Assembly: GCA_034359265.1 (NCBI GenBank)
Contig: CP136895.1
Span: forward strand, 4,838,501-4,902,500
Direction: 5' to 3'
Origin: Canna indica
Lineage: Eukaryota; Streptophyta; Magnoliopsida; Zingiberales; Cannaceae
Length of the DNA: 64,000 nt
The translations under genes were made by a program, and so were the position numbers. This document shows, piece after piece, positions 1 to 64,000 of the stretch (position 1 is the stretch's first letter; each line of letters opens with the position of its first letter). The notes under the pieces are model-generated. The model did no database searches. It saw only the letters and a program-made list of their open reading frames with translations, and was not told where the DNA came from.

Positions 1-165
1 GTGCGTCCGAAGTGGACGATACCGGCGCACGTCCGAAGTGGACGATTCCGGCGCGCGTCCGAAGTGGACGATTCCGGCGCGCGTCCGAAGTGGACGATTC
101 TGGCGCGCGTTCGAAGTGGACGATTCCGGCGCGCGTCCGAAGTGGATAATTCCGAAATTAATCTA
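1..165. repeat. 27-bp tandem repeat array
   Basis: Six copies of a 27-bp GC-rich unit, each containing GTCCGAAGTGGACGA, follow one another at 27-bp spacing (near 4, 31, 58, 85, 112 and 139). A few substitutions distinguish the copies. Because 27 is a multiple of three the array stays open in several frames, but it shows no sign of being a protein-coding gene. The array runs off the left edge. Confidence 0.85.
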
Positions 166-579
166 AACCCTAAAAATTATTCTAACAAATTAAATAACTA
201 ATCTAAATAATTAATTAACAATTAAAAAACAATTAAATAATAATAATAAAATATTATTAAACTACAAATTCCGGCGCCGGCGTACACTGGCCGGACACAC
301 TGTCCGGCCAATGTACAAGGTCCGGCGGCGGCCATCGGCCGACCGCCGCCGGCCGAAACCCTATTTTTAGGGTTTTGGTCGGATTTTCTACCGGCCGCAA
401 CGGGAAGAGACGGCAGCCGGAGGGCACATACCTGACAATGTCGGCAGCAGCGGGAGGAGTCGTCGGCGTCGTCGGCGTCGGCAGCAGCGGCGGCGAGAGG
501 CAGGAGAGGAGCGGCGGCGGCAGCAGCGGGAGGAAGAAGGGGGCGGGCGCGATCTGCGACCTATATAAACTTATCAGCA

Positions 580-840
580 ACGGCTCACTCGCCCGTTAGA
601 AAGCCGTTGCTGATAAGTTATCATCAGCAACGGCTCACTTGTCCGTTAGCAAGCCGTTGCTAATATGTTATCATCTGCAACGGCTCACTTGTCCGTTAGA
701 AAGCCGTTGCTGATAATTAACATCATCAGCAACGGCTCGCATGTCCGTTAGAAAGCCGTTGCAGATACAACATATCTGTAACGGCTCGAGCGGCCGTAAG
801 AATGCCGTTGCAAATAGCAACGGCTTGAGCGGCCGTTGCT
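580..840. repeat. Tandem hairpin repeats (CACTA subterminal region)
   Basis: About five imperfect units of roughly 60 bp each start with an AGCAACGGCT-like block and end with AGCCGTTGCT, so every unit can fold back on itself. Such dense short inverted motifs next to the terminus are where CACTA transposases bind. Confidence 0.75.
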
Positions 841-862
841 GAAGACCAAGTTTCTAGTAGTG

Positions 863-1577
863 TTCCTATCTCAGCTTGTAGCTCCTCTCTCAACTTGTAG
901 CTTCATGGTCTCCTCATCCTCGGTTCCATAACCTTGCAGAGGATCTGGAGGAGCTCCAATAGGCATAAGCAATTTTGGATTCTATAGCAGCAACATCAAT
1001 TCCTTTAATTAAGTTGAAGGCTACTCAAACTAAAGCCAATCAGCTGACTGGATCAACAAATGCAACATATGTTTTTGAACAATTAGCAATAGTATCATTT
1101 ATATCTTTAAGTAATTATATCAAACATCGGAAAGAAAGAGATAAAAATTGGAGTATTAATTGGACCACTTTTATCATTCAATAACAACATACTATAGGAA
1201 TTTGCTGTGCAATAAAGAAGAAGGAAAGATAGAAATGCACCACGAATTTGCAATGCATGGTGTGATGACTGATGAGCATGCCTCTTCTGCAATTTGATCT
1301 AATTGAAGATAAACATACACGAGATTGGCATATCAAACTTACAATTGCTGATAAGGTGTTCTATGAACATTATTCTTGTGCGGTCAGCCAACACTGTTTC
1401 TTCATTCTGCTCTAGAAACTCCAAAGATACCCGTGAATTTGGTCATCAACAAATCATTTTTTAAAGCAAACACACAAAAAATGTTTTAAAGACCCAGGAA
1501 TTTGGTCATCAACAGTCATATTAAAAAGGAAAAGATCTTGACAGCATTCATCTTCATCCTTCTTAATTTGTTGTGTC
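863..1577. other. Intergenic DNA, no recognised feature
   Basis: I see no conserved reading frame, RNA gene or complete transposon here. Short open frames on both strands lack recognisable domains. Confidence 0.5.
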
Positions 1578-1805
1578 CTAGGCCTGAAGAACTTGACAGT
1601 GGACAATGCGAGTTTTGAGGCTACTGCGGCCGGCGATGCTCGACAACAGGTTCGTGACAAAAGTCTTCAGCTGCCCTTTCCTGGCAATCGTTTCCCATCT
1701 CTGCCCGCCGCCATCTCTGGCTTTGACGTCAACCAGAGTGATGCTCATGTTATTCCTCACGATGCACAGCTTCCCCTTGAGATCGATTAACGCCGCCGCT
1801 TCCAA
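1578..1805 (-). pseudogene. C-terminal fragment of an F-box/kelch-repeat protein gene
   Basis: The minus-strand frame ending at a TAG (1578-1580) encodes about 65-75 residues. They resemble the C-terminal tail of plant F-box/kelch proteins of the At1g55270/At1g67480 type: a GKLCIVRNNMSITLVDV segment, then KGQLKTFVTNLLSSIAG and a final IVHCQVLQA. In those proteins the tail follows the last kelch blade of a substrate adaptor of an SCF ubiquitin ligase. No F-box or upstream kelch repeats are found, and the similarity fades near 1795. It looks like an orphan 3' exon or a transposon-captured fragment between the CACTA end and a foldback element. Family assignment is from recall of the conserved tail. 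Confidence 0.6.
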
Positions 1806-1888
1806 TGCTCGAGAACTCCGAGATGGAGCTTGCTATCCATGTGCTTGCTCCAGGATGTCAGAGGTGAGCTCGGATGGTGGTGTGACAT

Positions 1889-1990
1889 TATAAAAACGAA
1901 CAAAACTTGGGTGTGACATTATATTCACTCTTATAATGCTAGTTTCACTCGATCATGTGTGAGACTATAAAAACGAACAAAACTTGGGTG
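1889..1990. repeat. 25-bp direct repeat pair beside a foldback element
   Basis: TATAAAAACGAACAAAACTT plus GGGTG occurs at 1889-1913 and again at 1966-1990. A degraded relative lies near 2132-2150. Confidence 0.6.
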
Positions 1991-2117
1991 GTGCAGCCGC
2001 CGCTGCACCCAAGCCCGTGCCACCCCAATCATGGAAAGGCATGGACTAGGTTTCAGCCCATCCCATGCCGCTCTGTGATTGGGACGACACGGGTTTAGGT
2101 GCAGCGGCGACTGCACC
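1990..2117. mobile_element. Small foldback/MITE-like element with about 42-bp inverted ends
   Basis: The segment 1990-2031 (starting GGTGCAGCCGCCGCTGCACC) is matched in inverted orientation by 2076-2117, with only scattered mismatches. This leaves a 44-bp loop. It has no coding capacity. Target duplications were not recognised, so the superfamily is open. Confidence 0.6.
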
Positions 2118-2267
2118 GAAGTTTTTTTCCATAAAAACCCAACAAAACTCGGCTGCATAGTAGTTTTTCCCTTTTATTTTAGCTCCATGGTGGTTAATTT
2201 GGCCTCATTGACTTCGAACAAAAGCTTGATTAAGAAAGAAAGTTAACCCTGCAACTATGCTAGCGCT

Positions 2268-4034
2268 CTACTCTTGCCGACGGAGCTCGTCGGTACTCAC
2301 GAACGTGCCGTGGAAGCCATAAGGAACCCTCGACGGCAGCCTCACCGTCGCCTCCAACTCCATGCTCCGCCCGTTAATGATCACCAGCTCCGACAAATCT
2401 CTACACTCATCGTGCACGAAGCCCACCACGAATCCCTCGTCCTCCTCCACGCTGATGTTAGAACGGACCGGGACAAACGTTGGCTCACCGCCGAACCGGC
2501 CCTCTCCGTAGTCGAACCGCCTGACTTCGCCTGTGACAAGGTCCACCTTGGCCATCCCGCTGCACCTGGGCCATGGCTCCGCGATCGCCATGTAGGCGAA
2601 CCGGGTCTTACTTCCGAGATAATCCCGGTTCACCTGACCCGCCTCCACGTTCAATCCTGGCGTGATCTCCCTCCGGCTCGACTCACCCGTATCCAGGTCG
2701 AGCCGGACCTCCGAGAGTACCGTCCGCATGGGCGCCACCCCGTCCTCGTCGGAGAATATGGCATCCGGAGGCGACATGCGAGGCCCGATGATCACCACCG
2801 TTCGCCCGCCGCCTTCGCTGGAGCGTTCCTCCCACGCATTCCACAGGTGGAAGAAGAAGCAGCCGGGCACGTCGATCCACCGGATCCTGGACTCGTTGGA
2901 GTCGTACTTCGGTAGAACCCCGAACTTTGGGGTCTTGCTGTCGTCGCACCGGACGGGAGAGCCGCCATGCAGCATCCTTGACAGCTCGAACACTACCTGT
3001 TGATCAGGTATTATAGCGTAGTTCTCGGTGATGGCAAAGTCGTGGGTCATGGTTGGTTGCGCGAGGGTGATCGGGACGTCGATTGTCTTCTTCCCACATG
3101 TAGGATTGACGCGGAAGTACTTCAAGTAGGGTTTTCGAATCACGTCGTAGCTCAGTGCAAATAGCTCGCCGGTGACGGGGTCGATCTTGGGGTGCGCTAT
3201 CATGGAGGAATCGAGCTGACCTGCGAAGCTGTACCGTCCCACCGTCTCGAGATCACCGTCAGGGGTGATGCGCACGTGGTATGGCAGGTCATCCTCAGAC
3301 ATGGCTAAGAGACGGCCGCCGAAGTACACGAGTCCAGCGTTCGCCACGCCCATGCCATTTGTGGAGTCTATGATCCCGGCAGAGGCTCGCAAATGGAACA
3401 AAGCAAGTCGGGCTACTCCCGAGTGGCCATGGAGCTCACCGATTGCCTTGGGAAAGATGGCGCGGCCAAGTGTAACCTCCTGCAGCAATCGACTCGTGCG
3501 GGTGAACCGGCAGGAATAGGAGGCCTCTGTTGGGCCAAGCAGCGAGACAACGTGGATCATGCCGTCACCATCGAAGAGGTGGTGCCCGCCAGATGGCTGG
3601 AACATCGGGTTGGCTCCATTGCGCGCGTAAACGCCAAACAAAGCTGATGGAATGCGACCGCTGACGTGTAGCCCGTCGACTGGGCCGGACAACTCGGTTA
3701 CCGGCGAAAAGTTGCCAGAGATCTGCACGGCGGGGTCTGCAGAGCGAGGAAGAGCACGGTTACCTTCCAATCCCGCAGCGATGCCGCACTCCACGACGTC
3801 GAGAACTGAACCCAGAACTTCCTGCATCGGATTCACAAGCGGTCGAGACGACGGAGCTCTGGGCGTCTCCAATGGAAGCGCCTCTGTCATTGTTCTCCTC
3901 TGAGTTAGCCCTTCAAGCACAGAAATCTTAGGAGAGATGAGAAGGTTCCTCCTAGAGGAAGAAAAGTGACAGGGTGCATTCTCGGCGTCTGTAGAGTGGA
4001 GTGAAACCCTGAATTTAATCGAGGGTATGGCCAT
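2268..4034 (-). CDS. CCD4: Carotenoid cleavage dioxygenase 4-like protein (plastidial)
   Basis: A single uninterrupted 588-codon frame, the usual length and intronless structure of many CCD4 genes. CCD4 enzymes oxidatively cleave C40 carotenoids, commonly at the 9,10 or 9',10' bond, in plastids and plastoglobules, and so set carotenoid levels and apocarotenoid volatiles. The four Fe(II)-binding histidines expected of a beta-propeller dioxygenase are present: H281 (AHPKIDP), H331 (MTHDFAIT), H396 (FFHLWNAW) and H575 (GFHGTF). The [19 protein letters not shown] block (141-159) is a family hallmark. The first ~50 residues are rich in Ser/Arg with few acids, fitting a chloroplast transit peptide. 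The start ATG sits in CCCATGGCC; a second ATG at codon 49 would lose most of that peptide. No frame damage is seen. Exact substrate cannot be read from sequence. Confidence 0.93.
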
Positions 4035-5690
4035 GGGTGCAGCTGATGCTTTGCGAAATAGCTCTAGGGGTTAGGGTTTTTAAACCTCTGAAGTGGTGTG
4101 GAATCACCTAGGGTTGGTTAACAGTTGGAGAGGACTGATCGAGGAGTGGCTACGTGTGAAGCTGGGGCAGATCGCGACGCTTTTAATTATATTCTTCTTA
4201 TGGCTCGGTGAATACAAGTGCGTAGGTTGAGAGCGGTTCTCCTTCTCCATGGCAAATTTGCAATGCGTGTCCATAAAAATCGCACCCCATCACCAAATTA
4301 CTTCAGTAGTATTCCATTTCAGCATCTACCATGTATAGCGAAGCATGCAGGCTAGCAGCCGCTTGCCACGCGTAGCCTCAAATCCGTACCCTGCATCTAG
4401 CCGCGTCACGGTCGTTTAAGGCGCGGCTACGTGGGATGCGGTGGGCCGCTGCAACATGCAGTCTCATATCCGCACCCGTCGGTGTTGATTTGTCCAGTAC
4501 TCCTTGATTGGATAAGCTGGGTGGGTTCCATCGTCGGCGGTCCTGATCTCGCAATGACATGGCTTTTTGCACCTGCAGATAAAGGACAAGATGCATAGGT
4601 TTCAAATCATTAGCACAGTGGAAATTAAGGTTGTTAGGAAGATTCTTTTGCAACTTGGGATCGAGGTCGACGACGGCTCGCAGTACCACTGTGACTTGGT
4701 CAATGCAGCCGCTTCTTCCTTCATGATTATATATATATGGTTCGAGCTCAATCCTGCTACGGTTTGCGCCGACACGGTCAAACAAGCTGCGTCCAGCCCA
4801 GTAGCCAACCGGACTCGATCGATCACCGGTTGGCACACGACGGTGCACTGGGTCCCACTGATTTGTTGACCTCCAATTGGTCCACTTGTGGGCTGAATAA
4901 TCCAGAATGCGTTACGCATGCATCGACGTTTGGAGAGATAACCATGCACGCACGGATCCGTAAAAGAAACACGTGGAACCACCTTGGATTGACGCGGATG
5001 GAGGTCTACAAGTGGCCCTCGTGGGCCTGGTATACGTGGGAAGCTCCGAGCTCCGTGGGACCCCTACATGTTTATGCCTCACGTGATGTGGCCCTACGCA
5101 CGCGCGGCGTTGCTAGCTCCAGCCACGTGCGGGACCCATTTTTCGCTGATAGCCACGTCGAAATCGACGCGGCATCCTCGGCTCTCGGCGACAGCGGATC
5201 CCGAGCGCGAGTGGCGGAGGCCACGTGACGAGGGGCCCGGAGCGCGTGCCTCAAGTGGGGTGCGGGGATGCCGTTCTTGCGTGTCGTCGTCCCCGTAATA
5301 GACGAAACGGTCGATGTCGTCGTTAACGAGCCGCACACGAATCCGAATCAGTGTTGAACAAGTTGGGCGAGTCGTCTAAGTGGTCCCGACTCGCAACGAT
5401 CACGTGAAGTTAGAGGACGAAGAAAGCAACGCCATAACTACACAAAAGGGTACGTGCATGGATCGGCACGCGGTTGTCCATTGGGTTCGAAAAGATGCGA
5501 CGATGTTGAGCCGTTGGACCACCTAATTAAGCTAAAATGAGAGACCAAATTAATTTAGTCCAATATATTAGTTCTGTCACTTATATGTTGGAAAGAGAGA
5601 TGAATGTCAATGTTAAAAGTACTTGAAATTTTAAAACATAACTATATCGATCGAGAGTATGCCTGACTGTATGAGACCGGCCATGATCAC
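4035..5690. other. 5' flank of the CCD4-like gene
   Basis: A comparatively GC-rich 1.4-kb flank with several overlapping open frames on both strands. None has a recognisable domain, and they are best explained by base composition. From about 5500 the sequence becomes AT-rich. Confidence 0.5.
4970..5406 (-). promoter_or_regulatory. Cluster of five palindromic G-boxes upstream of the CCD4-like gene
   Basis: CACGTG occurs at 4970-4975, 5080-5085, 5124-5129, 5222-5227 and 5401-5406, with further ACGTG cores nearby (about 4150, 4427, 5034). The cluster is 0.9-1.4 kb upstream of the minus-strand start codon. G-box/ABRE cores bind bHLH (PIF) and bZIP (HY5, ABF) factors, so light or ABA input is a reasonable inference. 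No gene is seen on the other side for over 4 kb. Confidence 0.5.
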
Positions 5691-5699
5691 ATTTAATGC

Positions 5700-6095
5700 A
5701 ATTTTTTTTTTGAAAGAGAAAATGGTGCCCTTAATAGCAATGATGGCGATGCTAACATTATCTTGAGAAACCACCAAGGCGAATATATATATGCTTTAGC
5801 TCATTAATTTTTATCTATTTCTACTTTACAATCCTATCTCCTTAATTTGCTTGATCTTTCTGTGACTATTTTTCAGGAAATTGGATCACTTTTGCATAGA
5901 GACGAATTGTAAACGATTTGTGGATCTCATCAATAATAATGTCGCTCCTCCTTGGAAACATAGGATGTTGTTTCGCAATATTTGTAAATTACTTTTGAAC
6001 TTTAGTAATGTTCACCTTTGTTATGTAAGTCGTACGACAAATAAAACTTTCTATTGAGCATCAAATTTTGCTAGGAGAAGAAAAGAGTCCATTAT
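5700..6095 (+). pseudogene. Degraded RNase H-like domain of a LINE
   Basis: After a T-tract at 5701-5711, plus-strand fragments read DGDANIILRNHQGE (about 5735-5780), then NNNVAPPWKHRMLF and VHLCYVSRTTNK (about 5930-6040). This order and spacing resemble the RNase H domain found in plant LINE polyproteins and related host fragments: DG..A..ILR...GE, then a late V.HV.R..N motif. Stops and gaps interrupt the frame. Assignment is tentative. Confidence 0.35.
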
Positions 6096-6256
6096 TTGAA
6101 CTTCTATCCATCCGCCTAAGCTTGTTGTAATTTTGGGTGATGATGTTAATCATCCTTTAATCCCTAATTAATATATTTCCTTTTTGTCGAGTAAAAAAAG
6201 GAAACAAATTGAAGTGTTACCTGAACAAAATTAATTTCAGCTTGAGAATATGAGAG

Positions 6257-6371
6257 TAGGGCTGCTCATGGTCAAGTAGGGTAGGGTTAGGAAGAAAAAT
6301 CGGCCCGACTCAACCAACAAGTAATCAAGTCAGGTCGGGTTCAAATTTTTTTACTTTCAAATTTGACCCGA
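6257..6371. mobile_element. Left end of a further hAT-like repeat rich in CCCGAC
   Basis: TAGGGCTGCTCATGG at 6257 resembles the TAGGGGTG..CA terminus of other elements in this window and is followed by CCCGAC-rich sequence. The complete 6380-7099 element is inserted into it; CCCGAC/GTCGGG-type sequence resumes for about 30 bp after 7107. No matching right terminus was found. Confidence 0.4.
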
Positions 6372-6379
6372 CCTATCGG

Positions 6380-7099
6380 CAGTGGCGGATCCAGAAAATT
6401 TTATTAGTGGGGGCAAATTAATATATAAAATTTCAAAGGTTGAGACTTTAAATTTGCGCTGAAATGGAGGCGGTGTATCCTTATAAAAACATTTAAATAA
6501 TTATTCACTTATTTAATTGTTAAAAAAATTATATTCATATATCTAACTATTTACTCGACAAATTTACTCCAAATTTTTTTATCTATTTTTTTTAAAAAAA
6601 TAAAATTAATTAAAATCATAAATATAATAAAAATTTCAAAACATATTTAAAATTTTTTTTAATCAAATTCAAATACAAAATTAAATTTAATCAAGAACAA
6701 GTAGCAATTGAAGAAGTAGAAGTTAATTAAGGATATAATTGTAGAAAGTAGAAGTAGAATGGTGTAAGAAGAAATAGAAGCTTGCTGCAAGTTAATAATC
6801 ATTAGCAGCAAGTTATTTGACTTAAAGTATATTTGAAGAGTAGTAACAGGCTAGCAGCAAGCTAAAAATGGGGGCAGTGGGAGCCACCAAAATCTCAAAA
6901 ATTGATATGAGGTCAAGTGAAAAAATATGATGTCAAAATTTAAAATGCAGCTAAAGAATAATAGCAGCGAGCTAAAAATGGGGGCAGTGGAACCACCAAT
7001 TGTGTGTGTATATATATATATAATATATATATAAGATTTTTTAAAAAATTTTCAGTGGGGGCCACCGCCCCCACTGCCCCCACCCTGTATCCGCCACTG
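6380..7099. mobile_element. Non-autonomous hAT-like element with 8-bp target duplication
   Basis: The ends are CAGTGGCGGATCCAG (6380-6394) and, inverted, CTGTATCCGCCACTG. They are flanked by the perfect 8-bp duplication CCTATCGG at 6372-6379 and 7100-7107. Eight-bp duplications and CAG(T)GGCGG termini are typical of the hAT superfamily. The 720-bp body is AT-rich, contains an (AT)n run near 7010 and a related GGGGGCAGTGG motif, and has no transposase. It sits inside an older repeat. Confidence 0.85.
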
Positions 7100-7107
7100 C
7101 CTATCGG

Positions 7108-8686
7108 GTCGAGTAGTCGGGTACTTGTTTAACAAAAATGAGTATAAAAATATTTATTGACAATATCCTTATAAATACTTTATGAATGCCTTTCATCTAC
7201 TCAAGAGTGATGCCTAAACTTTTCTTAAGTTCACATTTACATCCATTTGAGCTTTGGAAGAGGAAAATCCTAGCTTAAAGCCTCACTTGAACTTCTTTTT
7301 GAATTATAGCTTTAGAACCCTCAAAATTAAAATGCACATTCATTGTTTTGCTTTTGCTTTATTATTTTGTGATTGCTAAGTGTTATGATTGTTGCTTGGT
7401 AGCATCTAAATCATAAGCAAAAAGGTTAAGTATTAGATTTAGTGCATAGAAGCCGAATCACTATGAATGCATACGTTAGCATTGCTTTACATTCATGCAC
7501 TATTATGTTGATTAATATCACTGTGACCACTTAATTTACATATTTATTTTCATATACTCAATACTTAGCTTGAGTTTGCGTTGAAATGATAAAATTTAAT
7601 TAGAGTCTCGTTTAACCATTTACACACTATTCACTTTCCTTCTAGTATGTTCGGTCCTCCCACCAACATGATAATTGTCATGATATGATGATATCATTAT
7701 TTTTATTGGTTGTGTTGAAAAAAATCATATTTAGCTTAATTTCTATTTTTTTGTTGTATATTTGTTTCAAATCCTCAAGAACGATAGTTAGATGGAGATT
7801 CCTAATGGCTATAGTTTTGAAGAGGAGATATTATATATATTGTTTTTAGACACCATAGTTTTTTGATTTTGTATATCTCTCTTCCTATTTTGTTTATACG
7901 ATAGATTTTTATGTAGCTTTGATGTTAATATATATTTGAGGTTTCTATATCGATTAGTCCATTGTAATTCTTACTGTGACATTCTTTATGATATATTGAG
8001 ATATTTGTGTGTTTAGTCGTGTTTTCTTATATATTATGCGGTCTTCTATGTGATATTCTTTTTTCATGGATGGATCATAGATGAGATGAAATAATAATAT
8101 TGTTGACGGAGGTGGAGGCCAACAAAGGAGGGTGGGTGATGAGGGTGATATGAGACCGACATGGGAGTGGAAGCTAGCAATGGAGGGGAGAGCAAAGCAA
8201 ATGACAAATCTACAATATATCTAGATAGGAGGATGAGAGTAGATAAATGGTCAATGGTGGGTGCAACGAAAGAGTGTGTGTGTCGAGTGTAGGGGGAGGC
8301 CTACGAGGAAAATGACGAGCATGCATATTAGAGATAGCTATTGAAGGTTGATATGAGAGTAGATATTGATTGACAAGGGAGAGGAGTAGAGGTGTGGGGG
8401 TGGAGAAGGTGGGAGTGGCTCGGTACTTGACAAGTAAAAAAGGAGAAGAATGTATCCATGGGGTGGAAGAAGGGACGAGAAGTTATCGTAAGTTAAAATA
8501 TGTATTTACTAAAAAATAAAAAATAAAAAATATTATATATATATATAAATAAATTATTGTTTTTACTAAATTATATTGATCAAATTTTGCTAATCAAATA
8601 TTTTTTTGGAATTGATATATAATTTTTTGTTGTAGTATATAAAGTTTTAGATGTTAGAATAAAAGTCGTAGTGAAGCTTATAAATT
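7108..8686. other. AT-rich intergenic DNA, no recognised gene
   Basis: No domain-bearing frame is seen. A purine-rich stretch (about 8090-8480) breaks the otherwise AT-rich composition. Its origin is unknown to me. Confidence 0.5.
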
Positions 8687-9190
8687 GGGGTAAATAGTAA
8701 AATCTCTCATGAACTATGATCCATTTACAATCACCCCATATGAACTTTGAAATTAGACAAAAAATAATTAAACTTTAAGAAACTAACAAAAATACATCAT
8801 ATATTAACTCAATATTATTTATTTAACAAAATCTTTTTTTAAATGACACGTGACAATATTTCATGATCCAAATATTTTAAAAAAAAGTTAAATAAATAAA
8901 TAAATAAATTAGAAATTAGAAAATATTAATTGCTATGAAAGTTAATTAGGAATAAATATACAATTAATATTTCATAATTTTTAATTTATTAATTTAATCT
9001 TTAATATTTGGATAAATGAAAAATTATGTCACGTGTTATTTTTTATAAAAATTTTAAATAAATAATATTGAGTTAAACGTAGTATTTTTATTAGTTTTAT
9101 AAAATTTAATATATATTTTATCTAATTTTAAACTTCACGAGAAATAATTATAAAAAATCATAGTTCAGGAATTTTTTTTACTATTTATCC
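8687..9190. mobile_element. 504-bp foldback MITE with 8-bp target duplication
   Basis: The element starts GGGGTAAATAGTAAAA and ends with the inverse TTTTTTTACTATTTATCC. Long inner parts also pair: an ATGACACGTGACA arm at about 8844 against TGTCACGTGT at about 9026, and TTAACTCAATATTATTTATT against its inverse near 9060. The almost whole-length foldback is bounded by TATAAATT at 8679-8686 and 9191-9198. No coding capacity. Confidence 0.8.
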
Positions 9191-9198
9191 TATAAATT

Positions 9199-9700
9199 AA
9201 TATAAGCTAGTGATAGATGATTCAATGTGTAACAGGATTTATCTGTTTCGATTGAGAACCTCATTTGTACTGCTACAACTAACAAAGATTACTCCAAGAT
9301 GGACTAAGATTGACAGCCCAGAAACGCAGAAAGATTGAAGACAACTTTGGAATCGGGTCAAAGTAATTGAACCGGATTATAATGTTAGCCCGCCGTTCGA
9401 CTTCTGCAGGACGCACGCAATCGCAGTTCCCATTTTGTCTTGCGGCTCGCCCGCCGCATCCGAGATTTTCGACTCCAACGGCTCCCACCACGTGCGTGTG
9501 CATCCACGCCACGACTCTCAAGAATAAAGTGGCTTTTCTTTAAATTGTTAATAACTTCCCTTTCCCCCAAAACCAAATCATCCGATTCATCTCCCTCCTC
9601 GTCCCTCGCCCCAAAACAACATCAATCGCACCTCCTCGATCCTTTCCTCCTGATCTGACACTCTTTTTGACCGTCGTGCACGCGCGAGGAAGGAATAGGC
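9199..9700 (+). promoter_or_regulatory. Promoter and 5' leader region of the DENN-domain gene
   Basis: The last ~150 bases before the start codon are pyrimidine-rich (CTCC/CCTC tracts), as is usual for a plant 5' UTR, and contain no upstream ATG. The first ATG met is the coding start at 9701 in GGCATGGAGG. No clear TATA box was identified. Confidence 0.45.
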
Positions 9701-12700
9701 ATGGAGGGGGAAACAGCGGAAGAGCGGGTTGGTCCGTGCACCGCGGCCGAGCAAACCCTCGAGGCGGAGGCTTCCGAGGGAGACACGACGCCGGTGAGCG
9801 CTCACTTGAGCGCAGCATCTGCCCCGGCCTCCCGCTGCTCTTCGCCTCTGGCGGGCTTACGGCAGGCACGGCACGTCCGGAGCGGCAGCTTCCAGAGGTG
9901 GCGCCGGCAGATGCAGCGGGCGTGGCGATGGGGCTCTGCCGGCGGAGGCTTTGGTGGGAGTAGTAGTAGGGAACAGAATCTTAGGGCTTCGGTGAATCTG
10001 GAAGTGATGGCGAATCAGAAGCGGCAGTGGTATCAGATCAAAGCTAAAGCCCGGGTATCGTCGCCACTTGTCCCCTTGCTTTTGACATCGTTCCTTACTT
10101 TGCGGACTCTTCACTTGAGAAGTGTTTGTTATGACTTGATGTTTGTAATTCGCATTGTCACCATGGCTTTCTTGGATCACTGAAAAAACGCTATAGAGTA
10201 GCCGACATAATTATCTCAGCTGTCTTTGCTTGCAAAGAAGCGCTTGGTATAAGTTTAAATGGTTACAATTGTCAAATAAAATTTATGGTCTGTAGATGCC
10301 AACCGAATATGGTTAGTTGTTAAGTAAATATGGAATCTCCAAGTTGAATGCCCTCTACTCATCTGAATCTCCATGGATAAAGGATATTGCTGGAAGCCTG
10401 AAAACAATAAGTAGCATTTGTCAGGGACGAAAAGCGCAGCGACGCTCGAAGGTCCCCTGGAGCTATAGCTCTTAACGCAAGCGCGAAGCGCGTGCTTTAT
10501 TGAGATAAAGCGCAAAATAAAAACATAAATATATATTTTATGCATACACCAAAAATATCAATAGATTCCAACTATTATAAAGAATAATAACTAAATATTC
10601 AAAATGATGAAGACCAAATGTATAAAAAGAAACCATGTTCTCAAAAATATTCTAAAAAATATTCAGCAAATACCCAGAATATATTCACAGAATTTCATAA
10701 TATCCAACAAACATTCAGAAAATATTTAGCAAATGTTCACAAAGAACTTCCAAATATTCAATATTCAACAAACAATGTCATAATAGAAAATATTCAGCAG
10801 AAAATTTCAGAACATACACCAAATTTTCGGCAAAGCAATTTGAGAATAGTTACAAAATATTCAGCATAACTATGTATTAAAAAAAGTCCCCTACTGCAAT
10901 TAGAAAGAGCAAAAAGAGAGCCAAAGAGAAGGGAAAAAGACAACAAAAAAGTAAAAAAAATGTAGATAAAAGAAAAAAGTAGAAAGATAAACCGGTAATA
11001 GAAAGAAAAATAAGAGTAGAGGCAAACTTAGAAGATTATAAGACTGAGAAAAAAGTAGAAAATTACATGGGAGATGAAGAAGAGTTATGGGCTGCCGGCT
11101 AAATTGATGCCTAAGAGTGGAGGAAGAGCATAGACGTGTAGGAGGAAGAGGAAAGGACTTATGCATGTAGTTTGACTTTTGAGCTGCCTGCACCTTCCAA
11201 AGAAACCCTTGTCCTTCCGAAAAAACCCTTGGTCTTTCAAAAAAACCCTTGGCCTTCCATAGAAAAAAAGTTGAAGCTGAAGAGAAAAAATGGCTTGAGC
11301 GTAGCGCGCTTCCTAGTTCTTGCTACGCTGTGCAGATAGCGCCACGTAGCGTGCTACAGTGAAGTCTACTATGCATAGCACAACGAAGCACACAGGGTGT
11401 GCGTCGCCGGCTTGCCGCGCTATAGCGCACTATGCACGCTAATGACGCTATTGACAACTATGATCAATAGTGCCGTATGTAACTTGCTTGCTGATATGGA
11501 AAACACTAATATATTCAGAGAAGTACAGCCTGCTCTTCATTGCAGTTGAACCTCTCAATTTAAGGATTTTGTTTCAATTTGACCCAAATTTCTCCAATTA
11601 GAAGATGCCAAGCTTATTATCACGACCAAAAAAATTTCGTGGTAGCGAACCTTGATATCGATATATCGTCCGCGTCGCGATATATCGACAATATAATATA
11701 CTGTCATGAACCTTGATAGCATTGAAAGTTATCACTTGTGACATAAAACATAACAAAGTAGCAAACATAACTGTTATGAACCATAAAACATAACAAAGTA
11801 GCAAACATAGAATATACAAACCATCCACATAGCAAAGTAGCAAAGTAGCAAAATAACAAATATAGAATATACAAAAATCCAATTCACATAGCATGAACCA
11901 TAAAACATCAAGTAGCTAAAGTCATCACAATCATGAGTAAACTAGTCTTAACAATTAACAAATTAACTCCTCCAATCTAAAAAAGATTATCAAAATCATG
12001 TTTAATGTCTCCATTAGGGGTATTATCCATTGGAGGAGTTGTTGGTTTGAGCCCAAAATCATCTTTAATGTCTTCATCATCATTTGGAAATATCTCTTCT
12101 TGTCCTTCATCACTTGAATTTTCATCCACCAATCTTGAAGTAGAAGTAGAACCACGATGACGTCGATTATAAGTGACAATCTCATTAACTCCACGCCTCC
12201 TTGGAAAATTACGACCCTCGAGGGCATTTGAAGCACCAATGGCTTCATCAACAAGCTCAAAAGGAATTCTATCATCCTCTCCATCATTATTGTTGAACCA
12301 CGCATTTGTCCCCCAATCAAAATCGTCAAATACTAGTGGATCATAGTTTTTGCCGCCTTCACGAACTTTTTGAAATTTCGTGGCAATCTTTCGATTGTAT
12401 TGGACATACACCAAATCATTCAATTTTCGGTGCAATAATCTATTTCTTTTCTTGGTGTAAATCTATACAAAAGAAAAATAATTAAATAAAAATAATAAGT
12501 AATAACTACTAAGAAAGTACTAAAAAAGCATTAAATACTTAGTTACTTACAAACTCAAAAGTGCTCCAATTTCATTCACACCCGGAGTTCGAACAACAAA
12601 GACTAACAATGCGCTTTGCAAACTTTGAAAACTCGGGAGTACGTCCACCGAAGGATTTCCACCATTCAACTAACATTAAAAATATAAAATATTAAAATTC

Positions 12701-15700
12701 AAAAAATATGTAAAGACAATAAATATTAATAAATAAAATAATACACAATATAATTACGAGGAATCCTATTTGAGCGCTCTCTAATTACCATCTCTCTTGC
12801 AAAAGGCCCTCGATCTTCATCATACATATCGGCATCTAGAAGTATCTTGGATCGCATTGTATCATCCACCACTAATTTCTCAAGTACATAATTGAAGTCT
12901 TCACGTAGCTTCCCCGAGTACATGTCATCATTTTTTTTAATGTCAAAATACTTGCCCGGATTGAGAAATAGAGCCGCACCATATAATGGTGTTTTCATTT
13001 GACGCTCCCATCGACTTTCAATGATATCAATGACTTTCTTGCACAAAGTGGATTTGTGGGCCAAGATTTGTTTGATCCTCCTCTTAGCTTCACCCATTTC
13101 CGCGGCTAATTCTGTCATAGCGGATTTTTTCATCACCATCCGCTATCCTCAAAATCACAAGTAAAGGCTGTGATGCTCTAATGCAATCTTCAACTATCTC
13201 TCAAAATTTAACCGCATGGATTAAGTCATAAATTTTCTTTCGCGCTTCGGTCTTGCACAATTTTGAATCAAACCAATCTTGACTTACAAACAACCACTGC
13301 AACTCTTGTTTAAATTTTCTCAAACATGACAATGTTAGAAATACAATCGCAAATCTAGTAGCCCCGGGTCTAACAAGATCATGTCCATTAGTGTGCTCCC
13401 TCATTGCATCAAGAAGGCGACCATGTCTATAAATGAATGTGGTCAAGGATCTTGCTCTTGCGATTGTAGGCTTGAATTCTTTCATTTTTCCCACATCTTC
13501 CAACATAAGGTCCAAGCAATATGCGGCACTAGGGGTCCAAAATAGTGTAGGCAATCTTTTCTCCAACAATCTCCCCGCTGCCTTATAGTTGGCGCCATTA
13601 TCTGTGATAACTTGAACAACATTACTTGGGCCAATTTCTTCAATCTTGCTCTAAAGTAAGTCATCCAACATCTGAGCATCATGACATTGACCGGAAGCAT
13701 CGACAGAGCCAAGAAAAATAGTCCCATGCAAACTATTTACAAGAAAATTTATCAGCTGTCTCCCTCTTCTGTCTGTCCACCCATCTGACATAAGAGTACA
13801 CCCATCTCTTTCCCAAACCTCTTGATGTTTGCGCTTTAAATCTTCTGTTTGTTCTTTTGTCTTTTTCAATAAAGGAACCCGCAACTCATGATATGCAGCC
13901 TGATCCAATTTGTGTTATGCTTTCAACCATCAACTCATAGCTTCTTGAGTTTGCTGCATTGAAAGGAATGATATTCTCATAGAAGAAGTTGGCTACATAC
14001 ATGTTAATTTTTTCAATAGTCTCTTTTGTCTTCAAAGATCTTTCAATGGTCTGTTGGCTAGGACCTTTAGAGTGTCTTTCATCCACAATTTCTTCTGGAG
14101 CTCTCTGTAACAATCCACCAATCTTGGTTTGTGATGTGGATTGTGAGTGTGACACTTGTGACATTACTGCAAACGGGATAACAACCTCTTTTTTTTCTTC
14201 TTGTAAATTGTTCCCGAGCTTGGCACGGAGTTGGAAGCTGTAGATAGGTCTATTGGTGCCACTGCTTCTTGTTCATCATCCAATCTGAATGGTGTCTTCC
14301 TCTTAGCTGCAAGGGCATCATGCATTTCTCTCATTATCAACGTTGTGGTTTTATCACATTTTTTCACGTCTCCATAACCACCCGACAAATGTTGTTTAAG
14401 TCTTGTGATTTCCCCATTCAATTGGTTGCCACAAAGTGAACATGCAATCAATTGTCTTTTGCTTAAATCCGGCCAATATCCATATTTCCAACCAATATTC
14501 TTTGAGTTCGGTTTTCGTTTAGGATCTTTAGAAGGATCATAAGGCGTTTCACCGGAATTTCTCTCCATAATTTACTGCACAATATAAACAATGTTGCACA
14601 CAAATACACAATTCAAAATGAACACAGCTAAACAAGGTATATACAAATATACTATCATTCTATCAACTTCTCAAGCATAAACAAGGAAGTTAGCTGTTCT
14701 GGTTTGAATTCTGGTTTCTGAAATCAAACCAGAGCAGCTAGCTGTTCTGTGAAATCAAATTCCAGAACAACTAGCTGTTATGGTTTCTGAAATCAAACCA
14801 GAACAGCTTAAGCTTTGATTCCAGAACAACTTAAGCTGTTCTGTGAAATCAAATTCCAGAACAGCTTAGCTGTTTTGGTTTTCTGAAATCAAAATATCGC
14901 AGAGAAGTGAGGCAGAAAAAGAAAAGATCGCCGGAACATACCTGCCCGGAAAATAGGAAAGCATCGCCGGAAAAGTGAGGAGCCGACGGGATGCGAGGAA
15001 GCTTCCGAGAGAGCCGCCGACGGGATGCGAGGAACGAGGAAGAAGATGAGATAACGAGAGAGGCGCCGATCGAACAGGGTTTAAGTTAGTTTTTTTTATT
15101 TATTTTTAAAATCAATAATTTAGATACCCCTTATTACCAAGTTGGATGAAAAAATCGCAAAATATAACCCTGGCCCAGCGGTGGAACCTTTCCCGGTCCA
15201 CCGCGCGGGCCAGGGTTCGAATCCTGCTCTATTTCTTTTTTTTTCTTGTACTGCCTATCTCGGGATTGCCTGTATCGTCTGGACGATACAGGCAAATCTA
15301 CCGAGGCAGCGATATCTCGTCGTTATCTCGACGCGAGATAGCGACGAGATGATAACAATGGAAGATGCTATTTAAAATCTTAATGAAATTGCCACAAGAT
15401 TTGCACATAGTTATATAATCAAATGCGTCAAAAAAGCTTGAATTTGACATGAATTCAGTTCATGTTTTTTTTTATAAAAAAAATAAATTGAATTCAAGAT
15501 TAGTTGCTTGGATTTGAAAAGGATTGGTTGTACTCAAATTTGAACCCTGTTTGAACTTAAATTCATACTAAATCTCAATTTTTTAAACACACCTGTTTGT
15601 ACTGACTAGTTATACACAATGATCTACTTGACAATTTTCATCCAAATTTTGTTGTCTTTGAGTTGGAGAAATTTGGATCATAGTGAAACAAAATCTTAAA

Positions 15701-18700
15701 TCAAAGGACTAAATTTAGATGACTGAAATTAAGGGGTCAAAGTGCATCAAGGCCAAACTAAATTTGCCCTTTATATATAGTTAAAATCTAAATGAATTTA
15801 TAATGGAGTAATGGACACACCTATTTGTTGGTAGTAATCAAAGAGTGTTGTAGTGTTATTCTCTAGTCCAATTTGGTTTTTCATGTATTAGATAGCTTAA
15901 TGTAGTCCAGCCTGATGCTTGCTTAATGAATAGACAAATCTTCAACTTTGTATTGGGTCATATACAACAAAATTTTGTTATTAGAAAAATAAATTTTACT
16001 ATCCTGTTTTCTTTTGTCATTCCATTCTTTTTCTGAGTTTTTTTGGTTTTGTCCTAAATGATTTCCTGGATATCAACTGGTTCTGCGTGGAACTTTTTTA
16101 TTAAGGCAATTTGTTAAATAGGTTCATGACTTACCAAACTTTCATAGGAGCTAGGAAGAAGAAACGTTGAATATAAAAACATTTAGCATATTCTTACAAA
16201 CTTGTAGCCATATGTAACCTTGATATTCTTTTCATTGTCCATATTAGCTATGGATGTGACATCCACGTCCATTTCTTTTCTTAGTTATAACTTATAACCT
16301 ATAGAATGACACAATCAATTACTCTCATATATATGATTGTATCTTTTAGTCAAATTGGTATTTAGGTGAACATATGAGTATCATTTACTTTTTCTATGGT
16401 TTTACTATTTATTGATGTTATTATGGCTTACAAATTTGCATTTTGATTGCCACTATCGACTTGTTGGTCTATAAATTATCATGTAGCATATTTTTAGATA
16501 TTTATTAGTTATTGCTGATTTAGACATCTAGTTTTCACTTTGTTAAATTTGATTAGTGTGATGCAGGATCATAGACAAAATAAAAGGCCAACATCACTAT
16601 TTGAACATTTTTTCATTGTTGGTCTTCATTCATATACAAATAATGAGGTCATTGAAGACACTTTTACAAAAATGAAAACGTGGGAGTCAAGATTGCCAGA
16701 ATCTGAAACCTTGGATCTTAAGCAGTTTCATGGACAAAAGCCTACTTTGGAACCTCAGGTATGCTCAATCAACAGTTGAAAACATGATAATTGTCATATT
16801 ATTTGGAGTCTACACTTTTATTCTAATATTTTGCACTCAGGTTTCCACTTGTTCTTTCACCCTGCACCAGCATGATTGAAATTTTTTTGCAGTTGTTTTT
16901 GAATGTGCATGCATATCTGTGGATGCATATGGTTGCAAAGTATCGTTAATTATAAAAGTGATTTTTTTCACAGTACAAAATTGACACAAGCAATTTACTG
17001 ACATGTGACTGGTGGGGTAATAGTGTTTTTAAGCATGTCACTACATTTTAGTTAAGATGGAAGGCATCTGAGATTCTGGTGAATGTGCCATGTCTCCTTT
17101 CACAAAATTGTTGATCTTTTATTTTATATTCTAGCTGTCTGCTGGCTATCAGAGACTAGTATCTACATACTTGTTAAATTTTGTTGCAGATTCTTTTTAA
17201 GTACCCTCCAGTGAAGAGAGTGGCAATGAGAGAGAATGAACTGCCTGCTTTCTGCTTTCCAGATGGTGTTAAGGTTTAGTACATGTGCTTTTTGTTATGT
17301 TCATAAGAAGCTAGTTTTATCTTTTAAGTTTTGATTGACAAAGTTGAAGATCTAAGCATGTATGGTTTCTATACTTTATTGACCATTGAGAACACAACTT
17401 AATTACTGCTAATGAGCTTCTTCCATAGTTAATTGTCCAAAAATCAGAAAAGGTGAGCTTATTACTTAAGTAGTTTGATGAGAGCTAGTAGTAGACCTAT
17501 GAAAACTTTGCTAAACAGAAAAAAAAAGTATACTTGACTTCTATCAAATTGATGATGCACACTGCTCAACATTGAGTTAAATGGGAATGAAAACCCATAT
17601 AACCTAGTTGAATTAGTATTAGTTATTCACTGCTCTTGGTTGTTGCTGTTGTGGTTATTGGCTTATTGCTATTCGCTGTCTAACAATCACCATTAACTTT
17701 AGATATCGTGTATCTTGTCCATCATACCTGTGCTGATATGGTATGCTTTTTACTATTTTAGATGTTTAGTAAAAAGTTGACTGCAAAAGAAAGGTTGAAT
17801 GTGTAGCACTTGTAGAACATCACAGGTGAAAAGGAGTAACTTATCTGTTTCTAATTTTTTTATGTTTCTTCTCACTCAACATTTAAGTAAGTAAAAAAAT
17901 ATTCATTCATGCTAATCTCACCAGGTGGTAACCTAAATAAAATAAAATATTAATATAATATAGCTTTTAAGTTATATATATCTTTTCATCTATTCAATAT
18001 TAAAAATCATGCTTCATGATTTTACATGGACGAACCTAAATACAACAAAAATTAATTTATTTTGCTATATTTTAAAAATTGATAAAATATTGACATTACC
18101 CACTTGAACCAACTTACAATAATTATTTTTACTTTTATTTATTTGTTAAGACCACTTGCAGATTGCAAGTGCAACATGTGAGTATTTCAAAATGTAATTC
18201 CATCAGCTTTTAAGGCCTTGGTCACAAGTGGCAACCAAATGCCTAAGTGGCTAAGAGTGGAGAATTTTTATTTCAAACAACATGTAGCCAGTGTTCTTTT
18301 ACCATGTCAGTTAACAAGGCATTTCCTTTTGGTTTATCATGGTTAGATTAATACTAAGTTTTTTTAGCTACTCAATCATCACTACTAGTTTCATGATACC
18401 TATGTACATACTGGGCCTTAACAAAGACTAGGACATAAAAGAATTTTATACTGTATTAGAACTGATTTTCAAAATAAGACTAAACTAAAACATTTGCTAT
18501 CATACACCATGTTTGCTGAGTTCTTGAGCTCAAGTGGAGTTGATATATTTCGATTTAACTCTATGATATTACTTGTAATAAGAGGATTAGAAATGGTTTA
18601 AACTGTTATTTTTACTTGTCTAATTTAATCATTTTATGAAACAAATCCACACATCTCCACCACCAAACTGAAGCCTTTTGAAGCATGTGGTTCAAATATG

Positions 18701-21700
18701 TAATATGACTTGCACTGTTTGAGATGACTTCCCATGTTACTTGTTTTAGTAATACCTGTTTCATCAGATGCTATGTGCCTGTTTTTAGTCATGTTGTCAG
18801 ATTTAGTCGGGACAACTGAAGATGCCTGAAGGCCCTGAACAATTACTATATTGGAATTTCCCACATGAATAGATTACTTGCATTACATGCTTGAATTACT
18901 TTACTTAGAAGAATTTTGATGCAGGCTCGCTTAATAGAGAGAACACCATCCATGAGCGATCTTAACGAAGTTGTGTTTGGCCAGGTAAATGCATTACTGA
19001 ATGATTTTAAATTAAGAAATGATTCAATTATTTTTTCTCCTCACCAGTACATATTGAGCTCCTGAAGAACAAATAAGAAAGAATTTTCATTTTTTACTTG
19101 CAACTACATTATGCTTATGTGTTCGATCTTTTTGCTTATTTTTTAGGTACAACAGTGGACAATAGCCAGTGTTCCTTTGCAAACAAAATACTATGGACAT
19201 AACATAAGTCATGTCTTGGTACAATACAACAGGCCATTTTCCTGTTACAAGGCAATGTTACTTTGGTTAAAGGCTATAAATTACAACAATACCCTTGATT
19301 TCCCCAATACCTAATTTTTTCACCTACCACTTCTCCCGACAACTTTCATGTGTGTGTGGCCGCCATAAGGCCATAGATCTCTGTATGTCCTCAATCTCCT
19401 CACATCTCACCATGGATGCAATGCCATGAACGTTGATGCACATCCAGGGAGGTTGTAGTGTCTACGCTACGCTGTACGGCAAAGAGGTTGCGGGCCTTGC
19501 GGCATTGTCGACTTGCCGCTTCCTTGGCCGCAACTGCGTGCCCTCCTAGCCATGCGACATGGATGACTTGCGGCTTCCCTGGCCACAATGTGTTGGCGTC
19601 GTAGCCTCCTCTCTGCTACGATCTTCTAGTTGCACGACGTCGACTTCGCGACCTTGTTAAGAATACGGTTCAAAACCCTTGCCATTATCCTAATTTTGAA
19701 AAAGAAAAACAAGTTAATGGAAACAAATTAAAATATTTATTTGAAATTTTTTGATTAAACTAGAGTTTGGACACGATATATGTGATTCATTAATCCAATT
19801 ATAGATTAAAATTTCAACTTGTCTTATTTTCTGTGATATAATATATGTTGTTATATTTATTAATGCCTACTTATGATATGATTGAAATGGAATATATTAA
19901 TCAGATTATTTAATTATTATGTTAAAATGAATTTTATTACTATAATAACAATATATGATCTTATCTAATATGCTTTGTATGATGTAATGAAGAAGAAATA
20001 GTACAAAGGGTATTTCCGATAAATTGTCTTGTCTTGTGTTGTGATATTGTAAAACAAACGTAGGATAACGCTACATTTGATGTCGAGTGCCGTGTGAAAC
20101 GAACATGGGATTATCCATTGTCGTTTCAGTCTTGTACTGAACAAGATAGTTTGCGAAACGAACGGACCCTATATGTTGTTTGAAAATTAAGTACTAATAG
20201 ATTACATAGTTCTCAATAGTGAATAACATTCATTCTCTATAGCTATTGCCTTTGTCTCCAACCGATCTGAAGTATGCTCAATCTTCTGTATACTCGAGAA
20301 GATTATGATTAGCCCTTTTTCACTGTATATATTTAAACTGTTCAATTTAATTATTGGAGTACACATCTTCAGTTTTGTTTTTTTGTTCTTTTTTTTTATG
20401 GTTCCTTCAGTGAAGCATGTTATTCTCATTCACATTAATCTTTCTGCAGGAGCATCTTTCAAGGGACGACTTATCTTTTATCTTCTACTTGAAGGTCTAT
20501 CTTCTTCTCTTTGAAATCTACATCAGTGTGTCCATTACTATCATTATTTTCAGATGCTTTATGATGTGAACTTGGTGGTCTCTACTCTTTGGAGGCGTTT
20601 TTGTTTGTGGAATGTTGAAGGATTTGAAAGTATGTAAGGATAGGAAGCTTATATTCCTGTGTTTGGTTAGATATGCCCAAGAATTTAACTAAGCATTTAA
20701 CTAGCATATGGAAATCACTTTATTATGAAACATGGGAAAGTGATTTCCACCAAGGGAGGTTGGAATTTTTTAAAATAAACTCATTAGGCCAAGAAAACCT
20801 TATATGAAAATAATATATTAATATCCTTATTTAATGAATGATAAAAGAATATAATAAGTATTGATGCAACATAAATATAAAGCATGGTATTAAATTCTGC
20901 ACCATACCGCTCGGTAGGGGTGTCCATTATTCGGTTTACACTGAACCGAACCGAAAAACCGAACCAAAAAATTCGGTTCGGTTCGGTTCGGTTCGGTTTG
21001 GACACTGCTGGGTTCGGTTCTTGACCCGAACCGAACCCGAACATTAATATTCGGTTCAGATTCGGTTCCCGGAATTCGGGAACCAACCCGAACCGAAAAC
21101 CAAACTAATTTAAAAATATATATATTTTAATTTTTAACTTAATAGTTAATACACTCGAACCCGATATTTCACTCGGACCCGATTAATTTTTTCACGTATC
21201 TTCGTGTAAATGAAATTTCGGTTTTTTCGGGTAGGGAACCGAACCGAACCGAACCGAATTATTTCGGTTCAGGTTTATTCAGTTTTTGGGTAATTCGGTT
21301 TTGGGTAATTCGGTTCGGTTCGGGTTGAACCGAATGGACAGGCCTACCGCCCGGTACGGGTGGTACCGTGGTGCGTACAAGAATTTTGGGTTTCCGGTAT
21401 TGGGTACACCCGGTAACTGTTTTGGTATTTGGTACACCCGGGACCCGTTGGTACCGGGTGTACCGGTAAATACTGGTCATACAAAAAGATAAAATGAAAT
21501 TTTATAAAAACCAGTGTGGAATGTGTTTTTTCCAGGTTTACAATATAACATGAAGCTTACATTTATCTATCTTAGTACATTGTTGTAGTTTAATAAAGTG
21601 TGGACTACAAGTGTATTTAATTTTCTTTTCTCAGTGTTTTCTAATAAATGCTGATTTGGTTACACCTCTCAGGCTGCAGACAATGCTCCATTATATGGTA

Positions 21701-24700
21701 TTTGCCTGCATGTCCAGGAGATAGTTCAGAGAGCACCTGGTATCTTAGGTGCTGTTTCGCCCCTTCCTCATTCTTCTTGCAAGTCTAGCCGATTCTTGGT
21801 TTCTGCACCACGTTGTTATTGCCTACTTACAAGAGTGCCATTCTTTGAGCTCCACGTTGAGATGCTGAACAGGTTAAGTAATGCCTCTAAGTTTATCTGA
21901 GACATGATGATATTATGCTGTTCTTTTTCCCCTTGTTTGTCAAGTACAGAATGGTAAGTGCTCTCTCATTCTAATTTTGGATGTCTGTCTTATTTTTGTT
22001 CTTTACAGCATAATTGCACAGGAGCGCCTTGACAGAATAACACACTATGTTAGTGAAATGGTCCTTACAGAAACTATTCCACGTGGCATCATGCTTCCTG
22101 ATCAACAATATGAGAATTCCAGTTCTCCCAATAGTAATTTGTTTAATAATGGGATGGAATATGCCATACCAATTGATACTATACCAGGTCTTATTTCTCC
22201 ATCAGTTCTTCCATCAGATAGGCTCATATCCTCATCTCCTTACAGAATTTTGGAACCTCAGTCACCAGAAAGTGCTAGTACTAGTGAAGCTTCAGATTTT
22301 GGTTATCCAAGGGAGCTAGGCAGGGAAACTATAAGGGTTTGGCAACACTATGATGATTATATGTCTGAGATGTCAGAATCATGTTCTGATAGTTTTGAAA
22401 AACTATATGGATGCTTTGAGAATGGACAAACTTCACCAGATCTTAGCACAATGTTCTCCGCCACTGGCAGATTACATCGCGTTGGAAGTTTGGATTCTGT
22501 GTACAGGTGGTTGAATATTGCTTTTATTTTATTCTTGATTCTTTTTTTGGTAAGAGGTGATCTCTATTCATCTTTATTGTTATTATTTCTTTTCAAAACT
22601 AGATATCCAACTTTTATCATTTTTAGAAACTTGGAAAAAATCACTTAGATGGATATGATGGTATCCTCTTTCCACCCCATATTTTGATGCATATGTTGCT
22701 TTCGCCAGTTCAGTTAAAGATGCGGGATCTGATGATGATGAAGAATATGAGCTAAGCTCCAAGCATGAAATAAATGTCGGTGATGAAAAAGTAATGGAGT
22801 GGGCTAAGGTATTCTGTGCTTATTTTTCAATGAGAAAAGGTATCATGTCATTGTCCTACATTTTTGGACTTGATCTCTTGTTCTCTGTTTCAGGCAAACA
22901 ACAATGAACCATTGCAGATTGTTTGTGGTTATCATGCTCTTCCTCTCCCGCCACAAGGAGGTGAAATAGCTTTTCACCCTTTGGATCATTTACAATCTAT
23001 CAAATACTGCAGGCCTGGGATATCATCTCTTAGGTTGGATGGAGCTAATGATGTAAGATCTGCAATCAATGCAGTTACTCTTAGTGATTGATACCTATTT
23101 TCTCAAGTGCTTTTGTTTAAGTTGATTTTCTAACCTATAGTTATTCAACATGGTATGCACAGTTAGCATCTGCAGAAGAAGCTCTTGCATTGTCAATTTG
23201 GACAACTGCTACAATTTGCGGTACTTTGTCCCTTGAAAGTGTGAGTGCTCTGTGTCTCAATTTTTTTAGTTATATGAATGTAGCAATATTAACTAACCAC
23301 CATAGTCGATCTAGTTTTGAAGATAGGAAGTAGTAATACAATGTTATGTAGTTGTTTACAACTAATGGATGTTTCAGTAATTAGGCCAATTTTGGTGATG
23401 GATGTTTCATAGTAAAGGATCAGGTTTTGTGGTATTTTGATGATTCGAAGAGTCTGAGAAATCAAGTTATTATTATTTATTTATTTTGGCCAATTTGTTC
23501 AAGAAGGTTTTTGATAACCATGAAAATGTTGGATGAGTAGAAAAGCTTTTCAATTTTAGTTATTGCCAAAATGTAGATATTCAAAGTTGCCAAACCTATC
23601 TTAGCTTGGGTCAAAATAACAGACTCTACTATGAAGCTTTGAAGAAGGGTGATTGAACAAAGATCAGATTGATATTGATTGATTTGGTTTTCACTAAGAC
23701 CAATTGCAGGATCTATTCACTTGTTGAGATAATGGGCATATCTAATTCACAATTCTACTAGTTATCTTTAATTTTTTTAGGCACTGCATTTCTCTTGTGC
23801 ATAATACTATAAGGTAAATATTGACAGTTCTCTTTCAGATTTTGTTATTTCTTGCTGGAGCTTTATTGGAAAAGCAAGTTATCGTCATATGCCCAAATTT
23901 GGTTTGTATATTGTCTGTCAGCCAATTAAATTTTGCAATCATGTTATTCATTCTGTTCATGTTTAGTTCCTACTTGTATTCGTTATTTTTATAAACTAAA
24001 TGCAGGGAGTGCTCTCAGCCATAGTATTGTCCATCATACCCTTGATTCGACCATTTCAGTGGCATAGCTTGTTACTTCCTGTAAGTTTAGTCGCTCATCT
24101 CTTATGATATTCCAAAATCCAAAGTTCTATTCATTTACAGATTTCTACGACCACAAGGCACAAATATTACATATTACAAGTGTTCATTTTATTTGTTTAG
24201 CTTTTAGACATAAATTTGCATCTTTTCAAACTTCAAATATTGTATTTTAATTTCCATACTCGGGATGTTTGTATGCTTTATTATGTATCTTTTCAAGCAT
24301 TTTAGTGAAGTAATATGTGAAAAACATTGTTTAGACTTTAGTGTGTAAATTAAGAAATCCATCTTGTACTGATACAGTCCAATTTGTACCAGACTATACA
24401 GTCTATACCTATACTCTGTGTTGGTAAGGTACCGGTGCATACCGGTATCATCAAACACCAAGATTGGTACTAACATGAGACATTGAACTTCGATCTAATG
24501 TGTTTCATATTCTTTTACTGTAGTGCTCATATAGTCATTTAAATTTGAGTCTGTCGTTTTGGTGATTCTAAGAATTCAAATATACCATGATATACTCATC
24601 CAACTTCATATACAATATTTTTCAGATTTTACCAAGAAAAATGCTTGATTTCCTTGATGCTCCAGTGCCATATATTGTAAGTTTTGCTTACCAGTATTTC

Positions 24701-27700
24701 ATTCTTCTTTGTATCTCCATTCTTCATCTAAGTTATATGTAATTTTCGTCATGTCTTACGTGAATAACGATGGCATAGCATTGTGCATGTGATGGTTATT
24801 TTTTTTAGATAACTTAGGCAAACATCGCTTACCAAATTATATAAATATATAATTTTGTTTCTCACCAGCTGGTGCACAATATTTATAATTATATTACTTA
24901 GGTGGAGATCATGCAACATTATGCTTACAAATGTATGCATGTATGTCTCCTCTCTATTCAATCTCCATTTCTCTCATGCTAACTAGTGGAATTTTCTATT
25001 TAGCTCCTTATAAAATATTGACAAAAGATTAAGTAGTTAGGTGGTACAGTAGCTACTAAGTATTGTGCAATCAGCTTGATTACAATCTTCCTTCGGAGCA
25101 TGTATGTCTTCTCTCCATTCAATCTTACTTGGGCGACTTGATCAGTGATTCCCAAAATGCATTTATGTCGGGCAAAAGCACGTTGGATTGTTTTATGGGG
25201 GTGCATGAGGTGGTTTGGGCTTGTCATTGCTCGCACCAAGATGGTTTTCTCTTCAAGATTGATTTTGAGAAGGCATTCGACTCTATGGATTGGGGTTTTA
25301 TTATGAGAATGTTGGAGGCAAGGGGTTTCTTGGCAAAATGGATAGGTTGGATCTCTCATTTACTTAATACTGAATCCTCAATCCTTATTAATGGTGCTAT
25401 TGGCAGTCCCTTTCGTCATAAGAGAGGAGTTCGTCAAGGGAATTCCTTGTCACCATTTATATTCAATCTCGCTATGGACTGCCTCTCCCGCATTCTATCT
25501 ATGGCATCTCGGAGCAATCTCATTGATGGAGTTTTATCTAACCATATTGAAGGTGGTGTAACTCACTCATTATTTGCAGATGACCTGATTCTTTTTGGAT
25601 TGAATAAGGAGGATGGTTTGAGGAATCTATTATTTATTATGAAATGTTTTGAACTCGCATCTAGATTAAAGGTTAACTTAAACAAGACGGAGGTGGTCAG
25701 TCTTTGTGGCAATATTCATGCGGCGGAGCAGGTAGCCGGGATGCTTGGCTGTCAGGCATCATCTTTCCCTCTGAGTTATCTTGGGTTACCTCTCAAGATT
25801 GGGCGTCCGGTAAAGGCAGATTGGTTGGGTTTCATTGCTAAATTGGACGCTCGCTTTTCCACTTGGCAAGGCAAGTTGCTATCTCGTGTTGGAAGACTTC
25901 TATTGTTAAATTGCACCATCTCGAGCTCGGTGGCGTATCTGCTTTCTATTTTTCAAGCTCTGGATTGGGTTTTTAAATCTATTGATAAACGACGAAGAAA
26001 ATTCTTTTGGACGGGTCCTGATGCTGTTGCGGTAAATGGAAAGTGTCTTGTGGGGTGGGATACTATCACTTGTTCTAAAGAAGAAGGGGGTCTCGGTTTG
26101 TTAGATTTGAAGGCCCATTCTCTAGCTCGACGCAGTCGTTGGTTATGGAAGGTTATACAAGGGGATGACTTGTTTTGGGTTTGCTTGATGAGAAGCATTT
26201 GTGGAGATTTTCGAAACTGGTCCAGCACGAGTTTCAATCGGCAGGCTTCCCCCATTTGGTCTGATCTCTTAAAAGTGTTTGAATTGATGCTCTCGAGTAT
26301 TTCTTTTTCGGTTGGTGAAGGTCGGGATATTAGGCTCTGGACGGATCGTTGGTCTAATGGTTAGTCCTTGGCCGAGCTGCATCCTTCTCTGTTCATTCTT
26401 GCTCGTCATCCTTCGTGCTCTATCTTTGAAGCTCGGATTCTGGATGCAGATGGGAGATTCATTGGCTGGAATATTTCTTTTTCCTCTTGGGTTGAGTTTG
26501 ATAAGTTGTCTCATCTTGAGAGTGATCTGGAACCAATCAGATACAAATTTGGAGATGATATATTGAAATGGAAATGGTTCCAGGATATGGTCATTTTTCT
26601 TCTAAAAGCATGTATCGATTGCTAATGTTTCGAGGGGTGAAGAGTTCTGTCTTTTCGGTCCTCTGGAACAACAATCTACCTCCAAAGATTTCTATCTTTG
26701 GGTGGCTTTGGTTCCGGAGGCGGCTTCTAACTCGTGATAGATTATTACGGTGGGGGATTATTGTGGATGATTCTTGCCTTCTATGCCTCATTGGAAAGGA
26801 ATCTCATATCCATTTATTTTCTGATTGCACTTTCACTCGTCGAGGATGGAGGTGCTTCCTATCACTTGTGGATTCATCGTTTATCTCACTCGATTGTGTT
26901 CGTTCTTTGCATACTTATGATGGAGCTGGGAAGGATCAGTGGAAGTTGATGTTGATTTGGAACTGGTTTCTATGGTTCGAGAGGAATTCTAGAGCATTTA
27001 TGTATGTTTGTTCTAGTTATCAGGAGCTTGCTGCGTCAGTGGCAAATTTCTTCCGGCTCTGTTCATCGTGATTGGAAGCTTGAATGTGCTGTAGAAAAAT
27101 AAGAGTGGTCACTGCCTATCTGTTTTTCTTCTTCTCCTTGGTTGTTTTTTTGTGTGTATTTTGATTTCTTTGCCCATCTCCCCTTTACACTGTAACTCTT
27201 CATTACTTATGAATGGTATACAGTTTTCAGTTTAAAAAAAAAAACTAGAATTTAGAGGAATTTTATCATTTAGCTCCTAATGAAGTATTAACCATAGTTT
27301 TAAAATTCGTATCGTACCGCTTGGTATGGGCGATAGGGGTGAGCATCGGTTCGGTTCGGTTAAAAACCGAACCGAAAATTCGGTTAACCGAATCGAACCA
27401 AAGAAAAAATTTTAACCGTTTACCGAACCGAAAAAATTCGGTTAATTCGGTTCGGTTCGGTTAACCGAAAAGATAAAAAAAATTTCAAAGCATGCATGAG
27501 GACTCGAACTCGGCCAACTGAGAATTAGATTTTAATTTTTACCCTTCTAACCATCTTAGCAAACATTACTATCAATTTATATATAACTAACACATATTAT
27601 ATATATATCGAATGTTAAATAAAGATTATTACACAACATGGGATTCGAACCCGGGCGGCAGAAATGTTAAACATAACACTTAACCACCAAGACAAATGCC

Positions 27701-27721
27701 AAGATCTAATATATCTGTTAT

Positions 27722-27752
<31 letters not shown>

Positions 27753-28334
27753 ATACATATATATTCGGTTAATTCGGTAAATTAACCGAACCGTCGGTTA
27801 ATTCACCGAACCGAAAACCGAACCGAAAACCGAACCGAAAACCGAACCCAAAAATTTCTTTAACCGAAAACCGAACCAAAATTAATTCGGTTAATTCGGT
27901 TCGGTTAAATCGGTTTCGGTTCGGTCGGTTTCGGTTCGGTTTCGGTGAATCGGTGAAGTTTGCTCACCCCTAATGGGCGATACTTACCTGTTTTTCAAAA
28001 ACCGGTATCCTGTACACCCGGTACCAGTCGGTACCATGTGTACCGATACATACCGGGCATACCGCCCGGTATTTTATAATCCCGCCCATATGGGGCGGTA
28101 CCATACCCGGTATCGGGTGGTATCGCCCCAGTATGAGTGCAGTCAGTATGGTGCAGAGCACCACACTTCTGCACCATACTGAACACCACACTGAGTATGG
28201 TGCTCTGCGCCATACTTTAGTACCGTATCGTACCGAGTTGGTATGGTACTGGTCAAATACCAGTACTGCCGTACTGGTACTAGTATTTAAAACGTTGGTA
28301 TTGACAAATGCCAAGATCTAATATATCTGTTATT

Positions 28335-28368
<34 letters not shown>

Positions 28369-31300
28369 ATACATATATATTCGGTTAATTCGGTAAATTA
28401 ACCGAACCGTCGGTTAATTCACCGAACCGAACCGAAAACCGAACCCAAAAATTTCTTTAACCGAAAACCGAACCAAAATTAATTCGGTTAATTCGGTTCG
28501 GTTAAATCGGTTTCGGTTCGGTTTCGGTGAATCGGTGAAGTTTGCTCACCCCTAATGGGCGAAAGCGTGCTTCTCAAATTGGTCACGGGTTACTAAGAAC
28601 ACTGGAACAACTTGAGGAAATGAAAGCTTGAAAGCTTCAAGAAACTTGATTAAGCAAATATGATTACAGAAGGGAAAAGTAGAACTCTTCGGTGGTTCCG
28701 GAGTATGTTCTGCAATTCCATAGTCACACCTATTTATAAGGTAAAGAGAAGTCTCTCGAAGAGGCTCAATAAGTGAGTGCGGGTGTTCATTGGACCCCAT
28801 CGTCCACTCACTTGATTAGCCTTTACAGTGCGAGAATCTCAATTATTTCTCTAGTATACTGGTCATACAGCTGTTTGCCAGTAAAGTAGTGCTGGCCAGC
28901 GCAAAAGTGAAAGTATTGCCATCATGCCTTTTGTATTATTGTCCTTTGTTATTCTTCTTGTCGGCCTTATCTCCTCATCAGATTAGATTGTATCTGGTGC
29001 TGGAATAGAGGTTGCTGTTGCTGCTGCTGACGATCATTTTGTGACATGACTCTAGGTTTTTGATGTGGTGAGTCAGTGGTTTGATATCATCTTCGGCATA
29101 TTTATCAGCAGACTGTTCTAATCTGGCTTTCTGCAAGTAAGCCATTGCTAGTAGTCCTTGAAGTTCTGTGAGGACTACCCTTGTTTGTTCTTGATGAATC
29201 TGGATTAGTTTGTTGGTCCATTCATCCACTTCTTCCAGCGAGTAGATTTCTCCGTACATTAAGTTGCATGACAATCTCTCGACCTCCTCTAATTTTTGTG
29301 AACCGCTGAGAACGGCCCAGTGCTGGGAGGCCATAATTGCTCTTTTGGTTGAGGCATATGTTTTTCTACAGGCATCTGCAAGTTGCTTCAGCTGGTCTAT
29401 AATCATCTGCATAAAGAAACAAATTAGATCTAATATAGATAACTTGGAATTTTTATAGAGGGGTTATCCTTCCCCTGCAATTATTTGCTGACAAGGTTAT
29501 TGCTTCCTTGGTAAATATTTGTTAACGGGATTTTTACTTTCCCGGCAAGCATTTGTTAAGGGGGTTCTTGCTTCCCCCTGTCTGGTTCAGATTCCTCAGT
29601 TATCTTTGGAGGGACGATGCTCCCTCCTGTATTTTTCCATCATTTCTTCTACTTCCTCGTCTGCGGTGCGTAGCCTTTTTGCAAATTTTCTCATAGCTTT
29701 CTTGAGCATCTTTTCCTCTTCCTTCCATAGGTTGAAGTCGGCTTGTCTGTCTTCAGTTGTAATATCTTCTTCCTTTTCATCTCGAGTTGTGGAGCTTTCT
29801 GGCTGCTCCAGTTTGAGCTTGCTCATCATTTCATCGAATTCTCGGTCTCTTTCATTTTCGAATTCTTCTGTAGGAGGTTGGTCATAGTTTGCGAATCGAA
29901 TTATGACACCTTCCTCTTCTTCTAGCTCTCGCCAGTATGGGATGTTGGCCCATCTAGGCCAGTCATCTGCATTCTCTGCTATTTTCTGCTCCATGGCTGT
30001 TTTGGCTACTTGAATTTCCTCAGTTCGTGGGGTTTCCTCATTCATCCTTCTTCTAAATTCAGTCATGTAGTCTTCGTAATATGGGACCTCTCCCATTCTT
30101 ACAGGTGAACCATAATAGAAGCTGTTTTCAGGGTAGTAATTATGATAGTCATAAACATCATCTTGATCTGCGAACTCTTCTAGCAGAATGCTAATGGCTT
30201 CAGCGTTGTTCTCTAGGTCGTCTGCTGTCTCATTTGTCCAATCAGTGACTGCCATTTTTACTATTTGTGTAGATAGAGTCTGATCTATCTGGATTACTGC
30301 CTTGTTGAGTTGTTGTATAATCCTCTGTGGAGGCTGATTACCCTTTGCTTCTTTGAGGGCTTCCTCGAGTTGTACCAGGTGCTGGTTGGTTGAATCGGTT
30401 GGCTCTTGAATTTGAATCAGATGAACCGTGAGTCTTGAGAGCGCGTCCGCCAATGAGTTTAATTTGCCGTCAATGTGCTCGAAATTTATTTGAACTCCCG
30501 TACCTGTTATATAATCCAAGAAGTTTAACCATCGGACTCTGGACGGTTTTGTTGAGGCAGATTTATTGTAAAAACTGATTATTGCTTGGCAATCCGTCCT
30601 TAGGGTGATCTCCTTTTGATCTAAATAATGAATTTTAAGGGCCCTTAGAGTCTCCATGCAGGCAAATATTTCAGCATCAATAGCTGATTTTGTTACGGGG
30701 AATTTCCCGCTTGCATAAGCGCAGACTCTTTCCATGCTTCGGGGGTCATTCTTCATCGGTTTCCATTTGCAAACCCCCCCCCATCCTTCCATACATCCGT
30801 CAGTTTCGAGGATGATGTGGGCTCCTGGAGCTGGTAGTTCTAAATCCGGGAGTGCCTGGACTACCGTTTTGATTTTGGATATGAGTTGGATATCCGAAGG
30901 TTTTAGGCGTTTGTCTCCTTGAGGTCCCGTTTTGGAGTATAAGGGACCAAGCAGTGTACCAAGATTGGGGATGTATGACCTCGCATAGTTTAATAGGCCT
31001 AACCACGATCGAAGGCCCGTTTTACTTTTAAGCTGTTCCGTGTCGAAGCTTATTATCTTCTTGATAATATGAGGTTGTAACTTGATCTTGCTGTTACCTA
31101 TGATAGCCCCAAGGAACTCAATTTCTTGAGTTGCTATCTTCATCTTGGTTGGGGATAGCACTAATCCCCACTTCTCACAGATCTTTAGCATGGTCTCAAG
31201 ATGCTTCGCATGCTCTTTCTCATTTTCTGAAAAGATGAGTATGTCGTCGATGTATACTGCTATGAACTCTTCCGTGCCAGCAAAGCATTGGTCCATCTTC

Positions 31301-34300
31301 CTTTGGAATACTGCTGGCGCATTCTTCAATCCGAATGGCATGACCAGCCATTCATATAACCCTCCGGGTACTATAAAAGCGGTCCATGGAATAGACTCAG
31401 TGTCCATGGCCACCTGGTGGAAACCACTTTTCAAGTCGAATTTTGAAAAGATTCGACTATTTCCTATTCTCTTAAGAATTGTGTTGATGCCGGGCAAGCT
31501 GTATTGGTCTTTATGGGTGTTGTCATTCAGAGTCCGATAATTAAAGACCATGCGTTCCTTACCCCTTACTTCTTTCCCAGTGGTTGGGTCCACAGTTGTG
31601 CCTGAGTTAACTATAATAGCCATAGTTCTATGGCGGCTTGTACTCGGTCTGATTGCTCCTATTTTCAATAGTGCCTTCACGTGTCTATCATATTGCTCTT
31701 TCATGAGAGGGCTGATATGCTTAAGAGGCTTGTCTTGTATAGTCAGATCTGGGTTAATGATGTCCAGTCTGCACGTGATTTGATTTTTGGCCCAATGTTG
31801 GGCCGGGTTTTCTCCAATGAAACCCTGTTCCTTTAGCCTGTTTAGGAGCGGGCTGAATTTTTGTTTGAAGCTTACAGATTCCTGGAATTTGTCATAAGCG
31901 ACTGCGTTCTGAACTTCCAGATATTCTTCTTCTGTTAAGCTGAGTTCTTCTATAGACGTAGAATTCAGAATTTCTGTGTCTAATCTTGTGTTTATGGTGG
32001 TTACTTTCTTGTAGAATGTAACTGTTTGTTCTTCAATCCGGACTCCCCCTTGCATAGCCCGAATAAAGTTACACCCTATCAGCATCTGTATGCCATCCCT
32101 TTTGCCCATTGGGAAGGCATATGTGAATGGTATCTTGAACTTATTGTCCTCAATACTCATTAGTCCTCCTTTCAGTCTCATTTTGGCCATTTGCTGAGAA
32201 TTAACCCCATTAATTTGGATTGGGAATGCACTTGGCTCCAGTGACTCTGATGGTATAGAGTCTTGATCAATACAGCAGACTGTGGCTCCAGTATCCAGAA
32301 TAGCTTGTACCTTGAATGGCTTGACGTTAGGAATTTCCATTATTATCTCCATATTGTAGAGTCTATTCAGGACTCTTCTTCCTTTGTGGATCCCTTGGTA
32401 TATAGAGGTGATATCTTCCTCATTTACTGATTCCAATGCAGCTTTGGATGCTGCTTCCCTGAAGATAATCCCGGGTGTCTTTATGGTAATTTCCTCTTCG
32501 TCTTCATCTATCCAAGCCGATTTCCCTTTCTCTTTCCTTCTGTCTTTATTGATGTTTAGGTCTCCAAATTCTTCCTCCAGATTTTTGAGGTCTCTGGATA
32601 GTTGAACATCAACGAGTTCTTGTTTGACTCGCTCATTTTCAGTCAAGAGAAATGTCACATACTCTAGAAGTTCTTTGATTAGAGTATCCTTCTCATCATA
32701 CGGTCTGAGTGGTGCTCGTTTGATGATGATTTTTCGTCCGAGGCTGAACCTCGAACACATGGGGCATACTGTTAGTAAGCATTTTCTGCAGTGAGAGCGC
32801 ATATTCGGGTTTGTAGGCTCTTTGCACATTGTACATCTGTCGTATCCTTTTGTGACATCTGTATTGTCTTCCCATGTATGGATACACTCTCTCATTTCAG
32901 TAGGTAGTGTTACTGTGACTCGCCATGAGTATTCTGGTTCTTTTGTGGTGACTACGAATATTGTTTCGAATGGGTAGTCATTGTAATCGATGGCAAGCTT
33001 TGTTGCATGCCCTGATTCACCTTCAGAGAAGGAGCAGATTCCTTCACTATCAGGTTCATCGAGATCGACTGAGACAACATCCCAGTCGTTGGTGAGGTCT
33101 AAGTTCTCCATGACAGCAGCTCGTGCAATGTTTCCATGTTTTCCTTTGCAGTCGCGGGCGAAGTGTCCTTCCTCCCCGCAAATGAAACATTTGCACTTAC
33201 GAACTTTGTCTGCATACTTCCTTTTGAAGATTCGAACATGAGTGTTGTGAGGTTTGCCCTTGTAGGATGTGGACTTCCGCAAACCGTATTTCTTCTCTTT
33301 TTGGTAGTACCCGGGTTATGGGTATCTGAGCACAAATTGATAAGTCTTTCAGACTTCTGGCTAGAGCAGCTTTCTTGCATTGGTCTTCTATGTAGTTGTA
33401 AGTAAAGTGGATTCTGGGAAATAGCCCAACTTGACATCCAGTGTACTTAGCGAAGAATGCTACCTCTAGTTCTCTTCCCAAAATAGGCGGCATCTTCTTG
33501 AAGAATTTGTCTGAAATTTCTGTGGACACAAATAGTCTTCCTGATTTTGCTGCCAGTATTTTGTAGTCATTAATGTAGCTCAGGAGATCTTTAACGTTAT
33601 GACAGGAGAGTCTTTCAAGATCTTCGTAAGCACGGGTCTGTTCTTCTGTTGACCCAGTGGTGGGGTCTTCCATCATGAACATTCGCCTCACTTGTGACAA
33701 AATGTTTTGAGGATCTTCAGCGATGCCCGTGATTTCCTCATATTCAGCAGGGTAGGCCATTCTCCATTGAATCCAGGCCTTCTTCTCAATCTCTCCGAGT
33801 AGGTTTTCCACATAACACATTTTTGACTTGTTATCTGGCCAGTTCCTTTCATTCAGAAGATTTAATGTGATGGATTCCCATCGGGATATTACATCAGCAT
33901 ACTGGCCAACGTTTTCAGGTAGCACTAGGATTGCTCCTGCATTCACTTGAGCGGTAGGAAGATTGTATACTTCAGAATGGTACTTAGAGTATCCTCCTCT
34001 TAGTTTTCCTACTCTTGAGGTTATTGTCGGTATATTCTGTGGTAACTGTGGTGTTACTCGTCCGGGTGGGTACTGAGCAGGTCCCATAATAGGTTCTCTA
34101 GGGACCCTTGTTGTGCTGGATTCAGCCGTTGAGAAAGCAGTCTCAGTCTTTTGGATCTTCTCAGTCTTTTGGATCAACTCCTTGATCATCGGGTAGTCAA
34201 GCTCTACTGTATATGCTGTTTGTTTATCTTCCTTTTGTCTACATGTATCATATTTCTCAGCATAATAGTTGTAGAAATCTGAGGAGTCGTCTTCGTCATC

Positions 34301-37300
34301 ATCTGTCTCTGAAGTATCCCATTTGGGAGGGACTTCAGCATCACTCTTATCTGCTTCTTCGTCATCAGCTTGCAATGTCCAGAGGTTTTGGAGAGCCTCT
34401 TCTTCTTCTTCGAAGTGGTAAGTGTCGTCCCAATCTTTTTCTTGTTCTTCAAACAACCAGAAATCATCATCATCACAGGTTAAGACATTGACTGATTCTT
34501 GTGCTAGATCATCTTCTACTTCAGATAATCTCGCTGTTGTGTCAGGGGCGGTTGTATAGTTTGTGAAGTTGAGCATAAGAGCTCCGTCTGATCTGGTTTG
34601 AATGTTTGCTACTTGTGGGTTCTGAGGGTTTGGTAGAAGTGCTGGTCTGATTATCCATTGTCTCCCTTGGAGACTTGCTGTTGTTCTGGGCTGTCCTGGG
34701 ATTGCCCTGATTCCTCTGCTTGCAAGGTGGTCTGCTACATGCTGAACATTGTAGCGGAAATTTGTATGGCTATTGTTTGACAGTCGTCCAATTAAGGATC
34801 TTGATAATAGGAGGTTGCTTTCGCCTCCTTGCCAACCTTCGTAGCCGTGTGTTTGAACTACCAGTTGAATATGCTCTCTAAAGTCGTGGATACTTAGAGT
34901 CATGTCGGGGGCTGCATAGGCTAGTTGAATTCCCGTGGAAAGATCGATCTCCATGGAGCTAATGACTGCCCTGTCATCAGCCCATCTGGTATCTCTGAGT
35001 AGAACCAGTGCATTGACTCCCGCATTTCTGCGGTGGAGAGTTTGTAGCCTTATCATTATCATGCCCATATGAAGGTGCTGGAGCCCTGCTTGAACTAGCA
35101 GGTTGTAGCTCTGGTCGGTGATAAAGGGGAGCTCTACTTGTGCTCCTTCAGTGACTAGAATTCTTTCATCAGAGTAGTGTTGGTATACTCTGTGTTGACG
35201 TTCTGCCCAGCCTGCTTGGTACAGGGTCTCGGCGGGTACTTGTTGTGCTCTCTGGTATTGAGAGATGGATAACTCCGCTTCTGGGTCAATTTGTGATTCT
35301 AGACTTCTGTTGAAGGTCCGTCCAGTAGACCTTGAGGAGAGGCGCCGTTGTGCCGAATGGCGCAATCTGCTGGCTAAACGATAACCACGGATCTGGTCAT
35401 CAATAGTCGGTTGTAGGTTTCCTTGGTTGGAAATCGAAGCCCTTGGAGGAGCCACGTCAGTTCTTGTGGTACTCATTTTCTTAGTTTGACTTTTTCTTCT
35501 TCCAAAATGATCTTAGGGTCTTTAAATACGTATAATTTTCCCTTAAGCTTTGGAAGTGAGGCTTTGGGTTGTTCACCCAGTTGTAGCTTTTGTAGATCTT
35601 TTGTAAGCGAGTCTATAGAGCTCGCAAGATCTTCAGGGTTTGCTAAGCCTTTGTTTATAGATTTTTCTTTGAGAGACTTGACTTCAAGTTTCAGAGAGTC
35701 AAGTTCTTCTTTGATTTTAACAGTGAGCTGAATAAGAACGTTCAGCTGTTTAACAATAACTTCAGAAGGTTTCTGAAGGTTTGTGGTGTTTAGTGAGACA
35801 AATCCTACTGCAGGACTGCCAAGATTCTCTGTAGCTTGCAAAGCTTGTGTGTATGAAGTGCTAGCAGCAGTTAACTTCCAATCACTCATAAAATGAAAAA
35901 TACGAAGCTTTATATGACTTAAATGAAGGACGTTTGATTGTTTCCTCTAAGTTTGGCTTAAGATTACGAATGTAGCGGGATTCTTCCTCTATGTGTGAGT
36001 ACTGCCACCCTCGTTATCGCCTATCTTAAGGTTCGTTTACAGAAAACAATTTATGCGCCCTAATTTAAGTGCGTATAAAACTAGGTATTAAGCAAAGTAT
36101 GTGTACCAGAGGGTATACGCCCTAATTTTATCCTGGTATCAGAGCTTCTTTCAAGGTACACATACTAGGTATTAAGCAAAGTATGTGTACCTTGAAAGAA
36201 GCTCTGATACCAGGATAAAATTAGGGCGTATACCCTCTGGTACACATACTTTGCTTAATACCTAGTTTTATACGCACTTAAATTAGGGCGCATAAATTGT
36301 TTTCTGTAAACGAACCTTAAGATAGGCGATAACGAGGGTGGCAGTACTCACACATAGAGGAAGAATCCCGCTACATTCGTAATCTTAAGCCAAACTTAGA
36401 GGAAACAATCAAACGTCCTTCATTTAAGTCATATAAAGCTTCGTATTTTTCATTTTATGAGTGATTGGAAGTTAACTGCTGCTAGCACTTCATACACACA
36501 AGCTTTGCAAGCTACAGAGAATCTTGGCAGTCCTGCAGTAGGATTTGTCTCACTAAACACCACAAACCTTCAGAAACCTTCTGAAGTTATTGTTAAACAG
36601 CTGAACGTTCTTATTCAGCTCACTGTTAAAATCAAAGAAGAACTTGACTCTCTGAAACTTGAAGTCAAGTCTCTCAAAGAAAAATCTATAAACAAAGGCT
36701 TAGCAAACCCTGAAGATCTTGCGAGCTCTATAGACTCGCTTACAAAAGATCTACAAAAGCTACAACTGGGTGAACAACCCAAAGCCTCACTTCCAAAGCT
36801 TAAGGGAAAATTATACGTATTTAAAGACCCTAAGATCATTTTGGAAGAAGAAAAAGCCAAACTAAGAAAATGAGTACCACAAGAACTGACGTGGCTCCTC
36901 CAAGGGCTTCGATTTCCAACCAAGGAAACCTACAACCGACTATTGATGACCAGATCCGTGGTTATCGTTTAGCCAGCAGATTGCGCCATTCGGCACAACG
37001 GCGCCTCTCCTCAAGGTCTACTGGACGGACCTTCAACAGAAGTCTAGAATCACAAATTGACCCAGAAGCGGAGTTATCCATCTCTCAATACCAGAGAGCA
37101 CAACAAGTACCCGCCGAGACCCTGTACCAAGCAGGCTGGGCAGAACGTCAACACAGAGTATACCAACACTACTCTGATGAAAGAATTCTAGTCACTGAAG
37201 GAGCACAAGTAGAGCTCCCCTTTATCACCGACCAGAGCTACAACCTGCTAGTTCAAGCAGGGCTCCAGCACCTTCATATGGGCATGATAATGATAAGGCT

Positions 37301-40300
37301 ACAAACTCTCCACCGCAGAAATGCGGGAGTCAATGCACTGGTTCTACTCAGAGATACCAGATGGGCTGATGACAGGGCAGTCATTAGCTCCATGGAGATC
37401 GATCTTTCCACGGGAATTCAACTAGCCTATGCAGCCCCCGACATGACTCTAAGTATCCACGACTTTAGAGAGCATATTCAACTGGTAGTTCAAACACACG
37501 GCTACGAAGGTTGGCAAGGAGGCGAAAGCAACCTCCTATTATCAAGATCCTTAATTGGACGACTGTCAAACAATAGCCATACAAATTTCCGCTACAATGT
37601 TCAGCATGTAGCAGACCACCTTGCAAGCAGAGGAATCAGGGCAATCCCAGGACAGCCCAGAACAACAGCAAGTCTCCAAGGGAGACAATGGATAATCAGA
37701 CCAGCACTTCTACCAAACCCTCAGAACCCACAAGTAGCAAACATTCAAACCAGATCAGACGGAGCTCTTATGCTCAACTTCACAAACTATACAACCGCCC
37801 CTGACACAACAGCGAGATTATCTGAAGTAGAAGATGATCTAGCACAAGAATCAGTCAATGTCTTAACCTGTGATGATGATGATTTCTGGTTGTTTGAAGA
37901 ACAAGAAAAAGATTGGGACGACACTTACCACTTCGAAGAAGAAGAAGAGGCTCTCCAAAACCTCTGGACATTGCAAGCTGATGACGAAGAAGCAGATAAG
38001 AGTGATGCTGAAGTCCCTCCCAAATGGGATACTTCAGAGACAGATGATGACGAAGACGACTCCTCAGATTTCTACAACTATTATGCTGAGAAATATGATA
38101 CATGTAGACAAAAGGAAGATAAACAAACAGCATATACAGTAGAGCTTGACTACCCGATGATCAAGGAGTTGATCCAAAAGACTGAGAAGATCCAAAAGAC
38201 TGAGACTGCTTTCTCAACGGCTGAATCCAGCACAACAAGGGTCCCTAGAGAACCTATTATGGGACCTGCTCAGTACCCACCCGGACGAGTAACACCACAG
38301 TTACCACAGAATATACCGACAATAACCTCAAGAGTAGGAAAACTAAGAGGAGGATACTCTAAGTACCATTCTGAAGTATACAATCTTCCTACCGCTCAAG
38401 TGAATGCAGGAGCAATCCTAGTGCTACCTGAAAACGTTGGCCAGTATGCTGATGTAATATCCCGATGGGAATCCATCACATTAAATCTTCTGAATGAAAG
38501 GAACTGGCCAGATAACAAGTCAAAAATGTGTTATGTGGAAAACCTACTCGGAGAGATTGAGAAGAAGGCCTGGATTCAATGGAGAATGGCCTACCCTGCT
38601 GAATATGAGGAAATCACGGGCATCGCTGAAGATCCTCAAAACATTTTGTCACAAGTGAGGCGAATGTTCATGATGGAAGACCCCACCACTGGGTCAACAG
38701 AAGAACAGACCCGTGCTTACGAAGATCTTGAAAGACTCTCCTGTCATAACGTTAAAGATCTCCTGAGCTACATTAATGACTACAAAATACTGGCAGCAAA
38801 ATCAGGAAGACTATTTGTGTCCACAGAAATTTCAGACAAATTCTTCAAGAAGATGCCGCCTATTTTGGGAAGAGAACTAGAGGTAGCATTCTTCGCTAAG
38901 TACACTGGATGTCAAGTTGGGCTATTTCCCAGAATCCACTTTACTTACAACTACATAGAAGACCAATGCAAGAAAGCTGCTCTAGCCAGAAGTCTGAAAG
39001 ACTTATCAATTTGTGCTCAGATACCCATAACCCGGGTACTACCAAAAAGAGAAGAAATACGGTTTGCGGAAGTCCACATCCTACAAGGGCAAACCTCACA
39101 ACACTCATGTTCGAATCTTCAAAAGGAAGTATGCAGACAAAGTTCGTAAGTGCAAATGTTTCATTTGCGGGGAGGAAGGACACTTCGCCCGCGACTGCAA
39201 AGGAAAACATGGAAACATTGCACGAGCTGCTGTCATGGAGAACTTAGACCTCACCAACGACTGGGATGTTGTCTCAGTCGATCTCGATGAACCTGATAGT
39301 GAAGGAATCTGCTCCTTCTCTGAAGGTGAATCAGGGCATGCAACAAAGCTTGCCATCGATTACAATGACTACCCATTCGAAACAATATTCGTAGTCACCA
39401 CAAAAGAACCAGAATACTCATGGCGAGTCACAGTAACACTACCTACTGAAATGAGAGAGTGTATCCATACATGGGAAGACAATACAGATGTCACAAAAGG
39501 ATACGACAGATGTACAATGTGCAAAGAGCCTACAAACCCGAATATGCGCTCTCACTGCAGAAAATGCTTACTAACAGTATGCCCCATGTGTTCGAGGTTC
39601 AGCCTCGGACGAAAAATCATCATCAAACGAGCACCACTCAGACCGTATGATGAGAAGGATACTCTAATCAAAGAACTTCTAGAGTATGTGACATTTCTCT
39701 TGACTGAAAATGAGCGAGTCAAACAAGAACTCGTTGATGTTCAACTATCCAGAGACCTCAAAAATCTGGAGGAAGAATTTGGAGACCTAAACATCAATAA
39801 AGACAGAAGGAAAGAGAAAGGGAAATCGGCTTGGATAGATGAAGACGAAGAGGAAATTACCATAAAGACACCCGGGATTATCTTCAGGGAAGCAGCATCC
39901 AAAGCTGCATTGGAATCAGTAAATGAGGAAGATATCACCTCTATATACCAAGGGATCCACAAAGGAAGAAGAGTCCTGAATAGACTCTACAATATGGAGA
40001 TAATAATGGAAATTCCTAACGTCAAGCCATTCAAGGTACAAGCTATTCTGGATACTGGAGCCACAGTCTGCTGTATTGATCAAGACTCTATACCATCAGA
40101 GTCACTGGAGCCAAGTGCATTCCCAATCCAAATTAATGGGGTTAATTCTCAGCAAATGGCCAAAATGAGACTGAAAGGAGGACTAATGAGTATTGAGGAC
40201 AATAAGTTCAAGATACCATTCACATATGCCTTCCCAATGGGCAAAAGGGATGGCATACAGATGCTGATAGGGTGTAACTTTATTCGGGCTATGCAAGGGG

Positions 40301-43300
40301 GAGTCCGGATTGAAGAACAAACAGTTACATTCTACAAGAAAGTAACCACCATAAACACAAGATTAGACACAGAAATTCTGAATTCTACGTCTATAGAAGA
40401 ACTCAGCTTAACAGAAGAAGAATATCTGGAAGTTCAGAACGCAGTCGCTTATGACAAATTCCAGGAATCTGTAAGCTTCAAACAAAAATTCAGCCCGCTC
40501 CTAAACAGGCTAAAGGAACAGGGTTTCATTGGAGAAAACCCGGCCCAACATTGGGCCAAAAATCAAATCACGTGCAGACTGGACATCATTAACCCAGATC
40601 TGACTATACAAGACAAGCCTCTTAAGCATATCAGCCCTCTCATGAAAGAGCAATATGATAGACACGTGAAGGCACTATTGAAAATAGGAGCAATCAGACC
40701 GAGTACAAGCCGCCATAGAACTATGGCTATTATAGTTAACTCAGGCACAACTGTGGACCCAACCACTGGGAAAGAAGTAAGGGGTAAGGAACGCATGGTC
40801 TTTAATTATCGGACTCTGAATGACAACACCCATAAAGACCAATACAGCTTGCCCGGCATCAACACAATTCTTAAGAGAATAGGAAATAGTCGAATCTTTT
40901 CAAAATTCGACTTGAAAAGTGGTTTCCACCAGGTGGCCATGGACACTGAGTCTATTCCATGGACCGCTTTTATAGTACCCGGAGGGTTATATGAATGGCT
41001 GGTCATGCCATTCGGATTGAAGAATGCGCCAGCAGTATTCCAAAGGAAGATGGACCAATGCTTTGCTGGCACGGAAGAGTTCATAGCAGTATACATCGAC
41101 GACATACTCATCTTTTCAGAAAATGAGAAAGAGCATGCGAAGCATCTTGAGACCATGCTAAAGATCTGTGAGAAGTGGGGATTAGTGCTATCCCCAACCA
41201 AGATGAAGATAGCAACTCAAGAAATTGAGTTCCTTGGGGCTATCATAGGTAACAGCAAGATCAAGTTACAACCTCATATTATCAAGAAGATAATAAGCTT
41301 CGACACGGAACAGCTTAAAAGTAAAACGGGCCTTCGATCGTGGTTAGGCCTATTAAACTATGCGAGGTCATACATCCCCAATCTTGGTACACTGCTTGGT
41401 CCCTTATACTCCAAAACGGGACCTCAAGGAGACAAACGCCTAAAACCTTCGGATATCCAACTCATATCCAAAATCAAAACGGTAGTCCAGGCACTCCCGG
41501 ATTTAGAACTACCAGCTCCAGGAGCCCACATCATCCTCGAAACTGACGGATGTATGGAAGGATGGGGGGGGTTTGCAAATGGAAACCGATGAAGAATGAC
41601 CCCCGAAGCATGGAAAGAGTCTGCGCTTATGCAAGCGGGAAATTCCCCGTAACAAAATCAGCTATTGATGCTGAAATATTTGCCTGCATGGAGACTCTAA
41701 GGGCCCTTAAAATTCATTATTTAGATCAAAAGGAGATCACCCTAAGGACGGATTGCCAAGCAATAATCAGTTTTTACAATAAATCTGCCTCAACAAAACC
41801 GTCCAGAGTCCGATGGTTAAACTTCTTGGATTATATAACAGGTACGGGAGTTCAAATAAATTTCGAGCACATTGACGGCAAATTAAACTCATTGGCGGAC
41901 GCGCTCTCAAGACTCACGGTTCATCTGATTCAAATTCAAGAGCCAACCGATTCAACCAACCAGCACCTGGTACAACTCGAGGAAGCCCTCAAAGAAGCAA
42001 AGGGTAATCAGCCTCCACAGAGGATTATACAACAACTCAACAAGGCAGTAATCCAGATAGATCAGACTCTATCTACACAAATAGTAAAAATGGCAGTCAC
42101 TGATTGGACAAATGAGACAGCAGACGACCTAGAGAACAACGCTGAAGCCATTAGCATTCTGCTAGAAGAGTTCGCAGATCAAGATGATGTTTATGACTAT
42201 CATAATTACTACCCTGAAAACAGCTTCTATTATGGTTCACCTGTAAGAATGGGAGAGGTCCCATATTACGAAGACTACATGACTGAATTTAGAAGAAGGA
42301 TGAATGAGGAAACCCCACGAACTGAGGAAATTCAAGTAGCCAAAACAGCCATGGAGCAGAAAATAGCAGAGAATGCAGATGACTGGCCTAGATGGGCCAA
42401 CATCCCATACTGGCGAGAGCTAGAAGAAGAGGAAGGTGTCATAATTCGATTCGCAAACTATGACCAACCTCCTACAGAAGAATTCGAAAATGAAAGAGAC
42501 CGAGAATTCGATGAAATGATGAGCAAGCTCAAACTGGAGCAGCCAGAAAGCTCCACAACTCGAGATGAAAAGGAAGAAGATATTACAACTGAAGACAGAC
42601 AAGCCGACTTCAACCTATGGAAGGAAGAGGAAAAGATGCTCAAGAAAGCTATGAGAAAATTTGCAAAAAGGCTACGCACCGCAGACGAGGAAGTAGAAGA
42701 AATGATGGAAAAATACAGGAGGGAGCATCGTCCCTCCAAAGATAACTGAGGAATCTGAACCAGACAGGGGGAAGCAAGAACCCCCTTAACAAATGCTTGC
42801 CGGGAAAGTAAAAATCCCGTTAACAAATATTTACCAAGGAAGCAATAACCTTGTCAGCAAATAATTGCAGGGGAAGGATAACCCCTCTATAAAAATTCCA
42901 AGTTATCTATATTAGATCTAATTTGTTTCTTTATGCAGATGATTATAGACCAGCTGAAGCAACTTGCAGATGCCTGTAGAAAAACATATGCCTCAACCAA
43001 AAGAGCAATTATGGCCTCCCAGCACTGGGCCGTTCTCAGCGGTTCACAAAAATTAGAGGAGGTCGAGAGATTGTCATGCAACTTAATGTACGGAGAAATC
43101 TACTCGCTGGAAGAAGTGGATGAATGGACCAACAAACTAATCCAGATTCATCAAGAACAAACAAGGGTAGTCCTCACAGAACTTCAAGGACTACTAGCAA
43201 TGGCTTACTTGCAGAAAGCCAGATTAGAACAGTCTGCTGATAAATATGCCGAAGATGATATCAAACCACTGACTCACCACATCAAAAACCTAGAGTCATG

Positions 43301-46300
43301 TCACAAAATGATCGTCAGCAGCAGCAACAGCAACCTCTATTCCAGCACCAGATACAATCTAATCTGATGAGGAGATAAGGCCGACAAGAAGAATAACAAA
43401 GGACAATAATACAAAAGGCATGATGGCAATACTTTCACTTTTGCGCTGGCCAGCACTACTTTACTGGCAAACAGCTGTATGAACAGTATACTAGAGAAAT
43501 AATTGAGATTCTCGCACTGTAAAGGCTAATCAAGTGAGTGGACGATGGGGTCCAATGAACACCCGCACTCACTTATTGAGCCTCTTCGAGAGACTTCTCT
43601 TTACCTTATAAATAGGTGTGACTATGGAATTGCAGAACATACTCCGGAACCACCGAAGAGTTCTACTTTTCCCTTCTGTAATCATATTTGCTTAATCAAG
43701 TTTCTTGAAGCTTTCAAGCTTTCATTTCCTCAAGTTGTTCCAGTGTTCTTAGTAACCCGTGACCAATTTGAGAAGCACACTTTCCGTTTTATCCTGGTAT
43801 TTACCTGTTTTTCAAAAACCGGTATCCTGTACACCCGGTACCAGTCGGTACCATGTGTACCGATAAATACCGGGCATACCGCCCGGTATTTTATAATCCC
43901 GCCCATATGGGGCGGTACCATACCCGGTATCGGGTGGTATCGCCCCAGTATGAGTGCAGTCAGTATGGTGCAGAGCACCACACTTCTGCACCATACTGAA
44001 CACCACGCTGAGTATGGTGCTCTGCGCCATACTTTAGTACCGTATCGTACCGAGTTGGTATGGTACTGGTACTAGTATTTAAAACGTTGGTATTGACAAA
44101 ATGATTAAGTAGCTATGTGGTACGTTGGCTACTTTATGCAGCAAGCTTGATCACAATATCTTCCTTAGGAGAGCCACCAAGTCTCTCTATATATATATTA
44201 TCAAATGTGTGCTTTACCTGTTTCAAGGACTAAGATGCAAGAAGAATATATGGGAAGAGAGTAGTTGTTCAAGTTGGTGACTGAAAGGAACAAAGGGCTT
44301 GTAACATTTATGTGGCTGATCAGTTGTATGGGTTGATTACATGATTACATTGCCTCCTGGGGCTTCTTTTCCTGTTCTGTTATAACCTTCAACGAATGTG
44401 CTATGAATCCTTTCATGTTCAATCTCATAGTTGTGCAAATATTTTTTGAAATATTTCTTCATTTCTTCATTTTCCTAATTAAAATGTATGGTATGTGATT
44501 ACTGAAATTTTATTTATATGCTTTTACATCATGCATAGGTAGGAGTACAACAAAAACCTGATGATATCAAGACAGAGTACCAACCTTATACGAATCAGTG
44601 TTTATAAGGACCAGGTTAGCAACTAATGTCTGGCATGTTGAATTGATATGTCAATATGTCATATATGTTAAGTTGGGATGCTAATCTTATTTTTTAATTG
44701 CTTCTGTTCTATAAGCTCAAAATAATATTTTAATGGTTAATCACATGTCATCCTTATTGATATTTAGGTTACTTTCACTTTTCATTTTGACAGTTGCTTA
44801 TAAATTTTTATATAAGATTATGCATCCACCATTTTGAAATGAGTGAAAAAGACTTTCTGGTTTAATATAACCTTTATAATAAGTTGCTTTTGGATTTAGT
44901 TGTAACTCATTTTCTTCATTTAACATAAATAAAAACAGTTAGACTGGTTTTCTATTAGCCTAGACCATACCTTCTACAGCCAGAAATCAGAAGAGGGGGG
45001 GTGGGGTGTGGCAAACTCTTAAATCGGGACTCAGGGTCAGGCGACATATGGCCGGCTGCCGCGCGTGGAGTAGGAACCATTCACGTAGATCGAGCGAGAT
45101 GAGGCCAGACTGTCTATCACAACGCTTAGGGTGGGGATGATGTTGGCCTCCTTCGTGGTTTCCGGCGGGGGGGGGGGGGGACGCTAGCTGGTGGCCAGGC
45201 TAGTAATTGGCTCCCGCTGGCTGTGTGTGGAGACAATGAAGACTGGTCATGGCCGACATGGTCTGTGTTTGAGCAGTTGAGCAGGGCGACGATGTCTGGC
45301 CAGCTACTCGCCTATCTCGGTGCCGGTGAGGCCCCGGGTAGACAACATAGACTTGGAGAGGGAGCTCGGGGAGATCAGAGACGCTGACCGTGCAAGGAGA
45401 ATAAGATGACTGGAAGAATGATGGAATCGGAAGTTCGAGATTGGAAAGGGGGAAATTTAGGGATTTTAATTTTTCTCAAGATGGGAGGCAAAACATGGAC
45501 AAGGGGGGCAAAATTGCCCTTTCCCCTAGGGAAATTTCCCCCCTCCTGCCAAGTGTAGCTCCGCCAGTGCTTATACACAATGGATACTTTGTTGTTAGCT
45601 TATTGATGTTTTGTGCTGCTTGGACTACTGGTACATAGAGCCTCAGATGTTCTTTAAGTTGAACAGATTAGAGGCTGTTAAAGTATCTTCTTAAAGTATT
45701 TTTATTTCATTCTTATAAGTGCTAGAATAGGTTACTTTGTTGTATACCTCATTACCTCCTCCCTATTATATCATGGACCCTCTCTATATATACTGAGGCA
45801 AATTTAAGTTATTACTCCTAAGCATAAAACAAGATCAAAGTATGCATGTACCAGCTTGGCGGGACAGCAAGGTATATCTATCCAACAGCCAACACCAATG
45901 AGAAGTTGAGAACTGTCTGTGTATAATGTTAAATATGTGGTTATATGGACAACACCAAAGCAGCCTTGATATTGAAACTTCCTAACCTCTTTACGTAATG
46001 AGTACAGGAAATGAGGCAAATTTAATTTATTATTTCAATAAGCATAGAAGGAGATCCATTGTGCAAACAACATGACCAGTGTGTTGGGGCAGCAGCATAT
46101 TGTACATATCGACTGTGCTCTTACAGCCAACACCAACAAAAAGTGTCTGTGCGTATGATCTGTGGTTCTATAGACAACACCCAACAGCCTTGACATTGAA
46201 ACTTCCTAACCTCTTCACAAAATGTTGACAGCAACCTTACTATTTTCTGTGAGTATGCTTATTGCATAATACCAATTAATACAATGCATAAGCATCCATA

Positions 46301-49300
46301 TTGCTGTCATCCCAGTTTTTCTCTCTTGAATTATTCATAGTTAATTACTTAATTTAGTTGTGACTTCATCTATGTTGCATTGCTTTTGAGATCTCTTGTT
46401 GACTTTAATTTGAGTTTTTTGGATGTGTCTAATGTTTTATTGAAGATTTCTTTTTGGTGCATTGCTATCAAAATCTTGCCTAATGCCCATCACATTGTGA
46501 TCAGCTTTCCAGCTTCATGTCAGACAAGGCTCCTCTTTTGTTAAGAATATAAATGAATAGATCAGGCTCCTTCTTAATAGCTTAAGCTAGTGCAATCAAA
46601 TTAAACATGGTATCATTGTAGAAGATTCTGACATTGAATCCTCCCAGTGTTGGTAATTTGGTATAAGTTTCCAAGTTGATGTTAATTCAATATATTTGTC
46701 AAGGTGGACAAGATATAGGTGCTGCAAATTTATTTACTGCTTTTATGTGTTCACATTGACCTGATACTGTAACAATTAACACATTGCGTTTGGATGGAAC
46801 TTAGGATTCTCCCTTCCAGTTTCATAAAAAAACTGCAATGATGCAGGCTTCATTAACCTTAAAACATATATTACTATTTTTTAACTCTTTATTTTCTTTC
46901 GTCTTTTCTCTTGTTGTATAAAGTTTAACTAATTTTATTTTCTTCTTTACTTAGTTGCTTTTCTTAAACAATAATTTAACATTAGCATCTCAGACATTGT
47001 TTTAAAGAAACATTTTCCATTTCTTCATTCTGAGTACTTTGATGCCAATATTTCTCGTTATAATGTAGGACTCATTACTTACCCAACCATGCAGGTCAAG
47101 ACATGCTCATTGCCTCAGCTTCCTCAATGTAGGAAACTCATTTCTGAACTAGGTCCTATTCATGCAAGACTCTCATGTGAAAATTCAATAGCTAAACAGC
47201 ATCCTATTTACAAGTGCAGCGAAGTTCAGGTTTTTTATCCTTACTATATATTTTTTTCTGAGCTAAATTACTTGGGCAATAAATGTTGGCATCATTTACT
47301 AAGAGGATAAATCATTGACTCTGGAACTGCCTTAGTGGACCAATTACTGGAGAGTCCTTTTACTTGACTATATTATTTTGAAAGCATCCACTCTGAACTC
47401 CTCGTCTGTGTGCAAATCTTAATACAGCTGATAAAGGTGACTCAATTATCCTTTATGATCGTTAATTTTAATCTGGGAGACTTCCCTTATCTATGTCCGG
47501 ACTAGAGTTTAATCTGAAAAACCAAACTGAACCTACTTGACTATATTATTTTGAAAACACCCACTCTGAACTCCTCGTCTGCGTGCAAATCTTAATACAG
47601 CTGATAAAGGTGACTCAATTATCCTTTATGATCATTAATTTTAATTTGGGACACTTCCCAAATTAGAGTTTAATCTGAAAAACCAAACTGAACTCACTGA
47701 AATTTTGTATTGGTTGGCTTTTCTTAGTTAAAAAATTGAACTGGAAAACTATTGCTGGCATGAAATGTATATGCTTGACAAAAATGACATGACAAAAATG
47801 GACCGTGGATGGAATTTTTTCGGGCAACAGTTTGTATTGTGTGTTGGTCTTTCAAGGTATGAAGGACCGTTTTGCCAAGTACCCATGTCAGCGTGGTTTA
47901 CCTCCTAAAATCTCAATTTTTGGTTGGCTCTGGGTGTGGAGGAGATTGCTCACTTGGGATTGGTAGGTTAAGTGGTTCCAGTGGGGAATCACGACGGAGG
48001 AGACTTGTCTTCTTTGCAGCGTTGGAAAAGAGTCTCATCTTCACCTATTCAGTTCCTGTCCTTATTGCTCCGAGGGTTGGAAGGTGTTCCTTTCGGCTGT
48101 GAAAATGGATTACTTTGCCCTCTCACCGGCACGCTGTGGTTACACTCACTGGCAATACTAGAGCTAGGCTGATCCTTATTTGGTGCTGGTCTGATTGGTA
48201 TGAAAGGAACTCTCGTGCAATCCAAGGAGTGGCTCTACAACCGCCTCTCAATCTGGATTCTGGAGCGATTTCTGCTGCTGCTTTCTACAATTCATGTCTT
48301 TGTTGATCCTACTTTTGTTGTGCTAGTGTCGTTTTTTACCTTTGTTTTTATTTGGCTTTTTTTCTCCTCTTCCTACTCATCACATACTTGTACTCTTTTC
48401 ATTACTTTGAATAGAATGCAGGTTTCACTCTTTCAAAAAAAAAAAAAATCAAAAGTCAACACACTAAACATAATGTGCTTATTATGCAGTGACGCAGCAG
48501 AATAACTACACAATAGCCATTTATGTTTTATATTCCGTATACACAATGTAGATCATATTTTTTAAAAATACTTGTACCGAGAACGAAGGGGGAAAATAAT
48601 TTTTATACAAATTAAGATAACATATACTTTTAAAATCAAAATCAAGGATGAGAAAGGGACATTATCATGAATGATGAATCCATATAATTCTGTTTGGATT
48701 TACGTCATTTCGTGTAAATGTTGATGGAACATTTGGCCAACCTTGCTCTCTCCTTTTACATGCACCCAAATGATTTGGATATGTAACCAAAGCATTATGT
48801 TTTAACTGAAATTCTTGAATGTTTTCTTTTTTGCACTCCCATATCAACTCAAGGATTTAATTGACACCTTACTTTTGATATTATCCTTAAAGCTCAAAGT
48901 TCATGCTGCACATTTTTGTTACTGAATATATGACATTGGTCCTTTTGCAGGCTGAAGTTGCTGAACACTTCCTGAGTGCCATGAGACATTACTTGGAATC
49001 TCTTTGTTCTAATTTGCGCTCCCATACTATAACTAATGTGCAATCGAATAATGACAAGGTTATTCAAATTTGACACATATAAAGTTCTTCTTGGGTTAGT
49101 TTTGACAATTTTATTTTGTTGGATCTATCTTTGAACATCTCAATTATAAATATACTGATAAATTCCAGGTATCGCTTCTACTTAAAGACAGTTTTATTGA
49201 CTCCTTTCCAGTGAGGGATCAACCATTCATGAAGGTACTTAACTTTTTTCTATCACAAACTAATATAGCACGTTTTATTTATCAAGAAAACAATTTACAT

Positions 49301-51122
49301 TCTATCGTCCAGCCAGTAAGTTTTGTTTATCATAAAGAATAATTATTCTTTTAGTAATCTACTATTTAAATGGTACAATTTCAGAGGACCACTTATAGGA
49401 CTCTAAAAAAGGAAAACTGTTATTCTATATTTTGCTAGCACATTTTATATAATATGACTTTAATTGATATCAAAATATTTTTATGCTTTCCAAAAGATGC
49501 TGTCCGGAAATATTCTGCTACTGTATAAATTGTCAGTTGCTTTAAAGTGGAATTACCCTCAAACCAGTTAATACTATTTTAAATTTTCCTCTGATGTGTT
49601 GGTGTGATAGTGTTTTAGTTTTCTTAAATGGTTTATTGGCTGGATGCAAGAAATTGACATTACCTGAGCATAATTGAAAAAATAGTTCATGATGCTCAAT
49701 GCATATGATGGACATATTTGAATTTCTTAAATGTGTGCATTCTAGCAAATACAAAGATGAGAATTTGACTTGAAAATGTAGTTTTGACAGTTTTTTTCAT
49801 CAGCGGAAGTCTCATCTAGTAGGACCTTATGAAATTTTGAGATCAACCTTTGGCATTTGCTTCTTCGTGCACTAGTTGAACAATGTTCATTTCTATTCTC
49901 CCTAATGGAAGCCTTTGTGCACTAATAGCATGTTTGTTCTGGATGGGATTTGGGGGTGGATAGGATATAGAAAGGAATTGGGCAGATAAAAAATGATGGA
50001 CGATAAATTTTTTATCCCAGGTACCATTTGCTTTTAACTGGATAAAAATTTCACTTATCTTCTTCTTCAGCTCTATTTCCCCTTCTTCCCTCTCTCTTTC
50101 CCCTTCTTCTTTTCCTCTCTCCTCCTGTCTCCCCCCTCCTTTCCTCTCTATTTCCCCTTCTTCCCCTCTCTCCTGTCTCCCCTATCCTTCTTCCCTCTTT
50201 CTTTTTTCTTCCCCTCTCTCCTCCTGTCTCCCCTGTCCTTCCCTCTCTTTCCCCTTCTTCTTCTTCCCCTCTCTCCTGTCTCCCCTCTCCTTCTTCCCTC
50301 TTTCTTCTTCCCCTCTCTCCTTCTCCTATCTCCCATGTCCTTCCCTCTCTTCCCTTCTTTCCCTCTTTCCTCCTAAAGAAGTCCGACCTCGTGGCAAAAG
50401 ATGGGTTGGATTTCCAAATCCAATTCAATCCCTCTTATCTGGTTTAACAAACATGCCGTAAGGGGTTGTTTGGTCGGGTGCAAGTGTCACTTGCAGCCAA
50501 CCAAACAAATTTGGAACTATGATTAACATGTGATTGTTTTGAGATGAAATATCCTTGGTATAACCTAAAGATTTGGCCTTGCACATAGCTTAATGCCAGG
50601 TAAACATCCATATAACCAACCCCAATAGTGGCCGTGCACTTTACAGTGACAAAAAAGTTATTTCGCATATTGTTGTTTCTGCATCATGATATTACAAAAG
50701 AAAGATGGAAAAGAGGGAACAACTTTTTTTTTTTGACATTTTAAAGTAATGGCTAGCAATTGAATGCCTACCCATCTGATATGTGAAATAAATTAAACCC
50801 AAAGTAGAGGAGTGGGTTGAACAAAATGCAACATTAAGTTTGGTAGTTTTCAGAGTTCTCTATTCCAAAACATGTAAAATATTGATGGTTTATTTTACAA
50901 CTAGTATTATTATTCTATATCAGTTGGGAGGCCATAAGTTATTAAGTTTTCTAGACATGAGATCCTGTAATATTGTTCTTACAGCCACAGTACATTTATC
51001 TGATATTCATATACACTTTCTACTTTTCTGACTTTCTACTACTAATATTGCAGCTTTTCGTAGACACGCAGCTTTTTTCTGTCCTGTCAGATTCTCGACT
51101 TTCTACATATGAGAATGAATAA
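9701..51122 (+). CDS. DENN-domain protein, 18 coding exons; frame broken in exon 14
   Basis: Exons, all with GT-AG borders: 9701-10054, 16567-16758, 17190-17273, 18925-18984, 20450-20494, 21673-21872, 22009-22506, 22709-22808, 22894-23052, 23163-23240, 23839-23901, 24006-24080, 24626-24676, 44539-44614, 47095-47229, 48951-49058, 49169-49234, 51054-51122. The product would be about 803 residues, the normal size of plant DENN proteins (At2g20320/At5g35560 type). DENN proteins are Rab GTPase exchange factors in membrane traffic. uDENN is seen in exons 2-3 (TSLFEHFFIVGLH, ILFKYPP), cDENN in exons 4-13 (LIERTPSMSDLNEVVFGQ, LPLPPQGGE, FLAGALLEKQVIVICPNLG) and dDENN in exons 14-18 (LGPIHARLSCENS, VSLLLKDSFIDSF). 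Exon 7 holds a Ser-rich insert. Intron 13 is 19,862 bp. Exon 14 is 76 rather than 75 nt, which leads to a stop around codon 676. Confidence 0.88.
10425..11460. repeat. Unclassified repeat with AGCGC-rich ends
   Basis: Both ends (10425-10515 and 11290-11455) are rich in GCG/AGCGC words. The middle contains a run of ATTCAGCAAATA-like imperfect repeats (10630-10870) and a GAAA/AAGAG purine stretch (10890-11060). It looks like a low-complexity, non-coding insertion. Termini and target duplication were not resolved. Confidence 0.4.
11955..14568 (-). pseudogene. hAT transposase pseudogene (BED finger, DUF659, hATC)
   Basis: Reading from 14568 down: a BED-type zinc-finger region (CSLCGNQLNGEITRLKQHLSG, 14164-14568), a linker fragment (13886-14164), a DUF659 core (GCTLMSDGWTDRRGRQLINF, 13651-13908), the middle of the catalytic domain (AAYCLDLMLEDVGKMKE, 13201-13569), then PLYGAALFLNPGKYF (12726-13139) and the dimerisation end (LHRKLNDLVYVQYNRKI, 11977-12435). 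These are the expected blocks in order, but frameshifts, an in-frame stop near 13650 and possible introns separate them. It is not expected to be active. Such elements move by cut-and-paste with 8-bp duplications, matching the many hAT-like MITEs here. Confidence 0.8.
15168..15350. repeat. Cluster of three strong hairpins at one end of the hAT relic
   Basis: Hairpin 1: 15168-15176 (CCCTGGCCC) pairs with 15207-15215 and 15178-15185 with 15197-15204; it is followed at once by a B-box-like GGTTCGAATCC. Hairpin 2: 15266-15279 pairs perfectly with 15282-15295. Hairpin 3: 15314-15330 pairs with 15334-15350 with one mismatch. A T-rich tract at 15231-15246 separates 1 and 2. Confidence 0.8.
18985..20449 (+). 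other. Intron 4 of the DENN gene, with a GC-rich insert
   Basis: An AT-rich intron containing a GC-richer block (about 19330-19660) with no recognisable protein. The GCGAAACGAACGGACCCTA sequence at about 20152-20170 resembles a PIF/Harbinger-type terminus, but the other end was not found. Confidence 0.4.
20860..21490. repeat. GGTACCGGGTGTACC-type repeat, host of an hAT-like MITE
   Basis: The flanks of the 20915-21346 element read as a repeat rich in GTACC/GGTAC words (CCCGGTACGGGTGGTACC, ACCCGGGACCCGTTGGTACC). Related repeats occur at about 27300-28300 and 43801-44090, and weakly at about 24375-24475. It has no coding capacity. Confidence 0.6.
20915..21346. mobile_element. hAT-like MITE rich in CGGTTCGGTT, 8-bp target duplication
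   Basis: Termini TAGGGGTGTCCATT and AATGGACAGGCCTA are inverted repeats (12 of 14). The flanks CCGCTCGG (20907-20914) and CCGCCCGG (21347-21354) form an 8-bp duplication with one mismatch. The 432-bp body is largely CGAACCGAACC/GGTTCGGTT. Same family as 27334-27972. Confidence 0.75.
24937..25124. repeat. Tandemly duplicated host intron segment (about 161-bp period)
   Basis: GCATGTATGTCTCCTCTC at 24937 recurs as GCATGTATGTCTTCTCTC at 25098. What follows the first copy (ATTTAGCTCC...ATTGACAAAAGATTAAGTAG) recurs, diverged, at 27260-27295 and 44093-44190. So the second unit was later split by the LINE and the whole virus-containing block. Confidence 0.6.
25125..27071 (+). pseudogene. LINE reverse transcriptase and zf-RVT region, defective
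   Basis: RT blocks are clear: DSQNAFMSGKS, FKIDFEKAFDSMDW, GVRQGNSLSPFIFNLAMD, the catalytic FADD at 25573-25584 (SLFADDLILFG) and SYLGLPLKIG. Downstream (about 26670-26860) is the zf-RVT zinc-binding block PKISIFGWLWFRRRLLTRDR with CLLC and H..H. A stop near 26362 and a frame change near 26570 separate the RT from the zf-RVT part. Endonuclease and 5' ORF are absent, so it cannot move by itself. Confidence 0.85.
25125..27244 (+). mobile_element. 5'-truncated LINE (non-LTR retrotransposon) with A-tail
   Basis: A plus-strand reverse transcriptase frame is followed by a zinc-binding C-terminal region and ends in an 11-A tail at 27234-27244. The element starts abruptly in the RT domain, as 5' truncation during target-primed reverse transcription produces. 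The coding part has one in-frame stop near 26362. Confidence 0.85.
27334..27972. mobile_element. hAT-like MITE rich in GAACCGAA, perfect 8-bp target duplication
   Basis: Perfect 12-bp terminal inverted repeats TAGGGGTGAGCA (27334-27345) and TGCTCACCCCTA (27961-27972) are flanked by ATGGGCGA at 27326-27333 and 27973-27980. The 639-bp body has CGAACCGAA-rich arms around an AT-rich core with two tRNA-like B-box sequences on the minus strand. It lies inside a GTACC-type repeat. Confidence 0.88.
27691..28562. repeat. 612-bp direct duplication of MITE right part plus GTACC repeat
   Basis: GACAAATGCCAAGATCTAAT begins at 27691 and again at 28303. After the second occurrence the MITE right arm repeats, ending again with TGCTCACCCCTA and ATGGGCGA (28555-28562), where viral sequence starts. 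The first unit continues with the GTACC repeat (27981-28302); the matching half of the second unit is at 43801-44090, beyond the virus. GACAAA at both joints suggests a microhomology-mediated duplication. Confidence 0.8.
28731..28738 (-). promoter_or_regulatory. TATA box of left viral copy
   Basis: TATAAATA on the minus strand, downstream of the 144-codon ORF. This is the expected site of the promoter for the terminally redundant genomic RNA of a caulimovirid. Confidence 0.65.
28978..29412 (-). CDS. Viral 144-codon ORF, unknown function (left copy)
   Basis: Lies after the polyprotein ORF and before the intergenic promoter, with a genuine ATG. The product is predicted largely helical (many Leu/Glu/Gln/Lys heptad-like runs) with a Ser/Asn-rich tail. 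I recognise no family. A downstream ORF in this position is reminiscent of tungrovirus ORF4 in place only; no similarity is claimed. The same ORF is intact and apparently identical in the right copy. Confidence 0.6.
   Translation of the reverse strand: MQMIIDQLKQLADACRKTYASTKRAIMASQHWAVLSGSQKLEEVERLSCNLMYGEIYSLEEVDEWTNKLIQIHQEQTRVVLTELQGLLAMAYLQKARLEQSADKYAEDDIKPLTHHIKNLESCHKMIVSSSNSNLYSSTRYNLI
29596..33282 (-). CDS. Viral zinc-knuckle/aspartic protease/RT/RNase H ORF (left copy, open)
   Basis: 1228 codons counted from a TTG; no ATG lies near the beginning. Domains: CCHC knuckle at residues 32-45; the second cysteine array C-x2-C-x11-C-x2-C-x4-C-x2-C at 150-176, a badnavirus/tungrovirus signature; aspartic protease DTGA at 330-333; RT with YIDD at 677-680; RNase H acidic residues D828, E871, D897 and D946. 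About 270 acidic residues follow RNase H, longer than usual. The frame is open through the C9 tract at 30774-30782, unlike the right copy. Its 5' part overlaps the movement/coat ORF in another frame, where a single polyprotein would be expected. Confidence 0.9.
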   Translation of the reverse strand: MRKSTSYKGKPHNTHVRIFKRKYADKVRKCKCFICGEEGHFARDCKGKHGNIARAAVMENLDLTNDWDVVSVDLDEPDSEGICSFSEGESGHATKLAIDYNDYPFETIFVVTTKEPEYSWRVTVTLPTEMRECIHTWEDNTDVTKGYDRCTMCKEPTNPNMRSHCRKCLLTVCPMCSRFSLGRKIIIKRAPLRPYDEKDTLIKELLEYVTFLLTENERVKQELVDVQLSRDLKNLEEEFGDLNINKDRRKEKGKSAWIDEDEEEITIKTPGIIFREAASKAALESVNEEDITSIYQGIHKGRRVLNRLYNMEIIMEIPNVKPFKVQAILDTGATVCCIDQDSIPSESLEPSAFPIQINGVNSQQMAKMRLKGGLMSIEDNKFKIPFTYAFPMGKRDGIQMLIGCNFIRAMQGGVRIEEQTVTFYKKVTTINTRLDTEILNSTSIEELSLTEEEYLEVQNAVAYDKFQESVSFKQKFSPLLNRLKEQGFIGENPAQHWAKNQITCRLDIINPDLTIQDKPLKHISPLMKEQYDRHVKALLKIGAIRPSTSRHRTMAIIVNSGTTVDPTTGKEVRGKERMVFNYRTLNDNTHKDQYSLPGINTILKRIGNSRIFSKFDLKSGFHQVAMDTESIPWTAFIVPGGLYEWLVMPFGLKNAPAVFQRKMDQCFAGTEEFIAVYIDDILIFSENEKEHAKHLETMLKICEKWGLVLSPTKMKIATQEIEFLGAIIGNSKIKLQPHIIKKIISFDTEQLKSKTGLRSWLGLLNYARSYIPNLGTLLGPLYSKTGPQGDKRLKPSDIQLISKIKTVVQALPDLELPAPGAHIILETDGCMEGWGGVCKWKPMKNDPRSMERVCAYASGKFPVTKSAIDAEIFACMETLRALKIHYLDQKEITLRTDCQAIISFYNKSASTKPSRVRWLNFLDYITGTGVQINFEHIDGKLNSLADALSRLTVHLIQIQEPTDSTNQHLVQLEEALKEAKGNQPPQRIIQQLNKAVIQIDQTLSTQIVKMAVTDWTNETADDLENNAEAISILLEEFADQDDVYDYHNYYPENSFYYGSPVRMGEVPYYEDYMTEFRRRMNEETPRTEEIQVAKTAMEQKIAENADDWPRWANIPYWRELEEEEGVIIRFANYDQPPTEEFENERDREFDEMMSKLKLEQPESSTTRDEKEEDITTEDRQADFNLWKEEEKMLKKAMRKFAKRLRTADEEVEEMMEKYRREHRPSKDN
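33197..35476 (-). CDS. Viral movement protein/coat protein ORF (left copy)
   Basis: 759 codons from an ATG that overlaps the stop of the upstream small ORF (ATGA). A 30K-type movement domain is seen at about 85-280 (RDTRW at 161-165, GYEGWQGGESNLL at 211-223), an acidic linker at 320-400 (stretch of D/E), and a coat-protein core at about 490-720 (RWESITLN, MCYVENLLGEIEKK, WIQWRMAYPAEYE). In badnaviruses these are the N-terminal parts of one polyprotein. Here the frame runs out just before the zinc knuckle. Confidence 0.9.
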   Translation of the reverse strand: MSTTRTDVAPPRASISNQGNLQPTIDDQIRGYRLASRLRHSAQRRLSSRSTGRTFNRSLESQIDPEAELSISQYQRAQQVPAETLYQAGWAERQHRVYQHYSDERILVTEGAQVELPFITDQSYNLLVQAGLQHLHMGMIMIRLQTLHRRNAGVNALVLLRDTRWADDRAVISSMEIDLSTGIQLAYAAPDMTLSIHDFREHIQLVVQTHGYEGWQGGESNLLLSRSLIGRLSNNSHTNFRYNVQHVADHLASRGIRAIPGQPRTTASLQGRQWIIRPALLPNPQNPQVANIQTRSDGALMLNFTNYTTAPDTTARLSEVEDDLAQESVNVLTCDDDDFWLFEEQEKDWDDTYHFEEEEEALQNLWTLQADDEEADKSDAEVPPKWDTSETDDDEDDSSDFYNYYAEKYDTCRQKEDKQTAYTVELDYPMIKELIQKTEKIQKTETAFSTAESSTTRVPREPIMGPAQYPPGRVTPQLPQNIPTITSRVGKLRGGYSKYHSEVYNLPTAQVNAGAILVLPENVGQYADVISRWESITLNLLNERNWPDNKSKMCYVENLLGEIEKKAWIQWRMAYPAEYEEITGIAEDPQNILSQVRRMFMMEDPTTGSTEEQTRAYEDLERLSCHNVKDLLSYINDYKILAAKSGRLFVSTEISDKFFKKMPPILGRELEVAFFAKYTGCQVGLFPRIHFTYNYIEDQCKKAALARSLKDLSICAQIPITRVLPKREEIRFAEVHILQGQTSQHSCSNLQKEVCRQSS
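35473..35889 (-). CDS. Viral small coiled-coil ORF, P2-like (left copy)
   Basis: 138 codons starting ATGAGTGATTGG. The N-terminus (YTQALQATENLGSPAVGF) resembles the small badnavirus protein encoded directly before the polyprotein. A heptad-rich segment (about 45-105) predicts a coiled coil, and the C-terminus is basic. The stop overlaps the next start as ATGA, the usual badnavirus link for leaky scanning. It differs from the right copy by V instead of A near the C-terminus. Confidence 0.8.
   Translation of the reverse strand: MSDWKLTAASTSYTQALQATENLGSPAVGFVSLNTTNLQKPSEVIVKQLNVLIQLTVKIKEELDSLKLEVKSLKEKSINKGLANPEDLASSIDSLTKDLQKLQLGEQPKASLPKLKGKLYVFKDPKIILEEEKVKLRK
36134..36145 (+). promoter_or_regulatory. 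tRNA-iMet primer-binding sequence, plus sense (for right copy)
   Basis: TGGTATCAGAGC is complementary to the 3' end of plant initiator tRNA-Met and marks nucleotide 1 in caulimovirids. It is upstream of the plus-strand ORFs but lies in the left arm, so the right genome begins across the palindrome centre. Confidence 0.8.
36201..36212 (-). promoter_or_regulatory. tRNA-iMet primer-binding sequence, minus sense (for left copy)
   Basis: GCTCTGATACCA on the plus strand is the mirror copy of the site at 36134-36145. Read on the minus strand it is the primer site for the left genome. Confidence 0.8.
36457..36873 (+). CDS. Viral small coiled-coil ORF, P2-like (right copy)
   Basis: 138 codons, as in the left copy except A for V near the C-terminus (EEEKAKL). 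The TGA at 36871-36873 overlaps the ATG of the next ORF. The region between the primer site and this start is only about 310 bases, leaving no room for a further P1-sized ORF. Confidence 0.8.
   Translation: MSDWKLTAASTSYTQALQATENLGSPAVGFVSLNTTNLQKPSEVIVKQLNVLIQLTVKIKEELDSLKLEVKSLKEKSINKGLANPEDLASSIDSLTKDLQKLQLGEQPKASLPKLKGKLYVFKDPKIILEEEKAKLRK
36870..39149 (+). CDS. Viral movement protein/coat protein ORF (right copy)
   Basis: 759 codons, same domains as the left copy: 30K-type movement domain, acidic linker, coat core. It ends at 39149 in a frame that no longer encodes viral sequence after about 39030. The last ~40 residues are therefore translated out of the family frame. Confidence 0.9.
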   Translation: MSTTRTDVAPPRASISNQGNLQPTIDDQIRGYRLASRLRHSAQRRLSSRSTGRTFNRSLESQIDPEAELSISQYQRAQQVPAETLYQAGWAERQHRVYQHYSDERILVTEGAQVELPFITDQSYNLLVQAGLQHLHMGMIMIRLQTLHRRNAGVNALVLLRDTRWADDRAVISSMEIDLSTGIQLAYAAPDMTLSIHDFREHIQLVVQTHGYEGWQGGESNLLLSRSLIGRLSNNSHTNFRYNVQHVADHLASRGIRAIPGQPRTTASLQGRQWIIRPALLPNPQNPQVANIQTRSDGALMLNFTNYTTAPDTTARLSEVEDDLAQESVNVLTCDDDDFWLFEEQEKDWDDTYHFEEEEEALQNLWTLQADDEEADKSDAEVPPKWDTSETDDDEDDSSDFYNYYAEKYDTCRQKEDKQTAYTVELDYPMIKELIQKTEKIQKTETAFSTAESSTTRVPREPIMGPAQYPPGRVTPQLPQNIPTITSRVGKLRGGYSKYHSEVYNLPTAQVNAGAILVLPENVGQYADVISRWESITLNLLNERNWPDNKSKMCYVENLLGEIEKKAWIQWRMAYPAEYEEITGIAEDPQNILSQVRRMFMMEDPTTGSTEEQTRAYEDLERLSCHNVKDLLSYINDYKILAAKSGRLFVSTEISDKFFKKMPPILGRELEVAFFAKYTGCQVGLFPRIHFTYNYIEDQCKKAALARSLKDLSICAQIPITRVLPKREEIRFAEVHILQGQTSQHSCSNLQKEVCRQSS
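39064..41592 (+). pseudogene. Viral zinc-knuckle/protease/RT ORF, truncated in RNase H (right copy)
   Basis: 842 codons counted from a TTG; the frame is open from 39031, just after a TAA at 39028-39030, and has no ATG near its start. It carries the CCHC knuckle, the six-cysteine array, DTGA and YIDD, then loses its frame in the G8 tract at 41564-41571. It stops ten or so codons into RNase H. The left copy has nine bases in this tract and stays open. Confidence 0.9.
41550..42749 (+). pseudogene. Viral RNase H and C-terminal extension, out of frame (right copy)
   Basis: 399 codons in the next frame hold the rest of RNase H (the acidic residues matching E871, D897 and D946 of the left copy) and the acidic C-terminal extension. 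It is separated from the upstream part only by the one-base difference in the G-tract. The ATG at 41550 is fortuitous. Confidence 0.85.
42933..43367 (+). CDS. Viral 144-codon ORF, unknown function (right copy)
   Basis: Begins ATGCAGATG after an intergenic stretch of about 180 bases containing AACAAAT-type short repeats. It is intact and matches the left copy. Predicted helical; no recognised domain. Confidence 0.6.
   Translation: MQMIIDQLKQLADACRKTYASTKRAIMASQHWAVLSGSQKLEEVERLSCNLMYGEIYSLEEVDEWTNKLIQIHQEQTRVVLTELQGLLAMAYLQKARLEQSADKYAEDDIKPLTHHIKNLESCHKMIVSSSNSNLYSSTRYNLI
43607..43614 (+). promoter_or_regulatory. TATA box of right viral copy
   Basis: TATAAATA about 240 bases after the 144-codon ORF and about 185 bases before the repeated primer site. 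This fits the promoter of the genomic RNA. Confidence 0.65.
43801..44090. repeat. GTACC-type repeat, right half after the viral block
   Basis: TTACCTGTTTTTCAAAAACC and what follows match 27985-28290 almost base for base. One tract of about 25 bases present near 28250-28275 is missing here. It continues into host sequence ATTGACAAAATGATTAAG. Confidence 0.85.
44539..44614 (+). other. DENN gene exon 14 with one-base frame shift
   Basis: The exon is bounded by ATGCATAG before and GTTAGC after. It begins in phase 0 (VGVQQKPDDIKT). After ACA (about 44573) the family-like sequence (TNLIRISVYKDQ) continues one base out of frame, and the original frame meets TAA at 44605-44607. The exon is 76 nt although both neighbours require a multiple of three. 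Confidence 0.8.
44615..47094 (+). other. Intron 14 of the DENN gene with TE fragment and tandem duplication
   Basis: Contains a GC-richer TE-like block (about 44977-45569). This ends with GTAGCTCCGCCAGTG, a hAT-type terminus, and has a 14-G run at 45167-45180. A tandem duplication of roughly 212 bp follows (about 45799-46222; marker TTGAAACTTCCTAACCTCTT in both units). Confidence 0.55.
47361..47700. repeat. Tandem duplication, 173-bp period, in intron 15
   Basis: TACTTGACTATATTATTTTG starts at 47361 and again at 47534. The two units remain alignable through TTTAATCTGAAAAACCAAAC. Confidence 0.8.
47860..48449 (+). mobile_element. 3' fragment of a second LINE with A-tail
   Basis: PPKISIFGWLW followed by frame-shifted remains of the zf-RVT region matches the same block of the LINE at 25125-27244. 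The fragment ends in a 13-A run near 48437-48449. No intact frame. It lies in intron 15 of the DENN gene. Confidence 0.75.
49235..51053 (+). other. Intron 17 of the DENN gene
   Basis: An AT-rich intron that contains the PIF/Harbinger-like MITE at 49927-50458. No other feature is recognised. Confidence 0.6.
49927..50458. mobile_element. MITE with CT-rich core (PIF/Harbinger-like)
   Basis: The inverted ends GCATGTTTGTT (49928-49938) and AACAAACATGC (50446-50456) are flanked by TAA on both sides, as in PIF/Harbinger elements. The core (about 50046-50371) is an almost pure CT tract of CTCTCC/CTTCTTCCC words, open as a Gly/Glu/Arg-rich frame on the minus strand only because of its composition. 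Confidence 0.6.
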
Positions 51123-53375
51123 CTGTACCTGGAAGGCTTCTGATTGCCCACATGATTACAAAGGGGAAATCCCATTTCCACTTCACCTGCGAGTAGCATC
51201 TGCTACAGCATCTTCATAGCACATATTATAGGTGAACTGGTGACGGCACAACATTGGTTAGCAAGGAAAGTGCCACTGCTGAACTGGGTTGGGCCAGGTT
51301 GAAGTTTTAAGGCAGAATCATGCCACAAGGATTGCTCTGAAATATCATACATGTAGAGTACACAATCACGAGGGTTGATGATGGCTTCTAAGCTTTATAC
51401 TAATACATCCCAATTGTTTTAAATACGGGATGCCTTGTATATGAGGTATGTTTGATTTCATTATTTTGTATATAAACAAAACTATTGGATGGTTTCTCTC
51501 TATAAGATAACTAACCATATTACTATAACACAGTTTCTATCGAACTGGATGCTTTAAACTTGTAATCTGGATGATGCATCTTCATGTGATGCTTTCATGC
51601 TGAAGATGCTTTAGTACTGGTATCTTATTCCTTTGTTTTCAATTTATTCATTATAAATTGAACTGGGAATAGGTCAAGTTGCCACCAGCCTGCTCAATGA
51701 TCTCTCCTTTGCAATTGCACAGTTTTTTCCCCCATTTCCAGCCTGTGGCCGCTGGACCTCGTTAGCTCGAAACCTCTTCTTTCATGTTTCAATCTCTTCG
51801 CATGAACAACTTTTGGTCCATTTACGTTATGTTATGGTGCAAATTATCGAAACTACTGTGTTTTTTTTTTTTAAAAAAATGAATAACTTTTCAAAATGTT
51901 CCAACAAGAATCCAAAAATTTTAAAACAAAAAATATACTTTAATTTTACATGACTTTCTAAAAATGTTCCAAAAATATACTATATTTTTTGATAAGATTC
52001 CTCTACATTTCTACTTAGTTATGGGAGAAATCAGTATTGAATTTTGATTTCTAAATGTTTAGTTCTGCTCTATTTATATGGCCCGTGGATTGACTTACTT
52101 CAAAATTACTCAAGTACATTAATGTAAGCTGTCTTGATTGATCATATGATCTATATGTCAAGCTTTATGAAATTCAAATTGTCTTGTGTAGTTATCATTA
52201 TATTCATTGTTTTGTAGTTAAAAGATGTTAAAGAAATGTTTTCGTGCTTTCATTTCTACCTGTGGATGACAATATGACCCATAGACTCGATTAGATTCCT
52301 CTTCAACGAATAATTCATAATTACTATCAGCATGTTGTTCTCCATGTGGCTCATGCTTTTTCATTCAATTGACCGGTCAAAGCAGAACATGATCGAGAAT
52401 CTGCAAGTGTAATAGAGCACATTCATCGATCTACTAATCAAACTAGATAATTGTGCAATTCTGCAGTCCAAAACAAGAGTAAAGATTTGCTAAAAGAAAG
52501 AAAGCCAATGCAGCAATTATTTAGAATCCTATAAAATTGCCCTTAATTCATGCGTGATTCAGGAACCCCTAAAGGAGGCTAAAATCTATAGCCAAATTAA
52601 TAATAGAACAAAATAGCTTTAGCCGAGCACAAACAATAATTTACATTGTTGCTATCTGTAATCAACTTGCCTGGGGAATGATGTCATGTGCGGATGAATC
52701 AAATCCCTCAACGTGCCATTCTCAAATCCACGGAATTAATCACCATGAGGAGATGCGGTCTCTCAATTACCGAAGTTGAAAGCTTTGTAATAGGCAGCAT
52801 AATGCAAAAGGAACATGAACCCAAATCTTGATCTCCTAAAATTAAGCATAACTATATTATATGTATACGAGTTCGTTCCTAAACACGCATGTGCTATTTA
52901 TGCGTGGAGGAAGATGATCCACAAGAGGATGTTGATGCTGCACAAATAAAAACGCTGCCCATGTATAGTTTCATGCAATCTCTCCCTTGTGATCATATCT
53001 TCCATCCCTACAGTGTTAATTATTACTCAAAAATCCTCAAATTGGACCAAGCGGCTAATCTACAGTACACAAAATTAATTCTAAGAATCTGACCGCCCCA
53101 CACTACTCTATATATCCTATTCTTGTTTGAATGACAAAAAAATGATATTTTATTTGATTATGATTTAAATAATAATGGCAATTATAGATACTGTATTTAA
53201 ATAAACTCCAGCATATTATAAGATTTCCAACTTTGACTATACCAACCTTATAACTAACTATATGTATAGATGTGCATTTATAAAATGAGAGTTTTCTCTT
53301 TTTTAAAAAAGTGAATCAAGATCTTTTTCTTGATTTTTTAGTCGTCTATTCATTTCAATGATATTTGATTTTAAT
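51123..53375. other. 3' flank of the DENN gene and intergenic DNA
   Basis: The first few hundred bases after the TAA at 51120-51122 probably include the 3' UTR. I see no clear poly(A) signal. Beyond it are AT-rich sequence and isolated short open frames without domains. Confidence 0.5.
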
Positions 53376-53880
53376 CAGCGGTGGAGCTAGAAATCAAAAT
53401 TAGGAGGCAAACTCAGATTTTATGATTATCAATGAATTTTCATGCGTTAATAACATTGCATAATAGTTTTATTATCACATTCTTCTCAACAAATATGCGT
53501 CGGAAGTTGGCGAGCTACGACAACGTGTTTTGAGTGCATGGTTGTGGTTGCACGTGGGAGGGGCCACAAATGCGCATGGGTGTAGCCGAGGTGCAAGGAT
53601 AAGAACGTGTGGCAGTGTGAGCGTGGGGATAAAAACAATTAAAACATTGTCAGAAGAGATAAAATGAATGAGGAATGAAAATAAAATTAAGAGTTTAATT
53701 AATAATTTGAGTTGTTAATCTTCAAACTATTTTACAAAATAATGAAATAATAATACAAAATATTTTTATTTTAGAGATCGAAGAGAGAAAAATATTATGT
53801 ATGGGGATAGGAGGGGCAATTTTATCTTTTCCCCTATAATATAAGTTAAAAAAAATAAATGGATGGGGTAAATTAGTTAC
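53376..53880. mobile_element. hAT-like fragment, left end only
   Basis: CAGCGGTGGAGCTAGAAATC at 53376 is a variant of the CAGTGGCGGAGCTAG terminus of plant hAT elements. It is followed by an AGGAGGCAAA motif, and by a GGAGGGGCAATTTT block at about 53809 that resembles 45497-45520. No right terminus was found. Confidence 0.45.
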
Positions 53881-54228
53881 ACCCTCCACAAATGATCTCA
53901 ATGAAAAAAAAAAAAAAAAACTTTTGCACTAATGTGAAAACTAAATAAATAATTGAAAATTGAGGAAAAAAATATCATCATCTACTTATGATATACAACA
54001 TTTGTATAATAATATTTATATACTTGGGCAATGTTGGGATGAATATGTAGAGAGATCAGATAATGGTAATGTCATGAAAATAAATATTTTTGAATATTAT
54101 GTTCCACATGGTAGTTAATGCAGCCAACTACCTACCAATGTAGAGGAACCTGGTCGTTAGAAGTGGTCAAAGATTATATTGGGCCCGTCATGAAGTCAGA
54201 AGAGCGTCACAGATGAGCTCACCCACAT

Positions 54229-54266
<38 letters not shown>

Positions 54267-56375
54267 TTATGTTTTGTGGATTTAGGACGAGCCATTAATT
54301 AAGATCATGACGGTCCAACCATTAAGATCATCACGAATATATATAGTTCCCCAATATTATATTTTAATTCAATTTGTAAATTAAAGCAAAATGCGCCACC
54401 AGATTCTGAACAATTTGACTAATTCGATCGAGTTAACATATATATGGCGCTTGATATTTTACTAATTATATATTAATTAATTTTAGAGAAAATGGTTCAT
54501 CTACCTTATATTATACGATGCCTTAAAATAAAATATATACATTCATTCTTAGCATTGGATTGATTAAGTTAATGATGTGTCATTCTAATTCACTAATTAA
54601 TTACAATTCATTAATTAGGATAAGATATAGATTAAGATAAGAAATGAAAGAGGACTATCCGGTGTACATTGCATATAACATAATATTTTATTTTCTACCA
54701 ATCATATTTCTTTCCCATCCAGACGCCAAACAAAAAGATTAAAATTCACACCTTATTCTATCATCTTTTATTTCATTTAGTACATATACCCTTAAATTAT
54801 GGATGATTATTCATATTAGATTTGATCAAGTACTCCAATACCTAACTTGAGAAATTTGAGTTTAATGATAAATAATTAGGGATAGATCCAACTTGTTTTG
54901 TAACTATAAACTATTCGGATTTGGATGCAACTAGGCATTCATTACCTTCTTTATCTCTCTAGCTCCTATCAGAGATAATATATACCCATATTGTAACTTA
55001 CATGTTCTAATTTCTATCAAAGTTCATGTTATATTTTACCCCTTTTGTGGGTGAAGTGCAAAGTGGATTTGTATGACTTTTTTGTTCGTTGATTTTTGAA
55101 TTTCAAGTAGCGAATCAACTTATTTCAATCGGACATTTTGACTCTTGAGGTACTCAATCTATTTGCTTCGAGTTAGACACATTACATAGTACCATATATA
55201 GTCGAGCTAATATGAGTAGTCTATATAACTACTTACTCTATGGGTGGGTATTAAACCTATTGTCATCCCTAATTATAATAAGCTTTGAGTTTTTTAACAA
55301 AATTATTTCGGTGATTATTATTTTTTAACAAAGATAAAAAATTATAATAAGTGATCATAGTAGAATTTAAATCCTAAATTTTTAGAAAATATTCAAGATA
55401 TTGTCACCACTAAAAATATATATTTCCGTGATTGTTGCAACCACTAAAAATATTATTATCATAAATAAATTTGGTCAAATATTCAAGGTTGTAAAAAAAT
55501 TAAAAAACTCAACAATTTTGACAAACCATTAAATTTTTTGTGGTCCAAAACCATCAAATCTTTTAGAGGATTAAGTTAATTAGGTGCCATTCTAATCCAC
55601 TAATCAATTAATCAAAGTGCATATTCTTATCTATGATGGTGAAGTATATATTTATTAGGCATGCATTGTGCCATTGTGTACATAAATATTCTTTGTAATT
55701 AATTTTGTATTACATTAATATATTTGTTGAGGGCATACATGCAAGAAAGATGAATTGATGCCCAAACTAATTGTTATCAAATAATTAATATTAAGATAGA
55801 TGACATATATTTTATGCAATATGACTTTGTTTCCATGATTAATTGCCTAAAGAAACTAATATATATTTAAAAATCATTTGGTAGATGGATTAATACGTAT
55901 TTTAATTTTTATATATAATCCTTCTCCTTTTTCTTTTTTAGGGCAATGATTAATTCAATTAGCTAGGGTTCCTAGTTCAGTTGCATTGAATGAAATTACA
56001 CCTTTTTATTCTTTAATTATAAAAGGCACCATCTTGATACCTTTATATATACTTTATGCACAAAACTAATTTATATATGATTAGATTTGGGCTACGGCGT
56101 TCTCATTCTTGTAGAAAGTTGATGAAGCATGATTAGTGACTACAAATGTTGACTCAATCACCACTTAAATTATCGGTTCCCACATGCATCCATCAACCTT
56201 CATGTGGAAAGCAACAAAACCATATAAATATGGTGATCTCAATAAGTGAAGCATAATCTAACCTCTCATGGGGATCTAATGGGACCCCCCCTAATCATCC
56301 ACTAGAATCAAATTAACCCTTATTTTATATTTTCAATGTAAGCTCATGAACAATATTCGCTCAAAAAATAAAAAG
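53881..56375. other. AT-rich intergenic DNA with an (AT)n microsatellite
   Basis: A pure (AT)n run lies at about 54234-54264. Otherwise there is only low-GC sequence and no gene-like frame. Confidence 0.5.
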
Positions 56376-56853
56376 TAGGGGCGTACATGTGTATCGAGTA
56401 GATCCGAAATCGATTGAAACCTAGCTACTCGATCGGGTAGGTTTCGAGTAAATTCGAATTAAATTCAGTTAGAGTTCGGGACAAAAATTAAGGAACTGAT
56501 TAAAATCGATTTCGGTTCCGGATCCAACACATCATGTATCCGAAATCAGAAACTGGTACCTTGGAACTTGTTTTGAAACCTGTTGTGGAACCTGTTGGAA
56601 CATATTTTGAAACTTGTACTAGAACATGTTGGAGCCTGTTTTGGAACCCGTTTTGGAACGTTCTGGAACTTGTAAATGAATAGGTTTTCAACAGTGTACT
56701 CAGAACCGAAACCAGAACCCATGATTCCGGATAGGATCCGATTCTAGGTTCGAACATGATATGGTCCAATTTCAAAATCTAAAAATCGATCCTATACAAA
56801 ATAAGATCCGAATATTATAAAAAATACAAGATATTCAGATCCGTTCACTTCTA
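56376..56853. mobile_element. hAT-like MITE with near-perfect 8-bp target duplication
   Basis: Starts TAGGGGCGTACATG and ends CGTTCACTTCTA. Flanks ATAAAAAG (56368-56375) and ACAAAAAG (56854-56861) match at seven of eight bases. The body carries GGAACCTG/TTGGAAC-type internal repeats. Related sequence occurs at 63690-64000. Confidence 0.65.
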
Positions 56854-56861
56854 ACAAAAAG

Positions 56862-57840
56862 AGTTAGTTCATGAACATCGTTAGTATATAAAATACTCAT
56901 TTTTTATATATAGAAAACAGAATGAAAGAAATTTAATTATTCCACCGATCAAAATAATTAAAATTACAAAACCCACCGAGATTTGAGGGCTTCGTATATA
57001 TATATATATATATACAGAATAACATATTAATACATTCGGCTCTCATTCCTTTCACCTTTTAAACTACCACCGCGTCCTAAAAATAAATTATACACATCAT
57101 TTCACAAGCCAGGGAAGAAGCGTAGAAGTTCCGATGGTTGGCAACTTGGCATCAATCTTCGTCCCATGATTACTCACTAATTTTTCGCAAACCGATGATG
57201 AATATATTTGTCAATACAAGAATAATTAATTAATCCGTCCACTTAGCCAAAAGGTTGCACTAATTTACATTACTATTACAAAGTCCTGCACATCGAGCCT
57301 GCTTCGTGAGTGCACGTAAAGCTACGATCGCCGACCACGGAGGAGAATCGCCTCGGAAGGAGCTCATCGATTAATTATACGCTTAAACAAAAATTAGGGT
57401 ACGTGGCCGCGTCGTCTTCTTCCCTCTGTCCAAATAGACTAGTAGTTGATTAACCCTAGCCCTAGCTCATCAAGGGCAGCTGCATGCAACAGCTATATGC
57501 AACTGAGAGAGCATGAAAAGAAGAGCCTCTCAAGAAACCGAGGCTTCATGCACGTGCGTGCAGGCCACCGAGTTGATCGTAACTCGTAATCGCCATTCGC
57601 CACTGAGAGAATTCTCGATGGTCTACTGTCTACACAATGCATGCATATATGCATGGCTGTAGTCATTGGAAAGTGCGCAAAGATAAGAACATGCTCCAAA
57701 TTATGTGAATATTATTCCTGTAAAAAGGAGTCGTCCATCTCACTACATATTTCATTTACCGAAATTATTGCATTGACATGGATTTCTTTGGATTTTGAGG
57801 TGCAACTTGGAATATATTTATATTGAAATTGATATGCCCA
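56862..57840. other. Intergenic DNA, no recognised gene
   Basis: AT-rich with an (AT)n run near 56996-57014. Short frames only. Confidence 0.5.
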
Positions 57841-58215
57841 TGACAAATATTAATTACTTTAGCACTGTTGGGCAGGTGGGGAAGCGCCGCCATCTTCCAG
57901 GGTGGACAACCAATACGCGAGCGCCGAGCCGCGTGGGTCCCGCACCAGCGGCGGCGGGTCCCAAAGCCGCCGGGTTCATTGACCTCCACGCGTCTCCGGC
58001 GAGCGCCCTTCACTTGGGGTGGGTCCTCCATTGATTGGCTTTCTCCTCGAGTTGAGTGCAGCAACTTTGACAGCAGAAATAGTAGTTTTTCGCTTCATTC
58101 AATTCAAGCCGTGGAGGAGGAGGAAGCGAGTAGTAGGCTGTACTTCGAACTAGGCTTTTTGTTATATCATAATGATTGCCAGATCACCGCATCAAGGCAT
58201 GCAATTGGCATTTGA
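57841..58215. other. GC-rich island of unknown nature
   Basis: An abrupt GC-rich block (about 57870-58030) in AT-rich surroundings is open in several frames on both strands. None matches a family I recognise. It could be a captured exon, a decayed promoter/first exon, or a TE fragment. Confidence 0.35.
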
Positions 58216-59690
58216 GATGATGAGAACAGAAAAAGGAAAACTTGCAACTTGTCATAAGTTAACCTGCTCTGATGTTCTAGCAGAAAAGTTCGAGGTCCTC
58301 TTTCATCAAATTGGCATTGACAACATTAAAGATCGCCTCTTTTTCTTATTGGAATGGAAGATAAGAAGTTAAGGACCATCGAGTTGTAATTTCAATGCTG
58401 GATTCTGTAAAGGATCAAGATACAGATATTTAATTAGAATTTGAGACGCAAGCAGCCCTGAATTAATATGCCTCCATTTCACCAGTTCATTTGCTTACAA
58501 GTTACAACTGAAATTTATGAAGCAACTGAGATGGTTTAAATTTCATGTGCTGCTGGAAGCGTATTAGAATAATTAATGAAGCACGCTTGCACTCATGATC
58601 AAGGGAAGGAAATCAATAAATCTGCTTTTTGTGTGGAAAAAGGAGGCCAATATCTCCAACTCATCTGCAGGCATGAAGTTCAGAGTTGAATGCATTTATG
58701 AGCCCCGAAATAGATAATTTAATATCCGGTCCAATTCCAGGTGAAGGACCACTCTGTACCAAGTCGTAGAGAAGGACTCAATCATGATAATTGAGAACAA
58801 TTGACCATTCACAAGCCCTACAGAACTTATCATCTTGTTTTGAGCTAGTATTCGAGCTGAAGGAACTGAACTCGGTTACTTTTATCATGTATGCTTGATG
58901 GTAAATCCTTAAGAGGAATTGTCTGTAGATAATAGCAGAAAGATGGCACTGCCATTAATATAACAATAATGACCTCAACTACAACTTGACTTAGAATCCA
59001 TCATGAAGTAATTTACTCCAACAAGCAAGGTATGATAAGGCAATTTGTGGTTCATAGAAGGAATGTTGGATGACGGAGAGAATGTTTTCTGGCAAGATCA
59101 ATTGGGAGGTCCAGAGGGATGCACATTAATGCAGCATCAGGTCAAATGATAACTATCAACTGAAAATTCAAAATAAAAAATAAATAAACAAAAGAAGCAG
59201 CTAAGAATTGAGCAGGATATATAATTATTACCACCTGGAATTGATTGCTCAAACAGCTACTGCTTCCTAATGATTGCTTCTCTTGGTGGTGGAAATGAGT
59301 TCTCTGCTCAGGTTTAAGCAACTACATATCTACATTTCCATCAAGTTAATTTGAGATGGATTGCGTGTCAACTTCAGAATGTGTGGCTCATGTGTCATGA
59401 AGTTTAAAGAAACACACAAATCTGAGTAAATCCTGGTAATGCAGGTAGCTTTCTGCGTGCTGATTTCAATCTTGGTATTTAATGAGAATGCCTGAAGAAT
59501 AAGGTATTGTGAAACTTACAGGTTTAGCATTATAGGAAGGGAAACAATTAATAAAAACACTTGAATTTTGTGAGCTTTCAAATTTGCCCTTATAGTTTAA
59601 GAGTGAATAAACAAAGAGAAGAAGGGCCCCAAGTCATCATTTGAGAAGGACCTGCAAGCACATGCAAGTCTCTGCAGAGTTATGGGCAGA
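58216..59690. other. Intergenic DNA upstream of the YUCCA gene
   Basis: No coding frame or complete transposon is recognised; composition is about average for the intergenic parts. Confidence 0.5.
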
Positions 59691-59696
59691 CCCTCC

Positions 59697-59704
59697 TATT
59701 TAAA
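59697..59704 (+). promoter_or_regulatory. TATA-like box of the YUCCA gene
   Basis: TATTTAAA lies 269-276 bases before the ATG and is followed by a pyrimidine-rich leader (59705-59972) typical of a plant 5' UTR. Confidence 0.5.
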
Positions 59705-59972
59705 CTCTTCTCATCCTCCTCCCTTCCCCACTTCAGTACAAGTCTCCATTGCCTCATTCTCTTCTAATTCCCTTTCACTATCAACTTCGCTATCTTTTCC
59801 ATCTTCAATCCAATCTCCCGAAACCAAATTCCATTGGCACCAAGTTTTTGAACTTTTAGGCTTCCAACTATTCCAATCACCAGCTTGATTAAGTTGAACA
59901 CTTGAACCTTCTCTTGCTCTGTCCTCTTCCCAGCTACTATATCCAATCCAACACCCACATAAGCAACCAAGA

Positions 59973-61412
59973 ATGGCCGCCATGGCTAACGAATTCGACT
60001 TCTTTTCGCGACGCTGCGTGTGGGTCAACGGCCCAATCATCGTCGGAGCCGGACCGTCCGGGCTTGCCGTGGCGGCTTGCCTGAAGGAGCACGGCGTGCC
60101 GTCGGTGATCCTCGAGCGCGCCGACTGCATTGCCTCGCTCTGGCAAAAGCGCACCTACGACCGGTTGAAGCTTCACCTCCCCAAGCAGTTCTGCCAGCTG
60201 CCCAAGTTCCCATTCCCGGAGGATTTCCCGGAGTACCCTTCCAAGAAGCAATTCATCGAGTACCTGGAGTCGTATGCAAAGCGCTTCGAGGTCAGCCCGC
60301 TGTTCAACCAGGCGGTGCAGTCGGCGAGGTACGACGAAACTTGCGGGCTGTGGCGCGTGAGGACCGTCGGAACCGGCGCTGACGCCGGAAACCGGAGCCA
60401 CGAGGTGGAGTACATCGGCCGATGGCTGGTCGCAGCCACCGGCGAGAATGCGGAGAAAGTAGTCCCCGAGCTCGACGGGCTGCGGGATTTCGGAGGCGAC
60501 GTGACCCACGTTTGCGACTACAAGTCCGGCGAGGCCTTCCGTGGGAAGCGCGTTCTAGTGGTCGGCTGCGGCAACTCCGGCATGGAGATTAGCCTCGATC
60601 TCTGCGACCACAATGCCTTCCCGGCCATGGTCGTTCGCGACTCGGTGAGCAACTATTGCTGAGAAGTTACAAATCCGAACATATTTCTACTATCAATATC
60701 CTCTAACCGAGTTTCTTCGATTACAGGTTCATGTGCTGCCGAGGGAGGTTCTCGGGAAATCCGTGTTCGAGCTGGCCGTTCTACTGATGAATTGGCTGCC
60801 GCTGTGGCTGGTGGACAAGATCATGCTGGTTTTGGCATGGCTTACGCTGGGGAACGTAGAGAAGTACGGCTTGAGGAGGCCTTCCATGGGTCCTCTGGAG
60901 CTTAAGAACACGCAGGGGAGAACCCCTGTTCTCGACGTAGGTGCTCTCGCAAAAGTAAGGTCCGGCGACATCAAGGTGGTTCCTGGAATCAAGAGGTTCT
61001 TCCCCGCAAAAGTCGAGCTCGTCGACGGCCAGGTGCTCGATGTTGATTCCGTCATCTTCGCCACTGGATACCGCAGCAACGTGCCTCAGTGGCTTCAGGT
61101 ACTTGCAAGATTCTCTCTCAGCTAAACTTAGCTTGACTTGACTCAATAATAAGAATATATTTTAACTTTCCCCACCGGATATTGCAGGGATGTGATTTCT
61201 TCTCCAAAGATGGGTATCCAGAGACTCCATTTCCAAATGGGTGGAAGGGAGACTGCGGGCTGTACGCCGTTGGTTTCACAAGGAGAGGCCTCGCCGGTGC
61301 TTCCGCTGACGCAGTGAGGACAGCCGAGGACATCGCGAAGATATGGAAAGAAGAATTAAGGCCCGCCAAGAGATCCTTCGCCTGCCATCGCAGATGCATC
61401 TCACAAATCTAA
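59973..61412 (+). CDS. YUC: YUCCA-type flavin-containing monooxygenase (auxin biosynthesis)
   Basis: Three exons with GT-AG borders: 59973-60644, 60727-61098, 61188-61412. They give 422 residues, the usual YUC size (about 410-430). YUC enzymes convert indole-3-pyruvate to indole-3-acetic acid, the rate-limiting step of the TAA/YUC auxin pathway. The FAD site GAGPSGLA is at about residues 26-33, and the [10 protein letters not shown] and LPKQFCQLP blocks follow. The NADPH site [13 protein letters not shown] is at about 199-211, the [13 protein letters not shown] motif closes exon 2, and the end is [12 protein letters not shown]. All key motifs are intact. The start in GCCGCCATGGCT three codons later is an alternative to the first ATG. 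Which YUC clade it belongs to cannot be settled by eye. Confidence 0.93.
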
Positions 61413-63689
61413 TGACATGATGCCTTGATTCATATGGACTATAGACTACTGTAAAATAGATTTAGCAAAGCACGAGTTTTGGAATAGGAATGAGTGTAAT
61501 GTACAGAGAACAGTCGATGGCATGAGATTTTTCTCACTGTTACATCATTTTCATATACTACTTCCAAATATATATTACCAATTCATCTCTCCTTAAACCA
61601 TGCCTTTTTAGAATTGCATAGACCATGCATTCCACGGGAAAAAGTTCCCAACCTTGCCAAAAAGAGAAAGTAACGAAAGGGACTTTACAGTGAAGATAGA
61701 CCTCCAAGATTCTCCAGCAGCACTATTCGAATTCTACTCTGTTAAGTGGTACGATGCACTCGCAACGCTTTTCTTCCCCCCCCCCCCCCACTTAGATCAA
61801 TTCGAGGAATTAAGGATGCCCTTTTCGTTGCTGGGAAAATCCACGGACTCTGAGATCCCTCTAATAACTCCTAAATCACATGGTCTGTCTACCATTGATT
61901 CCCTCTCTGCCTCAGTAACCCACTTCAGGTGACCACTTCGCCTTGTACGGCCAACACTAATGTTTGTTCTCGTACAAGCAAGCACACAAGGGTTTGCATC
62001 ATTATTACAAATCTTGGCATGTATGGCTTGAATTATGCAAACATGATTGAGGAGCTGAAAGTGAAAGTCTGGTATCAGGCATTCTTTAATTTTCAGGGAT
62101 TGGTATCAGGCTACATGCAAGCAAAATATGCTGATGCTTGATAAGGTTAATTAAAAGGTTTCTGAGATCAACATTCAACAGTATCTGTAAAATGAAGCCT
62201 TGCTTAATATGATGTTTAGTAGCTTCGAAAGGTCACTATTCATGATATGGCAAAAAGTACTAGCTACTTGTTTATTTGAGAGCTAAGGATCATAATCTCA
62301 TTATCAGTATACACCACATTCTTTTTGAACTTTCAACTATCATCAGGTATTCGTACCTAATGCTCATCATATGGAAATTTATGCGATGCATTCTTCTTCT
62401 AATTAATTAGGAATTAAAAGCAATCCATCTGTCTCCATCCTCAATTTTGTCTTCATTCCTTGCTCTTCTTTCTCTCTGTAGTCATCCATTTTCTTCTTTT
62501 TTATTTCAAATATTCTGATCACCTGCTTCCCAAGCTTATCTTATGCCGTATACTGAAACTAAATGCATGCAATGATGCAAATGCTAACTCATGTAAGTAA
62601 TATTTCAAAGGAAACAATTCCATGCTACATGAATATGAATTTTAGAGAGCAAGGGTTGACATGAGGAGCTTCTAAACTAAGTAGTAGATATAGTTAACAG
62701 AAGACAACTAAAACTGGAGTTTCTCAATCATTAAAGTGGATATGTTTCCATGAGAACAACTTAAACTTGATGTATCATTCTAAAATCCTCACATTAATTT
62801 CACAATTATTACATTTGCAGGATGAAAGTGACCACACGGCCCACTCTATGATGAGATATAGAGTGTAATCTTAGATAACTGCAATCTTGAGAAAGATATA
62901 CATATAAAGAGAACAAAACAATTAATGTGAGTGAAGACTTTTCTTGAATGCCACAACTGAGGTGGTGATCAAATACACTTAAATAAGATCATCACAGATG
63001 ACATAACCCAGACTTCCACTGCCAATTGGGGGACTAATATTCATCCATTCTTTGTGGAGCACACGGGATCGAGCAGAGCAAACCAAAGGCCAGCTCTGAG
63101 GTTACCTGGTAGTCCTTGTGAGGCTCCTGCTCCTGCTCCTGCTAATAAACCATATACTGGTCCCAGAGCCACTGATAACTTTGCTTTAAATGATGTTCTT
63201 CTTCCATGTGATGCTCTCATCACTCTTATTTAAGCATGCAGAGTCCTTCTTGATTAATTGCGAGCTGCTTGTCAGCAGTCGATCACATATATAGTATGCA
63301 TATTCTGAAGGCAGCATTAATGTACGTTCCTTCAGAGCATTCATGGTCATGGATTCTGGCAGCTTTGGATCTATCCTTCAAGTGATGGCAGTGTATATAT
63401 ATACCTTCTCTGCGTTAAGGTTTTCCTGGCATTCTCATAGAAAAAGTAATCCTAATAAGTTACAGAAGTGCATAATTAACAAAGACAACAGTAAGAACTT
63501 GCAAAGCATGAGCAAACATTGGATGGTCCACGGCCCATGTATTCATATTATACTTGGACAGTGCACAAGGCCCTCTGTTATACTACCCAATGAATCTACT
63601 AATTGGTCAATGATATTCTTGTGCAATGATTTGGTCCATTTTCAAGATCTACGTACTAAGAAATTAAGATGGAAGTCTTGAAATGAAGA
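61413..63689. other. 3' flank of the YUCCA gene and intergenic DNA
   Basis: Contains a 14-C run at 61776-61789 and only short frames. One 60-codon minus-strand frame (63223-63041) with a GAGAGAS low-complexity core and an upstream CTTAAATAAG is noted, but no family is recognised. Confidence 0.45.
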
Positions 63690-64000
63690 ATGTGGGAGAC
63701 ATCTGATATCACTCGATCGAGTAGGTTCCGGGTAGATTTGAATTAAAATCGGATAAGGTCCAGAATAAAAATTAAGAAATTCGTTAAAATCGATTCCGAT
63801 TTCGAGTCCAATACATCGAATACCCAGAACTAGAATTTGTATTCGAAAATCTGTAAATGAACATATTCCCACAGGATATTTGAAACATGTATCATGAAAT
63901 CTATAAATGAACATATTTCAACAAGGTACCCGAAGTAAGATTTCGGGTAAAATTCGGTTCCAAGTCCCAATAGGGTATGGTTCAAGTCCAAAATTAAGGA
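63690..64000. mobile_element. Partial hAT-like repeat at the right edge
   Basis: CTCGATCGAGTAGGTTCCGG, AAAATCGATTCCGATTT and similar phrases parallel the 56376-56853 element (GATCGGGTAGGTTTCGAGTA, AAAATCGATTTCGGTT). The right end lies outside the window and no left terminus is evident. Confidence 0.5.

Follow-up and report, generated by a model that had tools for sequence, protein, structure and literature searches.

A mirrored pair of endogenous caulimovirid genomes in Canna indica is joined at the tRNA-Met PBS, suggesting fold-back self-copying before chromosomal insertion

The stretch of Canna indica DNA analysed here (the window; 64,000 nt, GCA_034359265.1, CP136895.1, positions 4,838,501-4,902,500, forward strand) was found to contain two near-complete endogenous caulimovirid genomes arranged head to head in an almost perfect palindrome. 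The joint between them lies at the tRNA-Met PBS, where the copying of viral DNA starts and ends, which suggests that the genome was copied back on itself before it entered the chromosome. The best reading of the structure, which we hold with moderate confidence, is that an inverted dimer was formed by fold-back self-copying prior to integration and was then inserted by end joining.

The inverted repeat was detected by two methods in the 64-kb window. Its arms (7606 nt on the left and 7605 nt on the right; Table 1) were identical in 7602 of 7606 aligned columns, the rest being three mismatches and one gap, and the whole window contained no N bases. The runner-up among the inverted matches listed for the window covered 420 columns at 76%. 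A 7.6-kb inverted match at 99.9% is not a product of chance, and the palindrome was thus confirmed as real. The initial annotation of a head-to-head pair of endogenous caulimovirid genomes was borne out by this repeat together with the Pfam domains described below, with the reservation that its "full-length" genomes are near full length. The proposed extent of 28561..43800 was viral throughout, but positions 43785-43800 were unpaired and found only on the right side. The proposed 15-bp spacer was measured as 13 nt, and the mirror constant of 72346 held near the centre, changing to 72345 outside the single indel.

Table 1. Positions of the viral and host features in the window
Feature	Position	Strand	Remarks
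Host tandem copy 1	27691..28302		Uninterrupted; paralogous empty site
Host tandem copy 2, left part	28303..28562		Left of insert
Left arm	28561..36166	-	Near-complete caulimovirid genome, head toward centre
tRNA-Met PBS, exact	36134..36145	+	Inside central rearranged block; mirror of 36201..36212
Spacer	36167..36179		13 nt; ordinary leader sequence, 3-nt inverted match at border
Right arm	36180..43784	+	Mirror orientation of same genome
tRNA-Met PBS, exact	36201..36212	-	Inside central rearranged block
Filler	36221..36238		18 nt; mirrored at 36108-36125
First small ORF	36457..36873	+	138 aa; mirror 35473-35889
Polyprotein gene	36870..42749	+	Movement, coat, zinc knuckle, protease, RT, RNase H; mirror frames 29596-35476
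Third small ORF	42933..43367	+	144 aa; mirror 28978-29412
TATAAATA	43607..43614	+	Presumed pregenomic promoter, upstream of PBS, outward-facing; mirror on left arm likewise outward
Right-only viral end	43785..43800	+	Last 6 nt = first 6 nt of PBS
Host tandem copy 2, right part	43801..44103		Right of insert

The polyprotein frames, searched piecewise against Pfam, matched coat (1.2e-37), RVP (9.5e-10), RVT_1 (1.1e-34) and RNase H (8.1e-10) as well as zinc knuckle and caulimovirid protease, and the movement protein match (1.7e-4, 21.7 bits) fell just below the cut-off of 23. The coat, aspartic protease, RT and RNase H domains, along with an exact 12-nt tRNA-Met site that was also present in the leader of other copies, assigned the elements to the Caulimoviridae. 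Neither small ORF had an accepted Pfam family, Rfam and tRNA scans detected nothing, and the viral-contig search returned no relative. The structure prediction for RT had a pLDDT of 37 and was set aside. One break in the polyprotein frame was common to both arms and one further break was confined to the right arm. The sister copies on C9, C2 and C4 encode an ORF of about 137 aa, a single polyprotein of 1952-1971 aa and an ORF of about 146 aa, so that one small ORF precedes the polyprotein and one follows it. Badnaviruses carry two small ORFs ahead of the polyprotein ORF and need none after it, and the earlier description "badnavirus-like" was not upheld by the layout of the sister copies.

At the centre, the PBS is present on either side of the spacer within an inner palindrome. 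Taken with the three bases before it, the start of the filler matches the leader at 36280 over 11 nt, a pattern like that left by templated end joining. Among the leader-probe matches listed, the filler was spanned without gaps solely by those of the window itself. In three other copies (L004, L005 and L007), the leader was continuous from upstream sequence across the PBS to the ORF1 leader, and the block 36167-36238 was missing, indicating that the central block of the window is a rearrangement and supporting fold-back self-copying. The idea of a natural viral-leader hairpin, taken from the window alone, was ruled out by reading these other copies. From its sequence, the centre can be read as a PBS end (8 nt upstream), the 18-nt filler, leader and a second mirror. 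This second mirror consists of a 3-nt inverted match and a 13-nt loop, both of which occur in the ordinary leader, and fold-back duplications are known from published work to leave such a spacer, edged by a few inverted bases (PMC3907307).

The two arms also had in common a length change of one nucleotide within the polyprotein gene. It was missing from all 14 spanning rows, which represent 12 distinct other copies, six partial rows having been set aside. Both arms thus descend from a single sequence that carried the lesion, and this private difference counts for fold-back self-copying. The common lesion and the loop-type spacer would favour self-copying over two sister molecules, and the lesion fits the copying of both arms from a single molecule, although two sister molecules could both have carried it.

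The host genome (752.9 Mb in 9 contigs, the window being C6:4838501-4902500) was searched for related copies. The leader probe gave at least 82 matches, and 40 of 141 candidates were scored; the counts given here are thus lower bounds. Three near-full-length head-to-head pairs of this lineage were found, namely that in the window, one at C4:81.70 Mb (7402 columns, 97.9%, with 83 mismatches and 73 gap columns) and one at C9:38.10 Mb (6348 columns, 99.98%, with one mismatch and an 848-nt spacer). The window pair showed the arrangement of the cotton type, in which two near-full-length copies have their heads together and PBS ends, and the pairs on C4 and C9 add to the support for fold-back self-copying. 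The same topology was observed at C7:74.88 Mb, where the right copy was cut short and the parts did not overlap. At C2:12.157 Mb, a full-length copy broke off roughly 15 nt short of the PBS and was followed by inverted stretches of its own sequence (168/168 and 928/930 identical), which counts for fold-back self-copying. Tail orientation suggested further pairs at C7:17.68, C2:66.59 and C7:2.36 Mb. The central stretches bore out none of the three, as two contained shuffled or same-strand pieces and one had a 467-nt inverted tail.

The joints of the three pairs had one side close to the PBS, at -8 in the window, -8 on C4 (one base uncertain) and -4 on C9, and the partner side inside the genome at about +21, +28 and +858, respectively, a pattern that again points to fold-back. 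The inverted match at the joint was 3 nt in the window and 1 nt on C4. The minus-strand 3' end is displaced past its start by a few nucleotides, and the ends at -8, -8 and -4 fit such a displaced end. The minus-strand discontinuity itself sits at the Met-tRNA site (PMC5902531).

When the 40 leader copies were sorted by hand into break classes, 24 read through the PBS, all of them without the central block of the window, and 14 loci were broken within -15..+30 of the PBS, which gives 16 ends because two are counted for each of the window and C4. The remaining two (L019 and L021) were broken further in. Homology stopped at -200 to -16 in 12 of the 24 read-through copies (11 by BLAST and L036 by eye). 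Thus, 16 of the 28 breaks in the range -200..+30 (231 nt) fell into the 46 nt of -15..+30 (binomial p 1.6e-5; 14/26 and p 1.3e-4 with one end per locus), the p values being guides only because some of the copies are related. This clustering was also in line with fold-back self-copying. The partner at the 14 PBS-broken loci was an inverted viral piece in seven cases and a same-orientation piece in three (L003, L010 and L017), and none was detected in four; the ratio of 7:3 was not significant (p 0.17). A clustering of right-hand ends seen with the tail probe was dropped, as local alignments were trimmed near the probe end.

The following course of events is proposed. In reverse transcription, the minus strand begins at the tRNA-Met PBS and, after one round, ends a few nucleotides beyond it. 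In one molecule, this 3' end would have failed to close the circle, acquired a short filler and turned back to prime on its own leader; copying of the genome would then have produced a head-to-head dimer. The palindrome may next have been made nearly perfect by another fold-back close to the centre, at the 3-nt inverted match with the 13-nt loop. Host end joining would have inserted the dimer at a break next to TA repeats, with no target-site duplication. The fold-back priming, the sequence of steps and the identity of the polymerase are what we infer here; the arm structure, PBS ends, rearranged centre, shared private lesion, unmirrored flanks and two further pairs were observed. Several points count against the proposal: the near-full-length pairs number just three and the further candidates failed, the excess of inverted partners did not reach significance, the candidate inverted matches are short, and a second step is needed for the window but not for C4 or C9.

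The filler resembling end joining, the clustering of viral ends at the PBS and the C4 joint, both ends of which are 30 nt or less from the PBS, would also suit another course, possible but clearly less probable, in which two sister linear genomes opened at the PBS were end-joined head to head and inserted together. Two genomes of one infection could both carry the lesion, but its absence from the 12 other copies speaks against such a pair, as do the partner ends far inside the genome on C9, C2 and C7 and the inverted pieces that the C2 locus contains of its own genome.

Fold-back self-copying is also consistent with the insertion site. The insert sits in the second copy of a 612-bp host tandem pair (whose copies differ at 2 of 550 columns without gaps, a further 75 columns being gapped), and its host flanks were colinear with the first copy. 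When the flanks were rejoined and compared with that copy, 3 host nt were found to be lost and target-site duplication was absent. The left virus/host joint had 2 shared nt, and TA repeats were located at 28334-28380, near the insertion site. The small loss, the lack of target-site duplication and the nearby TA repeats correspond to end-joining capture; TA repeats adjoining endogenous caulimovirids have been reported (PMC10377300; PMC4241990). On both sides, the mirror stopped about 16 nt or less from the virus/host border, and the host DNA was unmirrored, indicating that the dimer was made before insertion and arguing against both in-place duplication and a chimeric-read artefact. Of the three origins offered by the initial annotation, insertion of an already inverted dimer was the one that best fitted the unmirrored flanks and the uninterrupted tandem site, and replication-linked inverted duplication and break-induced copying fell behind. 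Palindrome centres are prone to copying through replication error or breakage, and some of the genome's inverted pieces may have arisen late (C5:39.29 Mb). The insertion of a single genome followed by inverted duplication in the chromosome is nevertheless unlikely for the window, where the mirror ends so close to both borders and takes in no host DNA. Near-perfect palindromes are also a known type of assembly or library artefact, as from a palindromic chimeric read. Such an artefact looks unlikely here in view of the four differences between the arms, the differing host flanks and unequal viral ends, the filler specific to this locus, the two other pairs with other spacers and the precedent in cotton (PMC10458927).

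The near-identity of the arms agreed with the recent origin proposed earlier. At a substitution rate of 7e-9 per site, the three substitutions in 7605 sites correspond to about 28,000 generations (6,000-82,000), an estimate that ignores gene conversion, which between the arms would lower the apparent age. The same rate gave 11,000 generations (300-63,000) for the C9 pair and 809,000 (644,000-1,003,000) for the C4 pair, which appears considerably older than those in the window and on C9.

The mirror-pair structure is not new, as a full-length head-to-head pair has already been published from cotton (PMC10458927). The inverted dimer had been called unusual, which was only partly right, considering that pair and the two more in the present genome. 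In the literature searched, with most subscription papers outside reach, no mechanism for such pairs was found, and no account was met of their repeated occurrence within a single genome, of the clustering of ends or of the fold-back anatomy; the abstract and sections 13 and 14 of PMC10458927 give no joining mechanism for the cotton pair. The capture of caulimovirid DNA by plant genomes was called speculative in a 2023 review (PMC10377300). The three mirror pairs and the breaks at the minus-strand end point to a linear, PBS-opened DNA intermediate that is sometimes copied back on itself, and such a concrete capture intermediate is a testable proposal for how caulimovirid DNA enters plant genomes. 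More speculatively still, self-priming of the minus-strand 3' end might be a regular pararetroviral failure by which full-length inverted dimers are repeatedly captured, and the resulting ready-made virus hairpins, though unable to make pregenomic RNA, could feed antiviral small RNAs in the host. If the TATAAATA boxes are pregenomic promoters, their outward orientation means that neither would drive the ORFs of its own arm in the linear layout. A head-to-head pair, unlike head-to-tail arrays, should then not yield pregenomic RNA, and any transcript reading across the centre would form a long hairpin.

The structure can be compared with several known systems. Chromosomal fold-back duplications likewise have an inter-arm spacer bordered by a short inverted match, but those of PMC3907307 are large and human, whereas 7.6 kb of viral DNA is duplicated here at a natural strand end. 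The linear-DNA and "head-to-head" integration models for hepadnaviruses also concern a DNA virus that replicates by reverse transcription and supplies ends to host end joining, although these are animal viruses and PMC8398950 gives models rather than this structure. Petunia PVCV is, like the present element, a multicopy endogenous caulimovirid, but its head-to-tail direct tandems allow read-through transcripts, whereas the presumed promoters here face outward (PMC10377300). Inverted, duplicated and truncated endogenous pararetroviruses are known from tomato, tobacco, rice and banana (PMC1899175; PMC10377300); they share inverted viral pieces with the window but are mostly partial, and the inverted repeats of tomato were reported to give rise to 22-nt siRNAs (Valli 2023, via PMC10377300). 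In rice, the ends of RTBV-like segments prefer the intergenic region and strand discontinuities and have AT repeats at their flanks (PMC526188). Discontinuity-linked viral ends and AT-repeat flanks are thus common to both, but the rice segments are rearranged, and the available text of that paper describes no full-length mirror pair. In the eCPRVE locus on cotton chromosome A04, of about 15 kb, two caulimovirid copies of full size face each other head to head; they are 98.98% identical and bounded by Met-tRNA PBS motifs (PMC10458927). The Canna pair has the same head-to-head, full-size and PBS-bounded arrangement, whereas the cotton virus has a transactivator gene, resides in another plant and has arms that are less alike.

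The inserted head-to-head pair of endogenous caulimovirid genomes was found to be bordered on both sides by a host tandem duplication of 612 bp, the two copies of which showed 2 mismatches over 550 ungapped columns. Two further features of the window are listed together with this duplication.

Features in the window outside the insert
Feature	Position	Strand	Remark
9-cis-epoxycarotenoid dioxygenase-like gene	2268-4034	minus	one frame, 588 aa
Reverse transcriptase and zf-RVT pieces, LINE-like	25063-27071	plus	a short distance upstream of the insert
Host tandem duplication	27691-28562 and 43801-44103		

Matches to the viral tail or right end were also located elsewhere in the host genome. On C6, four equal-scoring tail matches were detected on the same strand with a period of 2583 bp (C6:50884078-50892247), where a viral fragment was apparently made into a tandem array. 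The match at the locus L060 (C7:2356491) extended exactly to the final base of the 12-nt tRNA-Met primer-binding site (PBS), which is where it would be expected to stop if 12 nt of the tRNA primer had served as template for the plus strand.

At another near-full-length head-to-head pair on C9 (38.10 Mb), the start of the pair was an inverted joint close to a PBS-like sequence, and adjacent to this start, on the left of the pair, lay a divergent caulimovirid zinc knuckle (L044, positions 1655-1789, 42% amino acid identity).

The complex locus L054/L055 (C5:39.29 Mb) contained viral pieces repeated in both direct and inverted orientations, with identities of 98-100% and the longest repeat covering 3626 columns. 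Short viral pieces in mixed orientations were clustered at five further loci (L003, L009, L012, L023 and L058), and these shuffled clusters resemble DNA that was shattered and then rejoined.
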